A DNA stretch of 64,000 nucleotides, from positions 1-64,000 of the forward strand of contig JANQIE010000178.1 in assembly GCA_028282295.1 (NCBI GenBank), given 5' to 3'. The stretch's first letter is position 1; the number at the start of each line of letters is the position of its first letter. The position numbers and the translations under genes were made by a program. The DNA is from Desulfobacterales bacterium. GTDB lineage: Bacteria > Desulfobacterota > Desulfobacteria > Desulfobacterales > JANQIE01. Below, piece by piece: positions 1 through 64,000 of this stretch. The notes below the pieces were generated by a model. That model had not been told where the DNA came from. It searched no databases and saw only the letters and a list, made by a program, of their open reading frames with translations.

Positions 1-1389
1 CGGGTCGAGTGCTTCGAGCAAGGCCGATGAAGGATCGCCCCTGAAATCGGCACCCAACTTGTCAATTTCGTCCATCATAAACACCGGATTAACGGTTCCG
101 GCTTGTTTCAGCCCTTGGATGATGCGGCCGGGCAAGGCACCGATGTAGGTCCGGCGATGCCCCCGGATTTCGGCTTCGTCCCGGATACCGCCGAGCGAAA
201 TCCGGATGAATTTGCGTTTCATGGCTTTGGCAATGGCCCGTCCCAGGGAGGTTTTCCCGACTCCCGGCGGCCCCACAAAACACAATATGGGGCCTTTGGA
301 TTTGGGATTGAGTTTGCGAACGCTGAGGTACTCCAGGATGCGGTTCTTGATCTTGTCCAAGCCGTAATGATCTTTGTCCAGCACCTTCTTGGCATTTTTG
401 ATATCAAGCATGTCCTTGGTGCTCTTGCGCCAGGGCAAATCACACAACCAATCGAGATAGGTGCGGATCACCGAGGACTCGGCAGCATCGGCATGCATTT
501 GATCGAGGCGCCGTAGCTGCTTTAACGCTTCTTTTTGCGCCTCATCGTGCATTTTGGCTTTTTTGATCCGTTTGCGATACTCGGCGATTTCCTGGGCTTT
601 TTCGTCGCTCTCACCGAGTTCACGATTGATGGCGCGCATTTGTTCGCGCAGGAAATAATCGCGTTGATTCTTGGAGATCTCATCTTTGACATCGGATTGG
701 ATTTTGGCTTGCATGGCCGACAGTTCGGCTTCGCGGGTAAGAAAGTCATTGACTTTGCGCAGCCGCTCCATCGGGTCGATCGATTCGATCAACTCCTGGG
801 AGTCATCGATTTTCAGCCGCAGATTCGAGGCCACCAGATCCGCCAGTTTACCCGGATCGGTCACTCCGTCCAGGATCGACGACACCTCGCTGGTCAACTC
901 GCCGCGCAATGCCAGTATTTTTTCCGAATGTTCACGGACATTGCGCATCATGGCCTCGGTTTCAAGGTTCAGGTCTTCAACTTCGATTTCCGGGATCAAT
1001 TCCAGCTTCACCCGGTATAAGGAACGGTGCCGCAGATATTTGACAATGCGGGCCTTGGCGACGCCCTGGACCAGCGCCTTGACGCGGCCGTCGGGCAGTT
1101 TGAGCATGCGCAGCACCCGGCCCACGGTACCTACGGAATAAATGTCTTCCGGGGTCGGGCTCTCCACGTTGGAATCTTTTTGGGTTACCAGGAAAATGAA
1201 GCTCTCTTTGGCGACGGCTTCATCAACGGCCCGGATGGAGCGTTCGCGGCCTATAAAAAGCGGCAGGAGCATATCCGTAAAAATCACCACATCCCGAACC
1301 GGCAACAAAGGCAATATGTCCGGCAGGACGATGTCGCTGCTGTCTTCATCTATAATGCTGATTAAGTCATCCCGATCAGTTTCAGCCAT
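1..1389 (-). CDS. lon: ATP-dependent protease Lon (3' part beyond window)
   Basis: The 463 visible residues are the N-terminal half of Lon, the cytoplasmic AAA+ serine protease that removes damaged and regulatory proteins. Seen: the N-terminal substrate-binding LON domain (about 25-220, with LPLLPVRDVVIF), a charged helical region, then the AAA+ module with Walker A GPPGVGKT and Walker B VFMMDEIDK near the cut. The Ser-Lys protease domain lies outside the window. The ATG start at 1389 is preceded by GGGAG at good spacing. Upstream lies an unusually perfect AT-rich inverted repeat that may regulate it. The family call is certain; only completeness cannot be checked. Confidence 0.97.
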   Translation of the reverse strand, partial: MAETDRDDLISIIDEDSSDIVLPDILPLLPVRDVVIFTDMLLPLFIGRERSIRAVDEAVAKESFIFLVTQKDSNVESPTPEDIYSVGTVGRVLRMLKLPDGRVKALVQGVAKARIVKYLRHRSLYRVKLELIPEIEVEDLNLETEAMMRNVREHSEKILALRGELTSEVSSILDGVTDPGKLADLVASNLRLKIDDSQELIESIDPMERLRKVNDFLTREAELSAMQAKIQSDVKDEISKNQRDYFLREQMRAINRELGESDEKAQEIAEYRKRIKKAKMHDEAQKEALKQLRRLDQMHADAAESSVIRTYLDWLCDLPWRKSTKDMLDIKNAKKVLDKDHYGLDKIKNRILEYLSVRKLNPKSKGPILCFVGPPGVGKTSLGRAIAKAMKRKFIRISLGGIRDEAEIRGHRRTYIGALPGRIIQGLKQAGTVNPVFMMDEIDKLGADFRGDPSSALLEALDP

Positions 1390-1446
1390 TTTCTCTCCCG
1401 CATGGCCGGGTATTCAGCCCTACCCGCCAGCCGTTTTGGTTTGAGT

Positions 1447-1500
1447 AAAATATAATAATATAGAACATTATTTTTACTTGACAATATATTATTATATTTT
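1447..1500. promoter_or_regulatory. AT-rich inverted repeat in the lon/pilD intergenic region
   Basis: Perfect 16-bp arms AAAATATAATAATATA (1447-1462) and its complement (1485-1500) are separated by 22 bp. The spacer holds TTGACA on the plus strand (1478-1483). Read on the minus strand, TTGTCA (1484-1479) lies 18 bp from TATTAT, a plausible lon promoter. The symmetry suggests an operator or a divergent promoter pair, but no regulator family is recognised. Confidence 0.5.
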
Positions 1501-1649
1501 TTTATGCTGTATGATTAAATTCTTTTGTCGAGAAATACCGGGGTACGCTCCCGGCCACCTGAATCGTGCCCGTCCGGCAGCGGCAGTTTTCACGCGATGA
1601 TGCTATTGCCGGGCAAACACAAATCCAAATGCTGTAGAGCAAAAATCCT

Positions 1650-2429
1650 ATGCCTCCTTATTTAACGGAATTTTTCGTGTTTGTATTCGGCTTGTGTATC
1701 GGCAGCTTTCTGAATGTATGCATCTACCGTTTGCCGGCGGAAAAATCGATTGTGCACCCAGGTTCCATGTGCCCGGACTGTCAAACACCGATTCGATTTT
1801 ACGATAATATTCCCGTCTTGAGTTACCTTATTTTAAGGGGCAAGTGCCGGCATTGCCGGGCCGCCGTATCGTTGCGCTATCCCTCAGTGGAACTGTTGAC
1901 CGGCTTTTTCGCCCTTTGCAGCTACTTGCGGTTCGAAGGTTGGCCGCAGCAAGTGATTTATTTCACCTTTATCGCCGTTTTGCTGACGGTCACTTTTATC
2001 GATCTTGATCATCAGATCATCCCCAACGTGATCACCCTGCCGGGCATTCCGATCTTTTTTGCGGCCGCGTTGGCATTACCGGCGCTTTCCTGGTTTGACT
2101 CATTTTTGGGCCTGTTGGCCGGCGGCGGCAGTCTATATATTGTGGCAACGCTCTACCGCATGGTGACCGGTGTCGATGGCATGGGGTTCGGAGATATCAA
2201 GCTGCTCGCCCTGATCGGCGTGGTTATCGGGTGGAAAGGGGTGATTTTCACCGTCTTTATGGGATCTGCGGTGGGTACCTTGGCCGGGTTGACGGTTATG
2301 GCGGTGGGGGCCAAGGGCGGATTGAAACTTAAAATTCCCTTTGGTCCGTTTTTGTCCCTGGGCGCCATCGGTTACCTGTTTTTCGGTCCGGAACTAATCA
2401 ACTGGTATCTCAATCTCATGCGGTTTTAA
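1650..2429 (+). CDS. pilD: Type IV prepilin peptidase / N-methyltransferase
   Basis: A 259-residue inner-membrane aspartic peptidase that cleaves type IV pilin or type II secretion pseudopilin leaders and methylates the new N-terminus. Seen: the N-terminal A24 signature FGLCIGSFLNVCIYRLP, two CxxC pairs (CPDC near 44, CRHC near 71) for the cytoplasmic zinc domain, the two catalytic Asp motifs FIDLDHQIIP and GMGFGDIKL, and about seven hydrophobic segments. Length is normal. No pilus genes adjoin it, so its substrates are encoded elsewhere. It is followed directly by an intrinsic terminator. Confidence 0.95.
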   Translation: MPPYLTEFFVFVFGLCIGSFLNVCIYRLPAEKSIVHPGSMCPDCQTPIRFYDNIPVLSYLILRGKCRHCRAAVSLRYPSVELLTGFFALCSYLRFEGWPQQVIYFTFIAVLLTVTFIDLDHQIIPNVITLPGIPIFFAAALALPALSWFDSFLGLLAGGGSLYIVATLYRMVTGVDGMGFGDIKLLALIGVVIGWKGVIFTVFMGSAVGTLAGLTVMAVGAKGGLKLKIPFGPFLSLGAIGYLFFGPELINWYLNLMRF

Positions 2430-2472
2430 TAGTGACCGGATACTTCAACACCGGTGTCTCGTAAAAAATGAA

Positions 2473-2498
2473 GCCCGAATTAAAATTCGGGCTTTTTT
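2473..2498 (+). terminator. Intrinsic terminator after pilD
   Basis: Perfect 8-bp stem GCCCGAAT / ATTCGGGC with a TAAA loop, followed by six T. It begins about 45 bp after the pilD stop. Confidence 0.9.
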
Positions 2499-2564
2499 AA
2501 AACCGGGCAAACCTCTTTGCCATGCATCATTTGCCCGGCGCGCGGGCATTTGGATTCCTGACGA

Positions 2565-2741
2565 CTAAGAAAACATGCAGGCTCTGGCCCGACGGCCGCT
2601 TTCTTTTGATTTTTGCCGATAACACTGATGCCATTGTTCATAACTGGTCGCGCACATATCGCACTCGCGCAGTTCCGCCATCAGTTGTTTTTTTTCTATA
2701 CCGCAACAGTGATGCTCCGGGGTTATTTTTGAACTTGCCAT
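2565..2741 (-). CDS. Small cysteine-rich protein (58 aa)
   Basis: An open frame of 58 codons with ATG at 2741, preceded by a strong AGGAGG at good spacing; it ends in TAG. The protein has five or six Cys in metal-site-like arrangement: CC at 12-13, CDMC at 27-30, C40 and C57, in a charged helical background with no signal peptide. No family is recognised. It lies beside another small minus-strand gene with an equally strong RBS. The RBS plus Cys spacing make it likely real. A zinc or iron-sulfur site is an inference. Confidence 0.65.
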   Translation of the reverse strand: MASSKITPEHHCCGIEKKQLMAELRECDMCATSYEQWHQCYRQKSKESGRRARACMFS

Positions 2742-2811
2742 GACACGCCTCCTTTTTCAGCTTTATACAGTTGCCACCAGCCGGGCTCGGGCAGTCAGTG
2801 TCCAGTTGGTT

Positions 2812-3009
2812 TTACGAGATAAAGCACGATTGCCCCTTAAAACCACTAAAGAACTTAAAGGCGCCGGCCAGTATCGGAAGCGCAACGACGAGCCCGACCA
2901 CAGGCAGAATTGTAAAACTGACAATGGTGAACAAAAGACCGATCACCAAAAGAAACAGACCGACAATAAAATCAAAACCGCGTTCGGCGGCACATCCAAG
3001 TTTCAGCAT
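2812..3009 (-). CDS. Small hydrophobic membrane protein (65 aa)
   Basis: It is almost entirely two hydrophobic segments (about 12-34 and 36-54) with a short polar C-terminus, so it is expected to be a two-pass inner-membrane protein. The ATG start has AGGAGG seven bases upstream. It sits 70 bp upstream of the cysteine-rich gene in the same orientation and may be co-transcribed. No family or function is recognised. Confidence 0.65.
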   Translation of the reverse strand: MLKLGCAAERGFDFIVGLFLLVIGLLFTIVSFTILPVVGLVVALPILAGAFKFFSGFKGQSCFIS

Positions 3010-3324
3010 CGCTTGCCTCCTCTCTCATAAAACCGTTGTTCGAATCCGGATATCTCTTAATCCGTCATCTTCGTCAATTCAAACTGGCTGCCTCACTTAT
3101 TTCGCATTTTACCACATTGTGGCACATCCGAATTATAAACAGAGGTTAAGGCTCGGGCACTAAAAGTCAAGCCGGCTCAATGCGCAGAACAGGGCAATCG
3201 CATTCTGCCGGGTGGTTGTCGCCCATTGCGAGTTATCTGGCCGCCGGCGCCCTTTGACATTTTTTTAATTAATAAATAAGATAAGCAAGTTAACACGATA
3301 TCGAACGGATTTTCATCGTTGTAA
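3010..3324. other. Non-coding stretch
   Basis: About 315 bp between the start of the small membrane protein gene and a large hairpin. I see no convincing ORF. It should hold the promoter of the leftward small genes, but no clear -35/-10 pair stands out. Confidence 0.4.
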
Positions 3325-3451
3325 GGGCCGCGGAAAAAATAAAATGTCCCAAAGTAAGTTTGCATTCAGGTCCCTTGCGTTCGATTTCAGATCGAACGCA
3401 AGGGACCTGAATGCGGACCGGAATTTGGGATATTTTATTTTTCCGCGGCCC
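3325..3451. repeat. Large nested palindrome, repeat family C
   Basis: The outer arms start GGGCCGCGGAAAAAATAAAA (3325) and end with the near-complement at 3425-3451. Nested inside is a perfect 24-bp inverted repeat (3362-3385 and 3391-3414) with a 5-base loop TTCAG. The outer-arm sequence recurs as a half copy on the stop codon of the M24 peptidase gene (9186-9204). The whole element would fold into one long hairpin. No flanking duplication is visible. Confidence 0.8.
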
Positions 3452-3487
3452 TGAAACAGCTCAAAATCAACTCAGAGACAATTTCGA

Positions 3488-4213
3488 ATGCGAATAGCTA
3501 TTATTGCGGATATCCACGGTAATTATGAAGCCCTGAAAAAAGTTCTGGCGGATATTGACGGTGCGGCCATCGACCGGACGATCAGCCTGGGCGATAATAT
3601 CGGCTATGGCCCCAGCCCGGAAGCCGTGGTCAAGGAAATCATCGCGCGCCGGATTCCGTCGGTGATCGGTAACCATGAACTGGCAATCAAAAGCCCGAAG
3701 TATTCCAAATGGTTCAATCCTCTGGCGCTCGAATCCCTGAAGATTACCCAAACCATGCTTTCACAGGAGACCATCGCCTACATCGAGGCCCTGCAACCAT
3801 TCTTCTGCGAACACAACTGCCGTTTTGTTCACGGCTTTCCGCCGGATTCTCCCATAAAATATCTGTTTCAAATATCCGATGAACAACTCACCAAAGCCTT
3901 TACCCAATTTGACGAACGGCTCTGTTTTGTCGGCCATACCCACCATCTGGAAATGATTTCGTTTGACGGACAAGCCCTCAACCGCATTTATCCCAGCAAA
4001 GGTACCGTCGATATCGACCCGTCCAAACGGTACCTGATCAACGTCGGCAGCGTGGGGCAACCCCGCGACGGCAGCAATCAGGCCAAGTATGTCATCTGGG
4101 ATTCAGAGGCGAACACCATCGAAATCAAATCGACCCCCTATGATATCGCCGCAGTCAGTGAAAAAATAATCGCCGCGGGCATGCCGGCAGCCCATGCCGA
4201 TCGTCTGTGGTGA
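3488..4213 (+). CDS. Calcineurin-like metallophosphoesterase (YfcE/MJ0936 type)
   Basis: A 241-residue binuclear metallophosphatase. Seen in order: the metal-binding motifs DIHGN (8-12), GDNIGYGP (near 36), GNHE (near 60) and GHTHH (near 140), the standard blocks of this family. Such enzymes hydrolyse phosphodiesters or phosphomonoesters; the substrate cannot be read from the sequence. It stands alone, downstream of the family C hairpin. RBS is weak. Confidence 0.88.
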   Translation: MRIAIIADIHGNYEALKKVLADIDGAAIDRTISLGDNIGYGPSPEAVVKEIIARRIPSVIGNHELAIKSPKYSKWFNPLALESLKITQTMLSQETIAYIEALQPFFCEHNCRFVHGFPPDSPIKYLFQISDEQLTKAFTQFDERLCFVGHTHHLEMISFDGQALNRIYPSKGTVDIDPSKRYLINVGSVGQPRDGSNQAKYVIWDSEANTIEIKSTPYDIAAVSEKIIAAGMPAAHADRLW

Positions 4214-4449
4214 GGTGAAGACCGAATAGATACCGTGTCTGATAACCAGACCGATTGCCGTTGCATGGTGATAGGATAAACACTACAAAGGCGCGCCGAC
4301 AACTTCACGTCATCCGTAAAACCGCTTCATGAAAGTTATTGATCGCGTTGAAACAGGATTCACGGTCTGTCAGGGTGTTTCCGGGTATTATTACGTTTGC
4401 AGCGTACGATCAATACCATCGTCGGCACCATGAAAACTTGGAGAAATTT

Positions 4450-5379
4450 ATGGCCTCAAAACAACGCCCGCATATCCGTCGTCTCCTGACCTGTCTGCTT
4501 CTTCCCGTACTGATAACCATCGCGGCCTCCGGCAAATTGGACCACCTGCTCGATGCCGCCGGCCTGCACACCATTGCCAAGGTCAACCAAACGTACCTGC
4601 AAGCCTCCTCCGACAAAGCCCTGAAGGGCTTCTTGACACTGTCGGTCCTCAAAGTCGGGTTGGCGGTGGTCGAGGGTAGCCAAGTCGGGGTTTCCGTGGG
4701 GGTCCGCGCCAGCCTCCAGGTCGGCGATGTCGTTCAGGCAGCCTATGACTATGTGAATCTGGCCTGGCGCACCGTGCTCGTGGGCGCCATCATCCTGCGG
4801 GCCACGACCCTCCTGCTCGATTCCGCCGCGGCCGTGGACCATTGGTGCCTGACTATCACACTATCCATGGTCCTCGCGCTGACGCTTTGTGTCTGGATCA
4901 AGCCCGGCGCCGTGCGCACCATTCATGTCATCCGCGATGCCGCCGCCTTCTTAACCATTTTGACAATTTCATTTTACTTGTTGTTGCCGTTGTCCGTGAT
5001 GGGGGGCGCGCAATTATCCCGCACCATCACCCAACCCGGCGTGCACTCAGCCGACCAGGGACTGACCGCCATTCAGCAACAGCTTTTCCCCCAGCAGGGC
5101 TTTGCCGAGGATCAGGGGTATCTGACATCGCTCAAGGATGCCAAGGCGCGGATAAAGGAGATTGCCTTCTACCTGAAAAGCGAATCCGAAGAAATGGTCC
5201 GCTGGGTCATCAAAATCATCGCGGGGTACGTGTTCGATACGGTTATCTTTCCCCTGGCCATTTTTGTTCTGTTGGTCTGGCTGGTGAAGCTGATTACGCG
5301 CTATATCTTTGATATCCGCAATCAACGCAGCCTCAGGCAGGAGTTGGAAAGCCTGTTCGCCAGTTATCTCGGCAAATAA
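4450..5379 (+). CDS. Multi-pass membrane protein of unknown function
   Basis: A 309-residue protein from ATG 4450, which has GGAG eight bases upstream; an in-frame upstream ATG (4339) lacks this and would add an unlikely polar tail. Hydrophobic segments lie near 14-30, 105-125, 135-155, 170-195 and 265-290. A soluble, Gln-rich loop (about 200-260) precedes the last segment, and the C-terminus is charged and probably cytoplasmic. No family is recognised and it has no operon partner. Confidence 0.72.
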   Translation: MASKQRPHIRRLLTCLLLPVLITIAASGKLDHLLDAAGLHTIAKVNQTYLQASSDKALKGFLTLSVLKVGLAVVEGSQVGVSVGVRASLQVGDVVQAAYDYVNLAWRTVLVGAIILRATTLLLDSAAAVDHWCLTITLSMVLALTLCVWIKPGAVRTIHVIRDAAAFLTILTISFYLLLPLSVMGGAQLSRTITQPGVHSADQGLTAIQQQLFPQQGFAEDQGYLTSLKDAKARIKEIAFYLKSESEEMVRWVIKIIAGYVFDTVIFPLAIFVLLVWLVKLITRYIFDIRNQRSLRQELESLFASYLGK

Positions 5380-5539
5380 ATGCAGAACAACCACACCGTG
5401 AAGCAACCACGAAATTCAGCCCCAAAAATACAAAAATTCCGTGGTTTGGAATTGACCAAAATCTTTTCTGACGTTAAAAGAAAATCGACATTAAATGCGG
5501 TGAGTTTCGCATCCGATATGAATATCAAATGAATACCGA

Positions 5540-5580
5540 GGGCTCGCGCAAAAATGTGAAATCATTTCTGCGCGAGCCCC
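5540..5580. repeat. Family A palindromic repeat
   Basis: Arms GGGCTCGCGCA / TGCGCGAGCCCC around an AT-rich centre. One of several dispersed intergenic copies (also 6779, 30215, 34173, ends of 38951-39129, half copy 40158). Confidence 0.85.
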
Positions 5581-5593
5581 TAGTTCGATTCAA

Positions 5594-6778
5594 GTGACGT
5601 TTTCCCTGTCGCGCTCACTTTTTTTTGGCATCATGCATAAGCGGTTTATCCAAGCGTACGAAAGATTTGTTAAAATTCGCGGTCATCCCCGCGAAATCGC
5701 CTTGGGGTTCGCGTTGGGTCTTTTTATTGCCCTGACACCGACCATGGGGCTTCAAATGATGATGGCCTTTTTTTTAGCGGCGGTGTTCAAGTGGAACAAA
5801 CTCTCCGCCCTGGTCGGCGTTTGGATCACCAATCCGTTCACCGCGCCCTTTATCTATACCGCCACCTATATTTCCGGCGCGCGACTATTGCGAATCAAAC
5901 AAACCATTCTGCCCTCGGGTGAATGGGATTTGTCGTTACTGATCGAACTAATTAAAAAAACCCCGGAGCTGATTGCCGCCTTGACACTTGGTGGCGTTGT
6001 GATCGGGATACCGGTGGCCGTGGCCGGTTATTACGTAGCCTTCATGGCGGTGGACAAATACCAGAGCGACCTCAAGGAACGGCTGACTAAGCATAAACGC
6101 CTGCAGCGCAAGCGCCGCAAACAAGAAAAACGCAAGCAGGCCCAACAGGCGGCCAGTGCCTACAAGTTCAAACGCTACAAACGCAAACGACTCAGCGCAA
6201 GGGGACCAAAATCGAACGGAATGCAAAAAAATCTTACCAAAACCAGCAAGTTTTTAAGTTACGTGTTGCGGCACAAACCCGAGGCCATCGGCCTGGCCCT
6301 CGATCAAAATGGTTGGGCATCGGTTGATGAACTCATCCAACAGGCCCGGACGCACGGCAGGACGATCGACCAACGGCTCATCGCCGAAGTTGTTGCGACC
6401 AACGATAAACAACGCTTCAGCCTCAGCGAGGACGGCCGCCGTATTCGCGCCCGGCAAGGCCATTCCATCGACATCGCCTTGGGGCTTGAACCTCAGGCAC
6501 CACCGAGAATCCTTTTTCACGGCACCGCCACCCGCTTTTTGGATTCGATATTGAAAGCCGGTCTCAAACCCAAAGGCCGACAGCATGTACATCTGTCGCC
6601 GGATATCACCACGGCGTTAAAAGTCGGCCAACGGCACGGCAAACCGATTGTAATTCAGGTCCAGGCCGATGCGATGCATCGTGACGGCCTGAGATTTTAT
6701 CTATCCGAAAACGGTGTCTGGTTGACCGGTCCGGTGCCGGCGCAGTTTCTGACACTCATCGATGAAAAAAAAATTTAA
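5594..6778 (+). CDS. kptA: DUF2062 membrane domain fused to RNA 2'-phosphotransferase (KptA/Tpt1)
   Basis: One uninterrupted 394-codon frame. Residues about 14-165 match DUF2062: HPREIALGFALGLFIALTP, then two or three membrane segments. A very basic linker (about 165-208) follows. Residues from Met210 are a full KptA: TSKFLSYVLRHKPEAIGL, the HGTATRFLDSIL block, HVHLS and NGVWLT. KptA removes the 2'-phosphate from RNA splice junctions, transferring it to NAD+. No stop separates the halves, so this reads as a genuine fusion that would tether KptA to the membrane. The start is GTG 5594 or ATG 5633, neither with a good RBS. Internal initiation at ATG 6221 is possible. A family A hairpin abuts the stop. 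Confidence 0.85.
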   Translation: MTFSLSRSLFFGIMHKRFIQAYERFVKIRGHPREIALGFALGLFIALTPTMGLQMMMAFFLAAVFKWNKLSALVGVWITNPFTAPFIYTATYISGARLLRIKQTILPSGEWDLSLLIELIKKTPELIAALTLGGVVIGIPVAVAGYYVAFMAVDKYQSDLKERLTKHKRLQRKRRKQEKRKQAQQAASAYKFKRYKRKRLSARGPKSNGMQKNLTKTSKFLSYVLRHKPEAIGLALDQNGWASVDELIQQARTHGRTIDQRLIAEVVATNDKQRFSLSEDGRRIRARQGHSIDIALGLEPQAPPRILFHGTATRFLDSILKAGLKPKGRQHVHLSPDITTALKVGQRHGKPIVIQVQADAMHRDGLRFYLSENGVWLTGPVPAQFLTLIDEKKI

Positions 6779-6819
6779 GGGCTCACGCAAAAATAATTTC
6801 ACATTTTAGGCGCGAGCCC
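6779..6819. repeat. Family A palindromic repeat
   Basis: GGGCTCACGCAAAAATAAT ... GCGCGAGCCC begins on the base after the TAA stop of the kptA fusion gene. It lies between convergent genes and could act as a bidirectional 3' hairpin. Confidence 0.88.
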
Positions 6820-6828
6820 TGCGGGCCG

Positions 6829-7707
6829 CTATTCGGGCAGTAAATTCATCGCACTGACCGCCTCGTTGACATCGGCCGACCACATGAAAATGCGGTCACA
6901 CGGCGCCACTTTATAATAGTCCTGGGGATAATAGACTTTACGTGTCGTCATGTCGGCACAATACCGGGTCGTCCAACCACTGCGTTCACGTTTTGAGAGT
7001 TTCTTACCGTTGATAACTTTTTTTGTGACCTGAAACAACTTCACACACATCCGAAATTCATAACCGGTGAGCATTTGTGAATCGCCCCAAGCGCCCCGCT
7101 GCTGGTCGATTGCTTCCCTGGCTGCCTGCCGGACCATGACAAGATCTTCATAAGCCGGTATATTCGGATAGATGGTGAACGTCGCAGCCCAGCCGGATTG
7201 TACCATAAGGTAGTTAAATGAAGCGCGCTGGTCATACGTTAACAACTTTCTTTCCGAAGGCGAATAATAAGGCGCGACATAAGCCAGTAAACGCATGTTC
7301 CGGTCAAAGGGCGGTTTGGCGATTTTGACGTATAGTTTTCGTTTGGTGCGTTCTTCACGACTCAACCGGTCTTGCGTCAACTGCGTCAACATCGCGGACG
7401 CCTGATTGCCGTGGCTCTCCTGCAGGGTGCCGGCCTGGCCGCCGGCCAGCTTGGGGTGAAGATACTGGGCCAACCCGTCATCGACGGGAGCCTGACCGGA
7501 CTGCATCCAGCCGGCCAGTTGATCTAAATCGGCATCATATTTGGACGGTTTGCCGTAGTAGTTTTTCTCCGGCGTATCGATGCCCAACATGCGAATGGAT
7601 GTCGAAATGTGAACCGTGTCGCCGTCGGTCACCCGTAACAGTTTCTTATTCCCCAACGAATCGAGTTCATCCCCACTGGGATCCCAGAAAATGTTTACTG
7701 CGGTCAT
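6829..7707 (-). CDS. Staphylococcal-nuclease-like (thermonuclease) protein
   Basis: A 292-residue SNase-fold protein. Seen: VTDGDTVHI (26-34), RMLGIDTPE (39-47) and DRNMRLLAYV (135-144). These place R39, E47 and R139 at the three catalytic positions of staphylococcal nuclease. A long insertion (about 50-130) and an extra C-terminal region (about 210-292) make it longer than the minimal 150-residue domain. No signal peptide is seen, so secretion is not supported. AAAGGAGG precedes the ATG. Calcium-dependent nuclease activity is inferred from the fold. Confidence 0.82.
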   Translation of the reverse strand: MTAVNIFWDPSGDELDSLGNKKLLRVTDGDTVHISTSIRMLGIDTPEKNYYGKPSKYDADLDQLAGWMQSGQAPVDDGLAQYLHPKLAGGQAGTLQESHGNQASAMLTQLTQDRLSREERTKRKLYVKIAKPPFDRNMRLLAYVAPYYSPSERKLLTYDQRASFNYLMVQSGWAATFTIYPNIPAYEDLVMVRQAAREAIDQQRGAWGDSQMLTGYEFRMCVKLFQVTKKVINGKKLSKRERSGWTTRYCADMTTRKVYYPQDYYKVAPCDRIFMWSADVNEAVSAMNLLPE

Positions 7708-7935
7708 GTTTTCCTCCTTTAATCGGAAGCATCAAATGAAAGGCAAAAGAATGGCATTGTACCTGAAAAAATATGAGTGTCGATTAAACACACATCTCCG
7801 GCGCGAAGTCAAAAACAAATCAGATCAGCCAATGCGTTTACGAACGCCCCCTTTGCCGGTAACAATTCTAACTTGACAGTATACAATGTGATTATTTACA
7901 TTTTTAGATGTAAGGATACCCACAACATACTACTA

Positions 7936-7955
7936 GCGCCCATCCGGCAATAGTA
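7936..7955. repeat. Single end of a family B (MITE-like) element
   Basis: GCGCCCATCCGGCAATAGTA matches the 20-bp terminal sequence of the family B elements at 38555 and 42121 with two differences. No mate follows, so it appears to be a decayed remnant. Confidence 0.55.
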
Positions 7956-7983
7956 ATTTGGAACACTGACGAGGTTGACCTGA

Positions 7984-9186
7984 ATGCGCCGTAAAGAAAT
8001 TAACACCCCCAAATCCGAACTCCGCCATCGCATCGACGCGTTGAAGCGCTGTATGGCGGCACACAATATCGATGCGACCCTGATTGTCCAAAATACGGAT
8101 CTGTTCTATTTTGCCGGCACCATTCAGCAGGGCCAGCTTTACGTTCCGGTTGATGACGTCCCCATCCTGATGGTGCACAAAAGCTATGCCAGGGCCAAGG
8201 CGGAATCAGCCATCGACCGCATCGTTCGGCTGAAGAGTCCGCGGCAAATCCCCACCCTGTTGAAAGATCACGGTTATGCCCGCCCCCGATCGCTGGGGCT
8301 GGAACTCGACGTGTTGCCGGCCAATCTTTATTTGAGCTATCAAAAACTCTTCGGTAAAACCCAACTAATGGATATCTCCCATGCCGTACGAACGATTCGG
8401 TCGGTGAAATCGGATTATGAATTGGCAATTTTGCGGCAAGCTGCCAAACTATCGGACAAGGTGGCCGCCGGGGTGAAAGAATTTCTGGCCGAAGGGCGAA
8501 CCGAACTCGAGGTGGCCGGTCAAGTGGAAGCCCGGGCGCGCAAACTGGGGCATCAGGGGATTGTACGCATGCGCTTGTTCGGCGCCGAGTTGTTTTACGG
8601 TCACCTATTGACCGGGCCGTCGGCGACGGTGCCAAGCTACCTGGCCTCACCCACGGGCGGCCATGGCGCCAGCCGGGCCGTGGCCCAGGGGGCCGGTTTT
8701 CGGGTCATCAAACGCAATGAACCGGTCTTGTTTGACTATGTTTTCGCCTACAAGGGCTATATCGCCGACAGTACGCGCATCTTTTCACTGGGTGATCCGC
8801 CGGATGAATTACTTCAAGCCCATGAAGACATGTTGGCGCTACAACAGGCTATTTGCGAAACCGCATGCCCGGATGCGGTAAGCGGCGATTTGTATGAAAC
8901 GGCCATCCAGTATGCCGCCGACCGGGGGTATGCCAACCACTTCATGGGGGCCGATGACGACCGGGTCCGATTTATCGGTCATGGCGTAGGATTGGAATTG
9001 GATGAATACCCGTTTTTGGCCAAACGGCAGCAAATGCAATTGGCCAAGGGAATGACTGTCGCGCTGGAACCCAAACTGATTTTTCCGGGTCTGGGGGTTG
9101 TTGGTATCGAAAACACGCACGTGGTTACTGACACAGGCTTGGAAGCATTGACCCGCTTTGATAACCGTGTCCAGATTGTCGATTAG
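7984..9186 (+). CDS. M24 family metallopeptidase (Xaa-Pro aminopeptidase type)
   Basis: A 400-residue cytoplasmic peptidase with the N-terminal creatinase-like domain (about 15-135) and the pita-bread catalytic domain. The five metal ligands are visible: D251 and D262 (FDYVFAYKGYIADSTRIF), H333 (GHGVGLELDEYPF), E362 (ALEPK) and E376 (GIENTHVV). The family removes an N-terminal residue preceding proline or acts on related small substrates. Its last codon overlaps the start of a half family C repeat. Confidence 0.9.
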   Translation: MRRKEINTPKSELRHRIDALKRCMAAHNIDATLIVQNTDLFYFAGTIQQGQLYVPVDDVPILMVHKSYARAKAESAIDRIVRLKSPRQIPTLLKDHGYARPRSLGLELDVLPANLYLSYQKLFGKTQLMDISHAVRTIRSVKSDYELAILRQAAKLSDKVAAGVKEFLAEGRTELEVAGQVEARARKLGHQGIVRMRLFGAELFYGHLLTGPSATVPSYLASPTGGHGASRAVAQGAGFRVIKRNEPVLFDYVFAYKGYIADSTRIFSLGDPPDELLQAHEDMLALQQAICETACPDAVSGDLYETAIQYAADRGYANHFMGADDDRVRFIGHGVGLELDEYPFLAKRQQMQLAKGMTVALEPKLIFPGLGVVGIENTHVVTDTGLEALTRFDNRVQIVD

Positions 9187-9204
9187 GGCCGCGGAAAAAA
9201 TAAA
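9186..9204 (+). repeat. Half copy of family C repeat on a stop codon
   Basis: GGGCCGCGGAAAAAATAAA is identical to the left end of the 3325-3451 palindrome. It starts on the last G of the TAG stop of the M24 gene; no second arm follows. Confidence 0.75.
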
Positions 9205-9207
9205 CGC

Positions 9208-10710
9208 TCAAATACATTTCACCAGGACCGCATCCGCCTGACGATGATCCAGGCGAATTCGGCTCCCGTCTTTTTTTTCGACCACCCAGGTGGATCCACC
9301 GTCGATTCGTTCACACATCGTAATCTGCTCGCCGTCCTTCAGGCTCAGGTCTTTGGCGGCAGTTAACACTTTTGCGACCACGCCGCTTCTGCCGCGATGG
9401 TAGTAACTTAAGGGGACCGGACGGTCGCCATGATTGCAAATCACGTCCTCCGGGATTTCCGTGCCGTGCGGGTCTTGCTCGGGATGGCCGAGCAGATCGT
9501 CCAGATATTCGATGGTACTGGTGTCGTGCATATGTTCCAGATGTTCGGCGCGCTCATGGATTTCCACCTCGGGAATCCCCACATGCTCCAAATAGGTTTC
9601 CCATAAGCGGTGCGATCGAATAATCCGCTTGGCCTCTGTACGTCCCTTTTCGGTCAACGCAATCGTGCCATCGTTGAGCGCCAAAAGCCCTTGCAACGCC
9701 AGATTTTTCAGACTGCGCCGGCGTTTGGATTGTATTTCGACATGCCTGTCGAGGTCTGACTCCGACAATTGCCCCTGACGGTACAACGCCGCCAGGATAT
9801 CTTCCATATCCTGCTGAGGGACCATGCGACGCCGTTGCAGCCAACGCGCCAACATGCCGTAGCGCGGCGCAACCAGCAAAACGACCAGAAACTGCAGTGT
9901 ACAAAAAAGCATGATAGCGCCGCCGCCGGCCGAGTCGAGCCAGATACAAAGATAAAGGCCGCCGACAACGCTGGTGACACCGAACAGCGCACTGAGCATC
10001 ATCATGCGGTCCAACCGATCGGACAACAGGTAAGCCGTGGCCGCCGGGGTGATCAACAGACCCACCACCAGGATGACGCCCACCATGCTGACGGCACTGA
10101 CAACCACCAGGGAGACACACGTGGTCAGTACATAGTCGATAAACACCACCGGCAGGCCGATGGACACCGCCATCACGGGATCAAAGCTGGTGATCTGAAA
10201 ATACCTGAAAAACAGAATAATAATCGACAGCACCGCCGCGGAGGTAATTGCCGAAGCCCAAAGATCGGCATCCGCCACCCCCAGCACATCCCCCATGATA
10301 AAATGCATCAGGTCGATATGAATGTAATTGCGGAAGATCGAAACCACCACCACCCCGGCGGCGAACACGCCGGTATACATGATGCCGATGGCCGTATCTT
10401 CCTTGATACGCGATACCCGGGAAACAAAACCGATCAGAACCACGGTCAGCACCGCCGCCAGCAGCGACCCGATCAACATGGACGGCGCATGCGCTTCGAT
10501 ACCGAACAGCAACTTCATAAACAGGTAACCACCGGCGACACCGGCAATCAGCGCGTGGGACAAAGCATCGCCCAAAAAGGACATGCGGCGCAACACCACC
10601 AAACAACCAACCACGCCGCTGACAATGGCGACCATGCTGCCGCCGATCAGGGACTTCTGGAAGAAGGTTTCCTGCAACGGCCCGAGAAACAAGTTGATCA
10701 GGGTATCCAT
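9208..10710 (-). CDS. Metal ABC transporter permease fused to a DtxR/MntR-type repressor
   Basis: A 500-residue fusion. Residues 1-285 are an ABC-3 permease with about eight or nine membrane segments (MRRMSFLGDALSHA-type N-terminal loop, GLLITPAATAYL). Residues about 300-420 are a DtxR/MntR repressor: an HTH starting MEDILAALY, then the metal and dimer region with H367, E371, H385, E389, E392 and H393. A FeoA/SH3-like tail follows (about 428-500). Glu at 389, where DtxR has Cys102, matches MntR and suggests Mn(II). Chlamydial YtgCR is a known fusion of this kind, cleaved to free the repressor. It is last in the operon, after the ATPase (6-bp gap), with AAGGAGCG upstream. Confidence 0.93.
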   Translation of the reverse strand: MDTLINLFLGPLQETFFQKSLIGGSMVAIVSGVVGCLVVLRRMSFLGDALSHALIAGVAGGYLFMKLLFGIEAHAPSMLIGSLLAAVLTVVLIGFVSRVSRIKEDTAIGIMYTGVFAAGVVVVSIFRNYIHIDLMHFIMGDVLGVADADLWASAITSAAVLSIIILFFRYFQITSFDPVMAVSIGLPVVFIDYVLTTCVSLVVVSAVSMVGVILVVGLLITPAATAYLLSDRLDRMMMLSALFGVTSVVGGLYLCIWLDSAGGGAIMLFCTLQFLVVLLVAPRYGMLARWLQRRRMVPQQDMEDILAALYRQGQLSESDLDRHVEIQSKRRRSLKNLALQGLLALNDGTIALTEKGRTEAKRIIRSHRLWETYLEHVGIPEVEIHERAEHLEHMHDTSTIEYLDDLLGHPEQDPHGTEIPEDVICNHGDRPVPLSYYHRGRSGVVAKVLTAAKDLSLKDGEQITMCERIDGGSTWVVEKKDGSRIRLDHRQADAVLVKCI

Positions 10711-10716
10711 GCCGTT

Positions 10717-11484
10717 TTAACGCTCCTTCTTGATTAAATTCGAAAAGACCCGCAAGCGGCCTTCGTAAACCTGGCTCAACAAATCTTCCTGCAACACGGC
10801 ACGCGGCGGGCCGTAGGCATACAATCGCTGTTTGATCAAAATCAAACGGTCGAAGTATTCCCCGGCAGTGGTCAGGTCATGATGAACCACGACCAAAGTT
10901 CGTCCCGAGGCTTTGGCATTTTCAAGCACATCCAGAATCGCCCGCTCGGTAGCCGCGTCGACACCGGCGAAGGGCTCGTCCAGCAACAAAATATCGGAAC
11001 CTTGCGCCAATGCCCGCGCCATGAATACCCGCTGCTGCTGACCGCCCGACAGTTGGCCGATCTGGCGGTCCTTGAATTCGCTCATCCGCACCATTTCCAG
11101 GGCTTCGTCCACGATACGCCAATCATCGGGCGAGGGGTCGGTGTACCAGGGGATATGCCCGTAGCGTCCCATCATCGCCACCTCTTTCACGCGGACCGGG
11201 AAATCCCAGTCCACGGCGCCCCGCTGGGGAACGTAGGCGACCAATCCCTTGGCTTTCTCGGCGGACACCCCTTGAATGGCTACGGTTCCCATATCCCGTT
11301 TTACAAAACCGAGAATTGCCTTGATAAATGTCGACTTACCAGCGCCATTGGGTCCGATGACCCCAATCAACAGCCCTTTCTCGATACTCAGGGTCACATC
11401 CAGAAGTGCTGGTTTGGGGCCATAGCTGACAGTTAGATTTTCAACCTGAATGGCTGGCCGGGTGGCTTGTGCGTTAGTGGTCAT
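10717..11484 (-). CDS. Metal ABC transporter ATP-binding protein
   Basis: A 255-residue ATPase energising the Mn/Zn/Fe uptake system of this operon. Seen: Walker A GPNGAGKS, signature LSGGQQQR, Walker B DILLLDEP and the H-loop VVHHD. The start ATG 11484 (AGGAG upstream) overlaps the end of the preceding gene by 11 bp, which implies translational coupling. A longer in-frame start at 11535 would lie deep in that gene and is less likely. Confidence 0.93.
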   Translation of the reverse strand: MTTNAQATRPAIQVENLTVSYGPKPALLDVTLSIEKGLLIGVIGPNGAGKSTFIKAILGFVKRDMGTVAIQGVSAEKAKGLVAYVPQRGAVDWDFPVRVKEVAMMGRYGHIPWYTDPSPDDWRIVDEALEMVRMSEFKDRQIGQLSGGQQQRVFMARALAQGSDILLLDEPFAGVDAATERAILDVLENAKASGRTLVVVHHDLTTAGEYFDRLILIKQRLYAYGPPRAVLQEDLLSQVYEGRLRVFSNLIKKER

Positions 11485-11980
11485 GGCCGTCCTGCTCCTG
11501 TTCAGCTTCAATGGCAAACCGGAACGATTGCGCAATGTTCTCCCCCGGAGCGGCCCAGTAGGTCTGTTCCTTCAGGACCTGCTCATCTTTATAAAGCTGC
11601 ACTCGTACGGCCTGAGCCCCGTTGGTGGTCTGGAGCGGCGGACTGGCCTGGATAAACAGTTCGTTGGCCCCCACCTTCAAACCATCGGTCAATTCAACCC
11701 GAACCGGCTCTCCCGCGATGATGCCCCCGGTCTTCGATATGATCGTATGGGCCCCCAACCGCACGACCAACGCCGCCGGTGATTCACCATCCACCATCAG
11801 CGCAAAAGGGTCGGGTTCGGCCGTGAACGTCGTGGTCAGGCTTAAAATGTAACGGCCGGCAGCCTTCTCCAAATGAATCGCTGCTGGCTGCACCATTGCG
11901 GCGGTATCGCGCTGTTGCATATAAAACGTCAACCCGCCGACAAACATCCCCCAAATTACCAGCACCCAGATAATACGCAC
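11474..11980 (-). CDS. Membrane-anchored periplasmic protein of metal-uptake operon, unknown
   Basis: 168 residues from GTG 11980 (AGGGGG nine bases upstream; a TTG at 11986 is too close to it). One N-terminal membrane segment (about 2-20), then a beta-rich domain, probably periplasmic, without recognised family motifs. The last seven residues, EQDGHDH, are acidic and His-bearing and could bind metal. It sits between the solute-binding protein and the ATPase genes, so a metal-delivery accessory role is an inference from position. Confidence 0.75.
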   Translation of the reverse strand: MRIIWVLVIWGMFVGGLTFYMQQRDTAAMVQPAAIHLEKAAGRYILSLTTTFTAEPDPFALMVDGESPAALVVRLGAHTIISKTGGIIAGEPVRVELTDGLKVGANELFIQASPPLQTTNGAQAVRVQLYKDEQVLKEQTYWAAPGENIAQSFRFAIEAEQEQDGHDH

Positions 11981-12036
11981 AACCAACGCCCCCTGATTAT
12001 GAATTGCGGCTTACAAACAAAACGCAATACAGTCGG

Positions 12037-12960
12037 TCACTTCAGCGCCTCAATGATGGTGAGAACATTTTCCCGCATCATGCCGATATAGGTCTCGCCG
12101 GCGGTTCCGGCTTCCCCCATTGAATCCGAATACAAGCTGCCGCCGATTTTCACGCCGGCATCCCGCGCGATTTCACGAATCAATTTAGGATTTACACTGG
12201 TCTCCACAAAAACCGCTTTGGCGCCGAAGCTGCGAATCGATTCGATTACCTGTTTGCGACGCTGGGGAGTCATCCCGCCACCGACCTCGCTACCGGTGGA
12301 CCAACCGACCGGCGCCAAACTCAGGTAGTTGTTCTGGGGATTGAATTTGTACTCGTTGCAAAAATAATTGAAGGCATCGTGGCTGGTTACCAGAATTCGT
12401 TTTTGCGGTTCAATTTGATTGACCTGTTCCCGAATCCAGGCATCAAGAACCCTGAGTTGCTGTAGATAAAGCTTGGCCCGGGCTTGATACGTCGATTTAC
12501 CCTCGGCATCCAGACGGCCCATCGCTTTGACGATATTGTTGACATAAACCGCCGCATTACGGGGTGTAAACCAGGAATGCGGGTCGGCGATTTTCTGGCC
12601 GCCTTCTTCAATATCAATCGGTCGTATGCCTTCGGTGCAGGTTACCAGGGGTTTATTGGCATCGCGGGCCAGGGTCGCCATCCAGTTTTTACCTTCCAGA
12701 TGCATGCCATTTTGTAATGCCAGATCAGCACCCAAGACAGCCTTGGCATCTTGCGGCGTCGGGATATAAGTATGAGGATCGGCACCCGGTGCAAGGATGG
12801 ATTTGACAACGCAACGGTCGCCGACAATCTGCCGCGCAAAATCGGCAATCTGTGTGGTGGAACAAACCAGGATGGGACGAGACTCGGCAGCGAACGCATG
12901 TAGCGATGCGCCCATACATATACCGGTAAGGATCAAGCAGTAGCATAAAAGCTTTTTCAT
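12037..12960 (-). CDS. Metal ABC transporter substrate-binding protein (ZnuA/TroA cluster A-I)
   Basis: A 307-residue periplasmic protein with a signal peptide (MKKLLCYCLILTGICMGASL). The expected metal ligands are visible: His in DPHTYIPT, His in ADPHSWFTP, His in VTSHDAFNYF and Asp in LYSDSMG. His/His/His/Asp fits Zn or Mn binding proteins. The His-rich loop usual in ZnuA is absent, which together with the MntR-like partner favours Mn, though this is not proven. ATG 12960 has GGAGG at good spacing. First gene of the operon. Confidence 0.92.
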   Translation of the reverse strand: MKKLLCYCLILTGICMGASLHAFAAESRPILVCSTTQIADFARQIVGDRCVVKSILAPGADPHTYIPTPQDAKAVLGADLALQNGMHLEGKNWMATLARDANKPLVTCTEGIRPIDIEEGGQKIADPHSWFTPRNAAVYVNNIVKAMGRLDAEGKSTYQARAKLYLQQLRVLDAWIREQVNQIEPQKRILVTSHDAFNYFCNEYKFNPQNNYLSLAPVGWSTGSEVGGGMTPQRRKQVIESIRSFGAKAVFVETSVNPKLIREIARDAGVKIGGSLYSDSMGEAGTAGETYIGMMRENVLTIIEALK

Positions 12961-13045
12961 CAGGGCCTCCAACTGTTCTTTCGCTTATTTTTTTATTAAT
13001 TTCAGTTTGTTATCAAAAAAAATCCGGAAACATTTTAAGGGTGAC

Positions 13046-13074
13046 ACTATAATTAAGTTTTGGCCAAATATCAA
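13046..13074 (-). promoter_or_regulatory. Sigma70 promoter of the metal ABC operon, with a palindrome in the spacer
   Basis: Minus strand: -35 TTGATA (13074-13069), 17-bp spacer, -10 TATAGT (13051-13046). The spacer contains the 10-bp palindrome TTTGGCCAAA (13059-13068), a reasonable operator candidate for the repressor fused to the permease. Binding is not demonstrated. Confidence 0.65.
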
Positions 13075-13080
13075 CCAAAG

Positions 13081-13307
13081 CATCAGGATCTCCAAGGCAA
13101 TCGCATCTGGAAACCTGGAGAGCACATCCGAAAAAAACAATTAGATAACTGCCTCAAATGCTAAAAACCCGCCAAAACACTCCTCAGAGGTTAAATGACG
13201 GGCCATAAAACAAGACCTTACTTATTTTTTTGGTGGATTTTAGTTTCTTTGTGTGTTCAGTGCACATACGCACGCGACTCAAACAAGAAACTAAAGAAAT
13301 AATGACC
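13081..13307. other. Non-coding stretch between operons
   Basis: About 230 bp between the metal operon promoter and the rpsI 3' hairpin. No supported ORF, repeat or RNA gene seen. Confidence 0.4.
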
Positions 13308-13340
13308 AAGGGAGAACCTGCCAGAATGGCGGCCTCCCTT
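13308..13340 (-). terminator. 3' hairpin after rpsI
   Basis: Arms AAGGGAG / CTCCCTT with an inner GCCA/TGGC stem, about 30 bp past the rpsI stop. A T-rich but interrupted tract follows on the minus strand, so this is a weak intrinsic terminator at best. Confidence 0.5.
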
Positions 13341-13371
13341 AATCCGAAGAAATGATATGCCTTTATAAAAA

Positions 13372-13767
13372 CTAGCGCTTGGAGAATTGGAAACGGGCAC
13401 GCGCGCCTTTTTGCCCGTATTTCTTTCGTTCTTTGCAGCGAGGGTCACGCCGGACAAATCCGGCTCTTTTCAACTCTATCCGCAGTTCCGGGTTGGCGAC
13501 AATGAGGGCTCGTGTGATACCGTGCCGAATCGCCCCGGCTTGCCCGGTAATGCCGCCGCCCAACACACTGATTCTGATATCGTAGGAATCGGCGGTATTG
13601 GTCAGTTCCAAAGGTTGTTTAACGATGGCCCGTGCCGTGCCGAACGGGAAATAATTCTCGAACGGACGATTGTTGACGGTAATCTTACCACTGCCCGGCA
13701 CCAACCAGGTTTTGGCGATGGCGCTTTTGCGTCGGCCGGTAGCGTAAAATTCATTCTCCTTGTTCAT
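13372..13767 (-). CDS. rpsI: 30S ribosomal protein S9
   Basis: 131 residues of normal S9 length. Begins with [12 protein letters not shown], contains [15 protein letters not shown], and ends in the basic tail [17 protein letters not shown] that reaches the P-site tRNA. It follows rplM as in most bacteria. Confidence 0.98.
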
Positions 13768-13803
13768 GCAACACCCCGATATTTTTTAAGTCGATTTTTG
13801 GAT

Positions 13804-14238
13804 TTAGATTTCAAGAACTTCCGGCTGTTGGGCGACGTGCGGATGCTGCTCGCTGGCGTAAACCTTGAGCTTTTTGAAAATTTGACGGCCCAAGCGATTT
13901 TTCGGCAGCATGCCCTTGACGGCGAAGCGGACCAGCTCCTCGGGTTTCTTTTCCATGAGCTTGCGGGCCGTGATGCTTTTTAATCCCCCCACGTAACCAC
14001 TGTGACGATGATATTGCTTTTGATCCCACTTGTTTCCGGTCAAAACCACTTTGTCGGCATTGATGACAATAACGTGGTCCCCCATGTCGACATGGGGGGT
14101 GAACAGGGGATTGTGTTTGCCACGTAAACGGGCTGCAACAACCGTCGCCAGTCTGCCGAGAACAGCGTCCTTGGCGTCTACGACCCACCATTTGTTTGAT
14201 CGATCACTCGCATTTGCACTGTAAGTATATTTTTTCAC
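13804..14238 (-). CDS. rplM: 50S ribosomal protein L13
   Basis: 144 residues of normal L13 length with [19 protein letters not shown] near the N-terminus, [16 protein letters not shown] and [14 protein letters not shown]. It starts at GTG 14238 with AGGAG upstream. First gene of the conserved rplM-rpsI operon. Confidence 0.98.
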
Positions 14239-14271
14239 GGCTCTTCACTCCTCTGTGTTCAGAATCTGGGA

Positions 14272-14300
14272 CTTTTAAATAAATTCAGGCGCGCTGTCAA
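14272..14300 (-). promoter_or_regulatory. Promoter of rplM-rpsI
   Basis: Minus strand TTGACA (14300-14295), then 16-17 bp to a weak TTAAAA/TAAAAG -10, about 35 bp before the rplM start. Confidence 0.5.
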
Positions 14301-14415
14301 GCAAAAATTCGTTCAACCGACAGAATTTTCATCCATTTGCGACCGGGTCTCTCATCGCGACATCGCATTGACTTAAATCGTTGAAATCTCTATACAGAAA
14401 AAAAGGAATAATGAC

Positions 14416-15018
14416 ATGCCGCACCTGGAAATCGAGGTTAAATTTTTTTTGCCACAACTTGATCCCGTTCGTGATCGCCTGCTGCAAATGGGTGCCGTCT
14501 CGATGGGGCGACACCGGGAGTACAACCTCCGGTATGAAGATCAGCACCAAAGCCTGTTGCGCCGCAAAGCCCTTTTGCGGTTACGCCGCGATAGCCGTGC
14601 CCATTTAACCTTCAAAGCGCCTCCGGCAGTGCCCGACGACCAGTTCAAGGTGCTACAGGAACTCGAGGTTCAAATCAGCGATTTTGACACAATGGATGCC
14701 ATTTTGCAGGCGCTCGGGTATCATCGCGAACAGGTCTATGAAAAATGGCGCGAAACCCTGACACTGAAGCAACTCAAATGCTGTTTGGATACCATGCCTT
14801 TCGGCAATTTCCTTGAATTGGAGGGCTCGCGTGACCGGATACAATCGGTTGCCGAAAAACTGGCTTTGGAATGGCCGGAGCGAATCCTGCAAAACTACCT
14901 TGAAATCTTCACCCGACTGAAAAACGAATACAACTTGCCGTTCAACGACGTTACCTTCGCCAACTTTGGAAATCACCCGGTTGACCCGGCCGCTTGCCTG
15001 CAACAGTTAAACCGATGA
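14416..15018 (+). CDS. CYTH domain protein (class IV adenylate cyclase / thiamine triphosphatase-like)
   Basis: 200 residues with the CYTH signature EIEVKF at 4-9 and further acidic/basic strands (LRLRRDSRAHLTFKAP, ELEVQISDFD, LELEGSRDRI) forming the triphosphate tunnel. Members hydrolyse or cyclise triphosphates using two metals; the actual substrate cannot be told. AAAAGGAA lies upstream. Its stop overlaps the next start as ATGA, implying coupling. Confidence 0.87.
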   Translation: MPHLEIEVKFFLPQLDPVRDRLLQMGAVSMGRHREYNLRYEDQHQSLLRRKALLRLRRDSRAHLTFKAPPAVPDDQFKVLQELEVQISDFDTMDAILQALGYHREQVYEKWRETLTLKQLKCCLDTMPFGNFLELEGSRDRIQSVAEKLALEWPERILQNYLEIFTRLKNEYNLPFNDVTFANFGNHPVDPAACLQQLNR

Positions 15019-15878
15019 CCTTACCAGTACCACCGCGGCAACCGGCGCCCGATTCACTTAAATCAGCGGATTTTACGCTGATGACCATGAATTTGCGCTT
15101 TGGCCTGGCTGACGACGGTCCCAATAGCTGGCACCACCGCAAGGCAAGCGTGCAGGCCCTGTTACGGGAACACACCGCTGATTTCATGTGTTTTCAGGAG
15201 GTCAATGATTTTCAAGCGGCTTTCTTAACAAAGATTTTGAAGGACTATAAATTGATCGGCCAGAGATGTCCAGCGCCCGATTTCTGGCAAAACAATCTTA
15301 TTTTTTACCACTCACAATGGACCTGCGAGCAAAGAACACATTTCTTTCTCAGCCCAACACCGGATATTCCAAGCCGTGACCGCGCCAGCAAATGGCCGCG
15401 CCAATGCACAATGGGCATGTTCGCCCACGCCGACCGCCGACTGATTTGCACAACTACCCACTTTGACTTTGCGCAAGCAGTGCAACTCAGCAGCGCACGT
15501 CTAATCATGAAACGGCTTGAACGCCTGCCCCACAATCTGCCGACCCTGGTCGCGGGCGACTTTAACGCCACACCGGACAGCCCTGCCCATCGACTGTTCA
15601 ACGCCACACAAGAAAAGCCCGCCGAGTCGCAATCCACCGGATTCAAAAACGCATTTGCCGGGTCCTATCCCGGGACCTATCATGACTTTACCGGCAAAGT
15701 GGCGGGCAAACACATCGATTGGGTGTTATGGCGTGGTGCGTTGCGGTTGGTGTACCGGAAGGTTATCCGGGATGATTTTAACGGCGTTTTTCCCTCGGAT
15801 CATTATCCCTTGAAGGTCGGCTTTGCATGGATGGATCAATTCTTGTCCGCACCGTCTTCATCTGGTGCGGATTTGTAG
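15015..15878 (+). CDS. Endonuclease/exonuclease/phosphatase (EEP) family protein
   Basis: 287 residues from ATG 15015, chosen because it gives a 4-bp ATGA overlap with the CYTH gene. Seen: MTMNLRFG (Asn of the active site), CFQEVN (metal Glu), THFDFA, LVAGDFNATPDS and SDHYPLKVGF (catalytic Asp-His). No signal peptide, so probably cytoplasmic. Substrate unknown (nucleic acid or phosphoester). Confidence 0.85.
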   Translation: MTLPVPPRQPAPDSLKSADFTLMTMNLRFGLADDGPNSWHHRKASVQALLREHTADFMCFQEVNDFQAAFLTKILKDYKLIGQRCPAPDFWQNNLIFYHSQWTCEQRTHFFLSPTPDIPSRDRASKWPRQCTMGMFAHADRRLICTTTHFDFAQAVQLSSARLIMKRLERLPHNLPTLVAGDFNATPDSPAHRLFNATQEKPAESQSTGFKNAFAGSYPGTYHDFTGKVAGKHIDWVLWRGALRLVYRKVIRDDFNGVFPSDHYPLKVGFAWMDQFLSAPSSSGADL

Positions 15879-15951
15879 CAATGCGTAACATATAGACCGT
15901 TTGTGGCGATAAACCGCCCGTTTACGGCAAGTTTGCTCACAGCCGCCCACA

Positions 15952-16356
15952 TCAGGCGGATTGGGGCTCAACTTCCTTGGCTTTGTTGCGCGAAGAAGAA
16001 AAAAAACGGCTGCCGGTTTTATTCTCCTTGACTTTGATACAGGTTACTTCCGCATCCAAAATACCGCCGGCTTCGACAACGAGATCCTTGCAGACCACCT
16101 TGCCGCTGCAGCTTCCGGTGGATAAAATAATCAACTCGTCCGAGGCGCGAATCTCGCCCTCGAATTTACCGCCGATGGTGATGCTCGACACCTTGGTGTC
16201 GGCATACAGCGCGCCCTCCTCGGCCACAATAACACTTTTCCCCTCCAAGGTGCCCTTGATCGTCCCCTTGATAATCAAACGCCCGGTACAATTAATCGTA
16301 CCATCCATGGTCAAGCCTTTGTCGATTATCGAAAAATGCTTTGCGTCTTTTGCCAC
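15952..16356 (-). CDS. Bactofilin (CcmA/BacA family)
   Basis: 134 residues. The central region (about 12-108) is a run of short beta repeats (GTINCTGRLIIKGTIKGTLEG) typical of the bactofilin beta-helix, with short polar tails for polymerisation. Bactofilins form cytoplasmic filaments that position wall enzymes. GTG start with AAGGAG upstream. Last gene of a probable four-gene leftward cluster with a Csd4-like and a Csd6-like wall hydrolase, as in helical Helicobacter. Confidence 0.93.
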   Translation of the reverse strand: MAKDAKHFSIIDKGLTMDGTINCTGRLIIKGTIKGTLEGKSVIVAEEGALYADTKVSSITIGGKFEGEIRASDELIILSTGSCSGKVVCKDLVVEAGGILDAEVTCIKVKENKTGSRFFSSSRNKAKEVEPQSA

Positions 16357-16401
16357 GGTTTATCTCCTTGTCATTCCGTGTGGATTGATTTTACATAACT
16401 T

Positions 16402-17949
16402 TCAAGGATTCGCATTTTGCAGATCAACCAACATTTTACCGATATCTTCGCCGTCATAACTTGCGATGACCTTATACCTGCGTCCTTTGCGATCAACCGA
16501 ATACCGTTTCCAAAGATCGCGGCCGGTGTGAATGGTGTAGCCGCGATCTTCGCCGGTGTTGTTTTGCCGATCTCCCACATACCCTTTAAAGTTCACAATG
16601 ATATCTTCGGAGTTGCCGATATCGACCACAACATCGATAAGTTCCAGGGCATCGCCTGTCACCAATTTAAGCGCCTCGTTGTTAGCCACCATCCGGGCCT
16701 GCCCATTCACCTTGACCTTGAAATGGGTCAGCAACGGCGCCTTGGGCGGTTGGTCTGAAATCCTGACACCATGAGTGGCGCGGGCCAGATTGCGGTCCAG
16801 GGTCAAATAGACCCTGCCGCACGGGTAGTAATCTTTGCGCACAACAATCCGGGTGGGGTGAGTGATGCGAATGTTCTTACGGATATCGTTGATGTTGCCA
16901 ACCCCTTTGATGTCAGCGCTCAGGCCGCGTTCGTAGTTGGCCTCAATATGTGAAACCCGAATAAAATCTCCCGGACTCACGTGCAGTGTCTGTTCGTTTT
17001 TCACCACCACCGGCAATGCATCATTGATGGAGATAACCAGATAGTTCAATTTGGGTGCTTTCAGATTCAGCCCCGGTGTCTCCTGGACAATGCCCAAAAG
17101 TTCCATGAACGCATTGATGGCCAAGTTATGCTGGCGAACCTTCTCTTCCAAATTCAACGATTTGCTGGTTTCAACGCCGAAAGCCGGTATCCCGCACGTA
17201 AACAAGGCATAGTAGGTGGCGGATTTACGCTGCTCCTTGTGCAGGCTGCCCTCTTCCTTGGTGCGGTGATTGTTGAAGTGGAAATGATGGTCCGGGTTGT
17301 CGATATCCCGGTTGATCATCAGGGCCACCTTCCGGCCCATTTCACCCAGCTTGAGCGTTTCACCCGATTTCGGATTCACGTAGGTATCACTATCGGCGAT
17401 GATCGACTGGCCGTACCGTTTGGGATTGCGCAGCTCACTTTTCCACAAAGGCGAGTAGAAACCGGAGCCGTCGTGCAGATTCAGCAAGGCGTTGCTTTCC
17501 CGGATCAGTTTTTTCAGGATATCGACAATCTTGGTTTCGTAGGTTGCCCGGCGGTCCTCGGCAAACTTACGGTTCATGTCTTCATTGATTTGGCGTTTTT
17601 TCAAAACGATCGACTGGAAATTAGCGCGCGGTACCACAATCAAGTTGCCCCGGGCCAAACTGATATCGGCATAATGGTCGGCGGAAAGAAAGCCTCCGGG
17701 TTCATCGCCTTGGATGCCGCCAATCAACATCAGGGTCTTACCCTTTTTTTTGCCATGAATGCGATAAACATTCAGCTCATGATCGGTACCTTCAAAAAAC
17801 ACCGAATGAACCCGTTTTTGCGACCACGCCGTTGCCGGCAGGCCCCCGGAAACAGCCGCCGCCACCATCAAGCCGATCAACAGGTAACACCGCCGAAAGC
17901 GCGGTTGGCGTTTTACAAAATAACGTTTATGTAATCCTTGACGAGTCAT
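16402..17949 (-). CDS. Csd4-like M99/M14 peptidoglycan carboxypeptidase
   Basis: 515 residues with an N-terminal membrane segment or signal (about 22-42), then a metallocarboxypeptidase domain. Zinc-site residues are seen as Q80 and E83 in GGIQGDEPGG and H159 in NLHDGSG. A Gln in place of the first His is the known peculiarity of Helicobacter Csd4, a DL-carboxypeptidase that trims the wall tripeptide. The C-terminal beta-rich half (about 310-515) resembles the extra domains of that family. Its neighbours (bactofilin, Csd6-like protein) support a role in cell shape. Confidence 0.87.
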   Translation of the reverse strand: MTRQGLHKRYFVKRQPRFRRCYLLIGLMVAAAVSGGLPATAWSQKRVHSVFFEGTDHELNVYRIHGKKKGKTLMLIGGIQGDEPGGFLSADHYADISLARGNLIVVPRANFQSIVLKKRQINEDMNRKFAEDRRATYETKIVDILKKLIRESNALLNLHDGSGFYSPLWKSELRNPKRYGQSIIADSDTYVNPKSGETLKLGEMGRKVALMINRDIDNPDHHFHFNNHRTKEEGSLHKEQRKSATYYALFTCGIPAFGVETSKSLNLEEKVRQHNLAINAFMELLGIVQETPGLNLKAPKLNYLVISINDALPVVVKNEQTLHVSPGDFIRVSHIEANYERGLSADIKGVGNINDIRKNIRITHPTRIVVRKDYYPCGRVYLTLDRNLARATHGVRISDQPPKAPLLTHFKVKVNGQARMVANNEALKLVTGDALELIDVVVDIGNSEDIIVNFKGYVGDRQNNTGEDRGYTIHTGRDLWKRYSVDRKGRRYKVIASYDGEDIGKMLVDLQNANP

Positions 17950-17985
17950 CTCTATCCATTTAGCCGTAAATCGGTTTACCCCGAA

Positions 17986-19107
17986 TTACCGTGATTGGTT
18001 GGTTTGCGATGAATTGGTGGTTTGCTGGCCGGACGTAGTTTGCTCTTCGACGGTATCATCTTCTGCCGGTGGCGTCGACGCCGGCTGATCTTCAGCCGGA
18101 AGGGTCGGCCTTGACTCAGCAGGTCCCTCAAGATTATTTCCGGTAGCGATTTGTTCAGTCTCCGCCTGTCCGTTGACCGTATCAACCTGAGCGGCTGCGC
18201 CTTTATTCGCCGGTGATGGCACAACCGGCTTTTCCGCCACCGGTTTGGGCGGCGCGGGTGTCGGTTTTACTTGTTGCGCGGTTGGCTTCGGTTTGGGTTT
18301 AGGCTTGATAACATTGATGGTCACATCATGATTTTTTTCGAGGATCAGATCCCCTTTTTCCGAGTAGACCAAAACCGTTGCCTGATTAAATTCCTCCGGG
18401 TCACGATAACTGACCACGTGAAATTTCACAGTCTTGAAATTGTTGATTTTAAAGTATTGCCCCTTTTTGCGCCCCGACGGTTTACCGTTGGTAAGCTCGA
18501 CGGTCGGTACCGTCAGCCATTCATTCGGGGGCAATTCATTTCCGTTCAATATCACCACAATGCGGCCTGCCAGGGCTCCGGATGCGGTGCTGGTATTGCG
18601 CAGTTTAAATTGCGTGCGGTACGTTTTGCGATCCGCTTCGTACCTGACTTTCAAGTTTTCCACCGAAGCACTCAGCTTTGGTTTTTTCGGCGTCGGTTTA
18701 ACTTCGGGTACTGCCGCAACGGCCGGCTCAGGTGCTTTGACGGCGGTTTTCTGCGGCTTATTTTTTTTAACCTCAAAAGTCTTTGCATTGACTTGGGAAT
18801 TGGCCTCGGCCACGGTAATGCGTGACATTAGAATATCTTTTTGATCACGAAGCTCACGCATTTTACTCTTGGATGAATTGAGCGCGGCCACCAGGGTCCG
18901 GTTTTCCAGCGATTTGGCTTGATATAAATAATAGAGCCCAACCGCCGCGAGGATCGCCAACAGAAGCACGCTGACGGCAGTGACGGCCAGCCCCTTAAAG
19001 TATTTAACGGTTATCACCTTGCCGTGATCACCGATAAAAAACAGGGTCCAACTTTTATCGCGGGTCAGACCGGACGGCAGCTTCCGGTTATTTACATCTT
19101 GCGCCAT
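17986..19107 (-). CDS. Bitopic coiled-coil/Pro-rich protein of cell-shape cluster
   Basis: 373 residues from ATG 19107 (an in-frame ATG at 19128 is the alternative). N-terminal cytoplasmic part of about 38 residues, one membrane segment (about 40-62), a short coiled coil (about 65-105), a Pro/Lys linker, a beta-rich periplasmic domain (about 150-270), then a long Pro/Thr/Gln tail. No family is recognised. It overlaps the L,D-transpeptidase gene by 16 bp and lies before the Csd4-like gene. A scaffold linking bactofilin to wall enzymes, as Csd5 does in Helicobacter, is a guess from layout and topology, not homology. Confidence 0.75.
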   Translation of the reverse strand: MAQDVNNRKLPSGLTRDKSWTLFFIGDHGKVITVKYFKGLAVTAVSVLLLAILAAVGLYYLYQAKSLENRTLVAALNSSKSKMRELRDQKDILMSRITVAEANSQVNAKTFEVKKNKPQKTAVKAPEPAVAAVPEVKPTPKKPKLSASVENLKVRYEADRKTYRTQFKLRNTSTASGALAGRIVVILNGNELPPNEWLTVPTVELTNGKPSGRKKGQYFKINNFKTVKFHVVSYRDPEEFNQATVLVYSEKGDLILEKNHDVTINVIKPKPKPKPTAQQVKPTPAPPKPVAEKPVVPSPANKGAAAQVDTVNGQAETEQIATGNNLEGPAESRPTLPAEDQPASTPPAEDDTVEEQTTSGQQTTNSSQTNQSR

Positions 19108-20573
19108 AATTCCCGATAAATCTTCCAACCATCATTCTCTTTTTTCAGAACCAGCTTCTTCCGGCCGACGATTTTATATTGGTCGGATTGATACGTCTGA
19201 ACAAAAGAGGCCGTGGTTTGTCGCTTGGAATGTCGAATGATCAAATCGTCCTGGGTTACACGGATAAAGCGATATTTGCGATTCAAACGTTTTTTGTAAT
19301 TGATCCAGGCGCGGCGATTCATGCCCTTGCTGCGAAAATCTTGCGCATAGTATTGGCCGTATCGCCGGATATCCTTGGCCGACCAGGCCGCCAGCCAGTC
19401 GCTGATGGTTGCGGCGATATCCTGCTCGCCGAAAAGGCTTTCAGTGATTTTTTCCGCGCCGGCGACCAACGGCTCGGCCACCGCCAACCCCTTGTGCAGT
19501 TTCTCCGGATCGACGCCCGGAACGAGTTGATATTCATCGCCGACAATCCGAAGTTGCCCCTCTTCTTCGGCCAGATACAGTTTTTTGCGCGCCACGAAAC
19601 GGTCCTCCGATTTGACGCGGACATGCAAATCAAAAAGGGCAACATATCGATTCCGGTGCCGGTAGACGGCAAGATCACTGAAGTTTATCTGATAGTCAAA
19701 GTTGTGCGCCGCAATATCTTTGCGCAACCGGTTCCAATTCGACCACCACCGGATATCAGGGACATAACCGGGGCTGAAAAAAGAAAGGTATTCATGATAA
19801 GTTCCATTTTGAAGCGCGGCCTTCCATTGTTCCATCAGCCCCATAAATTGGTCGCCCGCATGTGTGGCACCGTCTGCGTTCAGGTTTCGCAGACGATCAA
19901 CAATGATGATCGGCGTCCGGTGCAATTGGATATACGGCGCCACGCGGTCGATGGCATCATTGTTCAGCGTCACGCAACCGTTTGAATCGCGCGGTTTGAG
20001 CGGTTTGTTGGTGCCGTGCATCCAGATGGAATTGCCGGTATGCCCCTCCCGGCGATCCAACAGGTTGGGATAATCCATGGGAAAAGCCCGGGTCCCGTAG
20101 GTTTCGGACAAGTCCCGCTTGGGATGCTCTTTGATAAAAAAATAAACCCCTTCGGGTGTCTTGCCGTCTCCGCTACGGGTTTTGCGTCCAATATTTTCAC
20201 CCGTGGAGCAACTGAAACGCATCACCTCGCGAAAACGGCCATCATGCGCATACAAAAAAATCTGTTGAGAGCTCTTCTCGACAACAACCGCATACTGCGT
20301 ATCCTGCGATCCATCCATCAATACAAAATGCGACAGGATCTTATCGGATTCATTCTGGTCGGATTCATTCTGGTCGGATTCATTCCGGTCCGCCGTGGCG
20401 GCCGCAATTACCGACGGTGCGGTGAACAGCATGATGAGCAACACCAAGACAATCTGTCGCATGCGAATCGGCAAATGCCCGGACAACTGTTGTGCTTGTC
20501 TGTTCATATGCACACTGATCGTTTCGGCTCGCAAGCCGGTCACGCGTCTCACTTGGTCAAATTTTAGGCCCAT
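19092..20573 (-). CDS. L,D-transpeptidase/carboxypeptidase of Csd6 type with two NTF2-like domains
   Basis: 493 residues. A signal-like segment follows Met38 (QIVLVLLIMLFTAPSVIA), so the true start may be 20462 or 20507; none has a good RBS. The YkuD domain (about 110-230) ends in HGTNKPLKPRDSNGCVTLNN, giving the catalytic HxG...SxGC set. Two NTF2-like domains follow (about 240-355 and 385-493); Helicobacter Csd6 has one. The family trims or cross-links peptidoglycan stem peptides to set curvature. First gene of the cluster. Confidence 0.88.
   Translation of the reverse strand: MGLKFDQVRRVTGLRAETISVHMNRQAQQLSGHLPIRMRQIVLVLLIMLFTAPSVIAAATADRNESDQNESDQNESDKILSHFVLMDGSQDTQYAVVVEKSSQQIFLYAHDGRFREVMRFSCSTGENIGRKTRSGDGKTPEGVYFFIKEHPKRDLSETYGTRAFPMDYPNLLDRREGHTGNSIWMHGTNKPLKPRDSNGCVTLNNDAIDRVAPYIQLHRTPIIIVDRLRNLNADGATHAGDQFMGLMEQWKAALQNGTYHEYLSFFSPGYVPDIRWWSNWNRLRKDIAAHNFDYQINFSDLAVYRHRNRYVALFDLHVRVKSEDRFVARKKLYLAEEEGQLRIVGDEYQLVPGVDPEKLHKGLAVAEPLVAGAEKITESLFGEQDIAATISDWLAAWSAKDIRRYGQYYAQDFRSKGMNRRAWINYKKRLNRKYRFIRVTQDDLIIRHSKRQTTASFVQTYQSDQYKIVGRKKLVLKKENDGWKIYRELWRKM
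20344..20388. repeat. Three 15-bp tandem repeats inside the L,D-transpeptidase gene
   Basis: Unit TCGGATTCATTCTGG three times (last copy one base different), encoding NESDQ repeats directly after the signal segment. The 15-bp unit keeps frame, so copy number could vary without breaking the gene. Confidence 0.8.
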
Positions 20574-20632
20574 AAAATTATTTATCGTAAATACAGAAGG
20601 TTAAATAAAAAAGCAACACCATTTACACGGGA

Positions 20633-21439
20633 TCACCGCCCGGCTTCAGCCCAAACACGCTCACCCGCAACCAGCTTCAGCACCCGGGCGGCATCACCGC
20701 CGTTGACGGCAATTTCAAGATAGCCGCGACTGCCGAACAGCACCAACGGCTCGCCCTGACCAACATCGGCGTAGGTTCGACTAAGGCCGGTCAGAATGTA
20801 TCGTCCGACGTGCACCTTTAAACGCTGTCGCGACGGATCCAAGCTGACCCGTTCCAAAGCACGACGATCGATGTTGGTAATTGCGTTGCCGAAGCGATCC
20901 ACCGCAATGATAGTGCCTTCAAGCCGCCCCCTTGCATCCACCACCGGCGGTTTCAAGTCCAATCGCACCGTCTGGCGGAGTTGAATCTCCGGCCCCAGTT
21001 CGGTCAGCGGGAGCCCCCGGCTCAGGTGAGCGGCGATCGGTGCGAAAATATCGCGTCCGTGAAACGTTGCACCGAAATCAGGTAAAAAGTAGGATCTGTC
21101 CTCAACGCGGACAATCCGTTCAACCGTATCGCGCGCCAGAATCAGAGACAGCACGCCATTATCCGGCCCCATAAAAATCTGTTTGTCACAAGCCAGGGCC
21201 AGAATAGCCCGATCACTTCCGACCCCTGGATCGACCACAACAACATGCACGGTTTGTGCCGGGAAACAAGGCGCATACGCCGGAATCATGTAAGCCGCCT
21301 TCTCAATATCCTGCGGCGCGATTTGGTGTGAAATATCGACAATTGTCGCCTGAGGGTGGCCGGAAAGAATAACGCCTTTCATGGCGCCCACATATTCATC
21401 GCCGGTCCCGAAATCGGTTAACAGCGTAATTACCTGCAT
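20633..21439 (-). CDS. SAM hydroxide adenosyltransferase (DUF62 family)
   Basis: 268 residues from ATG 21439, chosen because the family begins with the MxxITLLTDFGTGDEYVGAMKG block seen here; the frame stays open upstream to 21595. Further motifs: VVVVDPGVGSDR, GPDNGVLS, TFHGRDIFAPIAAHL and DRFGNAITNI. The family hydrolyses S-adenosylmethionine to adenosine and methionine using hydroxide. Physiological role is unclear. Confidence 0.9.
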   Translation of the reverse strand: MQVITLLTDFGTGDEYVGAMKGVILSGHPQATIVDISHQIAPQDIEKAAYMIPAYAPCFPAQTVHVVVVDPGVGSDRAILALACDKQIFMGPDNGVLSLILARDTVERIVRVEDRSYFLPDFGATFHGRDIFAPIAAHLSRGLPLTELGPEIQLRQTVRLDLKPPVVDARGRLEGTIIAVDRFGNAITNIDRRALERVSLDPSRQRLKVHVGRYILTGLSRTYADVGQGEPLVLFGSRGYLEIAVNGGDAARVLKLVAGERVWAEAGR

Positions 21440-21651
21440 ACTCACATTCCGGTTATTGAATTCTCCCCACAACCGACGCATGGCCCGTGCATACAGCATA
21501 AAACCGTACACATCGAAAGGGGTGTCAGAATTTAGTCGTTTCGATTGTAAAAAAAAAGGACAGTCCGCCGGACCGGCGCTTGCCGGAGGTGGCACCCACG
21601 GCTGTCAGGCTGAGGGCCCGTGAGAATTAAGAATTATGAATTAAAACTTAA

Positions 21652-21697
21652 GAATTGCGGATGGTGATCATTTATAAATTGTCATCATCCGCAATTC
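21652..21697. terminator. Hairpin between ruvB and the DUF62 gene
   Basis: 16-bp arms GAATTGCGGATGGTGA (21652-21667) and their complement with one mismatch (21682-21697), 14-base loop. It lies just past the ruvB stop. There is no T tract, so it may stabilise the 3' end or block exonucleases rather than terminate. Confidence 0.5.
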
Positions 21698-21715
21698 CTA
21701 ATCTACACTGTTGTG

Positions 21716-22768
21716 TCAATCAAACAGCTTTTTCTGGGTCGTCACACCCATATGTTTGTAAGCCGCATCACTGGTGCGACGGCCGGCCGAGGTCCTGAGA
21801 ATCAGGCCGATTTTGAGAAGATACGGTTCGACGACATCGACCAGTGTGTCGGTCTCCTCCTGCAACGTCGCCGCTATCGCTTCGATTCCAACAGGGCCGC
21901 CGCGATAAAAATCGATGATGGTTTGAAGATACCGCCGATCCAGGGTCGTCAAGCCCAGTTCGTCCACCCCTTCCAACGAAAGCGCTTTATCGACAGTGGC
22001 CGTGTTGATATGTCCGTCGCCCCGAACCTGAGAGTAATCACGCACCCGTTTCAACAGGCGATTGACAATGCGTGGTGTGCCCCGCGAACGCTTGGCCAGT
22101 TCCAGCGCACCGCCGTCGTCGATGGTAACATCCAGCAGAGCCGCCGATCGTTTGGTAATTTTTATCAAGTCCTCATTGGTATAAAAATCGAGACTTCGCA
22201 AAATACCGAAACGATCCCGCAGGGGCGCGGACAGCAAGCCGACACGTGTTGTAGCGCCGATCAGGGCAAATTGCTTGAGCCGATAACGGTGACTGCGGGC
22301 GTGCACCCCCTTATCGAACACGAAATCGACGGCGAAATCCTCCATGGCCGGATACAAAAACTCTTCGACCGCCTTGGGCGTGCGGTGGATCTCGTCCACA
22401 AACAGGATATCTCCTTCTTCCAAATGGGTGAGAATGCCGATCAGATCACCGCCCTTTTCCAGGGCCGGCCCCGATGTCAACGTCACATTGACCCCCATCT
22501 CGTTGGCAATGATGTGGGCCAGGGTGGTTTTGCCCAATCCGGGAGGGCCGTGAAACAGGACATGGTCCAGCGGCTCCTTGCGCTTCAAAGCCGCCTGGAT
22601 TGCAATTTTCAGGGTCTCCACGACTTCCGCCTGGCCGACATAATCGTCAAACCGTTGCGGCCGCAAAGACAGAATCTCCGTCTGCTGGTCGTCGGGCAGT
22701 TGTTTCCCGCTCAGAAGCCCCGCACTATCGGAGGAATATGAAAGGATGTCGTCCGGCATGTGGTCCAT
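21716..22768 (-). CDS. ruvB: Holliday junction branch migration ATPase RuvB
   Basis: 350 residues with [12 protein letters not shown], Walker [10 protein letters not shown], Walker [29 protein letters not shown] and the C-terminal winged-helix RTSAGRR motif. RuvB hexamers drive branch migration with RuvA, with resolution by RuvC. Last gene of ruvC-ruvA-ruvB. RBS weak. Confidence 0.98.
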
Positions 22769-22892
22769 TTGTTGAAATTTGAAACTGGAAGTTTGAAACT
22801 TGTAATTGGAATTCTGTCTATTTGAAGAATGGCATCCGGCAACTTCCCAGTTTCAAAATTCAAATTTCGAGTTTCAAGCTTCAAACTCCATA
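22769..22892. other. ruvA-ruvB spacer with GTTTCAA/TTGAAAC repeats
   Basis: This 124-bp spacer holds several copies of TTTGAAAC and its complement (GTTTCAA), enough to fold on itself. It is unusual in an otherwise tightly packed gene set. Confidence 0.45.
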
Positions 22893-23522
22893 TCAGATCT
22901 TGCCCATTTTTTCACCCTTGAAGACTTCATCTAGCAAATCTTCCGGAGTTCGGATGTTGTCATTACGTTCAAATGCCTGGGTAATCATGGTGCGCGCCTC
23001 ATTGTTGCGATAGCCGAGTTGCCCGGCCAGAACCTCCAGCACCTGGCGGGCGATACTTTCCGCGTTCGGGATGGTTGCCGCCGGCAGGTCGGCCTTGCGA
23101 ATCATGGCGAATTTGCTGACCTTGCCTTCCAATGTCGCCACGATCTTGCGAGCGGTGCGTTCGCCGATCCCCTTGAGCCGGCGCAACGTCGCGACATCTT
23201 TGGACTCGATGGCCCGCGCAATATCGCGCACCGGTATGGTCATGGCTTTGACGGCCTTCAAGGGGCCGATCGCCTCCACCGAAATAAACTGTTGGAAAAA
23301 CTCCTTTTCAGCTTCCAACTGAAACCCGATCAGCGCCGGTTTGGGCTGACGCTCGGTTTGCTGGTAGTAAATATAAAGGGCCAGTTCATCACCGACCTCT
23401 TTTTCAGTCAGCGCGGCCATTACATATGCCGGCAACAAAATTTCGTAGCCGACACCGGTGACAAGCAGTAAAACGCGCTCATCCTCTTTTTTTAGTAGTT
23501 TGCCTTCAAGATAACCGATCAT
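22893..23522 (-). CDS. ruvA: Holliday junction DNA helicase subunit RuvA
   Basis: 209 residues: N-terminal OB domain (MIGYLEGKLL), paired helix-hairpin-helix region (LRRLKGIGERTARKIVATLEGK) and a C-terminal domain that contacts RuvB. RuvA holds the four-way junction as a tetramer. Second gene of ruvCAB. Confidence 0.97.
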   Translation of the reverse strand: MIGYLEGKLLKKEDERVLLLVTGVGYEILLPAYVMAALTEKEVGDELALYIYYQQTERQPKPALIGFQLEAEKEFFQQFISVEAIGPLKAVKAMTIPVRDIARAIESKDVATLRRLKGIGERTARKIVATLEGKVSKFAMIRKADLPAATIPNAESIARQVLEVLAGQLGYRNNEARTMITQAFERNDNIRTPEDLLDEVFKGEKMGKI

Positions 23523-23565
23523 ACCAACTCAAAAAAATAGCGGGTCGACCCGCCGATGGATGTGT

Positions 23566-24060
23566 TCATATTTTTGAAATATAGGTTTTATAGCGATACA
23601 GTCCGATAAGCGCCAATGCCAAGGCATCGGAAATATGAAAAGGTTTTAACGGTTCGGGGTGCCCAATGGCATGCCGCACGGACTGCGCCAATTGCGCTTT
23701 ACCGGCATTGCCGTTACCGGTCAGGACCTGTTTGGCCTCACGAACCGGCACCTCCAAAGTCGGCACACGGGCCCGAAACCCGGCCAGTTGAATCACACCG
23801 CTCACCTTGGCCAGAGTGATACCCGATTGCGGATTGGCTTTTAGTGTGAAGATATCCTCAATGACAAGCAGGTCCGGTGTTTCGCTTTCGAATACCTGCA
23901 ATAGCTTTGAAAAAATCAGATCCAGCCGAACGGCCAGAGAGAGTGTTTTGGCGGTTTGCACAACACCGAAGGAATAGGTATCAACTTTCAGGTCGGAACC
24001 TCTAACCACACCGATGCCGGTTTCCGCCAGTCCCGGATCTATGCCGACGATCTTGATCAT
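23566..24060 (-). CDS. ruvC: Holliday junction resolvase RuvC
   Basis: 164 residues. Catalytic acidic residues appear in GIDPGLAETG (Asp7), LLVIEDIF (Glu) and HISDALALAL (Asp pair). RuvC cuts junctions symmetrically after RuvAB migration. First gene of the ruv set. Confidence 0.97.
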   Translation of the reverse strand: MIKIVGIDPGLAETGIGVVRGSDLKVDTYSFGVVQTAKTLSLAVRLDLIFSKLLQVFESETPDLLVIEDIFTLKANPQSGITLAKVSGVIQLAGFRARVPTLEVPVREAKQVLTGNGNAGKAQLAQSVRHAIGHPEPLKPFHISDALALALIGLYRYKTYISKI

Positions 24061-24143
24061 CTGCCCGCGCCGCAGTTCCCAATAATCATGTCAAAGCGTT
24101 TTGAAGCATTTCAATTAGTCTGTGCCCACCCGCTAGCCATGAG

Positions 24144-25007
24144 TCATTTCAAGCCTTTTAATTTATCCTTGGCAATTTGAGCTTGCGGCGTTGCCGCGTA
24201 CTTTCGGATCAGTTCACGCAAAATCAGACGTGCGTTGGCTTTATCGCCGAGCTTCCAGAACGCCAGCCCCTGTTTTAACAGTGCCGCCGGTACCTTGTTG
24301 CCCCTGGGGTAGTCGTCGATCACTTTTTGATAGGCCAGAATGGCTTTGCCGAACATCTCTTCACGATAAAGAATCTCCCCCAACCAATACTGGGCGTTAT
24401 CCGCATTTTCATTTTTCGGATAACGGGTGATAAATTCCTGGAAACCCTCGCGCGCTTCATCCAACTGATTGGCGTCAAACGCATTTTTAGCGTTGTCGTA
24501 AACGGTTTGGGCGGTCCGGGTTTTAGCGGACACCGATCTGGAAACCGCTGTTTTGCGGTTGCTCTCGAAATCAAGATATTGCTCCAGGCGGCCTAAGCGA
24601 TCCTGATCCTGGGTCCGGGCGGCGTGCAATCCTTCCATGTCGGCCAGCCGCTGTCTTTCCGCATTTTCAAGCGCCTTGATTCTGCGATTCAGGTTAAATT
24701 CGGTTTCCTCGAGCTTACCTGTCAAAATCCGAATGTCGTTGCGCAACTGCTCCAGGGTCACACTGATATTGGCGGATTGATCCATCAAGCCGCGATTTTT
24801 GGCCTGTTCTTTTTGTTGCATCACCGATAGTTCGGATTCAAGTTTACTTTTTTCCTGTTCCAAGGACTCGGCGCGTTTTTCCAGCTCGGTGTTGCGCTCT
24901 TCAAGCGACGCCAAGCGATAATCCAGCATAACCACATCATCCTGATGGGCCACGCAACCTGCCGCAACCAAATACATGACCAAAATGATCCATGGCATTT
25001 TTTTCAT
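24144..25007 (-). CDS. cpoB: Cell division coordinator CpoB (YbgF), lipoprotein
   Basis: 287 residues from ATG 25007, which opens a lipoprotein signal MKKMPWIILVMYLVAAGC. A long coiled coil follows (about 25-125), then TPR repeats (about 160-287: AKNAFDANQLDEAREGF, YWLGEILY). In the family it links the Tol system to septal peptidoglycan synthesis in the periplasm; E. coli CpoB is soluble, so the predicted lipid anchor is a difference. Last gene of the Tol-Pal cluster. Confidence 0.9.
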   Translation of the reverse strand: MKKMPWIILVMYLVAAGCVAHQDDVVMLDYRLASLEERNTELEKRAESLEQEKSKLESELSVMQQKEQAKNRGLMDQSANISVTLEQLRNDIRILTGKLEETEFNLNRRIKALENAERQRLADMEGLHAARTQDQDRLGRLEQYLDFESNRKTAVSRSVSAKTRTAQTVYDNAKNAFDANQLDEAREGFQEFITRYPKNENADNAQYWLGEILYREEMFGKAILAYQKVIDDYPRGNKVPAALLKQGLAFWKLGDKANARLILRELIRKYAATPQAQIAKDKLKGLK

Positions 25008-25172
25008 GGCTCGACCTTTATGATGTTGATAGATGAATTTCCTGACGCTCTTGCAAAACAACCTGCAGGCTTCATAAACTATCATGAACCCTGCAGGTTG
25101 TCGATACCCCGTCATTCACACTCTCGGCAACGCGACGCTATCGTGCGGTGCCGAATAAAACCGTGCCGATTA

Positions 25173-25736
25173 CTACTCAATCACAAAGTGTGCCCGGCGA
25201 TTTTTGGCCCATGCTTCCTCATTGCTGTCGCGGTCGACCGGTCTTTCCTCGCCGTAACTGATGGTGGTAATTCGCGAAGACGCAATGCCCAGATTGACCA
25301 GAAACGCTTTACAGCTTTCCGCCCGGCGATCACCCAGGGCCAGGTTGTATTCATTGGTGCCGCGTTCATCACAATGCCCTTCTATAATCACGGTGTCATC
25401 GGGATTATTGGCCAGCCAGTCGGCTTTCATGCGCAACATGCGCTGGGCGGCCGGCATCAACGACGAACTGTCGAATTCAAAATAGACATCCTCATTCATA
25501 AACCGGTTGCGCATGGCCATCCGTTCCCGTTCGTTTATATCTTCGGTATCAATCATCGGCTCGCTCGGCTCCATCGGCTCCTCCGGCGTGGTGGGGGTCG
25601 TCACATCGGTGGTGGGGCCGGGTTCGGCGGGTTCGGTGGGTTGTTGAACCTGAGTGCGGCTTTGACATGACACGGTGAGCAACATGCCGGGGAGTATCAA
25701 AAGCAACGCTGCCGCGATCCATAATTTTTTCTTCAT
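25173..25736 (-). CDS. pal: Peptidoglycan-associated lipoprotein Pal
   Basis: 187 residues: lipoprotein signal ending LTVSC, a Pro/Thr/Glu-rich linker (about 30-65), then an OmpA-like domain with [31 protein letters not shown] and the C-terminal RRAHFVIE. It anchors the outer membrane to peptidoglycan and binds TolB. AAAGGAGG lies upstream. Confidence 0.96.
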
Positions 25737-25768
25737 CTTTTTCCTCCTTTAAAGGTTAAAAAGCAAAC

Positions 25769-27091
25769 CTAATTACTGCCGATTCTTTGTGACCATTTGG
25801 GATTGGTTTGTTCGCCCGGCAATGTCAACAAACGTCGCTGATCCGTGCCGGAAGCCGTCATCACATATATCCGCGACGGGCCTTCACGAGTGGAACTGAA
25901 AGCGATAAGGCTGCCGTCCGGCGACCAGGTGGGCGCTTCATTCTGCCCGGCGTCCTGGGTAAGTTGAAGCGCCAGGCTGCCGTCAACGCCGATTACATAT
26001 ATATCAAAGACGCCGTTTTGGGAGCCGGTGTAGGCAATATAGTCTCCGCGCGGTGACCAGCTCGGGGTGGTGTTGTAGCGCCCCTCATAGGTCAATCGTT
26101 CGGTTCTACCGGTGGCGATGTCTTTAATATAAATTTGGGGCGATCCGCTACGATTCGAAACAAAGGCAATTTTCTTACCGTCCGGTGACCAGGATGGAGA
26201 GATGTCGATCCCCCATTTGTTGGTTAACTTCTTAATAATTTTCCCGTTTCCGGTCAACAGATAAATTTCCGGGTCACCTGAAAACGTGAGTGACGCCGCC
26301 AATTCGAAACGCCCCGGCATCCAGGCCGGCGTGGCATTGGTGCCGCGCTTGCTGATGACGGCGCCTCGGCGTTGTTTGAGATTTTTAATGTAAATGTCGG
26401 GTTTGCCGCGGGCATATGAGGTGTAGGCCAGCCAGCGCCCATCGGATGACCAGGCCGGCGATAAGGCGATGTTTTTGTCGCGCGTAATTTGCCGGGGGGC
26501 ATGCCCGTCGAATTCACAAACGAAAATCTCTTTTTTACCGGAAACCGTGGAAACAAAAGCGATGCGTGATCCGAAGATGCCCGGCTGGCCGGTTAATTTT
26601 AAAATGACTTCATTGCAAAACTTCAGTATCATCCGCCGCTGGTCATCAGCATGGCTTTTGTAGCGCTTGCCAATAAGCAGCTTGCCGGTGAATGTGTCAA
26701 ACAGGCGCAACTCCATTTCCACTACACCAGCGTTGTAATAAACACCGCCGGTGATCAGTAGCTCGGCGCCAATGGTGGTCCAGTTCCTGAAATTAATGTT
26801 AGGGGCAATGATGCCTTTACTGCGAGGATTTTCTAAAAACGCCTCGCGGTTGATGATTTTGAAATAACCTGTAAAGCTAAGTGTTTTGGCCATAAAGTCG
26901 GAGGATTCCGTCGAAAGCCGGTTTTCAGTGGCATCACCGGTGATGGCTTTAAAATACGGAGTGGCCAGGGGGATTTTACGCAAGGATGGTTCGTTGATAT
27001 TGATATAGGCATCGGGCTTCTGCCCAAAAGCGGAAAACGGGGATAAAACGCAGATGACAAGAGACGATATTAAAAACAATTTTAAAGGCAT
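25769..27091 (-). CDS. tolB: Tol-Pal system beta-propeller protein TolB
   Basis: 440 residues from ATG 27091 (AAGGAA upstream), beginning with a signal peptide (PLKLFLISSLVICVLSPFSAFG). An N-terminal TolB domain is followed by six WD40-like blades visible as repeats of SPxWSPDGxxIAFxS. Periplasmic; binds Pal and TolA during envelope constriction. Confidence 0.95.
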   Translation of the reverse strand: MPLKLFLISSLVICVLSPFSAFGQKPDAYININEPSLRKIPLATPYFKAITGDATENRLSTESSDFMAKTLSFTGYFKIINREAFLENPRSKGIIAPNINFRNWTTIGAELLITGGVYYNAGVVEMELRLFDTFTGKLLIGKRYKSHADDQRRMILKFCNEVILKLTGQPGIFGSRIAFVSTVSGKKEIFVCEFDGHAPRQITRDKNIALSPAWSSDGRWLAYTSYARGKPDIYIKNLKQRRGAVISKRGTNATPAWMPGRFELAASLTFSGDPEIYLLTGNGKIIKKLTNKWGIDISPSWSPDGKKIAFVSNRSGSPQIYIKDIATGRTERLTYEGRYNTTPSWSPRGDYIAYTGSQNGVFDIYVIGVDGSLALQLTQDAGQNEAPTWSPDGSLIAFSSTREGPSRIYVMTASGTDQRRLLTLPGEQTNPKWSQRIGSN

Positions 27092-27132
27092 ACAAATTCC
27101 TTTTGAAAGTTGAAAGCTCGACTTGCCCAGGT

Positions 27133-28008
27133 TCAATCCTCAGGATCAAAAACAATACCCAAGCTTACAAAGGGTTTCAAGAGCCCCGGCGGATGGCCCG
27201 GCAACGGGTCCGATTTCAGAATGGCTCTACGGGCGGAATCATCCAAATGGCTGTTACCGGAACGCTTTTCAAACCAAAGGTCTGTAATTTTACCATTTGG
27301 TAGTACTTTCACCTGCACAATCGCTTGCATATTATTACCGGCACCGGCAATCCGCTCGGAAAAGGCCCAGTTTTTCTTGATGTGATTTTGCAGTTGTAAA
27401 ATATAAACCCGCTCAATGGTAACCTCGCCCTTTCTCCCAAGTCCGCCGCCTCCCGGCACACCCAAGGCACTAGTATTGCCGTTGCTGGTGGGAGCCGCAG
27501 GTTTTATATCCGGCTTTTGTGGATTCTTGGCCACCTGTTCCCTAAGCTTAGCCAGGGCTTTTTCGAGTTGCGGCGAGCGCTTCTCCTCAACCTCTTTTTC
27601 AACTTTCTGGATCGCTTTCTTAATGGCCCGTTCGGCTTTGAACGTCTTTTTTTTCAGGGACGTTTTCTTTTTTTTGGGTTTCGCCGGTTTGGTCTTGGGC
27701 TTTTTGGCCGGTTTCTTCTTGATCGAAACAGCGTCCTTGGGCGGTGTTTTCACCGGTTTGGGTGAGGCGGCCCTGGCGGGCGCTTTTTCCGCGGCCACGG
27801 CAACGGTGGTGGGGCTGAGATCCGGTAAGGAAACCAGGTCGACATTGATGACGCCGGACGGAAACCGCCGGTGCTCTTTCTTGAAATCCGGCGTATAGAG
27901 CAATAGCGCAAAGAACAGCACATGACAGCAAAACGATATTACCATCGTCACGGTAAAAGCTCCGCGGCTGTCAGGTGCGCCCTGGCGCGAATACGTCTGT
28001 GCTTTCAT
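27133..28008 (-). CDS. tolA: TolA/TonB-like periplasm-spanning protein
   Basis: 291 residues from ATG 28008; the frame is open upstream but the upstream part lacks a coherent sequence. One membrane segment (about 22-42), a Lys/Pro-rich region, a Lys/Glu helical region (about 130-190), then a TonB/TolA C-terminal domain (VYILQLQNHIKKNWAF, QAIVQVKVLPNGKITDLWFEKRSGN). It transmits TolQR energy to TolB-Pal. Called tolA from position between tolR and tolB; the C-terminus is TonB-like. Confidence 0.9.
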   Translation of the reverse strand: MKAQTYSRQGAPDSRGAFTVTMVISFCCHVLFFALLLYTPDFKKEHRRFPSGVINVDLVSLPDLSPTTVAVAAEKAPARAASPKPVKTPPKDAVSIKKKPAKKPKTKPAKPKKKKTSLKKKTFKAERAIKKAIQKVEKEVEEKRSPQLEKALAKLREQVAKNPQKPDIKPAAPTSNGNTSALGVPGGGGLGRKGEVTIERVYILQLQNHIKKNWAFSERIAGAGNNMQAIVQVKVLPNGKITDLWFEKRSGNSHLDDSARRAILKSDPLPGHPPGLLKPFVSLGIVFDPED

Positions 28009-28144
28009 GTAACGGCTCTCAAACGAATCATGTGGTGCTAACTGGTTCCCCTCTGGAAACTCACTACGATTGCTGCCTTTGAACCCAAAGTAAGCCCCCT
28101 GAGCAAAAACACCAGCGCCGATGCGCAAACAAACACACCATGCG

Positions 28145-28570
28145 CTATTTTTTTTGCGCCTTAACCGCCTCTTCAAGGGGCACGGTCAGCATGCCGAGTT
28201 TTTCAACGCCGGCATTTTTTACTTCAGCCATCACGCGAACCACCTGTCCGTAAGCCACTTCCTTGTCGGCGCGCAAATAAACCTGTTTGTCTTTACGATT
28301 CTCAAGTATTTTTGAAAGTTTTTCTTTCAAAAAATCCATGTCCACTTTCAACTCGTTGATATAAATAAACTGATCGCTGTCGATGCTTATCACCAGATGA
28401 TCCTGGTCGGACGGCAATGCCTGGGTGGTCGCCTCGGGCAGGGACACATTGACGCCCTGAACCATCATCGGTGCAGTGACCATAAAAATAATCAACAGCA
28501 CCAACATTACGTCCACAAAGGGCGTCACGTTGATTTCGGACATCAAGCTGTCGCGGTCACCTGCTTTCAT
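28145..28570 (-). CDS. tolR: Tol-Pal system protein TolR
   Basis: 141 residues: ExbD/TolR family with one membrane helix bearing the proton-path Asp in NVTPFVDVMLVLLIIFMV, then a periplasmic domain. It overlaps tolQ by 4 bp. Confidence 0.96.
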   Translation of the reverse strand: MKAGDRDSLMSEINVTPFVDVMLVLLIIFMVTAPMMVQGVNVSLPEATTQALPSDQDHLVISIDSDQFIYINELKVDMDFLKEKLSKILENRKDKQVYLRADKEVAYGQVVRVMAEVKNAGVEKLGMLTVPLEEAVKAQKK

Positions 28571-29307
28571 GAGCGTCTCTCCTTGATTCTTAAAACATCG
28601 CGTTCCACGATGTTGAGAAAATCGGCGGAAAAGCTTTGCAGCTCGGATTCGATCACCCGGATCCGGTTCATGAAAAAATTAAAAGCGATAACCGCCGGAA
28701 TCGCAACGGCCAGACCGGCGGCGGTGGCGATCAGAGCCTCGGAGATTCCCGGCGCCACGACCGCCAGACTGGCCGAACCTCTTAAACCGATGCTCTGGAA
28801 GGAATTCATAATCCCCCAAACCGTACCGAACAGTCCGATGAACGGCGTTGTGTTGCCGGTTGTGGCCAAAAACGGCACGGTCTGGGTCATTCGCGTCACC
28901 TCGGTGTTGGAGGCGCGCCGCAAGGCTCGCTTGACATTGTCCATGCCTGCGAACCGGGCGCTCATGGCCGTGCCTTCGGTTTGTTCCGAACCGGTGCTGC
29001 TCTTTTGCATCGGCATGCCCGAGCGGCTTAACCGTTTCAGCTCAACAAAACCGATCCGGAAAATGCGCGCCACGGGACTGCCCTGCAACTGCTTGGCTTT
29101 GGCAAAGGCATCCGAAAAATCACGGCTCTTCCAAAAATACTCGGTGAAGGTGGCCGACTCTTTGTATGCCCGCCGGATATAGCGGTATTTGACGATAATA
29201 ATCGCCCACGAGGTAACGGAGAAAAAGAGCAGGGTCAATAACACCAACTGCACCACCAGGCCGGCTTGGCTGATGATATCGACAACATCGATCTGTTCCG
29301 GTCCCAT
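28567..29307 (-). CDS. tolQ: Tol-Pal system proton channel TolQ
   Basis: 246 residues with three membrane segments (about 13-35, 145-170, 180-205) and the ExbB/TolQ motifs VPFLATTGNTTPFIGLFGTVWGIMNSF and ALIATAAGLAVAIPAV. With TolR it forms the proton-driven motor. GGAGAG precedes the ATG. First gene of tolQRAB-pal-cpoB. Confidence 0.97.
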   Translation of the reverse strand: MGPEQIDVVDIISQAGLVVQLVLLTLLFFSVTSWAIIIVKYRYIRRAYKESATFTEYFWKSRDFSDAFAKAKQLQGSPVARIFRIGFVELKRLSRSGMPMQKSSTGSEQTEGTAMSARFAGMDNVKRALRRASNTEVTRMTQTVPFLATTGNTTPFIGLFGTVWGIMNSFQSIGLRGSASLAVVAPGISEALIATAAGLAVAIPAVIAFNFFMNRIRVIESELQSFSADFLNIVERDVLRIKERRS

Positions 29308-29399
29308 TTGACACTCTCCATTGAAACTTTTTTTGGATAAGGACTAAACGATGGAATATACAGAATAAAACGACCGCAACGGCCGTATTTGGAATTGGT

Positions 29400-29428
29400 A
29401 ATCTATAAAAGGTAGTCCGGGGTGTCAA
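29400..29428 (-). promoter_or_regulatory. Promoter of the tol-pal operon
   Basis: Minus strand TTGACA (29428-29423), 17-bp spacer, TAGATT (29405-29400), about 90 bp upstream of tolQ. Confidence 0.65.
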
Positions 29429-29665
29429 GCGGTTTGCCCCCTGGCATTTAAAAGTTTACACTTGTTTTACACAACCACCGCACCGGGCGCACCACACACC
29501 GCCAAGCACGCGGTTTTGGCAAATACGTCCCCTCTTTATTTTTATCTTCGTAATTATAGTAGGTTAGCCGGTATTTTAGGTTGAATCGAATACAAAAAAA
29601 TGTTACCTTGCACCGTTTTCTTCGCATCTTACTATTAAAAAACATTTACCCACGACACCTTATCG
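29429..29665. other. Non-coding stretch upstream of the HD protein gene
   Basis: AT-rich, no supported ORF. A TATAGT near 29557 could serve the rightward HD gene but has no good -35. Confidence 0.35.
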
Positions 29666-30214
29666 ATGAATATCGCCAACTTGCTGTTTGAAGCCAAAAT
29701 GTTGAAGCGGATTCCCCGTTCCGGATTCCAATTTTTGGGCGCCGGCAAAGCATCGGTCGCCGATCACTCCCACCTGACCACGTTTATCGCTTACACCATG
29801 GCGCAAATGCGCCCGGATGTGGATGCGTTGCGTCTGATCAGCATGTGCCTGGTTCACGATCTGCCGGAAGCACGCATCGGCGACCTGAACTATGTGCAAA
29901 AAAAATATGTGGCCGCGGATGAACACAAGGCCGTGGCCGACACCATTCGCAAAGTACCGTTTGGTCAATCGATCGAAGCGTTGATCCTGGAATTCAACGC
30001 GGCTCAAACACCGGAGGCGCGCCTGGCCCGCGATGCGGACCAGCTTTCGTTTATTCTGGAGTTAAAAGCTCTGATTGACGCCGGCTATGAACCGGCGCAG
30101 AAATGGCTGCAGGGTGTGCTCCCCCGTTTACAAACCAAAACCGGCAAGAAAATTGCGGATGACATAATCAAGACCGCTTGTGACGAGTGGTGGCTGAGCG
30201 ATCTGGCCGACTGA
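29666..30214 (+). CDS. HD domain phosphohydrolase (YfbR/COG1896 type)
   Basis: 182 residues. The HD metal site is seen as the early His in VADHSHLTTFIA, HD in CLVHDLPEARIGD and the late Asp in ARDADQLSFILE. Family members are 5'-deoxynucleotidases. Stands alone; a family A hairpin begins on the base after its stop. Confidence 0.87.
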   Translation: MNIANLLFEAKMLKRIPRSGFQFLGAGKASVADHSHLTTFIAYTMAQMRPDVDALRLISMCLVHDLPEARIGDLNYVQKKYVAADEHKAVADTIRKVPFGQSIEALILEFNAAQTPEARLARDADQLSFILELKALIDAGYEPAQKWLQGVLPRLQTKTGKKIADDIIKTACDEWWLSDLAD

Positions 30215-30256
30215 GGGCCCGCGCAAAAATAATGTCACTTTTTTGGTGCGAGCCCC
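30215..30256. repeat. Family A palindromic repeat
   Basis: GGGCCCGCGCAAAAATAAT ... GTGCGAGCCCC, starting on the base after the TGA of the HD gene. Confidence 0.85.
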
Positions 30257-30454
30257 AAAGCCTTTCCCTTTAAAAGGTCACCATCGACGCTCGAATCTGT
30301 AGGAAGCATACTCCGACCCGACAAACCGGCTTTCCAGGCCGGATTTCCAGTTGCACCGATCCGATACCGGGTAGGCGGAATTTCATCACCGAATGGCGGA
30401 TATTGGTCATTCGCGGCAATGTCACAAAATCAGTAAACCCTTTTTCCTAAATAT

Positions 30455-30481
30455 TTTTAACCGATTGAACGCCGGTTAAAA
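30455..30481. promoter_or_regulatory. Inverted repeat in the sdhC leader
   Basis: TTTTAACCG and CGGTTAAAA, perfect 9-bp arms with a 9-bp spacer, about 100 bp upstream of sdhC in a 320-bp non-coding region (30257-30578) without other features. A possible operator; the regulator is unknown. Confidence 0.5.
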
Positions 30482-30578
30482 TTGGAATGCGAATTGCTGA
30501 TTGCATACCCCCTGGCCAACAATGCCGTTTCCCGCAGGAACACAGGATACGGCTGAACCAACTTAAATGGAGGACATA

Positions 30579-31220
30579 ATGAACTGGGTTACCTCAACCT
30601 TTGGCTCTTCAATTGGCAAAAAGGTCTTGATGGCAGTCACCGGCCTGGCCTTTTGCGGTTTCCTGGCCGCCCACCTGGCGGGCAATCTAACGATCTACGG
30701 AGGAAAGGACGCATTTAACGCGTATGCCGAAAAACTGCACGCCTTGGGTCCGGTTTTAACGGCCGCCGAACTGGGGTTGCTGCTGTTTGCGCTGATCCAT
30801 ATCCTCACCGGCTTGACGTTGTTTTACCAGAACTTCAAATCCCGGCCGGTGCGCTATAAGGTGAACAAGCGTGCCGGCGGCCGGACACTCGGGTCCGGGA
30901 CCATGCCCTATACCGGCTTGCTGCTGCTTTGTTTCGTGGTTTTCCATTTATTGAATTTCAGTTTTGTCGATAAAACCGGAACGACAATTTTTGCGATTGT
31001 CTCGAAGGCTTTTGCTAATCCGCTGTATGTGCTGGTGTACATTTTCGCCATGATTGTGGCGGCGGTTCATGTCAGTCACGGGTTTTGGAGCGCCTTTCAA
31101 ACCATCGGCGCCAGTCATCCCAAATACATGCCGCTTGTTAAGGGTATCGGACTCGTTTTCAGCCTGATCATTGGGATAGGGTTCGGCTTCCTGCCGATTT
31201 ATATCTCATTTATCGCATAG
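30579..31220 (+). CDS. sdhC: Succinate dehydrogenase/fumarate reductase cytochrome b subunit
   Basis: 213 residues from ATG 30579, preceded by GGAGG; the ATG 12 bases upstream overlaps that RBS. Five membrane segments and several His (AHLAGN, LHALG, IHILTG, VVFHLLNF, VHVSHGFW) fit a diheme type-B cytochrome b that passes electrons between quinone and SdhB. With sdhA and sdhB it forms the three-gene layout of Geobacter and Wolinella type enzymes. Confidence 0.94.
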   Translation: MNWVTSTFGSSIGKKVLMAVTGLAFCGFLAAHLAGNLTIYGGKDAFNAYAEKLHALGPVLTAAELGLLLFALIHILTGLTLFYQNFKSRPVRYKVNKRAGGRTLGSGTMPYTGLLLLCFVVFHLLNFSFVDKTGTTIFAIVSKAFANPLYVLVYIFAMIVAAVHVSHGFWSAFQTIGASHPKYMPLVKGIGLVFSLIIGIGFGFLPIYISFIA

Positions 31221-31232
31221 AAAGGATTCGTT

Positions 31233-33142
<1,910 letters not shown>

Positions 33143-33146
<4 letters not shown>

Positions 33147-33907
33147 GCAAATCGATCAATTTAACGCTTAAAGTCTGGCGTCAGAAAGGTCCCGGCGTCA
33201 AAGGGCGTCTTGAAACCTACCATGCCGGAAATATATCCACCGACATGTCTTTTTTGGAAATGATCGACGTCATCAACGAACAGTTGACCAAAGACGGCAA
33301 GGAACCGATCGCCTTTGACCATGATTGCCGCGAGGGCATTTGCGGTACCTGCGGCTGTGTCGTCAACGGCCGCGCCCATGGTCCCGAGGCCGGCACAACC
33401 CTGTGCCAACTGCACATGCGGCACTTTGACGACGGCGACACGGTGGTCGTGGAACCGTGGCGATCGCGCGCATTTAAGGTGATCAAGGATTTGATCGTCG
33501 ATCGCAGCGCCTTTGACAAACTGATCCAGGCCGGCGGGTTTGTTTCCGTCAACACCGGCGGCGCCCAGGATGCCAACGCCATTTTGATTCCGGCCGAGGT
33601 GGCCGAGGAAGCCATGGATGCGGCCCAATGCATCGGCTGCGGCGCGTGTGTGGCCTCCTGCCCCAATGCGTCGGCCATGCTGTTCGTGGGCGCCAAGGTA
33701 TCCCAACTGGCGTTGCTGCCCCAGGGCAAACCCGAGGCGGCCAAGCGGGTTAACACCATGGTTCGTACCATGGACGCCCTGGGATTCGGCAACTGCACCA
33801 ATGAACGCGAATGCGAAGCCGAGTGCCCCAAGGAGATATCGATCACCCATATCGCACGCATGAACCGCGAGTTTCTCAAAGCCGGCCTGACCGCCGGCGA
33901 GAAATAG
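33143..33907 (+). CDS. sdhB: Succinate dehydrogenase/fumarate reductase iron-sulfur subunit
   Basis: 254 residues. [2Fe-2S] ligands in [11 protein letters not shown] plus a later Cys in TTLCQLH; the second domain has [15 protein letters not shown] and [14 protein letters not shown] for the [4Fe-4S] and [3Fe-4S] clusters. Links SdhA to the SdhC hemes. Followed by a strong terminator. Confidence 0.97.
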
Positions 33908-33949
33908 CGCCACACACACCGGTTCACGCGTATCCTCGCCCCTATGTTG

Positions 33950-33992
33950 CCGCGACCGGATCTGCTCAAAGATCCGGCCGCGGTTTTTTTTT
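33950..33992 (+). terminator. Intrinsic terminator of sdhCAB
   Basis: 14-bp stem CCGCGACCGGATCT / AGATCCGGCCGCGG (one mismatch), loop GCTCAA, then nine T. Confidence 0.93.
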
Positions 33993-34172
33993 GGGACCTT
34001 TTCCCCTACCCCGGTACCACCGTTCAATCAATGCCGCAGACGAGCACTGCAACACGCCGCTCTATCTCACCAACCATTTGTTATTATTGAAATATCGGAA
34101 CATACAATTTACCTGTTTTTTACTCAAGAAAACCGTGGCTGCGGTCGATATCCCAAATACGGAAGGCCGTAA

Positions 34173-34213
34173 GGGCTCGCGCAAAAATAATTTTACATTT
34201 TATGCCTGAGCCC
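34173..34213. repeat. Family A palindromic repeat
   Basis: GGGCTCGCGCAAAAATAAT ... GCCTGAGCCC, 35 bp upstream of the response-regulator gene; the remaining 33993-34172 spacer holds nothing I recognise. Confidence 0.85.
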
Positions 34214-34247
34214 TAAGCGCGCCTCAACCAAAGCAGGTTGAATAAAA

Positions 34248-35606
34248 ATGAATTCAAGATCCAACCATCCAAAAGCCAAGATATTGTGTGTCGATGATGA
34301 CCGCAATATTTTGCATCTTTATACGCGTTTTCTCGAGCAGGCGGGCTATGAGGTGCAAACCGCCCCCAACGCGTCGCAAGGCTTCGAAGCCGCGCTCGAC
34401 TTCAGGCCCGACCTGATTGTCAGCGACGTGGTGATGCCGGAGGAAACTGGTTACGATTTTTGCCGCCGGGTGCGCAATCATCCGGATTTGGCCAAATGCA
34501 TTTTTATTTTATCCTCCGCCCAACTCAAGGACTCCGACGATGCCATCAAGGGGCTGGATGAGGGCGCCGACGACTATCTGTACAAACCGGTGAGGCGGGC
34601 CGCATTGCTGGCCAAGATCAGAAATTTTGTCCGCATCAAGCAACTCCAGGATTCCTTGGTGGCGACCAATCGCAAGCTGAATGAAACTGTGGGCGAATTG
34701 AAAATTTACAAAGCCGAACTTGAGCGTAAAAACGCGGAATTGAATAATGAGAAACAGATCCTGGAAAACTCGCTCAAACAGATTTCGCTCCTGGTGAAAG
34801 AGCGCGAGGCGACCAATCAGCAACTCGAGGCGCTCAACCGAACCCGGGAAGACAATTTCCAGAGCCTGATCACCATCCTGGCAACGCTGCAGGAGGCCAA
34901 ACGCCAATACCACCGCGGTCATACGGAAAAAGTTGCCGAGATCGCCTCGTTTATCGCAACGCAATTGCAATTGGCCCCCAGTGAAGTGGAGGATATCGAA
35001 ATCGCCTCCCGTTTGCATGAAATCGGCAAACTGGCCCTGCCGGATGAATTGACCATGAAAAACCCCGAAGCGTACACCGAACGCGACCGCGGGTTTTTGA
35101 GTCAACATCCGGTAAAAGGCGCCGACCTTCTGGAAAACTACGCCGGCTTTCAGAACATTGCCCGGATCATCCGGCACTATCATGAAAACATCGACGGCAC
35201 CGGTATTCCGGACGGCCTGAAAGGAGAGGCCATCCCGATCGGCTCGCGCATTATCGCCCTGGCGGGTATTTTCGACAATATTGTCTACCGCAAAAAAGGC
35301 GGCACCATCGACGAGGCCTTTCAAGTGATTGAAGCCAAGGCCGGCTCCCGGTTCGATCCCCAGCTTGTTTTTTATTTGCACAAATACGCCATGGCCTATC
35401 CGCCCGACGATACGCCCAATGCCATGAAGGCCGTGAGTTTATACGATCTTAAGCCGGGGATGATACTTGCCGCCGGGGTGTTCTCCAAAAACGGAATGAA
35501 ACTGCTGCCGTTGGACTCGGTCCTGTCGGAAGCGTCGATCGGGCAAATTGCACAGTACCATCGAACCGATCCTCTTGAAGAAATCGTCTTCATTAGAATC
35601 GATTGA
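34248..35606 (+). CDS. Response regulator with degenerate HD-GYP domain
   Basis: 452 residues: receiver domain (10-125; acidic VDDD, phospho-Asp60 in IVSDVVMPE, Lys in LYKPV), a long coiled coil (about 130-205), then an HD-GYP-like domain (about 210-390). The metal-site HD is HE (H257-E258) and the GYP triad is GIP (319-321), so cyclic-di-GMP hydrolysis is doubtful, though H225 in RGHTEK and HHE-like YHEN are kept. A C-terminal extension of about 65 residues follows. It lies 14 bp before motA, suggesting control of motility. Confidence 0.88.
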   Translation: MNSRSNHPKAKILCVDDDRNILHLYTRFLEQAGYEVQTAPNASQGFEAALDFRPDLIVSDVVMPEETGYDFCRRVRNHPDLAKCIFILSSAQLKDSDDAIKGLDEGADDYLYKPVRRAALLAKIRNFVRIKQLQDSLVATNRKLNETVGELKIYKAELERKNAELNNEKQILENSLKQISLLVKEREATNQQLEALNRTREDNFQSLITILATLQEAKRQYHRGHTEKVAEIASFIATQLQLAPSEVEDIEIASRLHEIGKLALPDELTMKNPEAYTERDRGFLSQHPVKGADLLENYAGFQNIARIIRHYHENIDGTGIPDGLKGEAIPIGSRIIALAGIFDNIVYRKKGGTIDEAFQVIEAKAGSRFDPQLVFYLHKYAMAYPPDDTPNAMKAVSLYDLKPGMILAAGVFSKNGMKLLPLDSVLSEASIGQIAQYHRTDPLEEIVFIRID

Positions 35607-35620
35607 ACCGGAATGAATAA

Positions 35621-36409
35621 ATGGATTTAGCTACAATCATCGGATTTGTTTCCGGAATCGGCCTGGTTGTCGTTTCCATCCTGATGGGCAGCGGATTAGG
35701 ACTGTTCGTGAATATTCCCTCAATGATGATCGTGGGGGGCGGCACCCTGGCCGCGACCATGATCAGTTATCCCATGCAGGAATTTTTAATGGTCATCGGT
35801 TTGTTTATCCGGGTGTTCATTTTCAAGATTCAGAATACCGAGGAAATCATTAAAAACCTGGTCGATATTTCCAACAAAGCGCGCAAGGGCGGCTTGCTCT
35901 CCATTGAAAGCGAACTGGGCAAGGTCAAGGACCCGTTCATGCAAAAGGCGCTTCAGATGTCCGTGGACGGCGTGCAGACCTTGGCCATTGCGGCAATCAT
36001 GCAAAAAGAAATCTCCATGCTCCAAAAAACGCACAAAATCGGCTGGGAGATCTTCGGTTCCATGGGTTCTTACGCCCCGGCCTTCGGCATGGTGGGCACC
36101 CTGATCGGTCTGGTCCAGATGCTGGCCACGCTGGACGATCCGTCCACCATCGGCCCGAAAATGGCCGTGGCCATGATCACGACCTTTTACGGCGCGTTGG
36201 TCGCCAACCTGTTTTTTATTCCCATGTCGGCCAAACTCAAGCGACGTTCCGATGAAGAAACCATGAACATGAAACTGGTCTTCGAGGGGGTGGTTTCAAT
36301 TCGCGAGGGCGAGCATCCACGAATCATGGAAGACAAGCTGAACGTTTACCTTTCGGCCAACAACAACAAAGGCAAGGGCAAGGCCAAAGGCAAGGGCGGC
36401 AAAAAATAG
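35621..36409 (+). CDS. motA: Flagellar motor stator protein MotA
   Basis: 262 residues, four membrane segments, with the MotA/TolQ-type helix region GSYAPAFGMVGTLIGLVQMLATLDDPSTIGPKMAVAM written here in pieces: APAFGMVGTLIGLVQML, then GPKMAVAMITTFYGAL. The cytoplasmic loop carries the Arg/Glu contacts to FliG. The C-terminus is a Lys/Gly-rich tail. Paired with motB, 12 bp apart. Confidence 0.94.
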   Translation: MDLATIIGFVSGIGLVVVSILMGSGLGLFVNIPSMMIVGGGTLAATMISYPMQEFLMVIGLFIRVFIFKIQNTEEIIKNLVDISNKARKGGLLSIESELGKVKDPFMQKALQMSVDGVQTLAIAAIMQKEISMLQKTHKIGWEIFGSMGSYAPAFGMVGTLIGLVQMLATLDDPSTIGPKMAVAMITTFYGALVANLFFIPMSAKLKRRSDEETMNMKLVFEGVVSIREGEHPRIMEDKLNVYLSANNNKGKGKAKGKGGKK

Positions 36410-36421
36410 CGCAATTTAACC

Positions 36422-37264
36422 ATGGCGGCAGAGCAATCAGCACAAAAAAACGAAGCGGCTGAATCCGGTCAGAGCCGGGACATGGCCTTGGAGGAAGAGG
36501 TCGAGGAGAGCGGAGAGTCCGGCGGCGGTGAATGGATCATGACTTACGCCGACCTGGTCACGCTGCTGTTCGCCTTTTTTGTCCTGCTATACTCCATGAG
36601 CAGTGTTCAGCAGGAATCTTTCAAGGAACTGGTCCAGTCATTGAAAAGCGCCCTGGGCGTGCAGCAGGTCCCGGAGGCCGGCACGCGCGAAGGGCTCACC
36701 ATGGTTCAAAACCAGGAGCAGGAGCCGGACGAGGCGCCGCAGGAGAATCAGGCGGTGGACGAGGCCGGCAACATGGTGCAAAAAGAACTCGACGAGATCA
36801 CCTCCGAGGTACGCGAACTGATCATGTTCAATCGTCTGGGCGGCAAGGTCAAGGTCAACCAGGACGGCGGCGGTGCCACCATCACCATCTCCGATCTGGT
36901 GCTGTTTCCCGCCGGCAATGCGTCGATGACCAACCAGGGCGTTGCCATCATGAACAAAATCACCGATATCCTCAGCCAGTTCCCGTATCACATCAAGGTG
37001 GCCGGGCATACCGACAACATCCCCATCAAAACCGCCAAATACGCCTCAAATTGGGAACTTTCCTCCAGCCGGGCCTGCGAAGTCGTTCGGTTCTTGATCT
37101 CCGAAGGCATCGATCCTAAAATGCTGTCCGCGGAAGGTTTTGCCGAATTCAAACCGATCGCCTCCAATGAAACCGCCGCAGGCCGCGCCAAAAACCGCCG
37201 CGTGGAGATTATCTACGAGCGCAACGCCGTTGCCAGGCAAGTGAAGGAAGTTTCCAATTATTGA
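36422..37264 (+). CDS. motB: Flagellar motor stator protein MotB
   Basis: 280 residues: cytoplasmic N-terminus, one membrane helix with the proton-accepting Asp in WIMTYADLVTLLFAFFVLLYS, a linker, and an OmpA-like peptidoglycan-binding domain (GHTDNIPIKTAKYASNWELS). Forms the stator with MotA. Confidence 0.95.
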   Translation: MAAEQSAQKNEAAESGQSRDMALEEEVEESGESGGGEWIMTYADLVTLLFAFFVLLYSMSSVQQESFKELVQSLKSALGVQQVPEAGTREGLTMVQNQEQEPDEAPQENQAVDEAGNMVQKELDEITSEVRELIMFNRLGGKVKVNQDGGGATITISDLVLFPAGNASMTNQGVAIMNKITDILSQFPYHIKVAGHTDNIPIKTAKYASNWELSSSRACEVVRFLISEGIDPKMLSAEGFAEFKPIASNETAAGRAKNRRVEIIYERNAVARQVKEVSNY

Positions 37265-37267
37265 TTG

Positions 37268-38278
37268 ATGAACGCTGACAACAATCTGTTGATATGCCAC
37301 CAAGGTGCCCTGGGGGATCTGATAACTATTTTCCCGATCCTCGAATGCCTGCAAAAACACGGCGCCGTTGTGACGTTGGTATGCCAGGCCCAGTGGCGCC
37401 GTCTGCCGATGGCGTTGAAGCTTGCAAAAACTACCCTGGCAACCGAAACAGCCTTGTTTGCCGAACTTCACGCACCAACACCCCAAACGGATCTGCCGGA
37501 CCAATTGCAGACGTTCCTGAACCGGTTTGAGCGTATTTTGTGCCTCACCTTTTTCAACCGGGCGGTTGCGCGCCTGATGTCCGTTTATCCCGAAAAAGTG
37601 TTACACATCCCGCCGCGTCCGCCCGCGGCACAGCGCATTCCGGTGCTCGATTTTCTGGTCACGCGTCTTCGGGCCGCAGGTTGGCTGAATGAAATCGATC
37701 GCACGCGGATACATTCCCCGCGAACTCGCGTCGCCTCATACTGTTCGGATAACGCGGATTATAAATCCCGCGTGGTCTTGCATCCCGGCGCCGGCAGCCG
37801 TCTCAAGATGTGGCCGGTAAAACGATTTGCGGCCCTTGCGCGCTCACTGCAAGCAGACGGATTGCAACCCCTTTGGATATTCGGCCCGGCCGAAAAAAAA
37901 CTGTATGAGCGATTCACCCACCGACATACAGACCAGCCCGCCCGCTTCATCACGGATGTCGAATCTCTTCTAGATCAACTTTGCCAAGCCGGCGGGTTTA
38001 TCGGCAACGATTCAGGCAGCGGCCACTTGGCCGCTTATTTAGGTCAGCCGACCGTAGTTGTTTTTGGTCCCTCCGACCCCGAACGCTGGACACCCTTTGG
38101 TCCATTCGTGAAAACTGTTGCCCCGAATCCCCCCTGTGGGCCGTGCCAGGAAACACATACCGGCGATTGCCATGCGGACACCGCCGCACCTGCCTGCCTG
38201 GAAATGACGAGGTATGAAGACGTGTATCGAATTTTTCATACGCTCTACAAATCAGCGAATCGTTTAACCAACCTTTAA
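37268..38278 (+). CDS. Glycosyltransferase family 9 (heptosyltransferase-like)
   Basis: 336 residues from ATG 37268 (an in-frame TTG precedes it directly). GT9 features: N-terminal HQGALGDLITIFPIL, VVLHPGAGSRLKMWPVKRFA and FIGNDSGSGHLAAYLGQPTVVVFGPSDPERW (in pieces: NDSGSGHLAAYLG, VVFGPSDPERW). Family members add ADP-heptose to lipopolysaccharide core. It directly follows motB, possibly co-transcribed. The acceptor sugar cannot be told. Confidence 0.88.
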   Translation: MNADNNLLICHQGALGDLITIFPILECLQKHGAVVTLVCQAQWRRLPMALKLAKTTLATETALFAELHAPTPQTDLPDQLQTFLNRFERILCLTFFNRAVARLMSVYPEKVLHIPPRPPAAQRIPVLDFLVTRLRAAGWLNEIDRTRIHSPRTRVASYCSDNADYKSRVVLHPGAGSRLKMWPVKRFAALARSLQADGLQPLWIFGPAEKKLYERFTHRHTDQPARFITDVESLLDQLCQAGGFIGNDSGSGHLAAYLGQPTVVVFGPSDPERWTPFGPFVKTVAPNPPCGPCQETHTGDCHADTAAPACLEMTRYEDVYRIFHTLYKSANRLTNL

Positions 38279-38548
38279 CCGGCGCCTAACGACAGAATGA
38301 CAAGGCCGCGCTACCGTGGCGACAATGTTACCGCGGATGGACACGGTCTGCGGATGGACACGGTCTAAGGAAAGGGCCTTATAGCCTGGGAGTTTCAACT
38401 ATCAAAATGAGGCCCATCCCCTATTTACAATTGAACGGATAAGCGGAAAGTTATAGTCACTTTTTTTCCGCGCGTCCCCCTGTCCATCACGTGCGGTCGC
38501 TTTGCAGATGGGATTGTCGCCGGCTAATCCGCCAGCCGTTAACGTCAT
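38279..38548. other. Non-coding stretch with a 17-bp tandem duplication
   Basis: No supported ORF. A 17-bp unit (GCGGATGGACACGGTCT) occurs twice head to tail at 38333-38349 and 38350-38366. Confidence 0.45.
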
Positions 38549-38554
38549 CAATTA

Positions 38555-38696
38555 GTGCCCATCCGGAAATAGTAGATTCTGGTTCCTGGCAAGGCCCGAG
38601 CATTTTTAAAACCGCAGGCATAGCGCGCTATGTCGAGGATTTTAAAAATGCGAGAACGCCGTCAGGGGCCAAAAGATGCTATTTCCGGATGGGCAC
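38555..38696. mobile_element. Family B MITE-like palindromic element with target-site duplication
   Basis: 142 bp beginning GTGCCCATCCGGAAATAGTA and ending in its near complement. The centre contains the palindromic GCATAGCGCGCTATG flanked by TTTTAAAA-type arms. It is flanked by CAATTA on both sides (38549-38554 and 38697-38702), a perfect 6-bp direct repeat. A second copy at 42121 is also flanked by a 6-bp repeat. No ORF, so it would need a transposase supplied elsewhere. Confidence 0.85.
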
Positions 38697-38702
38697 CAAT
38701 TA

Positions 38703-38950
38703 CGAATGCTGGATTCAAATTTGCACGTTCGCCGTAGTTCGGCTCCCACCTAAAAGGCCTTTTCAGCGATTGCGTTATATAAAATCGACTCAATTAATCT
38801 AATTGAGGATGAACATCTTCTGATGGGCCTAAACTGAAAAAAAAAGCTACATTGTGTTTTCCAGACCAGTGGATCTGTTTTTGGTAGTTCTGATTCTCGA
38901 ATTTCAATCGTGTTCGACGTTGGTTATTTTCCATTATTTGCCTCGCTCTT
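38703..38950. other. Non-coding stretch
   Basis: About 250 bp between two palindromic elements; no supported ORF or signal. Confidence 0.35.
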
Positions 38951-39129
38951 AGGGCTTGCGCAAAAAAAATTCACATTTTAGGCGCCCGGATTTAGGTCAG
39001 GTTGGTTCGATCGAGGGGCCAAAGCCGCAACCATAGCGAGCTATGGCGAGGATTTTGGGACCGAAGACCGGGCCAAAATGGCCTGAAGCCGGGATGCGTA
39101 AAATGGGAAATTATTTTTGCGCAAGCCCT
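38951..39129. repeat. Long palindromic element with family A ends
   Basis: 179 bp with ends AGGGCTTGCGC and GCGCAAGCCCT. Imperfect inverted repeats run inward through AT-rich and CCGG-containing segments. The centre, CCATAGCGAGCTATGG, resembles the centre of family B. It looks like a full-length version of which the 41-bp family A hairpins are the joined ends. No clear flanking duplication. Confidence 0.75.
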
Positions 39130-39181
39130 CAGGAGCAATGCGGCCTTATAGTGCTTCAACCATTTCAACAAGGAGCCAAGA

Positions 39182-40159
39182 ATGGAAACATGCACGATTT
39201 TAGCGACCGGCAGTTATTTGCCGCATCACATTGTCCGCAATGAGGACCTGACCCAATTCCCTCCCACCACCACCAAACTAATTGCACTGAAAACCGGGGT
39301 TTTGAGCCGCCGCCAGGCCGATGCGCACCAATGCACCTCCGACCTGGCCCTTGAAGCCGCGCAACGCTGCCTTGCCAAAAGCGATTTCCCACCGGAACGC
39401 ATCCAGGGCATCATTGTTTCGACGTCTTCACCGGACCGGATGCAACCGGCCACCGCCACCGCCGTGCAGCACCGCCTGGGCGCCGTGAACGCCTTTGCCT
39501 TCGACATCAATTCCGTCTGCTCGGGCAGCGTCTACGGCATCAGCCTGGCCGACGCATTAATACTGTCAGGACGCTACGATGCCATCCTTTTAATTGCGTC
39601 TGAAGTTTATTCCAGAATATTGAACAAAAAAGATTTCTCCACCTATCCCTACTTCGGCGACGGCGCCGGTGCGATTCTCTTTCATGCCAGCAATGCCGAA
39701 AAGGGCGTATTGCATTCGTGTTTACGGACCGACGGAAGCGGCAGGGATGTCATCTGTGTGCCGGGGGGCGGCACCATGCTGCCATTCGACCAGATTGAAC
39801 GCCCCGAAGCCGCGCAGTTTCGCATGAAAGGCAAGGCGGTTTTCGAGTTTGCCGTGAGTCAGGGGACGGCCGTCATCCGCCAACTCGTCGAAGAGGCCGA
39901 TGTCGACCTGGAAGCCATTCAAGGATTTATCTGTCATCAGGCCAACATCAACATCATTCAGGCCCTGTCCACCAACCTGGACATTGCAGTCGATAAATTC
40001 TTCGTCAATCTGGACAAGTACGGCAACACCGCCAGCGCGTCGGTCCTGATCGCCCTGGACGAAGCCATTGCCGCGGGTCATGTCGGCCCCGGTGATCTGG
40101 TGGTTACCTGCGCGTTCGGCGGGGGCTTGTCTTGGGGAGCGAACTTGATTCGCCTTTAG
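39182..40159 (+). CDS. 3-oxoacyl-ACP synthase III family protein (KASIII/FabH-like)
   Basis: 325 residues, thiolase fold. Catalytic triad visible: C113 in INSVCSGSVYGI, H252 in FICHQANINII and N282 in KYGNTASAS. The family condenses an acyl-CoA with malonyl-ACP. AAGGAG lies upstream. Followed by an ACP and a PhaC, an unusual operon that suggests a dedicated acyl product rather than housekeeping FabH. Substrates are unknown. Confidence 0.9.
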   Translation: METCTILATGSYLPHHIVRNEDLTQFPPTTTKLIALKTGVLSRRQADAHQCTSDLALEAAQRCLAKSDFPPERIQGIIVSTSSPDRMQPATATAVQHRLGAVNAFAFDINSVCSGSVYGISLADALILSGRYDAILLIASEVYSRILNKKDFSTYPYFGDGAGAILFHASNAEKGVLHSCLRTDGSGRDVICVPGGGTMLPFDQIERPEAAQFRMKGKAVFEFAVSQGTAVIRQLVEEADVDLEAIQGFICHQANINIIQALSTNLDIAVDKFFVNLDKYGNTASASVLIALDEAIAAGHVGPGDLVVTCAFGGGLSWGANLIRL

Positions 40160-40180
40160 GGCTTGCGCAAGAATAATTTC
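40158..40180. repeat. Half family A repeat on a stop codon
   Basis: AGGGCTTGCGCAAGAATAAT overlaps the last bases of the KASIII stop TAG; no second arm follows. Confidence 0.65.
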
Positions 40181-40212
40181 CATCCAACACTTCACAAATC
40201 AGGGAGGCTTAC

Positions 40213-40449
40213 ATGAACGGAGCAGTGATGACCATCAAAGAAGGATTGCAGGAAATTTTTCCGGATCTGGAAGATCTGGAAATCACCTTTGACACCACGT
40301 TGGCCGATGTTCCCGATTGGGATTCAATGGCCGCAGTCAATCTGCAAATGTATTTGCAGGATGCCTTCCAGAAAGAAATTCCGGAAGAACTGCTGGTGGG
40401 TGAAACCACCATTAATGAAATCGTCACGTTTGTCGGGAGACCAAACTAA
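40213..40449 (+). CDS. Acyl carrier protein
   Basis: 78 residues, acidic. The phosphopantetheine-attachment Ser lies in DWDSMAAVNL (about residue 38), matching the DSL-type motif. GGGAGG lies upstream of the ATG. It sits between KASIII and PhaC; its stop directly abuts the phaC GTG start. Divergent from housekeeping AcpP, so probably a dedicated carrier. Confidence 0.9.
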   Translation: MNGAVMTIKEGLQEIFPDLEDLEITFDTTLADVPDWDSMAAVNLQMYLQDAFQKEIPEELLVGETTINEIVTFVGRPN

Positions 40450-42117
40450 GTGGACCCACACCCCCAACAACCAACCTTGCCGTCAATGGCGGCTTACTTT
40501 GCACGCCTGAGTGAATCGTGGGGACACTTCTGGCAACAAGTCGCAGTGTCCCCTTCTTCTCCTTTGGCGCCCGAACCGGACCTGATCAAAAGTCAACAAC
40601 TTGTAATCAAACAGCTCGCCGATGAACAGCTCACCGACGAGGAGAAAAAACGCCTGGTCGACTTGACCAACCAGAATGCGAAAACGGCGCGCAACTATCA
40701 CAAACTGTTCATCGCCTGGCTGCACAAAACCCTTGTGACCGACGCATCAAAGAACAGTGCCGTCCATCAACAGCATTTATTCTGGCTGGCCCAGATTGCC
40801 AATGCCCTGGCCCCTGAAAACTTCTTCTGGACCAACCCGATGGTCATGCGCCGCTTTATCCAGAGCAAGGGGGCCAGCCTGCTTAACGGTTACACCCAAT
40901 GGTTCGAGGACTACCGAACCGGCGCCGACACCGTGCGCATGACCGACCAGGAAGCATTCAAGGTCGGACACAACATCGCCACAACCCCGGGACGGGTGGT
41001 CTACCGCAACGCGCTGATGGAATTGATCCAGTATGAACCGAGCACGGCCGTCACCCACCGCCTGCCGGTTGTCCTGATCCAACCCTGGATCAACAAATAT
41101 TACATCTTCGATCTCAACGAGACCAAAAGCCTGGTCCGCTTCCTGCGCGATAGCGGCTTTACCGTGTTTATCACCAGTTGGAAGAATCCGGACAGCGGCA
41201 TGCACCACATCGGTTTCGACGACTATCTGAAGATGGGAGCACTTCAGGCCGTAAAGGTCGCCCAAACCATCTGCAACGTGGCCCGGGTGCATGCCGCGGG
41301 CTACTGCATCGGCGGCACACTGCTGGCCGGTCTGTTGGCCTGGCTCAACGGCAACGGCGGTTCCGGCAACACCTCGCCGGTGGCGCATGCATCCTTGTTT
41401 TCAACCATGGTCGACTACAGCGAACCTGGCGAACTGGGTGTTTACATCAATGAGGCAACCCTGCGCTATGTGGAAGAAATGATGCACATCGACGGGTATC
41501 TGGATGGCCGCTACATCGCACTGGCGTTTCGTCTGCTGCGGTCGAACAGCCTGATCTGGCGCAACTATGTGCATGCCTATCTGATGGGCAACAAAGCACC
41601 CCGCTCCGAAGTACTTTACTGGAACAGCGACAGCACGCGGTTGCCGGAGAAGATGTGCCGTTTTTACTTACGCGAGTTTTACTTCAACAACAAGCTGGCC
41701 CAAACCGACGCCCTCACCCTTGCCGGACGCCCCATCGCCTTAAACCGCATCAAACAGCCGCTCTATGCGGTGGGGGCGCTGCAGGACCACATCTGCCCCT
41801 GGCCGGCCACATTCAAAATCCGGCGCCATGCCAAAGGCCCGGTCCGCTACGTGTTGACCACCGAGGGGCACATCACCGGTTTTGTGAACCCACCCAGTGA
41901 ACGCTCGAAAATGAAGTACTGGGTCAACGGCCGCCGCAGCAAGGCGACCCCACAGAACTGGCTGACGCAACAAACAGCCCGCAAAGGGTCCTGGTGGCAG
42001 GATTGGCGTGAATGGTTATCCAAAAAATGCGGCCCAAAGATCGCCCCGCCACCCATGGGCCACCAACGCTACCCGGCCCAGGAGCCCGCCCCCGGTGTTT
42101 ACGTGCTTGAACCCTAG
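40450..42117 (+). CDS. phaC: Polyhydroxyalkanoate synthase-like protein (PhaC)
   Basis: 555 residues. PhaC N-terminal domain (about 90-260) and alpha/beta-hydrolase fold. The nucleophile C286 sits in the lipase-like box GYCIGG; Asp in WNSDSTRLP and His in TEGHITGFVNPP complete the triad, and DHICPW is a family block. Polymerises 3-hydroxyacyl-CoA. No phaA, phaB or phasin adjoins; instead KASIII and ACP precede it. Starts with GTG on the base after the ACP stop. Confidence 0.9.
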   Translation: MDPHPQQPTLPSMAAYFARLSESWGHFWQQVAVSPSSPLAPEPDLIKSQQLVIKQLADEQLTDEEKKRLVDLTNQNAKTARNYHKLFIAWLHKTLVTDASKNSAVHQQHLFWLAQIANALAPENFFWTNPMVMRRFIQSKGASLLNGYTQWFEDYRTGADTVRMTDQEAFKVGHNIATTPGRVVYRNALMELIQYEPSTAVTHRLPVVLIQPWINKYYIFDLNETKSLVRFLRDSGFTVFITSWKNPDSGMHHIGFDDYLKMGALQAVKVAQTICNVARVHAAGYCIGGTLLAGLLAWLNGNGGSGNTSPVAHASLFSTMVDYSEPGELGVYINEATLRYVEEMMHIDGYLDGRYIALAFRLLRSNSLIWRNYVHAYLMGNKAPRSEVLYWNSDSTRLPEKMCRFYLREFYFNNKLAQTDALTLAGRPIALNRIKQPLYAVGALQDHICPWPATFKIRRHAKGPVRYVLTTEGHITGFVNPPSERSKMKYWVNGRRSKATPQNWLTQQTARKGSWWQDWREWLSKKCGPKIAPPPMGHQRYPAQEPAPGVYVLEP

Positions 42118-42120
42118 CTG

Positions 42121-42263
42121 GTGCCCATCCGGAAATAGTATCTTTTGGTCCCCGGCGGCATTCTCGCATTTTTAAGATCCTCGGCAGTAGCCCGCTATGC
42201 CTGGGGTTTTAAAAATGCTCGGGCCTTGCCGGGAACCAAAATCTACCATTTCCGGATGGGCAC
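42121..42263. mobile_element. Family B MITE-like palindromic element with target-site duplication
   Basis: 143 bp with the same ends as the copy at 38555 (GTGCCCATCCGGAAATAGTA) and similar arms, but a more decayed centre. Flanked on both sides by TAGCTG (42115-42120 and 42264-42269). It lies between the convergent phaC and murI genes; the left repeat includes the phaC stop. Confidence 0.85.
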
Positions 42264-42286
42264 TAGCTGATGTGGATCCGTCCCGT

Positions 42287-43084
42287 CTACAAATCTACCG
42301 GCAGCCGCACCTGTTCCAGTTCGACTTTTTGCTGCAGCAGCATTTGGGCCATGGATTCAAATTGGGGGGTGATATCGGATACCAGCAGTCGCACCCGGCC
42401 GGTTTGCGGCAGGGCATGCAGGAGCGACGGCTGGTCCGTCAGATAGGCCGCCAGTTTTTCCGCCACCGCCAGGGATGAATCGATCACATTGATCTGCTTG
42501 CCGATCTTGTGCTGAACGATGTGTTTTAAAATCGGGTAGTGGGTGCAGCCGAGCACCAGAGTATCAATCTGCCGGTTTTTCAAGGGGGTTAAATATTTTT
42601 TGACGATGGTTTTGGTTTCGGGCTTGCGTAGCCATCCTTCCTCAACCAGGGGGACCAACAGCGGGCAGGCCACCGAATAGACCGCGGCATCCGGCTGTCG
42701 GTTTTTTATTTTTCGTTCGTAGACGGCGCTGCCGATGGTGGCCCGGGTGCCGATAACGCCGATCCGCTGATTGCGCGAACATTGCAGCGCGGTTTCAACC
42801 GCCGGCGTCACCACTTCAAAGACCGGGGTTTCCAGTCTGCGGGCAATCGGCTCGAACGCAACACTAGAGGCGGTGTTGCAGGCCATCAGAACCAGGCGGG
42901 CCCCTTTGCGAATCAGCAACATGCTATCCTGGCGCGCGTAATCAACCACCGTGCGGGGACTTTTACTGCCGTAGGGCATGCGGGCTGTGTCGCCGAAGTA
43001 GACAATATCATACCCCGGCAGGCGATCCATAATCGCCCGCACCACGGTCAACCCGCCCAACCCGGAATCGAATATGCCGATCAT
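42287..43084 (-). CDS. murI: Glutamate racemase
   Basis: 265 residues: GIFDSGLGGLTV near the N-terminus, the two catalytic Cys at C69 (LMACNTASS) and C180 (VLGCTHYPIL), and YFGDTARMPYG. It makes D-glutamate for peptidoglycan in the cytoplasm. Confidence 0.96.
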   Translation of the reverse strand: MIGIFDSGLGGLTVVRAIMDRLPGYDIVYFGDTARMPYGSKSPRTVVDYARQDSMLLIRKGARLVLMACNTASSVAFEPIARRLETPVFEVVTPAVETALQCSRNQRIGVIGTRATIGSAVYERKIKNRQPDAAVYSVACPLLVPLVEEGWLRKPETKTIVKKYLTPLKNRQIDTLVLGCTHYPILKHIVQHKIGKQINVIDSSLAVAEKLAAYLTDQPSLLHALPQTGRVRLLVSDITPQFESMAQMLLQQKVELEQVRLPVDL

Positions 43085-43198
43085 ACGATGCTATGCATTG
43101 ACCCACCGACGATTCCAATGTTACAAAAAATCGATTGTAAAAAACCGGATGAGTCGTTCATGGATTTATCAAGAGGTGTAAAGAAAGCATAAAACACA

Positions 43199-43456
43199 AT
43201 GAATCAAAAAATTTTCACGATGGGACTTTCCACGGAAGCCGTCTCCCTTTACTTGTTGTGCTGCAGCCTGGCAAACGACGGCCGCGGCCTGTCCTGGGAA
43301 ACAATCGCACCGATCTGGAACAATACCCCCGCAAAACTGACCGCCGGGTTAAAAGAACTCGGAAGCTTTAATATCCTGGTTTCCCAAAAAAAAGCGGGCT
43401 CGGCCGATACCACCTACAGCCTCACCCCTGAAAAAGACTGGTCGCCAAACGATTAG
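43199..43456 (+). CDS. Small hypothetical protein (85 aa), possibly winged-helix
   Basis: Two helical stretches followed by a short beta-like tail (NILVSQKKAGSADTTYSL) suggest a small winged helix, but no family is recognised. The RBS is weak. It is the only plausible gene between murI and the YkgJ-family gene and reads in the rightward direction. Confidence 0.5.
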   Translation: MNQKIFTMGLSTEAVSLYLLCCSLANDGRGLSWETIAPIWNNTPAKLTAGLKELGSFNILVSQKKAGSADTTYSLTPEKDWSPND

Positions 43457-43498
43457 AAGGCAAAGGCCAATACGGCGCCTTGCCTCCCCGCTCCTCTT

Positions 43499-43909
43499 TC
43501 AGGTTTTCTTCTCCTGGCGCAAGAAATCGCGCACGCGTTGCCGCACCACTTCATCCGGGCAATCGGTCCGGATGCCGGGACAACAACTGCCCATCATCCG
43601 CCAGTTTTCAATATCCACCAGAACGCTTTCGATAAAAGGCCACGCGCGGCACATGCGCGGTTTAACCGGATGGATCGTGCAGTTGTGCTCCCAGAAGATA
43701 CAGAAGCCGTCGGCCCGTTGTTTCAGCAGGGGTTTGCGGCCGGATAGACGGCAGTATTCGGAACGGACAACCGACGGGGCTTTGTCGATAAAAGCCGCGA
43801 TGGCGTCAATATCGGCATCCGTAACATAGGTGCCGCCGTACCCCTTGCAGCAATCGCCACATTGACGGCACACAAACACGTTGTGCGAACTGGACGGCTT
43901 AAAAGGCAT
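43499..43909 (-). CDS. YkgJ family cysteine-cluster protein
   Basis: 136 residues. CRQCGDCCKG near 14-23 and later Cys residues (FCIFWEHNCTIH, CRAWPF, SCCPG) form the cluster of this putative Zn/Fe-chelating family. Overlaps recR by 11 bp at its start, so it is in the same leftward transcription unit. Function unknown. Confidence 0.85.
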   Translation of the reverse strand: MPFKPSSSHNVFVCRQCGDCCKGYGGTYVTDADIDAIAAFIDKAPSVVRSEYCRLSGRKPLLKQRADGFCIFWEHNCTIHPVKPRMCRAWPFIESVLVDIENWRMMGSCCPGIRTDCPDEVVRQRVRDFLRQEKKT

Positions 43910-44498
43910 GCCGGCTCTCCATGGCCTTTTTCAAGGTGACTTGGTCGACGTATTTCAGATCGCCCCCCACAGGGACTCCGGACGCGATTCGCGACACCTT
44001 GACCGGCATCCGGGCAACGTGTTGCTGAATGTAAGCTGCCGTGGCCTCCCCCTCCACCGATGTGCCGGTTGCCAGCACCAACTCTTTGACATCCCCATGC
44101 CGAAGCCGGTCGAACAGCTCGTTGAGGCGGATGTCGTCCGGGCCGATTCCGTCCATGGGGGACAAAACGCCTTGCAGAATGTGATAGCGCCCCTTGAAAG
44201 CCCCCGACTTTTCGATGGCGGCCATATCGGCCGGTTGCTCAACCACACACAACAATTCATCCGATCGCTCGACATCGCTGCATATTTTGCACAATTCACT
44301 GTCACTCAGGGCAAAGCAGCGGCGGCAAAACCGGATTTTGGCTTTCAGTTCCAAAATACTGTGCGCCAATTGTTCGGCCTCCCGCCGCGGCGCCCTCAAA
44401 ATATGAATTGCCAGGCGCTCGGCGGTTTTGCCGCCAATACCCGGCAGCCGCGACAGGTTTTTTATGAGTGCGATAATCGGTTGAGGGTAGTGATTCAT
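43899..44498 (-). CDS. recR: Recombination protein RecR
   Basis: 199 residues from ATG 44498: N-terminal HhH (LSRLPGIGGKTAERLA), the zinc finger CRRCFALSDSELCKICSD, a Toprim domain (LCVVEQPADMAAIE) and a C-terminal Walker-like segment. Works with RecFO to load RecA at gaps. In the conserved dnaX-ybaB-recR order. Confidence 0.96.
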   Translation of the reverse strand: MNHYPQPIIALIKNLSRLPGIGGKTAERLAIHILRAPRREAEQLAHSILELKAKIRFCRRCFALSDSELCKICSDVERSDELLCVVEQPADMAAIEKSGAFKGRYHILQGVLSPMDGIGPDDIRLNELFDRLRHGDVKELVLATGTSVEGEATAAYIQQHVARMPVKVSRIASGVPVGGDLKYVDQVTLKKAMESRHAF

Positions 44499-44579
44499 AA
44501 CGTCTTTCACTGTACGTAAGGGCTCGCGGCATGTCACGATTGCAGCAACCGTCAACAGCCACGTTGCCGGTCAACGAAA

Positions 44580-44894
44580 TCAGGTCAATCCGGGGATATT
44601 CAAACCGCCGGTCAGTTTGCCCATTTCGGATGACACCATTTCCTGGGATTTGGCCAAGGCGTCATTCACCGCCGCCAATACGAGATCCTGAAGCATATCC
44701 ACATCTTCCGGATCGACAACTTCCTTTTCAATTTGAATCGAAACGATTTGCTGCTTACCGTTGGCGACGACTTTCACCATTCCGCCCCCGGCCGCACTTT
44801 CAACCGTTTTCTCAGCCAATTCTTCCTGCATCTTCATCATTTTATTTTGAAGCTTTTGTGCCTGCTTCATCATGTTTCCCATACCCTTCATCAC
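44580..44894 (-). CDS. YbaB/EbfC family nucleoid-associated protein
   Basis: 104 residues, starting with a Met-rich helical stretch ([23 protein letters not shown]) typical of the family, here given only as a description, followed by the beta-sheet domain ([18 protein letters not shown]). Binds DNA as a dimer. Between dnaX and recR as in most bacteria. Confidence 0.94.
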
Positions 44895-44905
44895 AAATTT
44901 ACCTC

Positions 44906-46597
44906 CTACAGAATTTTTACGTCCACAACTTTACCGTTAAAAATATCGATGGCTTCCGCCACGGTGGGGTGGTTCAGAGCCTGTTGCTTTAGTTGTTGTT
45001 TCTCTTCTTTTTCAGATTGGACCGGTCCGTTTGTTTCAACCCTGGCCTTTATTTCTACCGTGTAGTCATCGCCGAAAAGATCGGCGCAAATAGCACGCAG
45101 GCTTTCGACGGTTTTGGGCCGTTGGGCCATTTTGATATCAAAGTCACTGCCCCGGATTTCTATGGATACTTGATTTGCGTCCAACGCAACAACCTTACCA
45201 TTTGCAAATACACGGGACAAGGAAGGATGTTTGGCGACCGCCGCTTTTTTCAATGTGTGCCAGGCTTGTTCCTTGTTTTTGGGGGGGTGCGGCGTTGAGT
45301 TTGTCGGCTGGTCGACCGGCGCAGCCGCTGGTTGGGGTGACGATGTCGTTGACGCGGCAGATGGTGCCGGGTTTATCATCGTGGGTGTTTGATCCGGTCC
45401 GGTCGGAGGTTGCGGTGGGGGTTGAACGGATTCGACCGGTGGACACGCATGATCCACGGATCCTTGCAGCGCGTCGAGTTTGGCAATCAGCTCATCGATC
45501 GCCAGTACCGGTTTCTGGCCGGCCAGGCGGATAAAGGCCATCTCGAGCGCCAGCTTGGGCTGGGCGGCAAACCGCACAGCGGTTTCTTCCCGAGAAAGCT
45601 TATCGAACAATTGTACTAAAAAGGAATGGGGCAGCTGGGCCGTCACCTCGGCCATCTGTTTGATTTCCTGGGACGGCAGATCGACCAATTGATCCACCTT
45701 GGCCCCCATCTTGACAATAATGAGATCACGCAAATGCTGCAGCAAATCCGCGTACAGTTTTTTTAAGTCATGCCCCCGGTCCGTGATGTCATCCAAGGCG
45801 GTCAGCAGCGCGGGAACATCGGCGGTTACGAGCGCTTGGGTCAACTCATGCAGAACCTGGCGATCGACAACCCCCAGCAGATCAAGCACCTGTTCATGAT
45901 TGATCGCGCCGGTGGTGCCGGCGAGGATCTGGTCCAGCAAACTTAGGGCGTCCCGCATGCTCCCGCCGGCCTCACGGGCAATCAGGGCCAGGGTTTCGGG
46001 TGCAACCGTCACCTCCTCGCTTTGGCAAAGGCTTTGTAAATGGGCAATCAAATCTTGCAGATCGATGCGGCGCAAATCATGCCGCTGGCAGCGGGATAAA
46101 ATGGTGATCGGAATTTTGTGCGCCTCGGTGGTGGCGAACATGAACAGGACGTGCGGCGGGGGTTCTTCAAGGGTTTTAAGCAGGGCGTTGAAAGCGGCCA
46201 AACTCAGCATGTGCACTTCGTCGATGATGTATATCTTGAAGCGGCTGTGCGACGGCATGTACTTGATGTTCTCACGCAACTCGCGCACCTGATCGACACC
46301 ATTGTTGGACGCACCGTCGATCTCAAACACATCGGCGGCATGTCCGGTGGTAATTTCCCGGCAGGAACGACAGGCGTTGCACGGTGTCGGAGTGGGCCCT
46401 TCCTTGCAGTTCATGGCTTTGGCCAGAATACGCGCGATGGTGGTTTTACCGGTTCCCCTGGGGCCGGAAAACAAAAGTGCGTGTGCCACGCGATCCGTCG
46501 AAATGGCGTGACTCAGCGTCTGGGTAACGTGCTGTTGCCGAACAACCTGTTCAAAGGTTTGCGGCCGGTATTTACGCGCCAGTACGAGGTAGGCCAT
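44906..46597 (-). CDS. dnaX: DNA polymerase III subunits gamma/tau
   Basis: 563 residues: AAA+ clamp-loader ATPase with Walker [10 protein letters not shown], a four-Cys zinc module (CKEG...CNACRSC), DEVHMLS and SRC (arginine finger), then a Pro/Thr-rich linker (about 365-445) and a tau-like C-terminal domain. Drives clamp loading at the fork. First of the dnaX-ybaB-recR set. Confidence 0.96.
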
Positions 46598-46736
46598 GGA
46601 TTAGTCCACTGTATCAAACAAGGTGTGTCTCACAAATGGCTGGTCATCGGTTAAACTGCTGTCAATTTTGCGATTATAACGATTCAGACGGAACATTCAA
46701 TACGGTTATAAACTTATTCCCGCTGTGTAAACTACG

Positions 46737-46760
46737 AATGGCCCGCCTTAGCGGGCCATT
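46737..46760 (-). terminator. Terminator downstream of tRNA-Ser
   Basis: AATGGCCCGC / GCGGGCCATT, perfect 10-bp stem, 28 bp past the tRNA 3' end on the minus strand. Confidence 0.7.
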
Positions 46761-46787
46761 GCCGTTCGTATCACCTTATTATAAAAA

Positions 46788-46880
46788 TGGCGGAGAGAGA
46801 GGGATTCGAACCCTCGGTGCCGCGGTAACAGCACACACGATTTCCAGTCGTGCACCTTCGGCCAGCTCGGTCATCTCTCC
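46788..46880 (-). tRNA. tRNA-Ser (anticodon GGA)
   Basis: Minus strand: acceptor GGAGAGA / TCTCTCC with discriminator G and encoded CCA; anticodon stem CACGA/TCGTG with loop CTGGAAA (GGA at 46845-46843); a long variable arm as expected for Ser; T arm GAGGGTTCGAATCCCTC. Confidence 0.97.
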
Positions 46881-46983
46881 ATGGTTTGTTTTAATCAAAA
46901 AAGCTGCGTTGTCTTGCACTCGTTTTGCCCCCTGACACTACTTAGTTAGCTGAAGTTATTGGGCTGAAGCTATTAGGGGTAAG

Positions 46984-47006
46984 TGGCGGAGAGGGTGGGA
47001 TTCGAA
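46984..47006 (-). other. Left attachment site (tRNA-Ser 3' fragment)
   Basis: These 23 bp read on the minus strand as the 3' end of a tRNA-Ser (TTCGAATCCCACCCTCTCCG then CCA) and stop abruptly inside the T arm. The upstream part is phage sequence. Same orientation as the intact tRNA-Ser at 46788 but a different acceptor and T-stem, so a second Ser tRNA gene was the target. Inverted GGGTGGG (46993) and CCCACCC (47013) flank the likely crossover. Confidence 0.82.
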
Positions 47007-47043
47007 TATTGACCCACCCAACAAAAACAGCCTTTTTTCAATA

Positions 47044-47099
47044 GGTTGCAAACTTTGTTTTTTGCTTGTTTGCATTTGTTTGCATTTTTGTTTGCAACC
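47044..47099. promoter_or_regulatory. Repeated GTTTGCA sites, putative integrase arm-binding region
   Basis: GGTTGCAAAC (47044-47053) and GTTTGCAACC (47090-47099) are inverted. Two further GTTTGCA copies lie between, at 47068 and 47078. Position between the att core and the integrase gene fits arm-type sites. Confidence 0.55.
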
Positions 47100-47154
47100 G
47101 AGTGCCACTTATGCCCCCTTCAGGCTAAAAAATCAAGATAATTTTACAACACCA

Positions 47155-48282
47155 TTAGCTATCAAATCCGTTTCCTTTGACAGCTTTTAAATCTCCAAAC
47201 CGTCTCACATTATCGACCACGGATCGCAATACCCGCATGGACGGGTTGGCGTAGTGTTTTTTGGTAATCGCAGTGTTGGAATGGCCCAACAGGGCCGCAA
47301 TGGTGTCCATGTCGTAACCGGCTTCAGCCATCTGGCTGCCAAGACTATGTCGGCCGGCGTTGTTCAAGGGAAAAACGTAACCCAGGACTGCGATACTGGC
47401 CGGATTCCAGAAATCACGATTGATGTTCTTGGTGTACGTACGACCGGTGCGCGAATTGACAAAAACAAACTCGGACACGTACCGCGGGCAGTTTTCCAAG
47501 ATCCATTGTACACCCTCGGTGATGGGAAAACGTCGCTCACGCTTGGATTTCACTTCCTTGAGCTTTTCACCTTTACCGAATGTCTTTTTAAACACAATAT
47601 AGCCGTGCGATGATTTGATATCCTGCTTGCGAAAGGCCCGTGCTTCGGACGGACGACAGCCCGTAGCCATAATAAAGGTAAAAATCCAGCGGTCGATCGA
47701 CGGGATCTTGGCTAAAATTTTCTGTTGGGTTTCCAGGTCAATCCACTCGATGTCTTTTTGCACCACTTCGTTTTGACCTTTAAACTCGACCCACTCGGGC
47801 AACTGACTGATATGGCCCGCTTTGCGGGAATCGACCATCAGGCGGTGCAGGCAGCCCATGACGTTCTTCTTGCCCTTGGGCTCACGTTTAATGGTATTGA
47901 GCAAACGCTTTAAATCCTCATGGCCGATATCCGGCAAAAACATATCCCCCAACACCGGCAGGATATGGTTATTGATACTGTTGGTATAGTCGCTGTGGGT
48001 TGAGTCGGCGATCTCAACCTTAATTTCCTGCAACCATTTTCGGGAATATTCTCTTAATTGCAGGGGCGGCTTGCGTTTGTAACGTTCCGGATTGAAACAG
48101 CCCTTTTGAATGTCGTTGTTTATCTGCCCTTTCAACATCTCGGCCATACGATGGGTTGTGCATGTTACCGGCCCGTTCATGGTCAACAACTGACTGATCT
48201 GGACCCGCCGTCCCTGCCACTTGCCCTTTACCGCCCAAGAACCGCGCGCCTTAACAAAAACCACCTTCCCCCAATCAGACAT
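47155..48282 (-). CDS. int: Phage tyrosine integrase
   Basis: 375 residues from ATG 48282, preceded by GGAGG (upstream in-frame ATGs lack one). N-terminal arm-binding region, SAM-like core-binding domain (about 80-170) and catalytic domain with Arg in TGCRPSEARAF, AGRHSLGS, and GHSNTAITKKHYA (His and nucleophile Tyr). The residue before the second box is Asn where many integrases have His. It catalyses integration at the adjacent tRNA-Ser site. Confidence 0.93.
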   Translation of the reverse strand: MSDWGKVVFVKARGSWAVKGKWQGRRVQISQLLTMNGPVTCTTHRMAEMLKGQINNDIQKGCFNPERYKRKPPLQLREYSRKWLQEIKVEIADSTHSDYTNSINNHILPVLGDMFLPDIGHEDLKRLLNTIKREPKGKKNVMGCLHRLMVDSRKAGHISQLPEWVEFKGQNEVVQKDIEWIDLETQQKILAKIPSIDRWIFTFIMATGCRPSEARAFRKQDIKSSHGYIVFKKTFGKGEKLKEVKSKRERRFPITEGVQWILENCPRYVSEFVFVNSRTGRTYTKNINRDFWNPASIAVLGYVFPLNNAGRHSLGSQMAEAGYDMDTIAALLGHSNTAITKKHYANPSMRVLRSVVDNVRRFGDLKAVKGNGFDS

Positions 48283-48376
48283 TACGACACCTCCATCTTG
48301 ATCAAATTTGACCGGTATCGTATCCATCATGGTAAGGTGATTCAACATAAATTGTATTTACAATAAATTCAAAAGG

Positions 48377-48583
48377 TTAAACCGAGTCGACCAGCATCCC
48401 GCCGGTGCCGATTTTTTCGGTCAGAATTTGTAGCGCCCGGTCATTGAGCGCGGCCAATCGATCTATTTCAGCCGCGGTCAGTTCGGCCGGGCTTTTCGCC
48501 AGGAGGGTATCGCGCTGCGCATTGATCGCCTGTAATTCAGGTCCCGGCCCCTGACGCATGGATAGCCCAATTTTATTCAGCAT
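48377..48583 (-). CDS. Small prophage protein (68 aa)
   Basis: From ATG 48583 with a G-rich RBS. Mostly helical, with LTAAEIDRLAALNDRALQILTEKIG. It overlaps the end of the upstream zinc-ribbon gene. No family recognised. Confidence 0.6.
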   Translation of the reverse strand: MLNKIGLSMRQGPGPELQAINAQRDTLLAKSPAELTAAEIDRLAALNDRALQILTEKIGTGGMLVDSV

Positions 48584-48759
48584 TTGGCACCCCCCTTTCT
48601 TTTTTTTGCATGGTTGATAGATTGCGACATGGCCGGGGCATGCCGCCCTTTTTCTTCGACTGCGAGCGCAGCCATGAATTGCCGCCACTCTCGGCGTGAT
48701 GCGCAATAATTACATTCCGAGCCCTGACAGGGCACACCGCATGCCGCGCAACGCATCAT
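48577..48759 (-). CDS. Small zinc-ribbon prophage protein (60 aa)
   Basis: CAACGVPC and CNYC pairs near the N-terminus, then a basic helix (MAALAVEEKGRH) and a Lys-rich tail. Start and stop overlap both neighbours, typical of a packed phage operon. Function unknown; a single zinc site is likely. Confidence 0.6.
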   Translation of the reverse strand: MMRCAACGVPCQGSECNYCASRREWRQFMAALAVEEKGRHAPAMSQSINHAKKRKGGAKC

Positions 48760-48875
48760 CTCGTCCGGCCGGCATATTGCCGGGCCAGATTAAACGTGTT
48801 TTTGATCAGCGCCGCCACATAGGCCGGGGCCGCCACCAACACACAAACCAAAAACGCAGCCACCCATCGCATCAT
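48756..48875 (-). CDS. Tiny prophage membrane protein (39 aa)
   Basis: Open frame MMRWVAAFLVCVLVAAPAY then a short basic tail: one hydrophobic segment or signal-like helix. Starts at ATGATG overlapping the stop of the upstream gene (TGATGATG) and ends overlapping the next start (AGATGATG). The two exact junctions argue that it is translated. Confidence 0.55.
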   Translation of the reverse strand: MMRWVAAFLVCVLVAAPAYVAALIKNTFNLARQYAGRTR

Positions 48876-49060
48876 CAAACTACCCCTTTTTTTATGGCTA
48901 ACCATTCGGGCATGTCGACCGCGTAGTCATTTCCCTTTACATGCCGCAACCCAACCTGCGAGCGCGGCAACCAAAAGCTGCTTACCCCATCGCTGCAAAG
49001 CACCGCGCCGTCGGTCTCGCGTTTAATCTCGACATAAATTTCAACCCGGATCTGGTCCAT
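48875..49060 (-). CDS. Small prophage protein with PRSQV motif (61 aa)
   Basis: Short beta-rich protein with SSFWLPRSQVGL and a C-terminal MPEWLAIKK. It shares the PRSQV ... WLA pattern with the gene at 49435-49656, so the two look like diverged paralogues. Function unknown. Confidence 0.6.
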   Translation of the reverse strand: MDQIRVEIYVEIKRETDGAVLCSDGVSSFWLPRSQVGLRHVKGNDYAVDMPEWLAIKKGVV

Positions 49061-49451
49061 CCGTCTCCCCTTTCAACAAACAGGCCGCCGCCGCCCAGGC
49101 CGCCAGTGAAACAATGCTGCTGAAATGCCGCGCGATCGTGAATATTGAATCCCGGTGCGGGCCGCCGACCGCCTCGGAGGCGATCCGATCGACCAGCGCC
49201 CGGCGTAATTGCGTCATCTGCTGATCGATCGGCTCGTAACACTGCACGTATAGATTTTTTGCCTTCATCTGCCCGCCTTTTTTTATTGCGTCGATAATCA
49301 ACTGCGCCTCGGTCGGCTCGAAGCCGCGCTCTTCGAGAAATGCTTCGAACTCGTATCGTTTTTCTTCCAGGAAATCGGACACCAGACGGGCGTCCAAATC
49401 CGCCACAAACCCCGGATCAAGCGGGGCTTCCCGGTCAATGATCGTTGACAT
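49041..49451 (-). CDS. Prophage protein of unknown function (136 aa)
   Basis: From ATG 49451 with AAAGGG upstream. Acidic helical N-terminal part (LDARLVSDFLEEKRYEFEAF), then a region ending in a hydrophobic helix (SIVSLAAWAAAACLL). It overlaps both neighbours by about 17-20 bp. No family recognised. Confidence 0.65.
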   Translation of the reverse strand: MSTIIDREAPLDPGFVADLDARLVSDFLEEKRYEFEAFLEERGFEPTEAQLIIDAIKKGGQMKAKNLYVQCYEPIDQQMTQLRRALVDRIASEAVGGPHRDSIFTIARHFSSIVSLAAWAAAACLLKGETDGPDPG

Positions 49452-49656
49452 TCGCACCCTTTCTTTTTCTTTTAAACAGCCGATCCGCCAGCCATCGAGG
49501 CATCGCCATGCGACCATTAAACAGTTGCACCTGACTGCGCGGAACATAAGGTGTGCTGCCATCGGGAAACTGCACCTGAATCGATTTCTCCCGCCCGGTG
49601 TCCAGGAGGGCCACGATCGGCACCACCACTGTTTCAAGATGAGTTCTATCGCGCAT
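49435..49656 (-). CDS. Small prophage protein with PRSQV motif (73 aa)
   Basis: ATG 49656 has GGAG at good spacing. VQFPDGSTPYVPRSQVQLF and MPRWLADRLFKRKRK parallel the protein at 48875-49060. Basic C-terminus. Overlaps the radical SAM gene end by 11 bp. Confidence 0.62.
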   Translation of the reverse strand: MRDRTHLETVVVPIVALLDTGREKSIQVQFPDGSTPYVPRSQVQLFNGRMAMPRWLADRLFKRKRKGANVNDH

Positions 49657-50410
49657 GTCCGTCTCCATTCGCATACGCCGCCAAACTTTTCTTCAGCCGG
49701 TAGCGGCAACCCCGGCCCCGCAACAAACTTTCAACCTGAGCCACAAACCGGGGCCAATCGACCGTCTTTTCAATTTCCGGGTGATGGTTGAGCTTGCCGA
49801 TCCACCAAAAATCGACCACCCCCCGGCACAACCCGATCAACGTCAACGCTTCCTGCGGATCGATCACCGGCTCCAGGCTGACCCAGGTCGGAATGCCCAT
49901 ACCGTGCGCAACACTCAATACCTCCAACCGGTCGTCCACACTATCGCCGTTGACCTCCCACTTGCGGCGGGTCAGTTCGTTGAAAAACGACAGGCTCACA
50001 CCAAAGCGCGCACGACCGTAGCCACGCAGCAAATCAAAATCGCGGCGGGCCAAATTTGTCCCTTTGGTTAAAATTGTGAACGGCAATTTATAGCGGATTA
50101 AAATTTGAATGGCCCGGCGGGTCAACTTCAACTCTGCTTCCTGTGGTTGGTAGACATCGCCGCGAAACGACATGAGAATTTCCGGCGGCGATTTGGTGGC
50201 CGCCAGTTTGCGGGCATCGCGTTCCAGCCGGGCCAACACGTCTGGCGTCGGTTGGGCATCCAAATAATAGTTTTCCGGATTCGTCCACGGCATGGTCACG
50301 TTGTAGCAATACCGGCAAAAATGAGTACAACCGTTGTACAAATTCAATCCAAGCGCGGCATATTCCGCCGCTGGGCCTTGCGGTGCGTAGATAATCGGTG
50401 CCTGACTCAT
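49646..50410 (-). CDS. Prophage radical SAM protein
   Basis: 254 residues with the radical SAM cluster motif CTHFCRYCYN (28-37), then GDVYQPQEAELKLTRRAI and LPFTILTKGT, a layout shared with spore-photoproduct-lyase-like and related phage radical SAM proteins. It binds a [4Fe-4S] cluster and SAM; the substrate is unknown and could be nucleic acid. GAGGGG upstream. Embedded among small phage genes. Confidence 0.82.
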   Translation of the reverse strand: MSQAPIIYAPQGPAAEYAALGLNLYNGCTHFCRYCYNVTMPWTNPENYYLDAQPTPDVLARLERDARKLAATKSPPEILMSFRGDVYQPQEAELKLTRRAIQILIRYKLPFTILTKGTNLARRDFDLLRGYGRARFGVSLSFFNELTRRKWEVNGDSVDDRLEVLSVAHGMGIPTWVSLEPVIDPQEALTLIGLCRGVVDFWWIGKLNHHPEIEKTVDWPRFVAQVESLLRGRGCRYRLKKSLAAYANGDGHAR

Positions 50411-50425
50411 CGTGAACCCCTCTCG

Positions 50426-50737
50426 TTATTCGGGCTTGATAATTCCGTGCAGACGCCGGCGATAAAACCGGCGTCTGCACGGATAGCAAAAGGAGGAAAA
50501 AAAGAATGTCGAACGCCCGTTGTTTGGGATTCCACCACGGCGCCGGGCGGATTTTGCCTTGGCGGCAAACCGGTTGGACAGCAGGGCACAGGCCGCAATG
50601 CATGCGGTGCCGACTATATTCGGCCAGGGCCACAGCGGCGGTGCGCAATCGCTACCGGCCAGCAGTAAACCGGCCGCGAACAACAGCGCCAGCAGCCAGT
50701 TCACTGCGATTGGACGGATTTGATCAGATCGTTGCAT
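50426..50737 (-). CDS. Putative prophage membrane protein (103 aa)
   Basis: Two hydrophobic segments (about 10-27 and 40-54) then a basic, low-complexity C-terminus encoded across a strong hairpin (50444-50481). It overlaps the upstream gene by 37 bp. The second half looks less protein-like, so the true product may be shorter or the hairpin a terminator inside the 3' end. A reverse-strand ORF with a good RBS occupies the same place. Confidence 0.45.
   Translation of the reverse strand: MQRSDQIRPIAVNWLLALLFAAGLLLAGSDCAPPLWPWPNIVGTACIAACALLSNRFAAKAKSARRRGGIPNNGRSTFFFSSFCYPCRRRFYRRRLHGIIKPE
50444..50481. terminator. Perfect 15-bp hairpin
   Basis: CCGTGCAGACGCCGG / CCGGCGTCTGCACGG with an 8-base loop. 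It lies between the putative membrane protein and the radical SAM gene. No T tract on the leftward side, so pausing or RNA processing is as likely as termination. Confidence 0.5.
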
Positions 50738-50886
50738 GCGCGTAATTTCTCCAAAACCACCGTAATTTGGTCGATATCGTCAGCATGTAAGGCTTGATGG
50801 GCTTCGAGCATGACCGCATCGTGCATCTTCTGGACCGCGCGGGCAAAGCCAAGTTCGGTTCGCAATTCACCGCGGATGTCAGCCAT
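50701..50886 (-). CDS. Small helical prophage protein (61 aa)
   Basis: Helical throughout (VQKMHDAVMLEAHQALH, ITVVLEKLRACNDLIKS). Its ATG follows directly on the TAA of the upstream gene, with AGGGACGAG before it. No family recognised. Confidence 0.6.
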   Translation of the reverse strand: MADIRGELRTELGFARAVQKMHDAVMLEAHQALHADDIDQITVVLEKLRACNDLIKSVQSQ

Positions 50887-51492
50887 TTAGCTCGTCCCTG
50901 CTTTGCACAATTGTTTTGTAGCTCTTATTTGAATCGCCTTGACCCCGTCATGGATCAGTTTCAATGCCTGATTCTCGATCGGACGAAACCCGTCCACCGC
51001 CAGTTTTTTCAGTTGCCGGTGCAATTCGGCATGGCCGCTGAAATCTATTTGCAACAAAAAATCGTTTGGCGGCTGTTCGCCGCCCGGCTTGGGTTGTGGC
51101 GTACTTGTCGGCATTGCGGCCGGCGCCGGCGACTTGTGCGGGACGCAGTTACCCACACCCGCCGACACCCGAAGACCGTGGCAGGTCCGGCAGATTTTCA
51201 TCAATCCGTCCTTGGAGGCCGGGTGACGTCCAAAGGCACCGATCGGTTGGGGGTTGCGCATCGTACATTCGGGGTTGGCGCAGCGTCGTTTTTTGTCTTT
51301 TACTTTCATTGTTCCTCCGTGGCCGTAGCCGTTGCCGGTCATGTTGGACATGGCGTCCGGCACGCCGGCATGCATGCCACCCAATGACGCCACATAGCGG
51401 ACCCGGTCTTCGCACGCATAGCATTGAGGATTGTCTTTGCTCTGCGCCGAACGGTCACATGTAACGCACGGGTTTTTCATTGGCTTAATCAT
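50887..51492 (-). CDS. Cys-rich zinc-binding prophage protein (201 aa)
   Basis: N-terminal CVTCDRS and CYACEDR, then CANPEC and CRTCHG pairs: two zinc modules within the first 110 residues, a Pro-rich linker, and a helical C-terminus (HRQLKKLAVDGFRP). Start overlaps the previous stop. Possibly binds nucleic acid; family unknown. Confidence 0.65.
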   Translation of the reverse strand: MIKPMKNPCVTCDRSAQSKDNPQCYACEDRVRYVASLGGMHAGVPDAMSNMTGNGYGHGGTMKVKDKKRRCANPECTMRNPQPIGAFGRHPASKDGLMKICRTCHGLRVSAGVGNCVPHKSPAPAAMPTSTPQPKPGGEQPPNDFLLQIDFSGHAELHRQLKKLAVDGFRPIENQALKLIHDGVKAIQIRATKQLCKAGTS

Positions 51493-51856
51493 AGGCTTTT
51501 TCTACATTTCCAACCGCCTTGGCAATCGCTTTGCGCAGGACACTATAAACCTCAAGTTCATGTACATCCTCCTGAAAGGATGTTTCGATGAACAACATTG
51601 CTTTGTGGGCCGCTTCCAAAAGACATGGAGCGCTGGCGATCAGAGCCACATCAGCTTTCGAATCAAAGCCAAAACAATCAGCACCACCATCAAGGTGTGG
51701 GTCTGCCCGGTGATTTCCGCGCACAACTTCTCCGACCAACACACGCCCATTGACGTGTCTTGATTCATAATGTTTCGGCCCATATATGTGATGTCCGCTG
51801 GCCTGCCACGGCCCAGGAGTGTGGTTACTAGCCAGGATGGATTTGCCTTCGTTCAT
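51485..51856 (-). CDS. Phage protein of the HTPGPW type
   Basis: 123 residues with HTPGPWQASGHHIYG near the N-terminus and ADVALIASAPCLLEAAHKAM in the second half. This pairing is common in small phage and prophage proteins of unknown role, supporting the prophage call. Confidence 0.75.
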   Translation of the reverse strand: MNEGKSILASNHTPGPWQASGHHIYGPKHYESRHVNGRVLVGEVVRGNHRADPHLDGGADCFGFDSKADVALIASAPCLLEAAHKAMLFIETSFQEDVHELEVYSVLRKAIAKAVGNVEKAYD

Positions 51857-51912
51857 GAGTCAACTTCTCCGTTTGGTTGTCTTTGCTCTGCGTCATACGG
51901 TTACATGTATTT

Positions 51913-52371
51913 TCATTGGTCGCTGCCTTTCAACTTCGCCCACAGCGCCGCCAGGGCCTGTAGCGCTTCGTAGGTTTCCCGGCGGCAATCCGGGCAGTCC
52001 TCGACGTGCATGTCGCCCTTGGCGTCGATGGTGGTTGCCAACTGAGCCACCGCCTCGGACGCCTGGCGGGTGATTTCCGAGATATGGCACAACCATTTTT
52101 TGTTATCGGCCGGGCTGTGCGGGATCGGCACGGCCACGCGGTCGAACAGTTCTTCGATGTAGTCGAGCGGATCCAGGTCGGTGACGGCCAGAAAGTAAAC
52201 AAAGTCTTCCACGCCCATTTTGGCGGCCGCATCGTTGGGGTTGATCTGGCGGGCCAGATACTTGGGATCGATGCCGCCCATGCGACCTGCAATTGTGCGG
52301 GTGGTCTGCCCGGTTCGCTCGCCCGCGTCATATATCAAATTGGCAAGTTGTTGCGGTTGGAAGAGTTTCAT
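51913..52371 (-). CDS. CII-like phage regulatory protein
   Basis: 152 residues. The N-terminal helical part (GERTGQTTRTIAGRMGGIDPKYL) fits an HTH followed by NPNDAAAKMGVEDFVYFLAVTDL, as in the phage regulatory CII family; a C-terminal CPDC pair adds a possible metal site. It sits at the divergent region facing 52441. Family assignment is from motif memory. Confidence 0.65.
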   Translation of the reverse strand: MKLFQPQQLANLIYDAGERTGQTTRTIAGRMGGIDPKYLARQINPNDAAAKMGVEDFVYFLAVTDLDPLDYIEELFDRVAVPIPHSPADNKKWLCHISEITRQASEAVAQLATTIDAKGDMHVEDCPDCRRETYEALQALAALWAKLKGSDQ

Positions 52372-52440
52372 TTGACTTACCGTATTAATAAAGATAAAAA
52401 TTTTTAGTTAAACTCATTCTTCAGCAAAGGAGACTTTATT

Positions 52441-52752
52441 ATGATGAACATCAAGCTAACACTGGATGCACTTGAGAATCTGATCGGTGCAATTGCTTCT
52501 GCGGACCAGATCGAGCGGTTGAAACTTTATACTGCAATCAAAACAGTTGTCAGTGAATTGAAAACATATGTTCATGAGTCATCCGATGTTGAAGTCCCAG
52601 GCAATCTAAATATCTACCTTAGTGAAATGATTACGCCCCTTCGATGTGCAGCCCGCCTCGAATCCAACGGTCACGATGATGAGCTAAATCTATCCTGGTT
52701 ACGGCGATCAATCAGCAAGCTTAGAAGTAGTCATTGTTTCAATAGCGATTGA
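52441..52752 (+). CDS. Prophage protein, divergent from the CII-like gene (103 aa)
   Basis: ATGATG start with AAGGAG at good spacing. Helical, no recognised family. It is the only rightward gene in an otherwise leftward early block, and its last 14 bp overlap the convergent gene at 52739. The 69-bp gap to the CII-like gene should hold both promoters and includes an AAAAATTTTT palindrome. Confidence 0.65.
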   Translation: MMNIKLTLDALENLIGAIASADQIERLKLYTAIKTVVSELKTYVHESSDVEVPGNLNIYLSEMITPLRCAARLESNGHDDELNLSWLRRSISKLRSSHCFNSD

Positions 52753-53494
52753 GGCACGCGGCCAAGATACGCCGTGCATCCCGCATGACCTGCGCCGCCA
52801 ACTCATAGTCCGGGAGCGACTGCACCTTTTTTTTACGATCGCCAATCCAGGTCACCGGGTTGTCCGGCGGCATTTGATCGATATATGCTTTTAACGACAT
52901 GATGCCGAGATAGAGTCTTTCCAGCAGATTCAAATCATAGCCGGATTGGGTATCGTTTTTAGCGGCCGAATTCTTAGCCACTTGGCCAATAACGGATGCT
53001 TCACGGCGTGCGTTGTCTGAGTAATCAGGATCTTGTGCAGCTTCTTGAAGACCGGGACCGGATCGGCTAAGTTCGCCTTGAATTTTTTCAACATGCCACG
53101 CGGTCAACAGGGTTTTTGCCAGCACGTGTAATTGTTGCGGTGTTAAACCGTGTTCCTGCATAAAACGGCGAAGGGCGGCCGTGTTATTTTCGTAGTTTGG
53201 TTCTACCGTTGCGGTTTTGCCGTTTGAAGCAGCGGGGTCCTGAAATGGTTCAGTGCGAATTTGACCAAATGGTATACTTGAACGACGCGGGACAGGTGAT
53301 AGTCGAAAACCTAGAATAGCGGTCACCGCATCTACCGCCGCCGCCTCGACACTATTAACAGGGCGATAGATTTCGATCGCCTGGCCGTTTTCGAAGCGTG
53401 TCAACACAAAATCGCCACCATCGCGTTCAACAAGAATGGCTTCATCGCATCCGATATCTACAGTAACGCCGTCGGGCCGTTGATATTTGATCAT
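52739..53494 (-). CDS. Prophage protein of unknown function (251 aa)
   Basis: AGGAG lies six bases upstream of ATG. Beta-rich N-terminus (VTVDIGCDEAILVERDGGDFVLTRF is the pattern, given in part), a variable middle, and a helical C-terminal half (QEHGLTPQQLHVLAKTLL, YELAAQVMRDARRIL). No family recognised. Confidence 0.7.
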   Translation of the reverse strand: MIKYQRPDGVTVDIGCDEAILVERDGGDFVLTRFENGQAIEIYRPVNSVEAAAVDAVTAILGFRLSPVPRRSSIPFGQIRTEPFQDPAASNGKTATVEPNYENNTAALRRFMQEHGLTPQQLHVLAKTLLTAWHVEKIQGELSRSGPGLQEAAQDPDYSDNARREASVIGQVAKNSAAKNDTQSGYDLNLLERLYLGIMSLKAYIDQMPPDNPVTWIGDRKKKVQSLPDYELAAQVMRDARRILAACLNRY

Positions 53495-53536
53495 GGGAGA
53501 CTCCTGATTGAGTTTGATAAATTAAAGTTTTCTTGC

Positions 53537-53965
53537 CTACGCCGCCCTGGCGAACATGGGGCGTTGTCTGGGTTGCACGCGCGCCTGGTGATTTTGGTAT
53601 AGTTCCCAACAGTCCTGCAACTTGCCCCGCGATATGCGCACGATCTTTATCCACACCGCGCGGTCCTCGATAGACACCGACGTTTGATCAGCGTAAGTAA
53701 AATCGGGACGGGACCGGATGTCGTCGTCTGACCAGTTTTGATAAAAATCGATGCGCTCCGCGATTTGCGCCGGCGTGCCGTAATCGTACACCACCCCGGT
53801 GCGCGCGGCCACGTAGTCCCGGAATTTACGATCGGACAGATCAAACGAATAGATGCTGATGCGCTGTAAGACCTTCAGGTCCTGGCAGATGCATTGTGGA
53901 AAGGGCCGCTGCCATCCGGTTTGCTGCAAAATTGTCGGTGCGTGACGCTTTTGGGTGGTGCCCAT
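53537..53965 (-). CDS. Prophage protein of unknown function (142 aa)
   Basis: GGAG upstream of ATG. Contains FDLSDRKFRDYVAARTGVVYDYG and RISRGKLQDCWELYQNH. No domain recognised. Lies between the Cro-like gene and the 251-aa gene in the same early leftward unit. Confidence 0.68.
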   Translation of the reverse strand: MGTTQKRHAPTILQQTGWQRPFPQCICQDLKVLQRISIYSFDLSDRKFRDYVAARTGVVYDYGTPAQIAERIDFYQNWSDDDIRSRPDFTYADQTSVSIEDRAVWIKIVRISRGKLQDCWELYQNHQARVQPRQRPMFARAA

Positions 53966-54027
53966 CGCTTAGTCTCCTGTCTGCTTTTACAAATTTACGA
54001 GTCCAGATATCTCTGGCAGTCTGGGCA

Positions 54028-54282
54028 TTAAGCAGCCTTGCTTTTGCCCGGAAACAGATCGTCCACCGGGATTTGCCATGCGCTGGCGATTTGTTCCTGA
54101 AGTTTGCGGTTTGCCCGGTAACCACCTATCGTGTTTGTGATGTTCTGCCGCGACATGCCCGTTTCCTTGGCTACAATTTCCTGCGTAATCCCCGTTAGCT
54201 TTGGCAAGGCCTGACGAATGTTAATCCGTGAAAAGCCAAGGATTTGTAAAATCTGGAATGCTAAATGGTTTTTTGATTTCAT
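54028..54282 (-). CDS. Cro-like HTH regulator
   Basis: 84 residues with a helix-turn-helix (TQEIVAKETGMSRQNITNTI) and C-terminal IPVDDLFPGKS. First gene of the leftward early operon and divergent from the CI-like repressor gene, the classic lysogeny switch layout. Confidence 0.82.
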   Translation of the reverse strand: MKSKNHLAFQILQILGFSRINIRQALPKLTGITQEIVAKETGMSRQNITNTIGGYRANRKLQEQIASAWQIPVDDLFPGKSKAA

Positions 54283-54384
54283 ACTTGCAAATGTGTCTTT
54301 GGATACGTTATTAATTTTAAGTTTACCGTTTTACCGATCTGCGCCCCCAGAAGTTTCACTTATAAATAAAGTTTTTTCTAATAT

Positions 54385-54402
54385 GTGAATCTTATGATTC
54401 AC
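54385..54402. promoter_or_regulatory. Operator-like palindrome of the CI/Cro switch
   Basis: GTGAATC-TTAT-GATTCAC, perfect 7-bp arms, in the 157-bp gap between the divergent regulators. Confidence 0.65.
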
Positions 54403-54410
54403 CTGATAGA

Positions 54411-54428
54411 AAAAGTCAAGGACTTTTT
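54411..54428 (+). promoter_or_regulatory. Hairpin with T tract in the repressor leader
   Basis: AAAAGTC / GACTTTT with a 3-base AAG loop and seven T, ending 12 bp before the repressor ATG. It resembles a short attenuator or a second regulatory palindrome. The only RBS-like AAGGAC lies within it. Confidence 0.45.
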
Positions 54429-54439
54429 TTCATCTAAAA

Positions 54440-55105
54440 ATGAATTACAGACAAATAATTGACAGATTCAAAAAAAAATCGGGATTGACACAGAGGGCTA
54501 TTGCAAGACAAATATTTGGAATTACTGATTCTAATCTCAGCAATAGAATCAAACGTGGCACGGTCGATATTTCACCCATAGTTAATTGGGCAAAACAAAA
54601 AAACGTCGATTTAAATTGGTTGCTTACCGGGGACACACGACAGGAGACAGCACCCGCAGACGAGGATTTTTTCCACCCCGAACACGCCAAGAAGCTCGCC
54701 CGCAACTTGGTACTGGTACGCAAGGCCCTGGGGGATCTCTCCCAGAAAGAAATGGCCCGCAAACTGGCCTTGCGGCCCGAGGTCTACCGGCAGTACGAAG
54801 CGGCCGAGCGGGAATTCCCGCCGCGCCTGATTCATATTTTGTTTTCGCATTTCAATATCAATGCGGTCTGGTGGGAGACCGGCGCCGGTGAGGTGATCTA
54901 CCGGCCAAAGCCGGACCCGGTCCTGATGATGAAGATCGTCGACAGCGTGAATGACCGCCTGACGGTCGAACTGAGCACCGACAACAAGGAAGCGTTGGTG
55001 TCGCGCATCTATGAATATCTGGTTTTACTTGGCGACCAGTCACCGAAGGTTCTCGAAGACGTGGTGATGGATTTTATAAAAATCGTGCAGGATGATGCAG
55101 GCTAA
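54440..55105 (+). CDS. CI-like prophage repressor with two HTH segments
   Basis: 221 residues. N-terminal CI-type HTH (LTQRAIARQIFGITDSNLS), a linker, then a second XRE-like HTH (about 75-130: LSQKEMARKLALRPEVYRQYE) and a helical C-terminal region. There is no S24 peptidase domain, so induction by RecA-stimulated self-cleavage is not expected. Divergent from the Cro-like gene. Confidence 0.82.
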   Translation: MNYRQIIDRFKKKSGLTQRAIARQIFGITDSNLSNRIKRGTVDISPIVNWAKQKNVDLNWLLTGDTRQETAPADEDFFHPEHAKKLARNLVLVRKALGDLSQKEMARKLALRPEVYRQYEAAEREFPPRLIHILFSHFNINAVWWETGAGEVIYRPKPDPVLMMKIVDSVNDRLTVELSTDNKEALVSRIYEYLVLLGDQSPKVLEDVVMDFIKIVQDDAG

Positions 55106-55118
55106 ACAAGGAGAGCGG

Positions 55119-55511
55119 ATGGGCCACGATACATTTGCAGAAACGTCAACGATCAGTTTTATCATCTTCATTACCGCGTTGGTTTGGGGCCTATTGAGTC
55201 TGCTAGTTCCTTTTTTTATTTTCAGAATAAGAAACGAAACCATCAAATTGAACACAAAACTTAGCGAACTCATCAAAATCCTGAAAAATCAAGCCGGCAC
55301 CGAAATAAGTCAAAACAATCATATCGCCGACAATCAGGATCGTATGCCCGAATTAAACCACGATCATCATGAAACCGATATTTCAGAATCTACGTTTGTC
55401 TGCAATAGATGTGAAAGTAATTTTCCGATTGGTCAAAAAAAAGAGGGAGATTTCGGCGTAACGCTATGCGTTACATGCTATCAGGGTCTTCAAACTCTAA
55501 GAGAACGTTGA
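55119..55511 (+). CDS. Membrane-anchored zinc-ribbon protein (130 aa)
   Basis: From ATG 55119 with AAGGAGAG upstream. One membrane helix (about 12-36), a polar linker, and a C-terminal CNRCESNF ... CVTC zinc site. 13 bp after the repressor gene, so probably expressed in the lysogen. Function unknown; the region looks more A+T-rich by eye than the phage core. Confidence 0.65.
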   Translation: MGHDTFAETSTISFIIFITALVWGLLSLLVPFFIFRIRNETIKLNTKLSELIKILKNQAGTEISQNNHIADNQDRMPELNHDHHETDISESTFVCNRCESNFPIGQKKEGDFGVTLCVTCYQGLQTLRER

Positions 55512-55517
55512 CAAACT

Positions 55518-56057
55518 ATGAAAACATATGGGTTTATTGCGGGCTTGATCTTGTTTTGCATCTGCGGGGGTTATGCCACGCCGGCCGAACACTTTGATTT
55601 CCGGCGAACTCGCTGGGGCATGACCCAAATAGACGTGGCAACGGCCGAGCCATCAGAGCCATTACTTGTCGGTAAACACTTATTGGCATACGAGATCGAC
55701 CTGATGGGTCATAATACGAATTTGACCTACCATTTTCCACAGGGTTTACTATTCGAAGCAATGTACGTAACGAATAACTTATCGACGGAGAAGTATATCA
55801 AACATCTCAACAACATAAAACAAACACTTACCGATAAATACGGCAAACCGTCGACTGAGAATTGGCCCTGTGACAGCATGAGCGCAAATAAAAAAAAGCT
55901 TGTCCAAGAAATCAGGCAGGGAAAGACAAGTTGTGCTTTAAAGTGGAAAACTCCGCGAACCAATATCTGCCTTTCAGCCTTCGGTGGGGACAATCAAGCT
56001 TATATAAGTATAAGCTATACCGCCCCAAAAAACAGTCAAAAATTAGATTCATTTTAA
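55518..56057 (+). CDS. Secreted protein of unknown function (179 aa)
   Basis: Signal peptide (MKTYGFIAGLILFCICGGYA), then FDFRRTRWGMTQIDVATAE, a pattern common in exported Desulfobacterota and related proteins. Two Cys in the mature part could form a disulfide. Six bp after the previous gene, so in the same lysogen-expressed unit. Confidence 0.7.
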   Translation: MKTYGFIAGLILFCICGGYATPAEHFDFRRTRWGMTQIDVATAEPSEPLLVGKHLLAYEIDLMGHNTNLTYHFPQGLLFEAMYVTNNLSTEKYIKHLNNIKQTLTDKYGKPSTENWPCDSMSANKKKLVQEIRQGKTSCALKWKTPRTNICLSAFGGDNQAYISISYTAPKNSQKLDSF

Positions 56058-56071
56058 TCGAAAACCCGCAA

Positions 56072-56083
56072 TCTTGACATTCA
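56072..56083 (+). promoter_or_regulatory. TTGACA element before DUF2335 module 1
   Basis: TCTTGACATTCA, identical to the sequence before module 2 (60222-60233). A -10 is poorly defined here (TATTAT 14 bp away). Confidence 0.45.
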
Positions 56084-56140
56084 AGCCGCTGGATATTATG
56101 GTCGATGGTATTGGAAGCAACCGCTTAAAAAGTGAAAAAA

Positions 56141-56407
56141 ATGGACAACTACTCAGATTTTCTATTTGCCGCACCCGATTTTATCGGCGGGTTGAGCCGG
56201 GTTCTGGACATCGGCAGTTCGCAAAGCGTATATAATGATTCGCTTGACGCCGAATTGGCCGACGCCCGCGCCATGGCCCGCGATTGGCGTGCCACCGGGG
56301 CCGATGTCCGCAAGGCAATGGCGACCTACCAAAATTCAGTTACCACCAAAAACGCGGCCGCTAAAGCCATACCACATCCGGCGCCCCACCCACACGATGC
56401 CGAATAA
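56141..56407 (+). CDS. Small protein of DUF2335 module 1 (88 aa)
   Basis: Start taken at ATG 56141; an in-frame GTG at 56132 is possible. Contains FIGGLSRVLDIGSS and a helical ELADARAMARDWRATGADV, then a His/Pro tail. Same layout as the small gene at 60298 (VSGVLDLSG ... EAMRADAAKIHSDM). Its stop overlaps the start of the DUF2335 gene. Unknown function. Confidence 0.65.
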   Translation: MDNYSDFLFAAPDFIGGLSRVLDIGSSQSVYNDSLDAELADARAMARDWRATGADVRKAMATYQNSVTTKNAAAKAIPHPAPHPHDAE

Positions 56408-56840
56408 AAAATCGAAGCAAAAACAAAATAAGCGGCAACCTGTTACCCAACACACCCAAATGGTGGCACAGGCCCGTTATACCCATTCAGGCCCGTTGCC
56501 AGCCCCCGAGCAATTGGCGCAATACAACGCCATCGCACCGGATGCCGCCGAACGGATTATTCAAATGGCGGTGGACCAAGCCAATCATCGCCGGGAATTG
56601 GAAAAAGTCGTCATCAAGGCCGGTGCGCGGGACTCGCTTCTGGGCCTGGTTTTCGGTTTTATCATCGGCCTTTCCGGCATGGCGGGCAGTGTTTACTGTA
56701 TTGCCAAGGGGTATCAACTGGGTGGCGGGGCCATCGGTGTCGGTTCCCTGGCCGGGCTGGTCGGCGTATTTGTCTATGGCAGCCGCCAAAAGCGCCAGGA
56801 GCGCGAGTTCAAGTACCGCGCCGATATTCAAAACCGGTAA
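56397..56840 (+). CDS. DUF2335 membrane protein, copy 1
   Basis: 147 residues from ATG 56397. Basic N-terminus, a helical segment (PDAAERIIQMAVDQANHRRELE), two membrane helices (about 84-103 and 108-127: GLVFGFIIGLSGMAGSVY) and a basic tail. Matches the DUF2335 family of predicted membrane proteins. Function unknown. Confidence 0.78.
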   Translation: MPNKKSKQKQNKRQPVTQHTQMVAQARYTHSGPLPAPEQLAQYNAIAPDAAERIIQMAVDQANHRRELEKVVIKAGARDSLLGLVFGFIIGLSGMAGSVYCIAKGYQLGGGAIGVGSLAGLVGVFVYGSRQKRQEREFKYRADIQNR

Positions 56841-56853
56841 TCCTTCTACTGTT

Positions 56854-57336
56854 TTAAAATCCACCAGCGCGGCGTAGCGCCCCGATCCCGGCCGCCCGCA
56901 TTGAATTGGAATCGTGCAGCACGATCCGCCGTTGATAGTCGCTGCGTATCTGCAAGGGCGGTTCGGGGAGCGGTTGGCCTGCCAGGGCGGCTCTGACCGC
57001 CTGGATCAGGTAATCGATATCGAAATTTTTGCATATGTAGCCATAGGCCCCGGCGCGCAGCGCCCGGCGGGTATAAAGGTGCTGATCCGCGCCCGATAAT
57101 ATAACAATGGTGCCGCACAGCGGCAATAACTGCGTGAGCAACTGCATCCCGGTCGTGCCCGGCAACACCAGATCGAGCAGAATCAAATCGTATTTTTGCC
57201 CCTCAGCCAACGCCAACGCCCGCGCCGCCGTACCGGCACGGTCAACCACATCAAACCCATCTTCATACTCAAAAATCGTCGGCACTGAATCGATAATTCC
57301 CTGATCATCATCCACGCATAAAATCCGGTAACCCAT
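56854..57336 (-). CDS. Stand-alone receiver (response regulator) protein
   Basis: 160 residues with AAGGGGG before ATG. Receiver domain 3-120: acidic D10-D11, phospho-Asp55 in ILLDLVLPG, Ser in VILSGA and Lys in YICKN. The rest is a short basic tail, so no classic output domain. A receiver in a prophage is unusual. It lies downstream of the LytTR receptor in the same orientation. Confidence 0.85.
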   Translation of the reverse strand: MGYRILCVDDDQGIIDSVPTIFEYEDGFDVVDRAGTAARALALAEGQKYDLILLDLVLPGTTGMQLLTQLLPLCGTIVILSGADQHLYTRRALRAGAYGYICKNFDIDYLIQAVRAALAGQPLPEPPLQIRSDYQRRIVLHDSNSMRAAGIGALRRAGGF

Positions 57337-57573
57337 TCGTCCCCCTTCACGATGAAGTTGAAATTCATGAGTTTTTTTAGCAACTTATCATCTGCCAAAA
57401 AACAGCCGGCGGGCGCTGAAAAATGAACGGCATTCAGCGAATTTGTGATTATCAAATTTTTCAGGGGGTTAGCGCCCGGCTGACCGCCAACTTTATCGCC
57501 AGTGGTCGACCAAACCATTCATTGTAACAACCGGCAGCATATGCCGGTCATTCCAATGAATGGCATTTGGTAA
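57337..57573. other. Spacer between receiver and LytTR genes with inverted repeats
   Basis: Contains a long imperfect inverted repeat (about 57400-57482, outer arms CAGCCGG / CCGGCTG with inner GGGCGCT / AGCGCCC) and smaller ATGCCGG/ATGCCA repeats near 57540-57570. It could hold a separate promoter or operator for the receiver gene. Confidence 0.5.
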
Positions 57574-59235
57574 TCATTCAAACAGGTTGGGATATTTTTT
57601 GCGGATGGGTACCACTCTGTGGCGGGACACGGGGATACGGTAGCGGGTGTCGGTGAAAACGATCTCGAAATTGCTGTTTCTGGTCCGAACAATTTTTTCA
57701 ATCGCACGCAAATTGGCTAAATATGATTTGTGCACCCGGATGAATTGTGTATCACGTATTCTGGTAGGAATATCCTTGAGCAACATCTCCAGATCGATTG
57801 TTTTGGATCGCAATACACGCAGATGGCAATGATGGCCGTTGGACTTGATGTAGACGATCCGCTCCAGATTCGCCACAATTTTGCCGACCTCCAGGTTGCA
57901 GCCCTCCAACAGGCCCGCTAATTGGACATTCGATTTTTCCAGTTCCGCTTTTGATTTTTCGAGATCGGCGTTGGTTTGTTCAAGCCTATCGTTCGATTTT
58001 TCAAGTTCGGCATTAGCTTCTTCAAGTTCGTCGGACAGTATTTCTTTTCGGCTCAATGTAATTGCAAAACGGCGGCCCATAAAAACAAATTGCCAAATGA
58101 CGAAAAACAGAATTCCGATTGGAATCAATCGGCCGGTCTGAATAATCCGCGCCGAGTGTAATGTGTCGTTGATAATCGTAACGAAAAAGGCAAAACAGGG
58201 CACGGCTTGCGCAAGCGCCCCGGGGCGCTTATTCTTCAGAGCCTTCCCCAATATGAACAGCGAATACAATGTAGCACCAGCCAGCAACAAATAGGATGTC
58301 GCAACTGTTTTCATGTGCACACGCGCGTTGGTCACAAGTATTATGAGCGCAATGATACTTGTGCAGATAAAAAGACCTCTAACGACTATCCCCTTTGTAT
58401 CCTGCGGGAAAAGTTCCCGGAGGTAAAATAGATACAATATAGCCATGTAAAGGAACGTGAAGTAGATAATTTTAACATGAATTTCCCAATCCAAATTTGG
58501 GAACAATTGTATATGTGCCTTTTCAATCAGTAAAAGGACGTATAGTCCGAACGAAAGGCAAAATAGCGCAAAAAACAGTGTCGATTTACCTTTGCGATAT
58601 CCATAAAGCGTGAAATTGAAGAGGGCCGTTATCAAAAACGAACTGATAATGAAAAAATTGATTGTTTTCAGAAATGAGTTATGGTGGGTGATGTTGTCCC
58701 CGCGACCCAATTTAATCGGATTTAGTATGCCACTTTGAAAATGACGAAAATTGCTTACCTGGATGACAATTTCAATCTGGCCCGACTCGGCAGGGAAATA
58801 GATGTTTGTACTCAGATATTGCGGAATTGCTGTTTCATAGCTCTTGCCGGGGCGACCAACAGTGTGCTTTTTTTCCCCATTAACCCAAAATTGATATGCT
58901 GTTTCGATTTTATTGCACGATAGTCCGTAGCTATCGTGCGGCGGCACCTTCACAACCGCCCTGTAAGTAGCGCAACCGGTTGCGGACCCGAACCTTCTCC
59001 ATGCCATTGGCACTTTTGCAAATTCAGGTTTAAGCATTTTTTTGAAATCTGAGGGCGTCAGTAATTGCCCCCAATAGAATTCCCACTCGCCATTTAATTC
59101 AACAATATGGGAATGAAAATCCCATTTACCAAGATCGACGCGCCCTGCGCGCAATTTGGGGCTTTCTTTTGTGCATCCGAGCAGTGTCAGCGCAATGAAC
59201 AAAAAAACAATGACGGTCTTGTGAGCTTTCGGCAT
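57574..59235 (-). CDS. 7TM-DISM receptor fused to LytTR DNA-binding domain
   Basis: 553 residues from ATG 59235, which opens a lipoprotein-like signal with LTLLGC (Cys21). Then a jelly-roll sensor (about 30-190: WEFYWGQLLTPSDF, FWVNGEKKHTVG), seven membrane segments (about 195-385), a coiled coil of ELEKSN-type repeats (about 400-445), and a C-terminal LytTR domain (about 450-550: ERIVYIKSNGHHCHLRV, IRVHKSYLANL). It would sense an external ligand and bind DNA from the membrane. No kinase domain. The start overlaps the acyltransferase stop region. Confidence 0.9.
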   Translation of the reverse strand: MPKAHKTVIVFLFIALTLLGCTKESPKLRAGRVDLGKWDFHSHIVELNGEWEFYWGQLLTPSDFKKMLKPEFAKVPMAWRRFGSATGCATYRAVVKVPPHDSYGLSCNKIETAYQFWVNGEKKHTVGRPGKSYETAIPQYLSTNIYFPAESGQIEIVIQVSNFRHFQSGILNPIKLGRGDNITHHNSFLKTINFFIISSFLITALFNFTLYGYRKGKSTLFFALFCLSFGLYVLLLIEKAHIQLFPNLDWEIHVKIIYFTFLYMAILYLFYLRELFPQDTKGIVVRGLFICTSIIALIILVTNARVHMKTVATSYLLLAGATLYSLFILGKALKNKRPGALAQAVPCFAFFVTIINDTLHSARIIQTGRLIPIGILFFVIWQFVFMGRRFAITLSRKEILSDELEEANAELEKSNDRLEQTNADLEKSKAELEKSNVQLAGLLEGCNLEVGKIVANLERIVYIKSNGHHCHLRVLRSKTIDLEMLLKDIPTRIRDTQFIRVHKSYLANLRAIEKIVRTRNSNFEIVFTDTRYRIPVSRHRVVPIRKKYPNLFE

Positions 59236-59236
59236 A

Positions 59237-59869
59237 TCAGTTCGGCAATTCAACCAATCCGCTGTTATCAGGAGTGCTGAAATAGTCGTAAAGTTTATAG
59301 CGTCTGGCAATTCGACTCTCTTTATATCGGCGTACTAGACCGCAGAGATCCAATCGTAACGCAATCGATTTTTCGCAATATTGAGTTTTATGATCTCCCT
59401 TGATCTTTTCAAACCCGAAAATTTGTCTGTAGAATTTTTCATGATGGTCGGCGGCCATTGCAACCAGATCGTCAAAGCCTGATTGGTATGCAACCCTAAA
59501 AGAATATCGACAAAGATCCAAGGATAGATTCCGAGCATTTTGATATGCCGGAGCAATTGCTAACCGCCCCCCCTCCAACAACCGCCTTTTCCGCCGTCGC
59601 ATTTTGTTCAGTTCCGGGCCAAAGCCTTCGTCATCCATGGGCAGGCCCAAGTCCGAATCCTGAACCAACCTAACCGTTCCGGCGATCCGACCGTCAATTA
59701 GCGCAACGAATACACGAGCAAACCCGGATGTATCATAAATATCCCTCAACACCCCCGTTTCATTGGGCTGGATCAATCCAGCGGGTAAATACGCATTATA
59801 CCTGATTTTGTAAATTTGATCCAGTTCCTCCGGTTTGGCCGCGCGTAACTCGTAGTGATCCCTCGACAT
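59237..59869 (-). CDS. LuxI/FeeM-like N-acyltransferase (putative signal synthase)
   Basis: 210 residues. Residues R23, D43, D46 (RDIYD), R67 (GTVRL), E99 and R102 (EGGRLAI) fall almost exactly where LuxI has R24, D45, D48, R69, E97 and R100; then DHHEKFYRQIFGFEKI, as in the FeeM N-acyl amino acid synthase core. The LuxI Trp34 is absent, so FeeM-like acyl-amine synthesis is likelier than a homoserine lactone. AGGGGG upstream. First gene of the cassette; a near-palindrome lies just upstream. Confidence 0.85.
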   Translation of the reverse strand: MSRDHYELRAAKPEELDQIYKIRYNAYLPAGLIQPNETGVLRDIYDTSGFARVFVALIDGRIAGTVRLVQDSDLGLPMDDEGFGPELNKMRRRKRRLLEGGRLAIAPAYQNARNLSLDLCRYSFRVAYQSGFDDLVAMAADHHEKFYRQIFGFEKIKGDHKTQYCEKSIALRLDLCGLVRRYKESRIARRYKLYDYFSTPDNSGLVELPN

Positions 59870-59903
59870 ACAATCCCCCTATTCATGTACAGATTAGTGC
59901 ATT

Positions 59904-59926
59904 GTCGCGCCATATGATGGTGCGAC
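59904..59926. promoter_or_regulatory. Near-palindrome upstream of the acyltransferase gene
   Basis: GTCGCGCCAT-ATG-ATGGTGCGAC, 10-bp arms with one mismatch, 35-57 bp before the start. Position and symmetry fit an operator for autoregulation. The rest of 59870-60129 shows no ORF. Confidence 0.6.
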
Positions 59927-60129
59927 CCGTATAAAGCTATGAATAAAGGGGTATAAATAGAAAGGGCAAGGCGTTACGTGCGCCCGATCATTTCATTTAA
60001 TTACAAACAAAAAACCGCGCACTTGTTTTTTAAAAAATCTTACCATGCATTATAGGAAATGACAAAAATTTGCCGTTTTTCGCTCATGACCGGTTTTTGT
60101 CAATCATTTGAAACATATATCGATCCGAC

Positions 60130-60159
60130 TTGACAAAGAGAACTGGGCTTTTCTATAAT
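60130..60159 (+). promoter_or_regulatory. Near-consensus promoter before DUF2335 module 2
   Basis: TTGACA (60130-60135), 18-bp spacer, TATAAT (60154-60159), giving a leader of about 135 nt. Confidence 0.75.
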
Positions 60160-60223
60160 CGGCTCAAGATTTGTTGATGGCATGCCGATTGAACACTCAA
60201 CCGTAGCCTGTTCCCGTTGATTC

Positions 60224-60252
60224 TTGACATTCATTTGCAACAGTCATAATTT
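60224..60252 (+). promoter_or_regulatory. Second TTGACA promoter-like site before module 2
   Basis: TTGACA (60224-60229), 17-bp spacer, TAATTT (60247-60252); embedded in TCTTGACATTCA also found before module 1. Confidence 0.5.
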
Positions 60253-60297
60253 ATCATGCCGAACCAACCAATAGTTTACCGGAGCTTAAGGAGTATC

Positions 60298-60510
60298 ATG
60301 ATAGATACTATTAAAAACATGCTGGACGGCGTTTCAGGTGTGCTTGATCTTTCCGGTAGAGACCCGAGCCCTCCCATTGAATTCAATGTGCGCACGTATA
60401 CCTACCGCGGAGCGGTAAAAGAAGCCATGCGCGCCGACGCCGCCAAGATCCATTCCGACATGTGCAACGCTTTTCATCGCGTGGTGCCAACGGATGTCCA
60501 GAAAAAGTAA
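60298..60510 (+). CDS. Small protein of DUF2335 module 2 (70 aa)
   Basis: ATG 60298 with AAGGAG at good spacing (an ATG at 60256 lacks one). VSGVLDLSGRDPSP then EAMRADAAKIHSDMCNAFHRV, resembling the small protein of module 1. Overlaps the DUF2335 gene by 17 bp. Confidence 0.68.
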   Translation: MIDTIKNMLDGVSGVLDLSGRDPSPPIEFNVRTYTYRGAVKEAMRADAAKIHSDMCNAFHRVVPTDVQKK

Positions 60511-61126
60511 CAAATCCAAAAATCTACCCACCCCGACTAAAACCGATTCAGGCCGAAGAGAAACCATCCAGGAAACCCGCCATCATGAGCAGCAAGCGCT
60601 TGATTCCGGCGATTTGAAGCGCGCCATCGAATGTATCCCTGATGGCACACTGGCACCGGGCGTTAAGCGTCAGTTGCTCGACCAAATCGACGGCAATTCA
60701 TCCAGCACACATTTTAGAATCGAGCGACGCCAGGAAATGCAAGGCTTTCCAATACCGATGCCGCACACCCTGGCGGACTATGAAAAAATCGACAAGGACA
60801 TTGTGCCCCGTTTTCTCAAAGCATGGCAAAGCGAAGAGACAACGCGCCAACGGCTGGAGGATGTAAAACTCCAAGCACAAATCCATGTCGAAATGAAAAA
60901 GCACACCGAACGTATGCGGGGCATGTTTTTCGGTTTTTTAATCGGATTGGCAGGCATGTTTCTTTCCGGCTGGATGGTCTATTTGGGACACCCGACCCAG
61001 GCAACTATTTTTGGCAGCGGCACAATCGTCGCACTGGTGACGGTCTTTGTGACTCGCAAGCGGCCGGCTATCAAAGGAAAGTCAACGGGTGAAAAACCGA
61101 TCGAAGATCAACAGGGATTTGAGTGA
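60494..61126 (+). CDS. DUF2335 membrane protein, copy 2
   Basis: 210 residues: polar N-terminal region (1-70), PMPHTLADYEKIDKDIVPRFL, a helical segment, then two membrane helices (about 140-160 and 165-183: GMFFGFLIGLAGMFLSGWM) and a basic tail. Longer and diverged from copy 1 but with the same C-terminal block. Its end overlaps the XRE gene. Confidence 0.78.
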   Translation: MSRKSNKSKNLPTPTKTDSGRRETIQETRHHEQQALDSGDLKRAIECIPDGTLAPGVKRQLLDQIDGNSSSTHFRIERRQEMQGFPIPMPHTLADYEKIDKDIVPRFLKAWQSEETTRQRLEDVKLQAQIHVEMKKHTERMRGMFFGFLIGLAGMFLSGWMVYLGHPTQATIFGSGTIVALVTVFVTRKRPAIKGKSTGEKPIEDQQGFE

Positions 61127-61392
61127 TTTTTCCATCGGTGCACCACTTGGATAAGGCTCAGGAGGCCACGATTCCCCATAAGGTTGTTGAAGCGACCCTA
61201 TTGGAGAACAAAAGCGCCGTGCGGGCTTGGCGCGAATATATGGGGTTGACGCAAAAACAGGTGGCAGACCGCCTGCGGATATCCCAATCGGCATACAGCC
61301 AGATGGAACGCTCACAAGCCGGATTGCGGGCGGATACGATTAAAAAAATAGCGAAAGTGTTGAAGATCCAACCCGAGCAATTGGACTTCTAA
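61123..61392 (+). CDS. XRE family HTH regulator
   Basis: 89 residues from GTG 61123, overlapping the DUF2335 stop by 4 bp. HTH in LTQKQVADRLRISQSAYSQME followed by LRADTIKKIAKVLKIQPEQL. Probably represses its own operon; as the last gene of module 2 it may play the antitoxin-like or control part. Followed by a terminator. Confidence 0.82.
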   Translation: MIFPSVHHLDKAQEATIPHKVVEATLLENKSAVRAWREYMGLTQKQVADRLRISQSAYSQMERSQAGLRADTIKKIAKVLKIQPEQLDF

Positions 61393-61403
61393 TGGTTTAT
61401 CAA

Positions 61404-61428
61404 GTCCGGCCTGCGCCGGGCTTTTTTT
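61404..61428 (+). terminator. Intrinsic terminator after the XRE gene
   Basis: GTCCGGC / GCCGGGC stem with CTGC loop (one wobble pair) then seven T. Confidence 0.88.
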
Positions 61429-61444
61429 ATGTTTGGCAATAAAC

Positions 61445-61456
61445 ACACATATGTGT
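61445..61456. promoter_or_regulatory. Palindrome upstream of the Phd gene
   Basis: ACACATATGTGT, perfect 12-bp palindrome, with TGTAC repeats at 61453 and 61463, 45 bp before the antitoxin start; fits an autoregulatory site. Confidence 0.5.
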
Positions 61457-61499
61457 ACCTTATGTACAATATGAACAATATGTATATGAGGTCATTGTC

Positions 61500-61751
61500 A
61501 TGCTCAATAAAATCACGACCGCCGACGCCCGAAAAAAATTTTCAAATATTATCAACCGAGTGGCTTTCGGCAACGAAGCGTTTGTTTTAACACGCCGGGG
61601 CGAGCCGATTGCCGCTTTGGTTTCAATGAAGGAGCTTGAGCTTTTGCAGGAAATAGAAGACCGAATCGATATTGAAGATGCCTGGAAGTCCAAAAATGAA
61701 GCCGGTGAGCCGATACCCTGGGAGGAATTGAAAAAGGAACTTGAGCTTTAA
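61500..61751 (+). CDS. Phd/YefM-type antitoxin, apparently orphan
   Basis: 83 residues: N-terminal Phd fold (ITTADARKKFSNIINRVAFGNEAFVLTRRG shortened to TADARKKFSNIINRVA, LTRRGEPIAALVSM) and an acidic C-terminus that would cap a toxin. No RelE/Doc-like toxin follows; a terminator does. It may have lost its partner or act on a host toxin. Confidence 0.85.
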   Translation: MLNKITTADARKKFSNIINRVAFGNEAFVLTRRGEPIAALVSMKELELLQEIEDRIDIEDAWKSKNEAGEPIPWEELKKELEL

Positions 61752-61775
61752 AGATATCTACAGAGACTTGCCCTG

Positions 61776-61807
61776 GCCCGGAGCGGCTTTACCGCTTCCG
61801 GGCTTTT
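61776..61807 (+). terminator. Terminator after the Phd gene
   Basis: GCCCGGAGCGG / CCGCTTCCGGGC with one bulge and a CTTTA loop, then TTTTCTT; lies between convergent genes. Confidence 0.75.
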
Positions 61808-61811
61808 CTTC

Positions 61812-62162
61812 TTACCCCTGCCAGCGCGCCTTTTCAGATCTGATATCGATGTGCGTCCAGTCGGCATAGCGCCCGATGCCGCAGCGATCCGGATAGCACT
61901 CTTCCAGATAATCGGCCACGACATCCGCAGCAACCTTTTTTACCACGATATCGGCGGCCTGGCCGCGCACATGCCGTGATTGCGCCACGCCGCCGATTGC
62001 GGCGTTATGCGCCGCACAGCGGCACCCGCTGGTGATCCATACCGGGGTGTTGAAGTGCCGGCGCACGGCCTCCAACACCCGCAGCAAGGCCGGATCGATT
62101 GCCGCAAAGCCGCACCCGCAGCGGCAGGCAAATTCTTCGGATTTAAAATAAACGGATTGCAT
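61812..62162 (-). CDS. M15 family peptidase, probable endolysin
   Basis: 116 residues with SGCRCAAHNAAIGG, SRHVRGQAADI and THIDIR, supplying the His-Asp-His zinc site of D-Ala-D-Ala carboxypeptidase-type peptidases. In this position (after a holin-like gene) it should cut host peptidoglycan at lysis. No signal peptide, so release depends on the holin. Confidence 0.87.
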   Translation of the reverse strand: MQSVYFKSEEFACRCGCGFAAIDPALLRVLEAVRRHFNTPVWITSGCRCAAHNAAIGGVAQSRHVRGQAADIVVKKVAADVVADYLEECYPDRCGIGRYADWTHIDIRSEKARWQG

Positions 62163-62165
62163 AGG

Positions 62166-62648
62166 CTACCTGTTTTTGAGTCCCGGCGGCTGAAAGGCCC
62201 GGTCGCCGAACCACCAGACAATGGCGGTGCAGGTGGAAAAGATCATTGAATAGACGATATAGCGCAACAGTTCCTTGATTTCGGCCTGGGTCAATATATC
62301 GGCCAGACGGCTGTGCCGGTCGTCCAGACCGCTTAATATGTCCCAGAATATAACCAGGGCCACGACCACCAGGCCCGTGGTCAGCACAGGCCGGTACAGG
62401 GCCTTGACGGCGCTGACCCATTTATAGGTCGCCGGGGCGGCGTCGGCCTGGATGGACGACTTCAGGCCGTCCCACGCCCCCTGCTGGCTGCGCATCTCCA
62501 TTTCCACGCGCATCAGTTCCAGACGGTTTTTGTGCTCCTGGCGGGCCTGGAAGTATTTAAACACCCCGCCCAACCCGGCGCCGACCAAGCCGAACACACC
62601 ACCGCCGGCGGCCGAGCCGATGCCGCTGATGATTGCACTCCAATCCAT
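62166..62648 (-). CDS. Holin-like phage membrane protein
   Basis: 160 residues from ATG 62648 (AAAGG upstream). Gly-rich N-terminal hydrophobic stretch (about 7-30), a charged helical middle (QARQEHKNRLELMRVEMEM), then two membrane helices (about 90-108 and 133-150). Adjacent to the endolysin gene with a 3-bp gap. Matches 3-TM holin-like proteins. Confidence 0.75.
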   Translation of the reverse strand: MDWSAIISGIGSAAGGGVFGLVGAGLGGVFKYFQARQEHKNRLELMRVEMEMRSQQGAWDGLKSSIQADAAPATYKWVSAVKALYRPVLTTGLVVVALVIFWDILSGLDDRHSRLADILTQAEIKELLRYIVYSMIFSTCTAIVWWFGDRAFQPPGLKNR

Positions 62649-62686
62649 AATTGTCACCTTTCATTCAGAGGTTATAAGAATTTACA

Positions 62687-63262
62687 TCACGGGTTAACCA
62701 CAATGTTGACCGGCACACCGGGCGGCATGTAGATGGTCGTGGGCAGGGCCTCGGCCGGAGGGGTGTAATCAGCCGGATTCGGGGTGCCGGTGACCGGATT
62801 GCTCGGGTCGCTGATACCGTTGGCATTGTATGCGCTGACGGTGAAACGATACTCAACGCCGGGCCGAAAGCGGGTATCGTCGACGCTGAACCGGGTTGCG
62901 TCGCGCCCTTCAACGCGACCGACAAAGGGGCCGTCGGTGCCGTCGACGGCCTCAAAATTGACCACAAATCCGGTGACCGAATCATCCGCATGACGATCCC
63001 ATTGCAGCGTTACGGCCGTGGCGGTGGAGATAAACCCCACAGCGGTCAGCATCAGAATTACGATTAGTGATTTCATGGTGTTCATAATTTCGCTCCTTTG
63101 TTGTGGTGATAGTAATTCACACAATGTTTGTCTGTCGTCATCGTTGAGCCGCTGGTAGATGGATGCCAGCACCTGGCGCATGTTGCCGGCGCAGCCGGTC
63201 AGCGGCTGGTAGAGGTTGACCAGCAGCCGTCGGACGGCCTTGGGGGGGACCGCAGCGCTCAT
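62687..63262 (-). CDS. Fibronectin type III protein of the late phage operon
   Basis: 191 residues if read from ATG 63262, which overlaps the upstream stop as ATGA. A second start, ATG 63085, has AAAGGAG and opens a signal peptide (MNTMKSLIVILMLTAVG), giving 132 residues. The FN3 domain spans the middle (VTLQWDRHADDSVTGF, GVEYRFTVSAYNANG) with a Pro-rich tail. Which start is used, or both, cannot be told. Confidence 0.72.
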   Translation of the reverse strand: MSAAVPPKAVRRLLVNLYQPLTGCAGNMRQVLASIYQRLNDDDRQTLCELLSPQQRSEIMNTMKSLIVILMLTAVGFISTATAVTLQWDRHADDSVTGFVVNFEAVDGTDGPFVGRVEGRDATRFSVDDTRFRPGVEYRFTVSAYNANGISDPSNPVTGTPNPADYTPPAEALPTTIYMPPGVPVNIVVNP

Positions 63263-63606
63263 CAGGTCACCGCCTTTAAATCGGCGACGATGAACCGGCA
63301 GCTATCTACCAGCGGCAGGTTGGTGCCCAGGGTGCTGTTGTAGGTGCCCCGGACCGTCAGGTGCCGCACGCCGGTGTCGGAGTCGCCGGTGCGCTGCAGG
63401 TCGTTGCCGGTCAACACGATGGTGACCGTGGCGGCCGGGTCGATGGCGACCTGGTTGCGGCTGTTGATCGGGTTGCCGCCGGCGTCGGTCAGGGTCCAGG
63501 TCACGCCGGGGTTCGGGATCACGGCGGCGCCGGTTTCGTCGGTAAATTCGCACACAACGGCAAACGTGCTCTGCTCGATGGCGCGGGTGGTGATCAGGGT
63601 CGGCAT
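63262..63606 (-). CDS. Phage structural protein, immunoglobulin-like (114 aa)
   Basis: From ATG 63606 (GAGGTGACC upstream). Beta-rich: FAVVCEFTDETGAAV, VTWTLTDAGGNPI, HLTVRGTYNS. Resembles small beta-sandwich proteins in phage tail regions. Between a tail-like partial gene and the FN3 gene. Confidence 0.65.
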   Translation of the reverse strand: MPTLITTRAIEQSTFAVVCEFTDETGAAVIPNPGVTWTLTDAGGNPINSRNQVAIDPAATVTIVLTGNDLQRTGDSDTGVRHLTVRGTYNSTLGTNLPLVDSCRFIVADLKAVT

Positions 63607-63617
63607 GGTCACCTCGC

Positions 63618-64000
63618 TTAGGTCAGCGTCAATATGCTCGCGCCAAAATCGATGGTAAACGACTCACCGTCCTGCAAGGTGATCGCCGAACCGTAGTCCC
63701 ACCAGCCGATCAGCGGATCGGCGGGGGCTGCGGGGTCGTCGTTGAACAACACCACATAGCGGAACGGCCCGACAGTGCCACCGGCCGCGGTGATGATTTT
63801 ATCGACGCCGGTCAGGGTGCCGGTACCGCCGGTTTCGGTGTAGTCATTTTCGATGTCGACCGGTCCGGTGTAGCCGTTGCCGGCGGCGATCTCGGCCACG
63901 TCGGCTTTTACTGCGTGCAGGGCCGCATCCGGTGCGGTATTGCTCAGATAGGCCCTGAGAGTGTGACCGGCGCCGTGCAGTTGATGTACCCCGCGGCCCA
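63618..64000 (-). CDS. Phage structural protein, 5' part beyond window
   Basis: The frame runs through the right edge without a stop. Visible: a helical start (HTLRAYLSNTAPDAALHAVK) then a beta-rich region (VDIENDYTETGGTGTLTGV) and a C-terminal strand pattern ITLQDGESFTIDF. Looks like a phage tail or decoration protein. Length and true start unknown. Confidence 0.65.
   Translation of the reverse strand, partial: GRGVHQLHGAGHTLRAYLSNTAPDAALHAVKADVAEIAAGNGYTGPVDIENDYTETGGTGTLTGVDKIITAAGGTVGPFRYVVLFNDDPAAPADPLIGWWDYGSAITLQDGESFTIDFGASILTLT

Follow-up and report, generated by a model that had tools for sequence, protein, structure and literature searches.

Fusion of an ABC-3 metal permease to an iron-responsive repressor has been described for chlamydial YtgCR (CT069), which, according to PMC5599777, PMC7755916 and PMC6504234, is cleaved and yields a product, YtgR, that together with iron represses its own operon. 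Permease-DtxR fusions in 11 phyla are attributed to Thompson 2012 in the review PMC5599777; the fusion architecture itself is already known, and the fusions of these many phyla have so far been read through one model, i.e., that of the cleaved chlamydial repressor. Trans-inhibition by pairs of cytosolic domains is described for the importers MetNI and ModABC in the review PMC10710835, both pairs being situated on ATPase subunits, and the Mn importers PsaBC and MntBC are homodimeric according to PMC11779740.

The window analysed here, a 64,000-nucleotide stretch of DNA from a Desulfobacterales bacterium, contains a fusion gene of this general type on its minus strand. The features of this gene and of the operon in which it lies were as follows.

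9208..10710, minus strand: fusion gene (500 aa), consisting of an ABC-3 permease, a winged helix, a DtxR-type metal/dimer domain and an SH3-like domain
9871..10668, minus strand: permease domain, residues 15-280 (Pfam ABC-3, E 3e-61)
9799..9867, minus strand: connector of fixed length (G285-to-304 spacing) from the last membrane helix to candidate metal ligand D304, residues 282-304
9652..9816, minus strand: degenerate winged-helix segment, residues 299-353 (predicted fold; helix-turn-helix part with 26% mean identity; PF01325 unlisted in 19 fusions)
9448..9654, minus strand: metal-binding and dimerization domain, residues 353-421, with H367, E371, H385, E389, E392 and H393 (Pfam Fe_dep_repr_C, E 1e-24)
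9211..9423, minus strand: C-terminal SH3-like beta domain, residues 430-500 (predicted strands, pLDDT approximately 90; alignment)
10717..11484, minus strand: ABC ATPase of the importer (PF00005 and MntA-like NCBIfam matches; conserved neighbor)
11474..11986, minus strand: 170-aa protein of unassigned family with one N-terminal hydrophobic segment (tblastn match in 16 of 19 related loci)
12037..12972, minus strand: metal-binding (solute-binding) protein, ZnuA-type, with H, H, E and D at the motif positions (PF01297, E 4e-76)
13046..13074, minus strand: sigma-70-like promoter of the operon, TTGATA-17-TATAGT (weak; 2 sites found as opposed to 1.1 expected)

The fusion gene was read in a single frame from an ATG at 10710 to a stop at 9208 on the minus strand, with zero internal stops in 500 codons. 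Thus, the proposal of the initial annotation that a permease and an MntR-like metal domain are joined in one chain was borne out by Pfam ABC-3 and Fe_dep_repr_C matches within one uninterrupted frame, as was its placement of the gene at the end of a metal ABC operon, after those for the binding protein, the 170-aa protein and the ATPase. The occurrence of an ABC-3 domain, an ATPase and a binding protein in one operon is that expected of an ABC-3 metal permease. Both domain order and operon position agreed with a YtgCR-like architecture in a free-living lineage, which had also been proposed. An assembly error or chance fusion was ruled out because 18 full-length relatives carry the same fusion in different records.

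Among solved structures, the Mn permease 7kyp was the best match to the permease half, and Mn/Fe repressors were the best matches to the second half. Residues from approximately 297 to 426 of the predicted model resembled the fold of MntR/DtxR repressors (DR2539 8pw0, 5zr6, ScaR, SloR, DtxR and IdeR), with Z of approximately 15-16 and rmsd of 2.1-2.6 in two-domain matches, and the metal-binding and dimerization domain characteristic of this family was present together with its candidate metal ligands. The window domain differs from these repressors in its attachment to a permease and in having no DNA-binding sequence signature. Many members of the window group differ from YtgCR in the addition of the SH3-like domain, which was missing from 7 of 19 fusions in the alignment.

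The candidate ligand set was larger than the four residues originally noted (H367, E389, E392 and H393) and included D304, H367, E371, H385, position 389, E392 and H393, which we take to correspond to M10, H79, E83, H98, C102, E105 and H106 of DtxR. The four residues were correctly placed, aligning with the SloR/ScaR/MntR-type motif in alignments that span residue 367 onward and exclude residue 304, although E389 proved atypical, this position being occupied by H in 17 of 19 fusions, by Q in one and by E in the window fusion only.

These 19 fusions comprise that of the window and 18 from one scan of a species-genome collection, which gave 20 loci, i.e., the 18 full-length fusions, one fusion at a contig end (L021) and one plain permease (L022), the last two of which were excluded from the set. 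The carriers were mostly relatives of sulfate reducers (Desulfobacteraceae and Desulfobulbaceae), with one labelled Acidobacteria. Distribution within the order of the window was patchy, a fusion being present in 5 of its 58 genomes. Across 19 loci (L003-L021), a same-strand upstream ATPase was noted in 17, a binding-protein match in 15 and the 170-aa protein in 16, and in one locus (L005) the fusion was present without the cassette. On a short MAG contig (L004, 1582-2310), the cassette ATPase was opposite in strand to the fusion gene, reflecting rearrangement or misassembly, and in Desulfobotulus alkaliphilus a frame that by eye resembles a cyclic-nucleotide-binding domain (L020, 5176-5928) lies between the ATPase and the fusion gene. 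The 170-aa protein, which gave zero Pfam matches, is possibly an unrecognized accessory part of the importer; it carries an acidic, His-containing C-terminal tail (DGHDH) and sits between the binding protein and the ATPase in 16 of 19 loci.

Motifs of the binding protein in 6 checked sequences were ADPH, DPH[AS]WF (ADPHS in the window), FVETSV and YSD, which supply the H, H, E and D of what we take to be an Mn/Fe-type set. A gene for the Mn exporter MntP (PF02659) directly precedes the binding-protein gene in three loci (L006, L009 and L010). From these motifs and the adjoining MntP genes, we infer that Mn is the likeliest transported metal.

Upstream of the operon, the promoter at 13046-13074 to which a repressor had been proposed to bind stood as a sigma-70-like match, and TTTGGCCAAA was located in its spacer (sequence read by eye only), but a search of this region gave no dyad that resembled an operator beyond chance expectation, the best dyads of the window's intergenic region falling within the range of shuffles. 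Likewise, no shared inverted repeat (arms of at least 7) was found upstream of 16 compared operons, although an operator may still be present. The possibility that a riboswitch takes the role of a repressor was also considered and rejected, there being no Rfam match near the window operon and, among 10 loci, no riboswitch ahead of the operon on its strand; a cobalamin riboswitch in one locus (L012) was on the strand opposite the operon.

Obvious differences between parts of the fused chain were noted in comparisons of sequence conservation. Thus, mean pairwise identity among the 19 fusions was 79% for the permease and 57% for the metal/dimer domain as opposed to 26% for the helix-turn-helix (residues 311-353), and in 0 of 171 pairs did identity in the helix-turn-helix equal or exceed that in the dimer domain. 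The opposite pattern was seen in a control set from the same order, made up of 30 free-standing DtxRs related to the regulator L024 of the window's genome (L025 and L080, the latter a duplicate of the query, were excluded); identities here were 60% for the helix-turn-helix and 48% for the dimer domain, and the helix-turn-helix was at least equal in 403 of 435 pairs. A weaker control, provided by 7 canonical regulators from beside double fusions, gave 35.5% for the helix-turn-helix and 39.8% for the dimer domain (helix-turn-helix at least equal in 8 of 21 pairs), and thus canonical regulators may show a helix-turn-helix slightly less conserved than the dimer domain; the gap in the fusions is far larger. 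PF02742 proteins (L047-L075) were dropped as a control since, where a frame could be read, most of them look poor in helix-turn-helix themselves. Many of these PF02742/FeoA-type proteins, which are free-standing and come from the phylum of the window, have, by eye, a shortened, non-canonical helix-turn-helix, and DNA binding by many of them is also doubtful.

Results of Pfam scans for the DtxR DNA-binding domain (PF01325) were similar. This domain was absent from the scan of the window fusion, from the matches listed at E 1 for all 19 window-type fusions (25 of 26 families) and from all of 40 double-fused permeases, whereas each of 10 free-standing regulators scanned gave a match above its cut-off. 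Thus, compared with the free-standing control, the conserved DtxR-type helix-turn-helix sequence was not found in the fusions. The winged-helix fold of the DtxR/MntR family was, however, confidently predicted (mean pLDDT of 92 for the C-terminal model), and this model superimposed on DR2539 over 131 residues, winged helix included (Z 16.3, rmsd 2.5). Generic winged-helix models touched some fusions (e.g., HTH_45 in 5 of 19), the net charge of the helix-turn-helix averaged +1.8 in fusions and free DtxRs alike, and helix 3 of the window fusion is basic. Values of pN/pS, calculated with synonymous sites near saturation, were 0.19 for the permease, 0.40 for the connector plus helix 1, 0.74 for the helix-turn-helix and 0.36 for the dimer domain, in agreement with the pattern of identities; the value below 1 for the helix-turn-helix counts against a loss of DNA reading. 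Conserved, sequence-specific binding of DNA by the fused domain thus appears unlikely from its sequence while some binding of DNA is possible, since the helix-turn-helix has diverged but fold and charge are retained.

The connector between permease and sensor was compared in 82 distinct fused proteins, with the second permease of L153, which stops before the metal domain, left out. G285, just past the last membrane helix, was invariant, and the distance from G285 to residue 304 was 20 residues inclusive in 82 of 82 fusions, while the segment after residue 304 varied from 38 to 83 residues. Residue 304 was D in 48 fusions, N in 17, H in 15 and R in 2, and in 77 of the 82 all seven candidate ligand positions held ligand-capable residues (H, E, D, N, C or Q). 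Part of the connector was also present in an unfused permease (L168), and its first half may therefore be ordinary permease tail. A fixed link from transmembrane helix to candidate ligand fits mechanical coupling better than it fits a disposable linker, without amounting to proof.

Transporters with two fused permeases were noted in a search of 199 genomes from the phylum of the L021 genome (record labelled Sedimentisphaerales), 70 of which gave matches at E 1e-25. In approximately 26 of the 199, two adjacent permease genes both matched into the metal domain (query end of at least 376; list read by eye), and in 19 of 20 double loci examined the domain was in frame on both permeases. In L153 (3694-4884, minus strand) the second permease stops after the winged helix, although the search match read across a single TAG and continued into the metal domain. 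The same double arrangement was present in a genome of the window's own order (G010). Two ligand classes were distinguished, i.e., a subunit-1 type (15 copies) with D385/D389, with H or N at 304 in most copies and never E389, and a subunit-2 type (16 copies) with D304, H385 and E or H (M once) at 389. With the 11 of 42 tandem frames outside both classes omitted and near-identical pairs (permease identity of at least 95%) dropped, identities of the helix-turn-helix and dimer domain were 25% versus 60% in the first paralogue set (helix-turn-helix at least equal in 0 of 103 pairs) and 25% versus 49% in the second (1 of 118 pairs). A separate canonical DtxR-type regulator was found within the examined flanks of 8 of the 20 double loci, and ligands were lost in some copies of L151 and L161. 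Since a released homodimeric repressor needs no copy on each subunit of a heterodimer, double fusions favor a sensor pair within the pump.

Permeases that end after the winged helix and have no metal/dimer domain were also seen in three loci from a third phylum search, L163 (1411-3875), L165 (1168-3860) and L166 (655-3701), some of them partnered with a fully fused permease. A winged helix can thus persist on a membrane protein in which there is no sensor.

With somewhat more confidence than doubt, the fusion protein is read from its sequence as one of two identical permease subunits in an Mn(Fe)-type ABC importer, each of which would carry a permanent cytosolic sensor, derived from DtxR/MntR, feeding back on transport. 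The observations in support of such a gate are the fusion itself, the conserved candidate ligands, the fixed connector, the diverged helix-turn-helix and, elsewhere, the double-fused transporters. The two permeases of each transporter would bring two sensor domains together beneath the membrane, where sufficient cytosolic metal would bind D304 on the first helix of the sensor and, in the dimerization domain, H367/E371/H385 and 389/E392/H393. In DtxR-family repressors, binding of metal repositions the first helix. Here, the fixed connector ties that helix to the last helix of the membrane domain, and movement of the former could be transmitted to the pump, which would be slowed or locked (i.e., trans-inhibited), while the winged helix would be kept as a structural part after loss of sequence-specific DNA reading. 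We infer the binding of metal, the dimer in the assembled pump, the inhibition and the loss of DNA binding. Of the cytosolic domain pair that a trans-inhibited importer would have, the attached domain was observed and its dimerization type was assigned by homology. The principle proposed resembles that of MetNI and ModABC in that a pair of cytosolic domains would bind the imported substrate and block the pump; it differs in that the regulatory domains of the latter have other folds and are on the ATPase, as opposed to a domain on the permease for which inhibition is presumed. PsaBC and MntBC resemble the proposed transporter as homodimeric importers with permeases of the same family. To our knowledge, neither has a fused cytosolic metal domain. 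Belief and doubt were evenly balanced for the more general proposal that a DtxR-type repressor was turned into the gate of a metal importer, with its metal-driven helix movement redirected from DNA to a transmembrane helix; the importer would be either a homodimer with identical sensors or a heterodimer with complementary ligand sets.

Evidence against such gating comes from YtgR, the sole characterized example found, for which both DNA binding and cleavage are described in PMC5599777, PMC7755916 and PMC6504234; retention of the winged-helix fold also counts against it. Were the window protein to behave likewise, its C-terminal half would be cleaved from the permease and, in metal-bound form, would repress the operon, as the initial annotation had it. 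The domain order and operon type shared with YtgCR, the DNA binding noted in the same sources for the C-terminal 139 residues that constitute YtgR, and the retention of a predicted winged-helix fold are consistent with this reading, as are the single-fusion cassettes, since the examined flanks of 18 single-fusion loci and of L077-L079 yielded no free-standing regulator and the fused domain could therefore be the sole local regulator. For the same reason, the repressor reading keeps some room in the window itself, the genome of which has two free-standing DtxR-family regulators elsewhere than in the operon. Release of a repressor by cleavage nevertheless appears unlikely on sequence grounds, although it is the most serious of the alternatives: compared with the published description of YtgCR, in which YtgR binds DNA and is cleaved, the helix-turn-helix of the window group has diverged, being the least conserved portion of the chain, and is missed by PF01325, no conserved operator was found upstream, the length of the connector is invariant, and both permeases of a pair may be fused even where, as at 8 of 20 such loci, a canonical regulator is present.

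The invariant connector would be compatible with an uncleaved repressor that, when bound to metal, binds operon DNA from the membrane and thus couples transport to transcription. This option is raised in the review PMC5599777, where full-length YtgC is noted to repress in E. coli too, and the basic helix 3 is in keeping with it; however, divergence of the helix-turn-helix among the 19 fusions and the lack of an operator common to the 16 upstream regions compared make it improbable. Conservation of candidate ligands that face the cytosol could also reflect a domain that receives or buffers incoming metal at the pump exit and exerts no control, but such an acceptor would leave both the conserved dimerization domain and the fixed connector to helix 1 unexplained, and we give it little credence.

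Should the gating reading be true, part of the fusions filed as permease-repressors would not be repressors and their annotation as such would be misleading, while metal ABC importers would gain a direct feedback mechanism that is not listed in the review PMC10710835, which names MetNI and ModABC as ABC examples. Searches of an open-access library gave no paper recognized as describing double-fused permeases or gating by the fused domain, which is not proof of absence; as far as these searches show, three things are new, i.e., transporters with two fused permeases, the connector of fixed length and the evidence against maintenance of the DNA-reading part. The double-fused transporters make gating directly testable. 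Elsewhere in the window, one frame on the plus strand (5594-6778) combined DUF2062 (residues 16-158) with a KptA/Tpt1 RNA 2'-phosphotransferase (residues 214-378), and may be either a fusion or two genes with no intervening stop.

Follow-up and report, generated by a model that had tools for sequence, protein, structure and literature searches.

Prophage luxR-luxI operons have been described in Roseobacter phages, in which they set lysogeny by acyl-signal quorum sensing (PMC13345283), and phage phiCDHM1 was found to carry agr genes (PMC3901668). HigX of Caulobacter is a membrane-bound LytTR regulator that acts from the membrane (PMC13384398), carbohydrate binding has been predicted for the outer domains of 7TM-DISM proteins (PMC6107284), and FeeM-type products are, in the papers found, mostly reported as surfactants and antimicrobials (PMC4897644, PMC8762209).

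We analyzed a 64,000-nt stretch of DNA (hereafter the window), which comprises bases 1-64000 of the 84,842-base contig C196 in a 5.46-Mb Desulfobacterales draft genome. A first-pass annotation had described three leftward genes between the repressor and the lysis genes of a prophage here, encoding a LuxI/FeeM-like acyltransferase, a 7TM-DISM receptor fused to a LytTR domain, and a lone receiver; both the gene positions and the prophage location were borne out. A phage integrase gene (47155-48348, minus strand; phrog_1, E 2.8e-40) adjoins a 24-nt left attachment core (46983-47006). The same 24 nt recur without a mismatch at the 3' end of the tRNA-Ser(CGA) gene that lies intact at the start of contig C44 and gives the right attachment site, and again at the end of contig C301, as expected for an attL/attR pattern. 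Phage-type DNA methylases were identified on C301 by sequence reading. Further features include a CI-like phage repressor (54440-55105, plus strand; Phage_CI_repr E 3e-7; phrog_8), an M15 peptidase endolysin (61812-62162, minus strand) and, to the right of the window, genes for a lambda-like host-specificity protein J, tail, tape measure and capsid, together with a protease and a portal recognized by sequence reading. Among viral contigs, 478 relatives of the capsid were found, with identities of 62-66% for the best of them. A GpA-type terminase is encoded on a further contig, C283, the end of which overlaps the end region of C196 by at least 55 nt. Since integrase, att sites, repressor, endolysin, tail, head and terminase could all be located, the element is a lambda-like prophage, near-complete and integrated in a tRNA-Ser gene, and its temperate phage is apparently complete. 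The cassette lies well within the prophage, with the repressor region on one side and the lysis genes on the other. On its two flanks are paralogous genes for phrog_3996 phage membrane proteins (56235-56840 on the left and 60494-61126 on the other side, both plus strand), which share 31% identity (E 1e-14). The phrog_3996 family is assigned to the moron category. PADLOC returned no relevant match, and a reading of the cassette as a defence system was dropped on this ground.

The first gene of the operon (59237-59869, minus strand; ATG at 59869, stop at 59237) is preceded by a Shine-Dalgarno-like AGGGGG and encodes a FeeM-family acyltransferase of 210 residues, predicted to be N-acylating. Members of this family transfer an acyl group from acyl-ACP to an amine. 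The protein matches the Pfam FeeM profile (PF21926) with 119 bits (cut-off 27, E 2.2e-34) over profile positions 1-148 of 158, and a profile built from seven relatives, including the window protein, had the FeeM structure 2g0b as its sole significant match in PDB (E 4.6e-22); 2g0b was not matched in a single-sequence PDB search with the window protein. No part of the seven-sequence alignment was sufficiently conserved for scanning sequence collections. The first-pass annotation had proposed a profile search of this gene against Autoind_synth and FeeM. Autoind_synth (PF00765) did not match the protein at E values up to 1, nor did a profile search find it anywhere in the genome, where the control profiles were likewise without a match. 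We therefore rejected a LuxI identity, so that the FeeM half of the original label stands and the LuxI half does not. A single-sequence AlphaFold model of the enzyme had a mean pLDDT of 34 and was not used.

The conserved pattern of LuxI proteins consists of R, DxxD, R and ExxR. These six charged residues had been correctly recognized in the window protein (R23, D43xxD46, R67 and E99xxR102), and among 92 aligned FeeM-profile segments the full set occurs only in this protein and in a second one (L077), the main-branch FeeM relatives keeping the Glu alone. However, short exosortase-type relatives (L075 and L076) carry nearly the same set, which is thus not specific to LuxI. R102 is replaced by Lys in a paralogue encoded on contig C61 of the same genome, and by Gln97 in FeeM (PMC9654057, Table 1). 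In a maximum-likelihood tree, the window protein and the C61 paralogue form a group (support 100/95) that lies apart from the main FeeM clade, a placement that is provisional because the branches are long.

The second gene (57574-59235, minus strand; true start at the ATG at 59235) encodes a membrane-anchored one-component regulator of 553 residues. As had been claimed for it, both 7TMR-DISM_7TM (68 bits, cut-off 29, E 1.1e-18) and LytTR (63 bits, cut-off 22.6, E 3e-17) were found by Pfam in this single frame. Direct reading of the N-terminus gives a lipobox-like signal, MPKAHKTVIVFLFIALTLLGC (LLGC, residues 18-21), followed by an extracytoplasmic beta-sandwich (residues ~30-178), the 7TM-DISM bundle (~180-395), a heptad-repeat signalling helix (371-465), the heptads of which are encoded by a 21-nt DNA repeat, and the LytTR DNA-binding domain (~454-546). 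Pfam gave no DISMED1 or DISMED2 match in the receptor, and a phmmer search of the receptor against PDB gave no match; the outer region can be aligned with the outer domains of further 7TM-DISM proteins. LytTR domains bind DNA as dimers, and in 7TM-DISM receptors the signal passes via the coiled coil. The genome has no LytTR domain besides the one in this receptor.

Structure prediction, also suggested in the first-pass annotation, was successful for the sensor and poor for the output. The AlphaFold2 model of the receptor, made with 52 GTDB relatives, has a mean pLDDT of 82.7, and its outer beta-sandwich, helix bundle and long helix are confident, while the LytTR part is mostly below 50. In a Foldseek search, the outer domain matched the N-terminal jelly-roll of GH2 beta-glucuronidases (E 3.1e-7). 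Human WLS, a lipid-binding 7TM protein, was the sole non-glycosidase among the PDB matches listed (E 1.6e-4, TM-score 0.26), and offers a weak hint of lipid binding. The modelled fold of the outer domain, a GH2-like jelly-roll of a kind associated with sugars, would fit a sugar ligand no less than a lipid one.

A single base (59236) separates the stop codon of the acyltransferase gene from the ATG of the receptor gene, and the two genes are, as far as can be read from the DNA, translationally coupled. They also resemble each other in base composition and differ in it from the genes used for comparison (receiver, lysis and host); two further prophage genes, at 55518 and 52739, come about equally near to the pair. 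Directly after the receptor stop is a hairpin without a U-tract (57511-57571, minus strand; -37.2 kcal/mol, z -6.0), which probably marks the end of the operon. A dispersed repeat was ruled out for this hairpin, since only partial arm matches occur elsewhere in the genome. Upstream of the cassette is a divergent promoter region of 386 nt (59870-60255), in which a rightward promoter (60130-60159, TTGACA-18-TATAAT) is a perfect 12/12 sigma-70 match and a weaker leftward promoter-like site (60065-60037, TTGTCA-17-TAAGAT, with TG before the second hexamer) could serve the cassette; as the total of promoter-like sites does not exceed chance, only the perfect match stands out. Direct repeats of the LytTR type were found neither in 59870-60255 nor near the phage repressor, and a scan of the prophage part within the window yielded one weak pair at 51848.

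The lone receiver (56854-57336, minus strand; 160 aa; Response_reg E 4.1e-22) has an intact phospho-acceptor set, namely an acidic pair near residue 9, the Asp in LLDL, the Ser in ILSGAD and the Lys in CKNFD. Because it is separated from the receptor gene by a 237-nt gap that holds the strong hairpin, differs in composition (GC3 0.65 versus 0.48 and 0.50 for the acyltransferase and receptor genes) and belongs to its own phage family (phrog_731), it is probably a separate gene outside the cassette. Thus, the gene and its receiver domain were confirmed, and its membership in the cassette probably does not hold.

We also searched for the pair elsewhere. FeeM-family genes are common, being present in about one-fifth of the genomes of the order and one-sixth of those in the phylum sample, yet FeeM within 5 kb of LytTR occurred once in 79 other FeeM-positive genomes. 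That case was rejected as the same arrangement, as it consists of a long FeeM gene, an unrelated TPR-like gene and a LytTR response regulator with a histidine kinase. No other direct 7TM-DISM-LytTR fusion was present in 390 genomes of the order and 326 of the phylum, sets that are samples and may omit close relatives of the window genome. Among the best 80 matches listed in a GTDB receptor scan that depended on one motif, none of these nearest 7TM-DISM receptors had LytTR in frame or FeeM within 6 kb. No second instance of the pair was found in ~700 phylum genomes, IMG/VR, or phage or plasmid records, nor did single-protein scans of IMG/VR and GTDB, or phage and plasmid records, contain close relatives of the FeeM protein. 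Neither FeeM nor LytTR occurred in any of 85 related viral loci, of which the capsid-based ones mostly stop short of the cassette slot, and seeking the slot via the endolysin in relatives gave five loci with unrelated contents. 7TM-DISM receptors without a FeeM partner were observed in other phage-like records. The neighbourhood search proposed in the first-pass annotation therefore detected no recurrence in the sampled genomes and viral records and provides no comparative evidence for a module. By the same token, a common chromosomal locus was rejected: on the three points named beforehand as able to overturn the original reading, we found an acyltransferase of the FeeM family, a pair on none of the chromosomes searched, and a region within the prophage. 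In addition, two 7TM-DISM-HisKA-REC-LytTR hybrids of the same order (L110 and L111) have conjugation-type genes as neighbours, and the combination of 7TM-DISM and LytTR thus seems to travel on mobile elements.

With genes for a synthase candidate and a receptor adjacent inside one phage genome, the cassette is best explained as a two-gene cargo (moron) operon of a temperate phage. The function we tentatively prefer, while giving it less than an even chance, is a lipid-signal loop between synthase and receptor. The FeeM-type enzyme would take a fatty acyl chain from acyl-ACP and attach it to the amine of an amino acid or a similar compound, and the amphipathic product would build up in or outside the membrane, where the 7TM or outer domain of the receptor would detect it. 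Through the coiled coil the change would reach a LytTR dimer, which would act on the divergent promoter region and thereby control both the cassette operon itself and the phage membrane-protein gene next to it. Such an autoregulated loop, analogous to prophage LuxI/LuxR except for its membrane receptor, could inform the prophage about the density of lysogens or the state of the envelope; we infer both the product as ligand and the prophage promoters as target, and regard them as plausible. What speaks most for the loop is that, as in prophage luxR-luxI operons, a phage carries the two genes as a tight pair, here coupled across one base and matched in composition. The FeeM identity of the enzyme (119 bits; 2g0b), its retention of six LuxI-type residues of which main-branch FeeM proteins keep only the Glu, the position of the only LytTR domain of the genome beside the synthase, the near-complete prophage context, and the precedents of prophage luxR-luxI, phiCDHM1 agr and HigX also count in its favour. 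What speaks most against it is that the outer domain is of a type associated with sugars and that the pair did not recur in our searches, to which are added the LytTR-type repeats not found near the cassette, the low pLDDT of the LytTR part, and the mostly surface-active or antimicrobial products reported for FeeM-type enzymes in the papers found. That the cassette represents phage quorum sensing of a new chemical and receptor type, in which a FeeM-type N-acyl signal is read by a seven-helix receptor that is itself the transcription factor, we consider unlikely.

Nearly as likely as the loop is that the receptor senses a carbohydrate, a cell-wall fragment or membrane stress and switches on the acyltransferase, whose aminolipid or surfactant product would alter the lysogen surface, for example in superinfection exclusion or competitiveness. 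The GH2-like fold, the predicted carbohydrate binding of 7TM-DISM outer domains (PMC6107284), the surfactants and antimicrobials reported as FeeM-type products (PMC4897644, PMC8762209) and the moron category of the flanking membrane proteins all agree with this possibility, although a beta-sandwich fold does not fix the ligand and a dedicated transmembrane regulator would be unusual for a single moron enzyme. The two could also be unrelated bacterial genes, acquired jointly or separately in a cargo slot, with LytTR regulating host genes. The slot between duplicated phrog_3996 genes does resemble cargo space, the pair is not conserved, and 7TM-DISM receptors occur solo in other phage-like records; however, the one-base coupling, the common composition, the intact frames and the kept signature residues make mere neighbourhood by chance distinctly improbable. 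Less probable still is a three-part system with the receiver as phospho-relay partner. The receiver is adjacent, on the same strand and intact in its phospho-acceptor residues, but the cassette has no histidine kinase, and the gap with its hairpin, the differing composition and the separate phage family set the receiver apart. Finally, a true LuxI-type homoserine lactone synthase, to which all six charged residues would correspond, is hardly credible given the FeeM score, the missing Autoind_synth match in protein and genome, and the similar residues of the exosortase-type relatives.

A coupled synthase-receptor pair with a direct DNA output bears both on the role of FeeM products and on the ligands of 7TM-DISM receptors. 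N-acyl amino acids made by FeeM-type enzymes may be signals, surfactants or antibiotics, and most 7TM-DISM receptors have, to our knowledge, no known ligand. If the lipid-signal loop is true, phage communication would reach past peptides and homoserine lactones to membrane-sensed lipids, and a prophage would gain a one-protein route from an outside signal to a promoter. We know of no such phage signalling system in Desulfobacterales. The combination had been put forward as novel, which applies to its parts list of FeeM and 7TM-DISM-LytTR and not to the principle, as phage acyl signalling has already been reported with LuxI/LuxR (PMC13345283).

In common with those Roseobacter prophages, the locus places a candidate acyltransferase synthase beside a transcriptional receptor; there, the parts are LuxI and a cytoplasmic LuxR, whereas here they are FeeM and a 7TM membrane LytTR receptor, with a putative signal and lysogeny effect and no recurrence found among the related phages covered. 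With phiCDHM1 agr it shares phage-borne genes for signal synthesis and a membrane sensor, the signal there being a peptide and the sensor a histidine kinase. Compared with FeeM itself (PF21926, PDB 2G0B), the window enzyme is alike in profile-level fold family, catalytic-region Glu and short single-domain form, but groups on a separate, well-supported branch with the paralogue from its own genome, has the R/DxxD/R/ExxR set that FeeM lacks, and is encoded by a prophage-borne gene coupled to a regulator. The L110 and L111 hybrids of the same order have the same sensor type, DNA-binding output and apparent mobile-element location, but with a kinase and receiver in between and no FeeM gene adjacent. 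Similar to HigX and the LytTR regulatory systems, LytTR would act from or be held at the membrane; those systems have four TM helices without an outer domain, or a separate membrane inhibitor, and the layout of a LytTR gene followed by a membrane-inhibitor gene is absent from this locus, where one fused protein has a sensor with an outer domain. Moreover, RetS, LadS and RgsP share with the receptor the 7TM-DISM bundle, the outer beta-sandwich and the coiled-coil output helix, but their output is a kinase, GGDEF or EAL domain, whereas that of the window receptor is a LytTR domain predicted to bind DNA directly.

The prophage cassette, composed of the FeeM-family acyltransferase and 7TM-DISM-LytTR receptor genes, is flanked in the window by two copies of a gene for a moron-type phage membrane protein (phrog_3996; 56235-56840 and 60494-61126) that have diverged from each other, and judging from these copies, its slot looks as if it had arisen by duplication or insertion. 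A long, nested hairpin lacking a U-tract (57511-57571, -37 kcal/mol) is located between the receptor and lone receiver genes, and no repeat of the hairpin as a whole was found elsewhere in the genome. The phage genes to the right are probably driven by a rightward sigma-70 promoter with perfect consensus (TTGACA-18-TATAAT, 60130-60159). This prophage also encodes a radical SAM protein of unknown function (phrog_13321, 49646-50410) in the left arm, as well as a HigA-like antitoxin (assigned by reading) and an AAA/DUF4143 ATPase (82872-84842 of contig C196; L019:2872-4842), which have the portal/head-joining genes on one side and the terminase on the other.

7TM-DISM receptors were also detected in two other phage-like records: an IMG/VR contig (L120:5908-7293), where the receptor gene lies a short distance after lysis-type genes, and MT835489.1 (47859-48935). 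In addition, a phage histidine kinase with a similar fold is present in BFVD. Two 7TM-DISM-HisKA-REC-LytTR hybrid regulators of ~1,030-1,060 aa (L110:4683-7775, G376:C315; L111:6115-9291, G358:C2) adjoin conjugation-type genes (VirB4/VirB11-like, by reading), the former with an alpha/beta-hydrolase-like gene immediately upstream; both loci are possible signal-regulated transfer modules.

The bacterial genome that carries the prophage contains a second FeeM-family gene (L012:7952-8575, G000:C61). It is the sister of the prophage gene and is bordered by a periplasmic-binding/lytic-transglycosylase-like gene on one side and by genes for Cache-like and MCP chemoreceptors on the other. Adjoining a normal FeeM gene, a divergent FeeM-like acyltransferase (L015:8117-9376, G015:C44) reads as an apparent fusion to a cyclic-nucleotide-binding domain, which suggests that ligand-regulated acyltransferases may exist. 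Another acyltransferase (L077:1144-1968, G734:C10) retains all six charged residues of the LuxI-type set and scores 52.7 bits with FeeM, 50.3 with Acetyltransf_5 and 22.7, slightly below the cut-off, with Autoind_synth; at the sequence level, it is intermediate between FeeM and LuxI.
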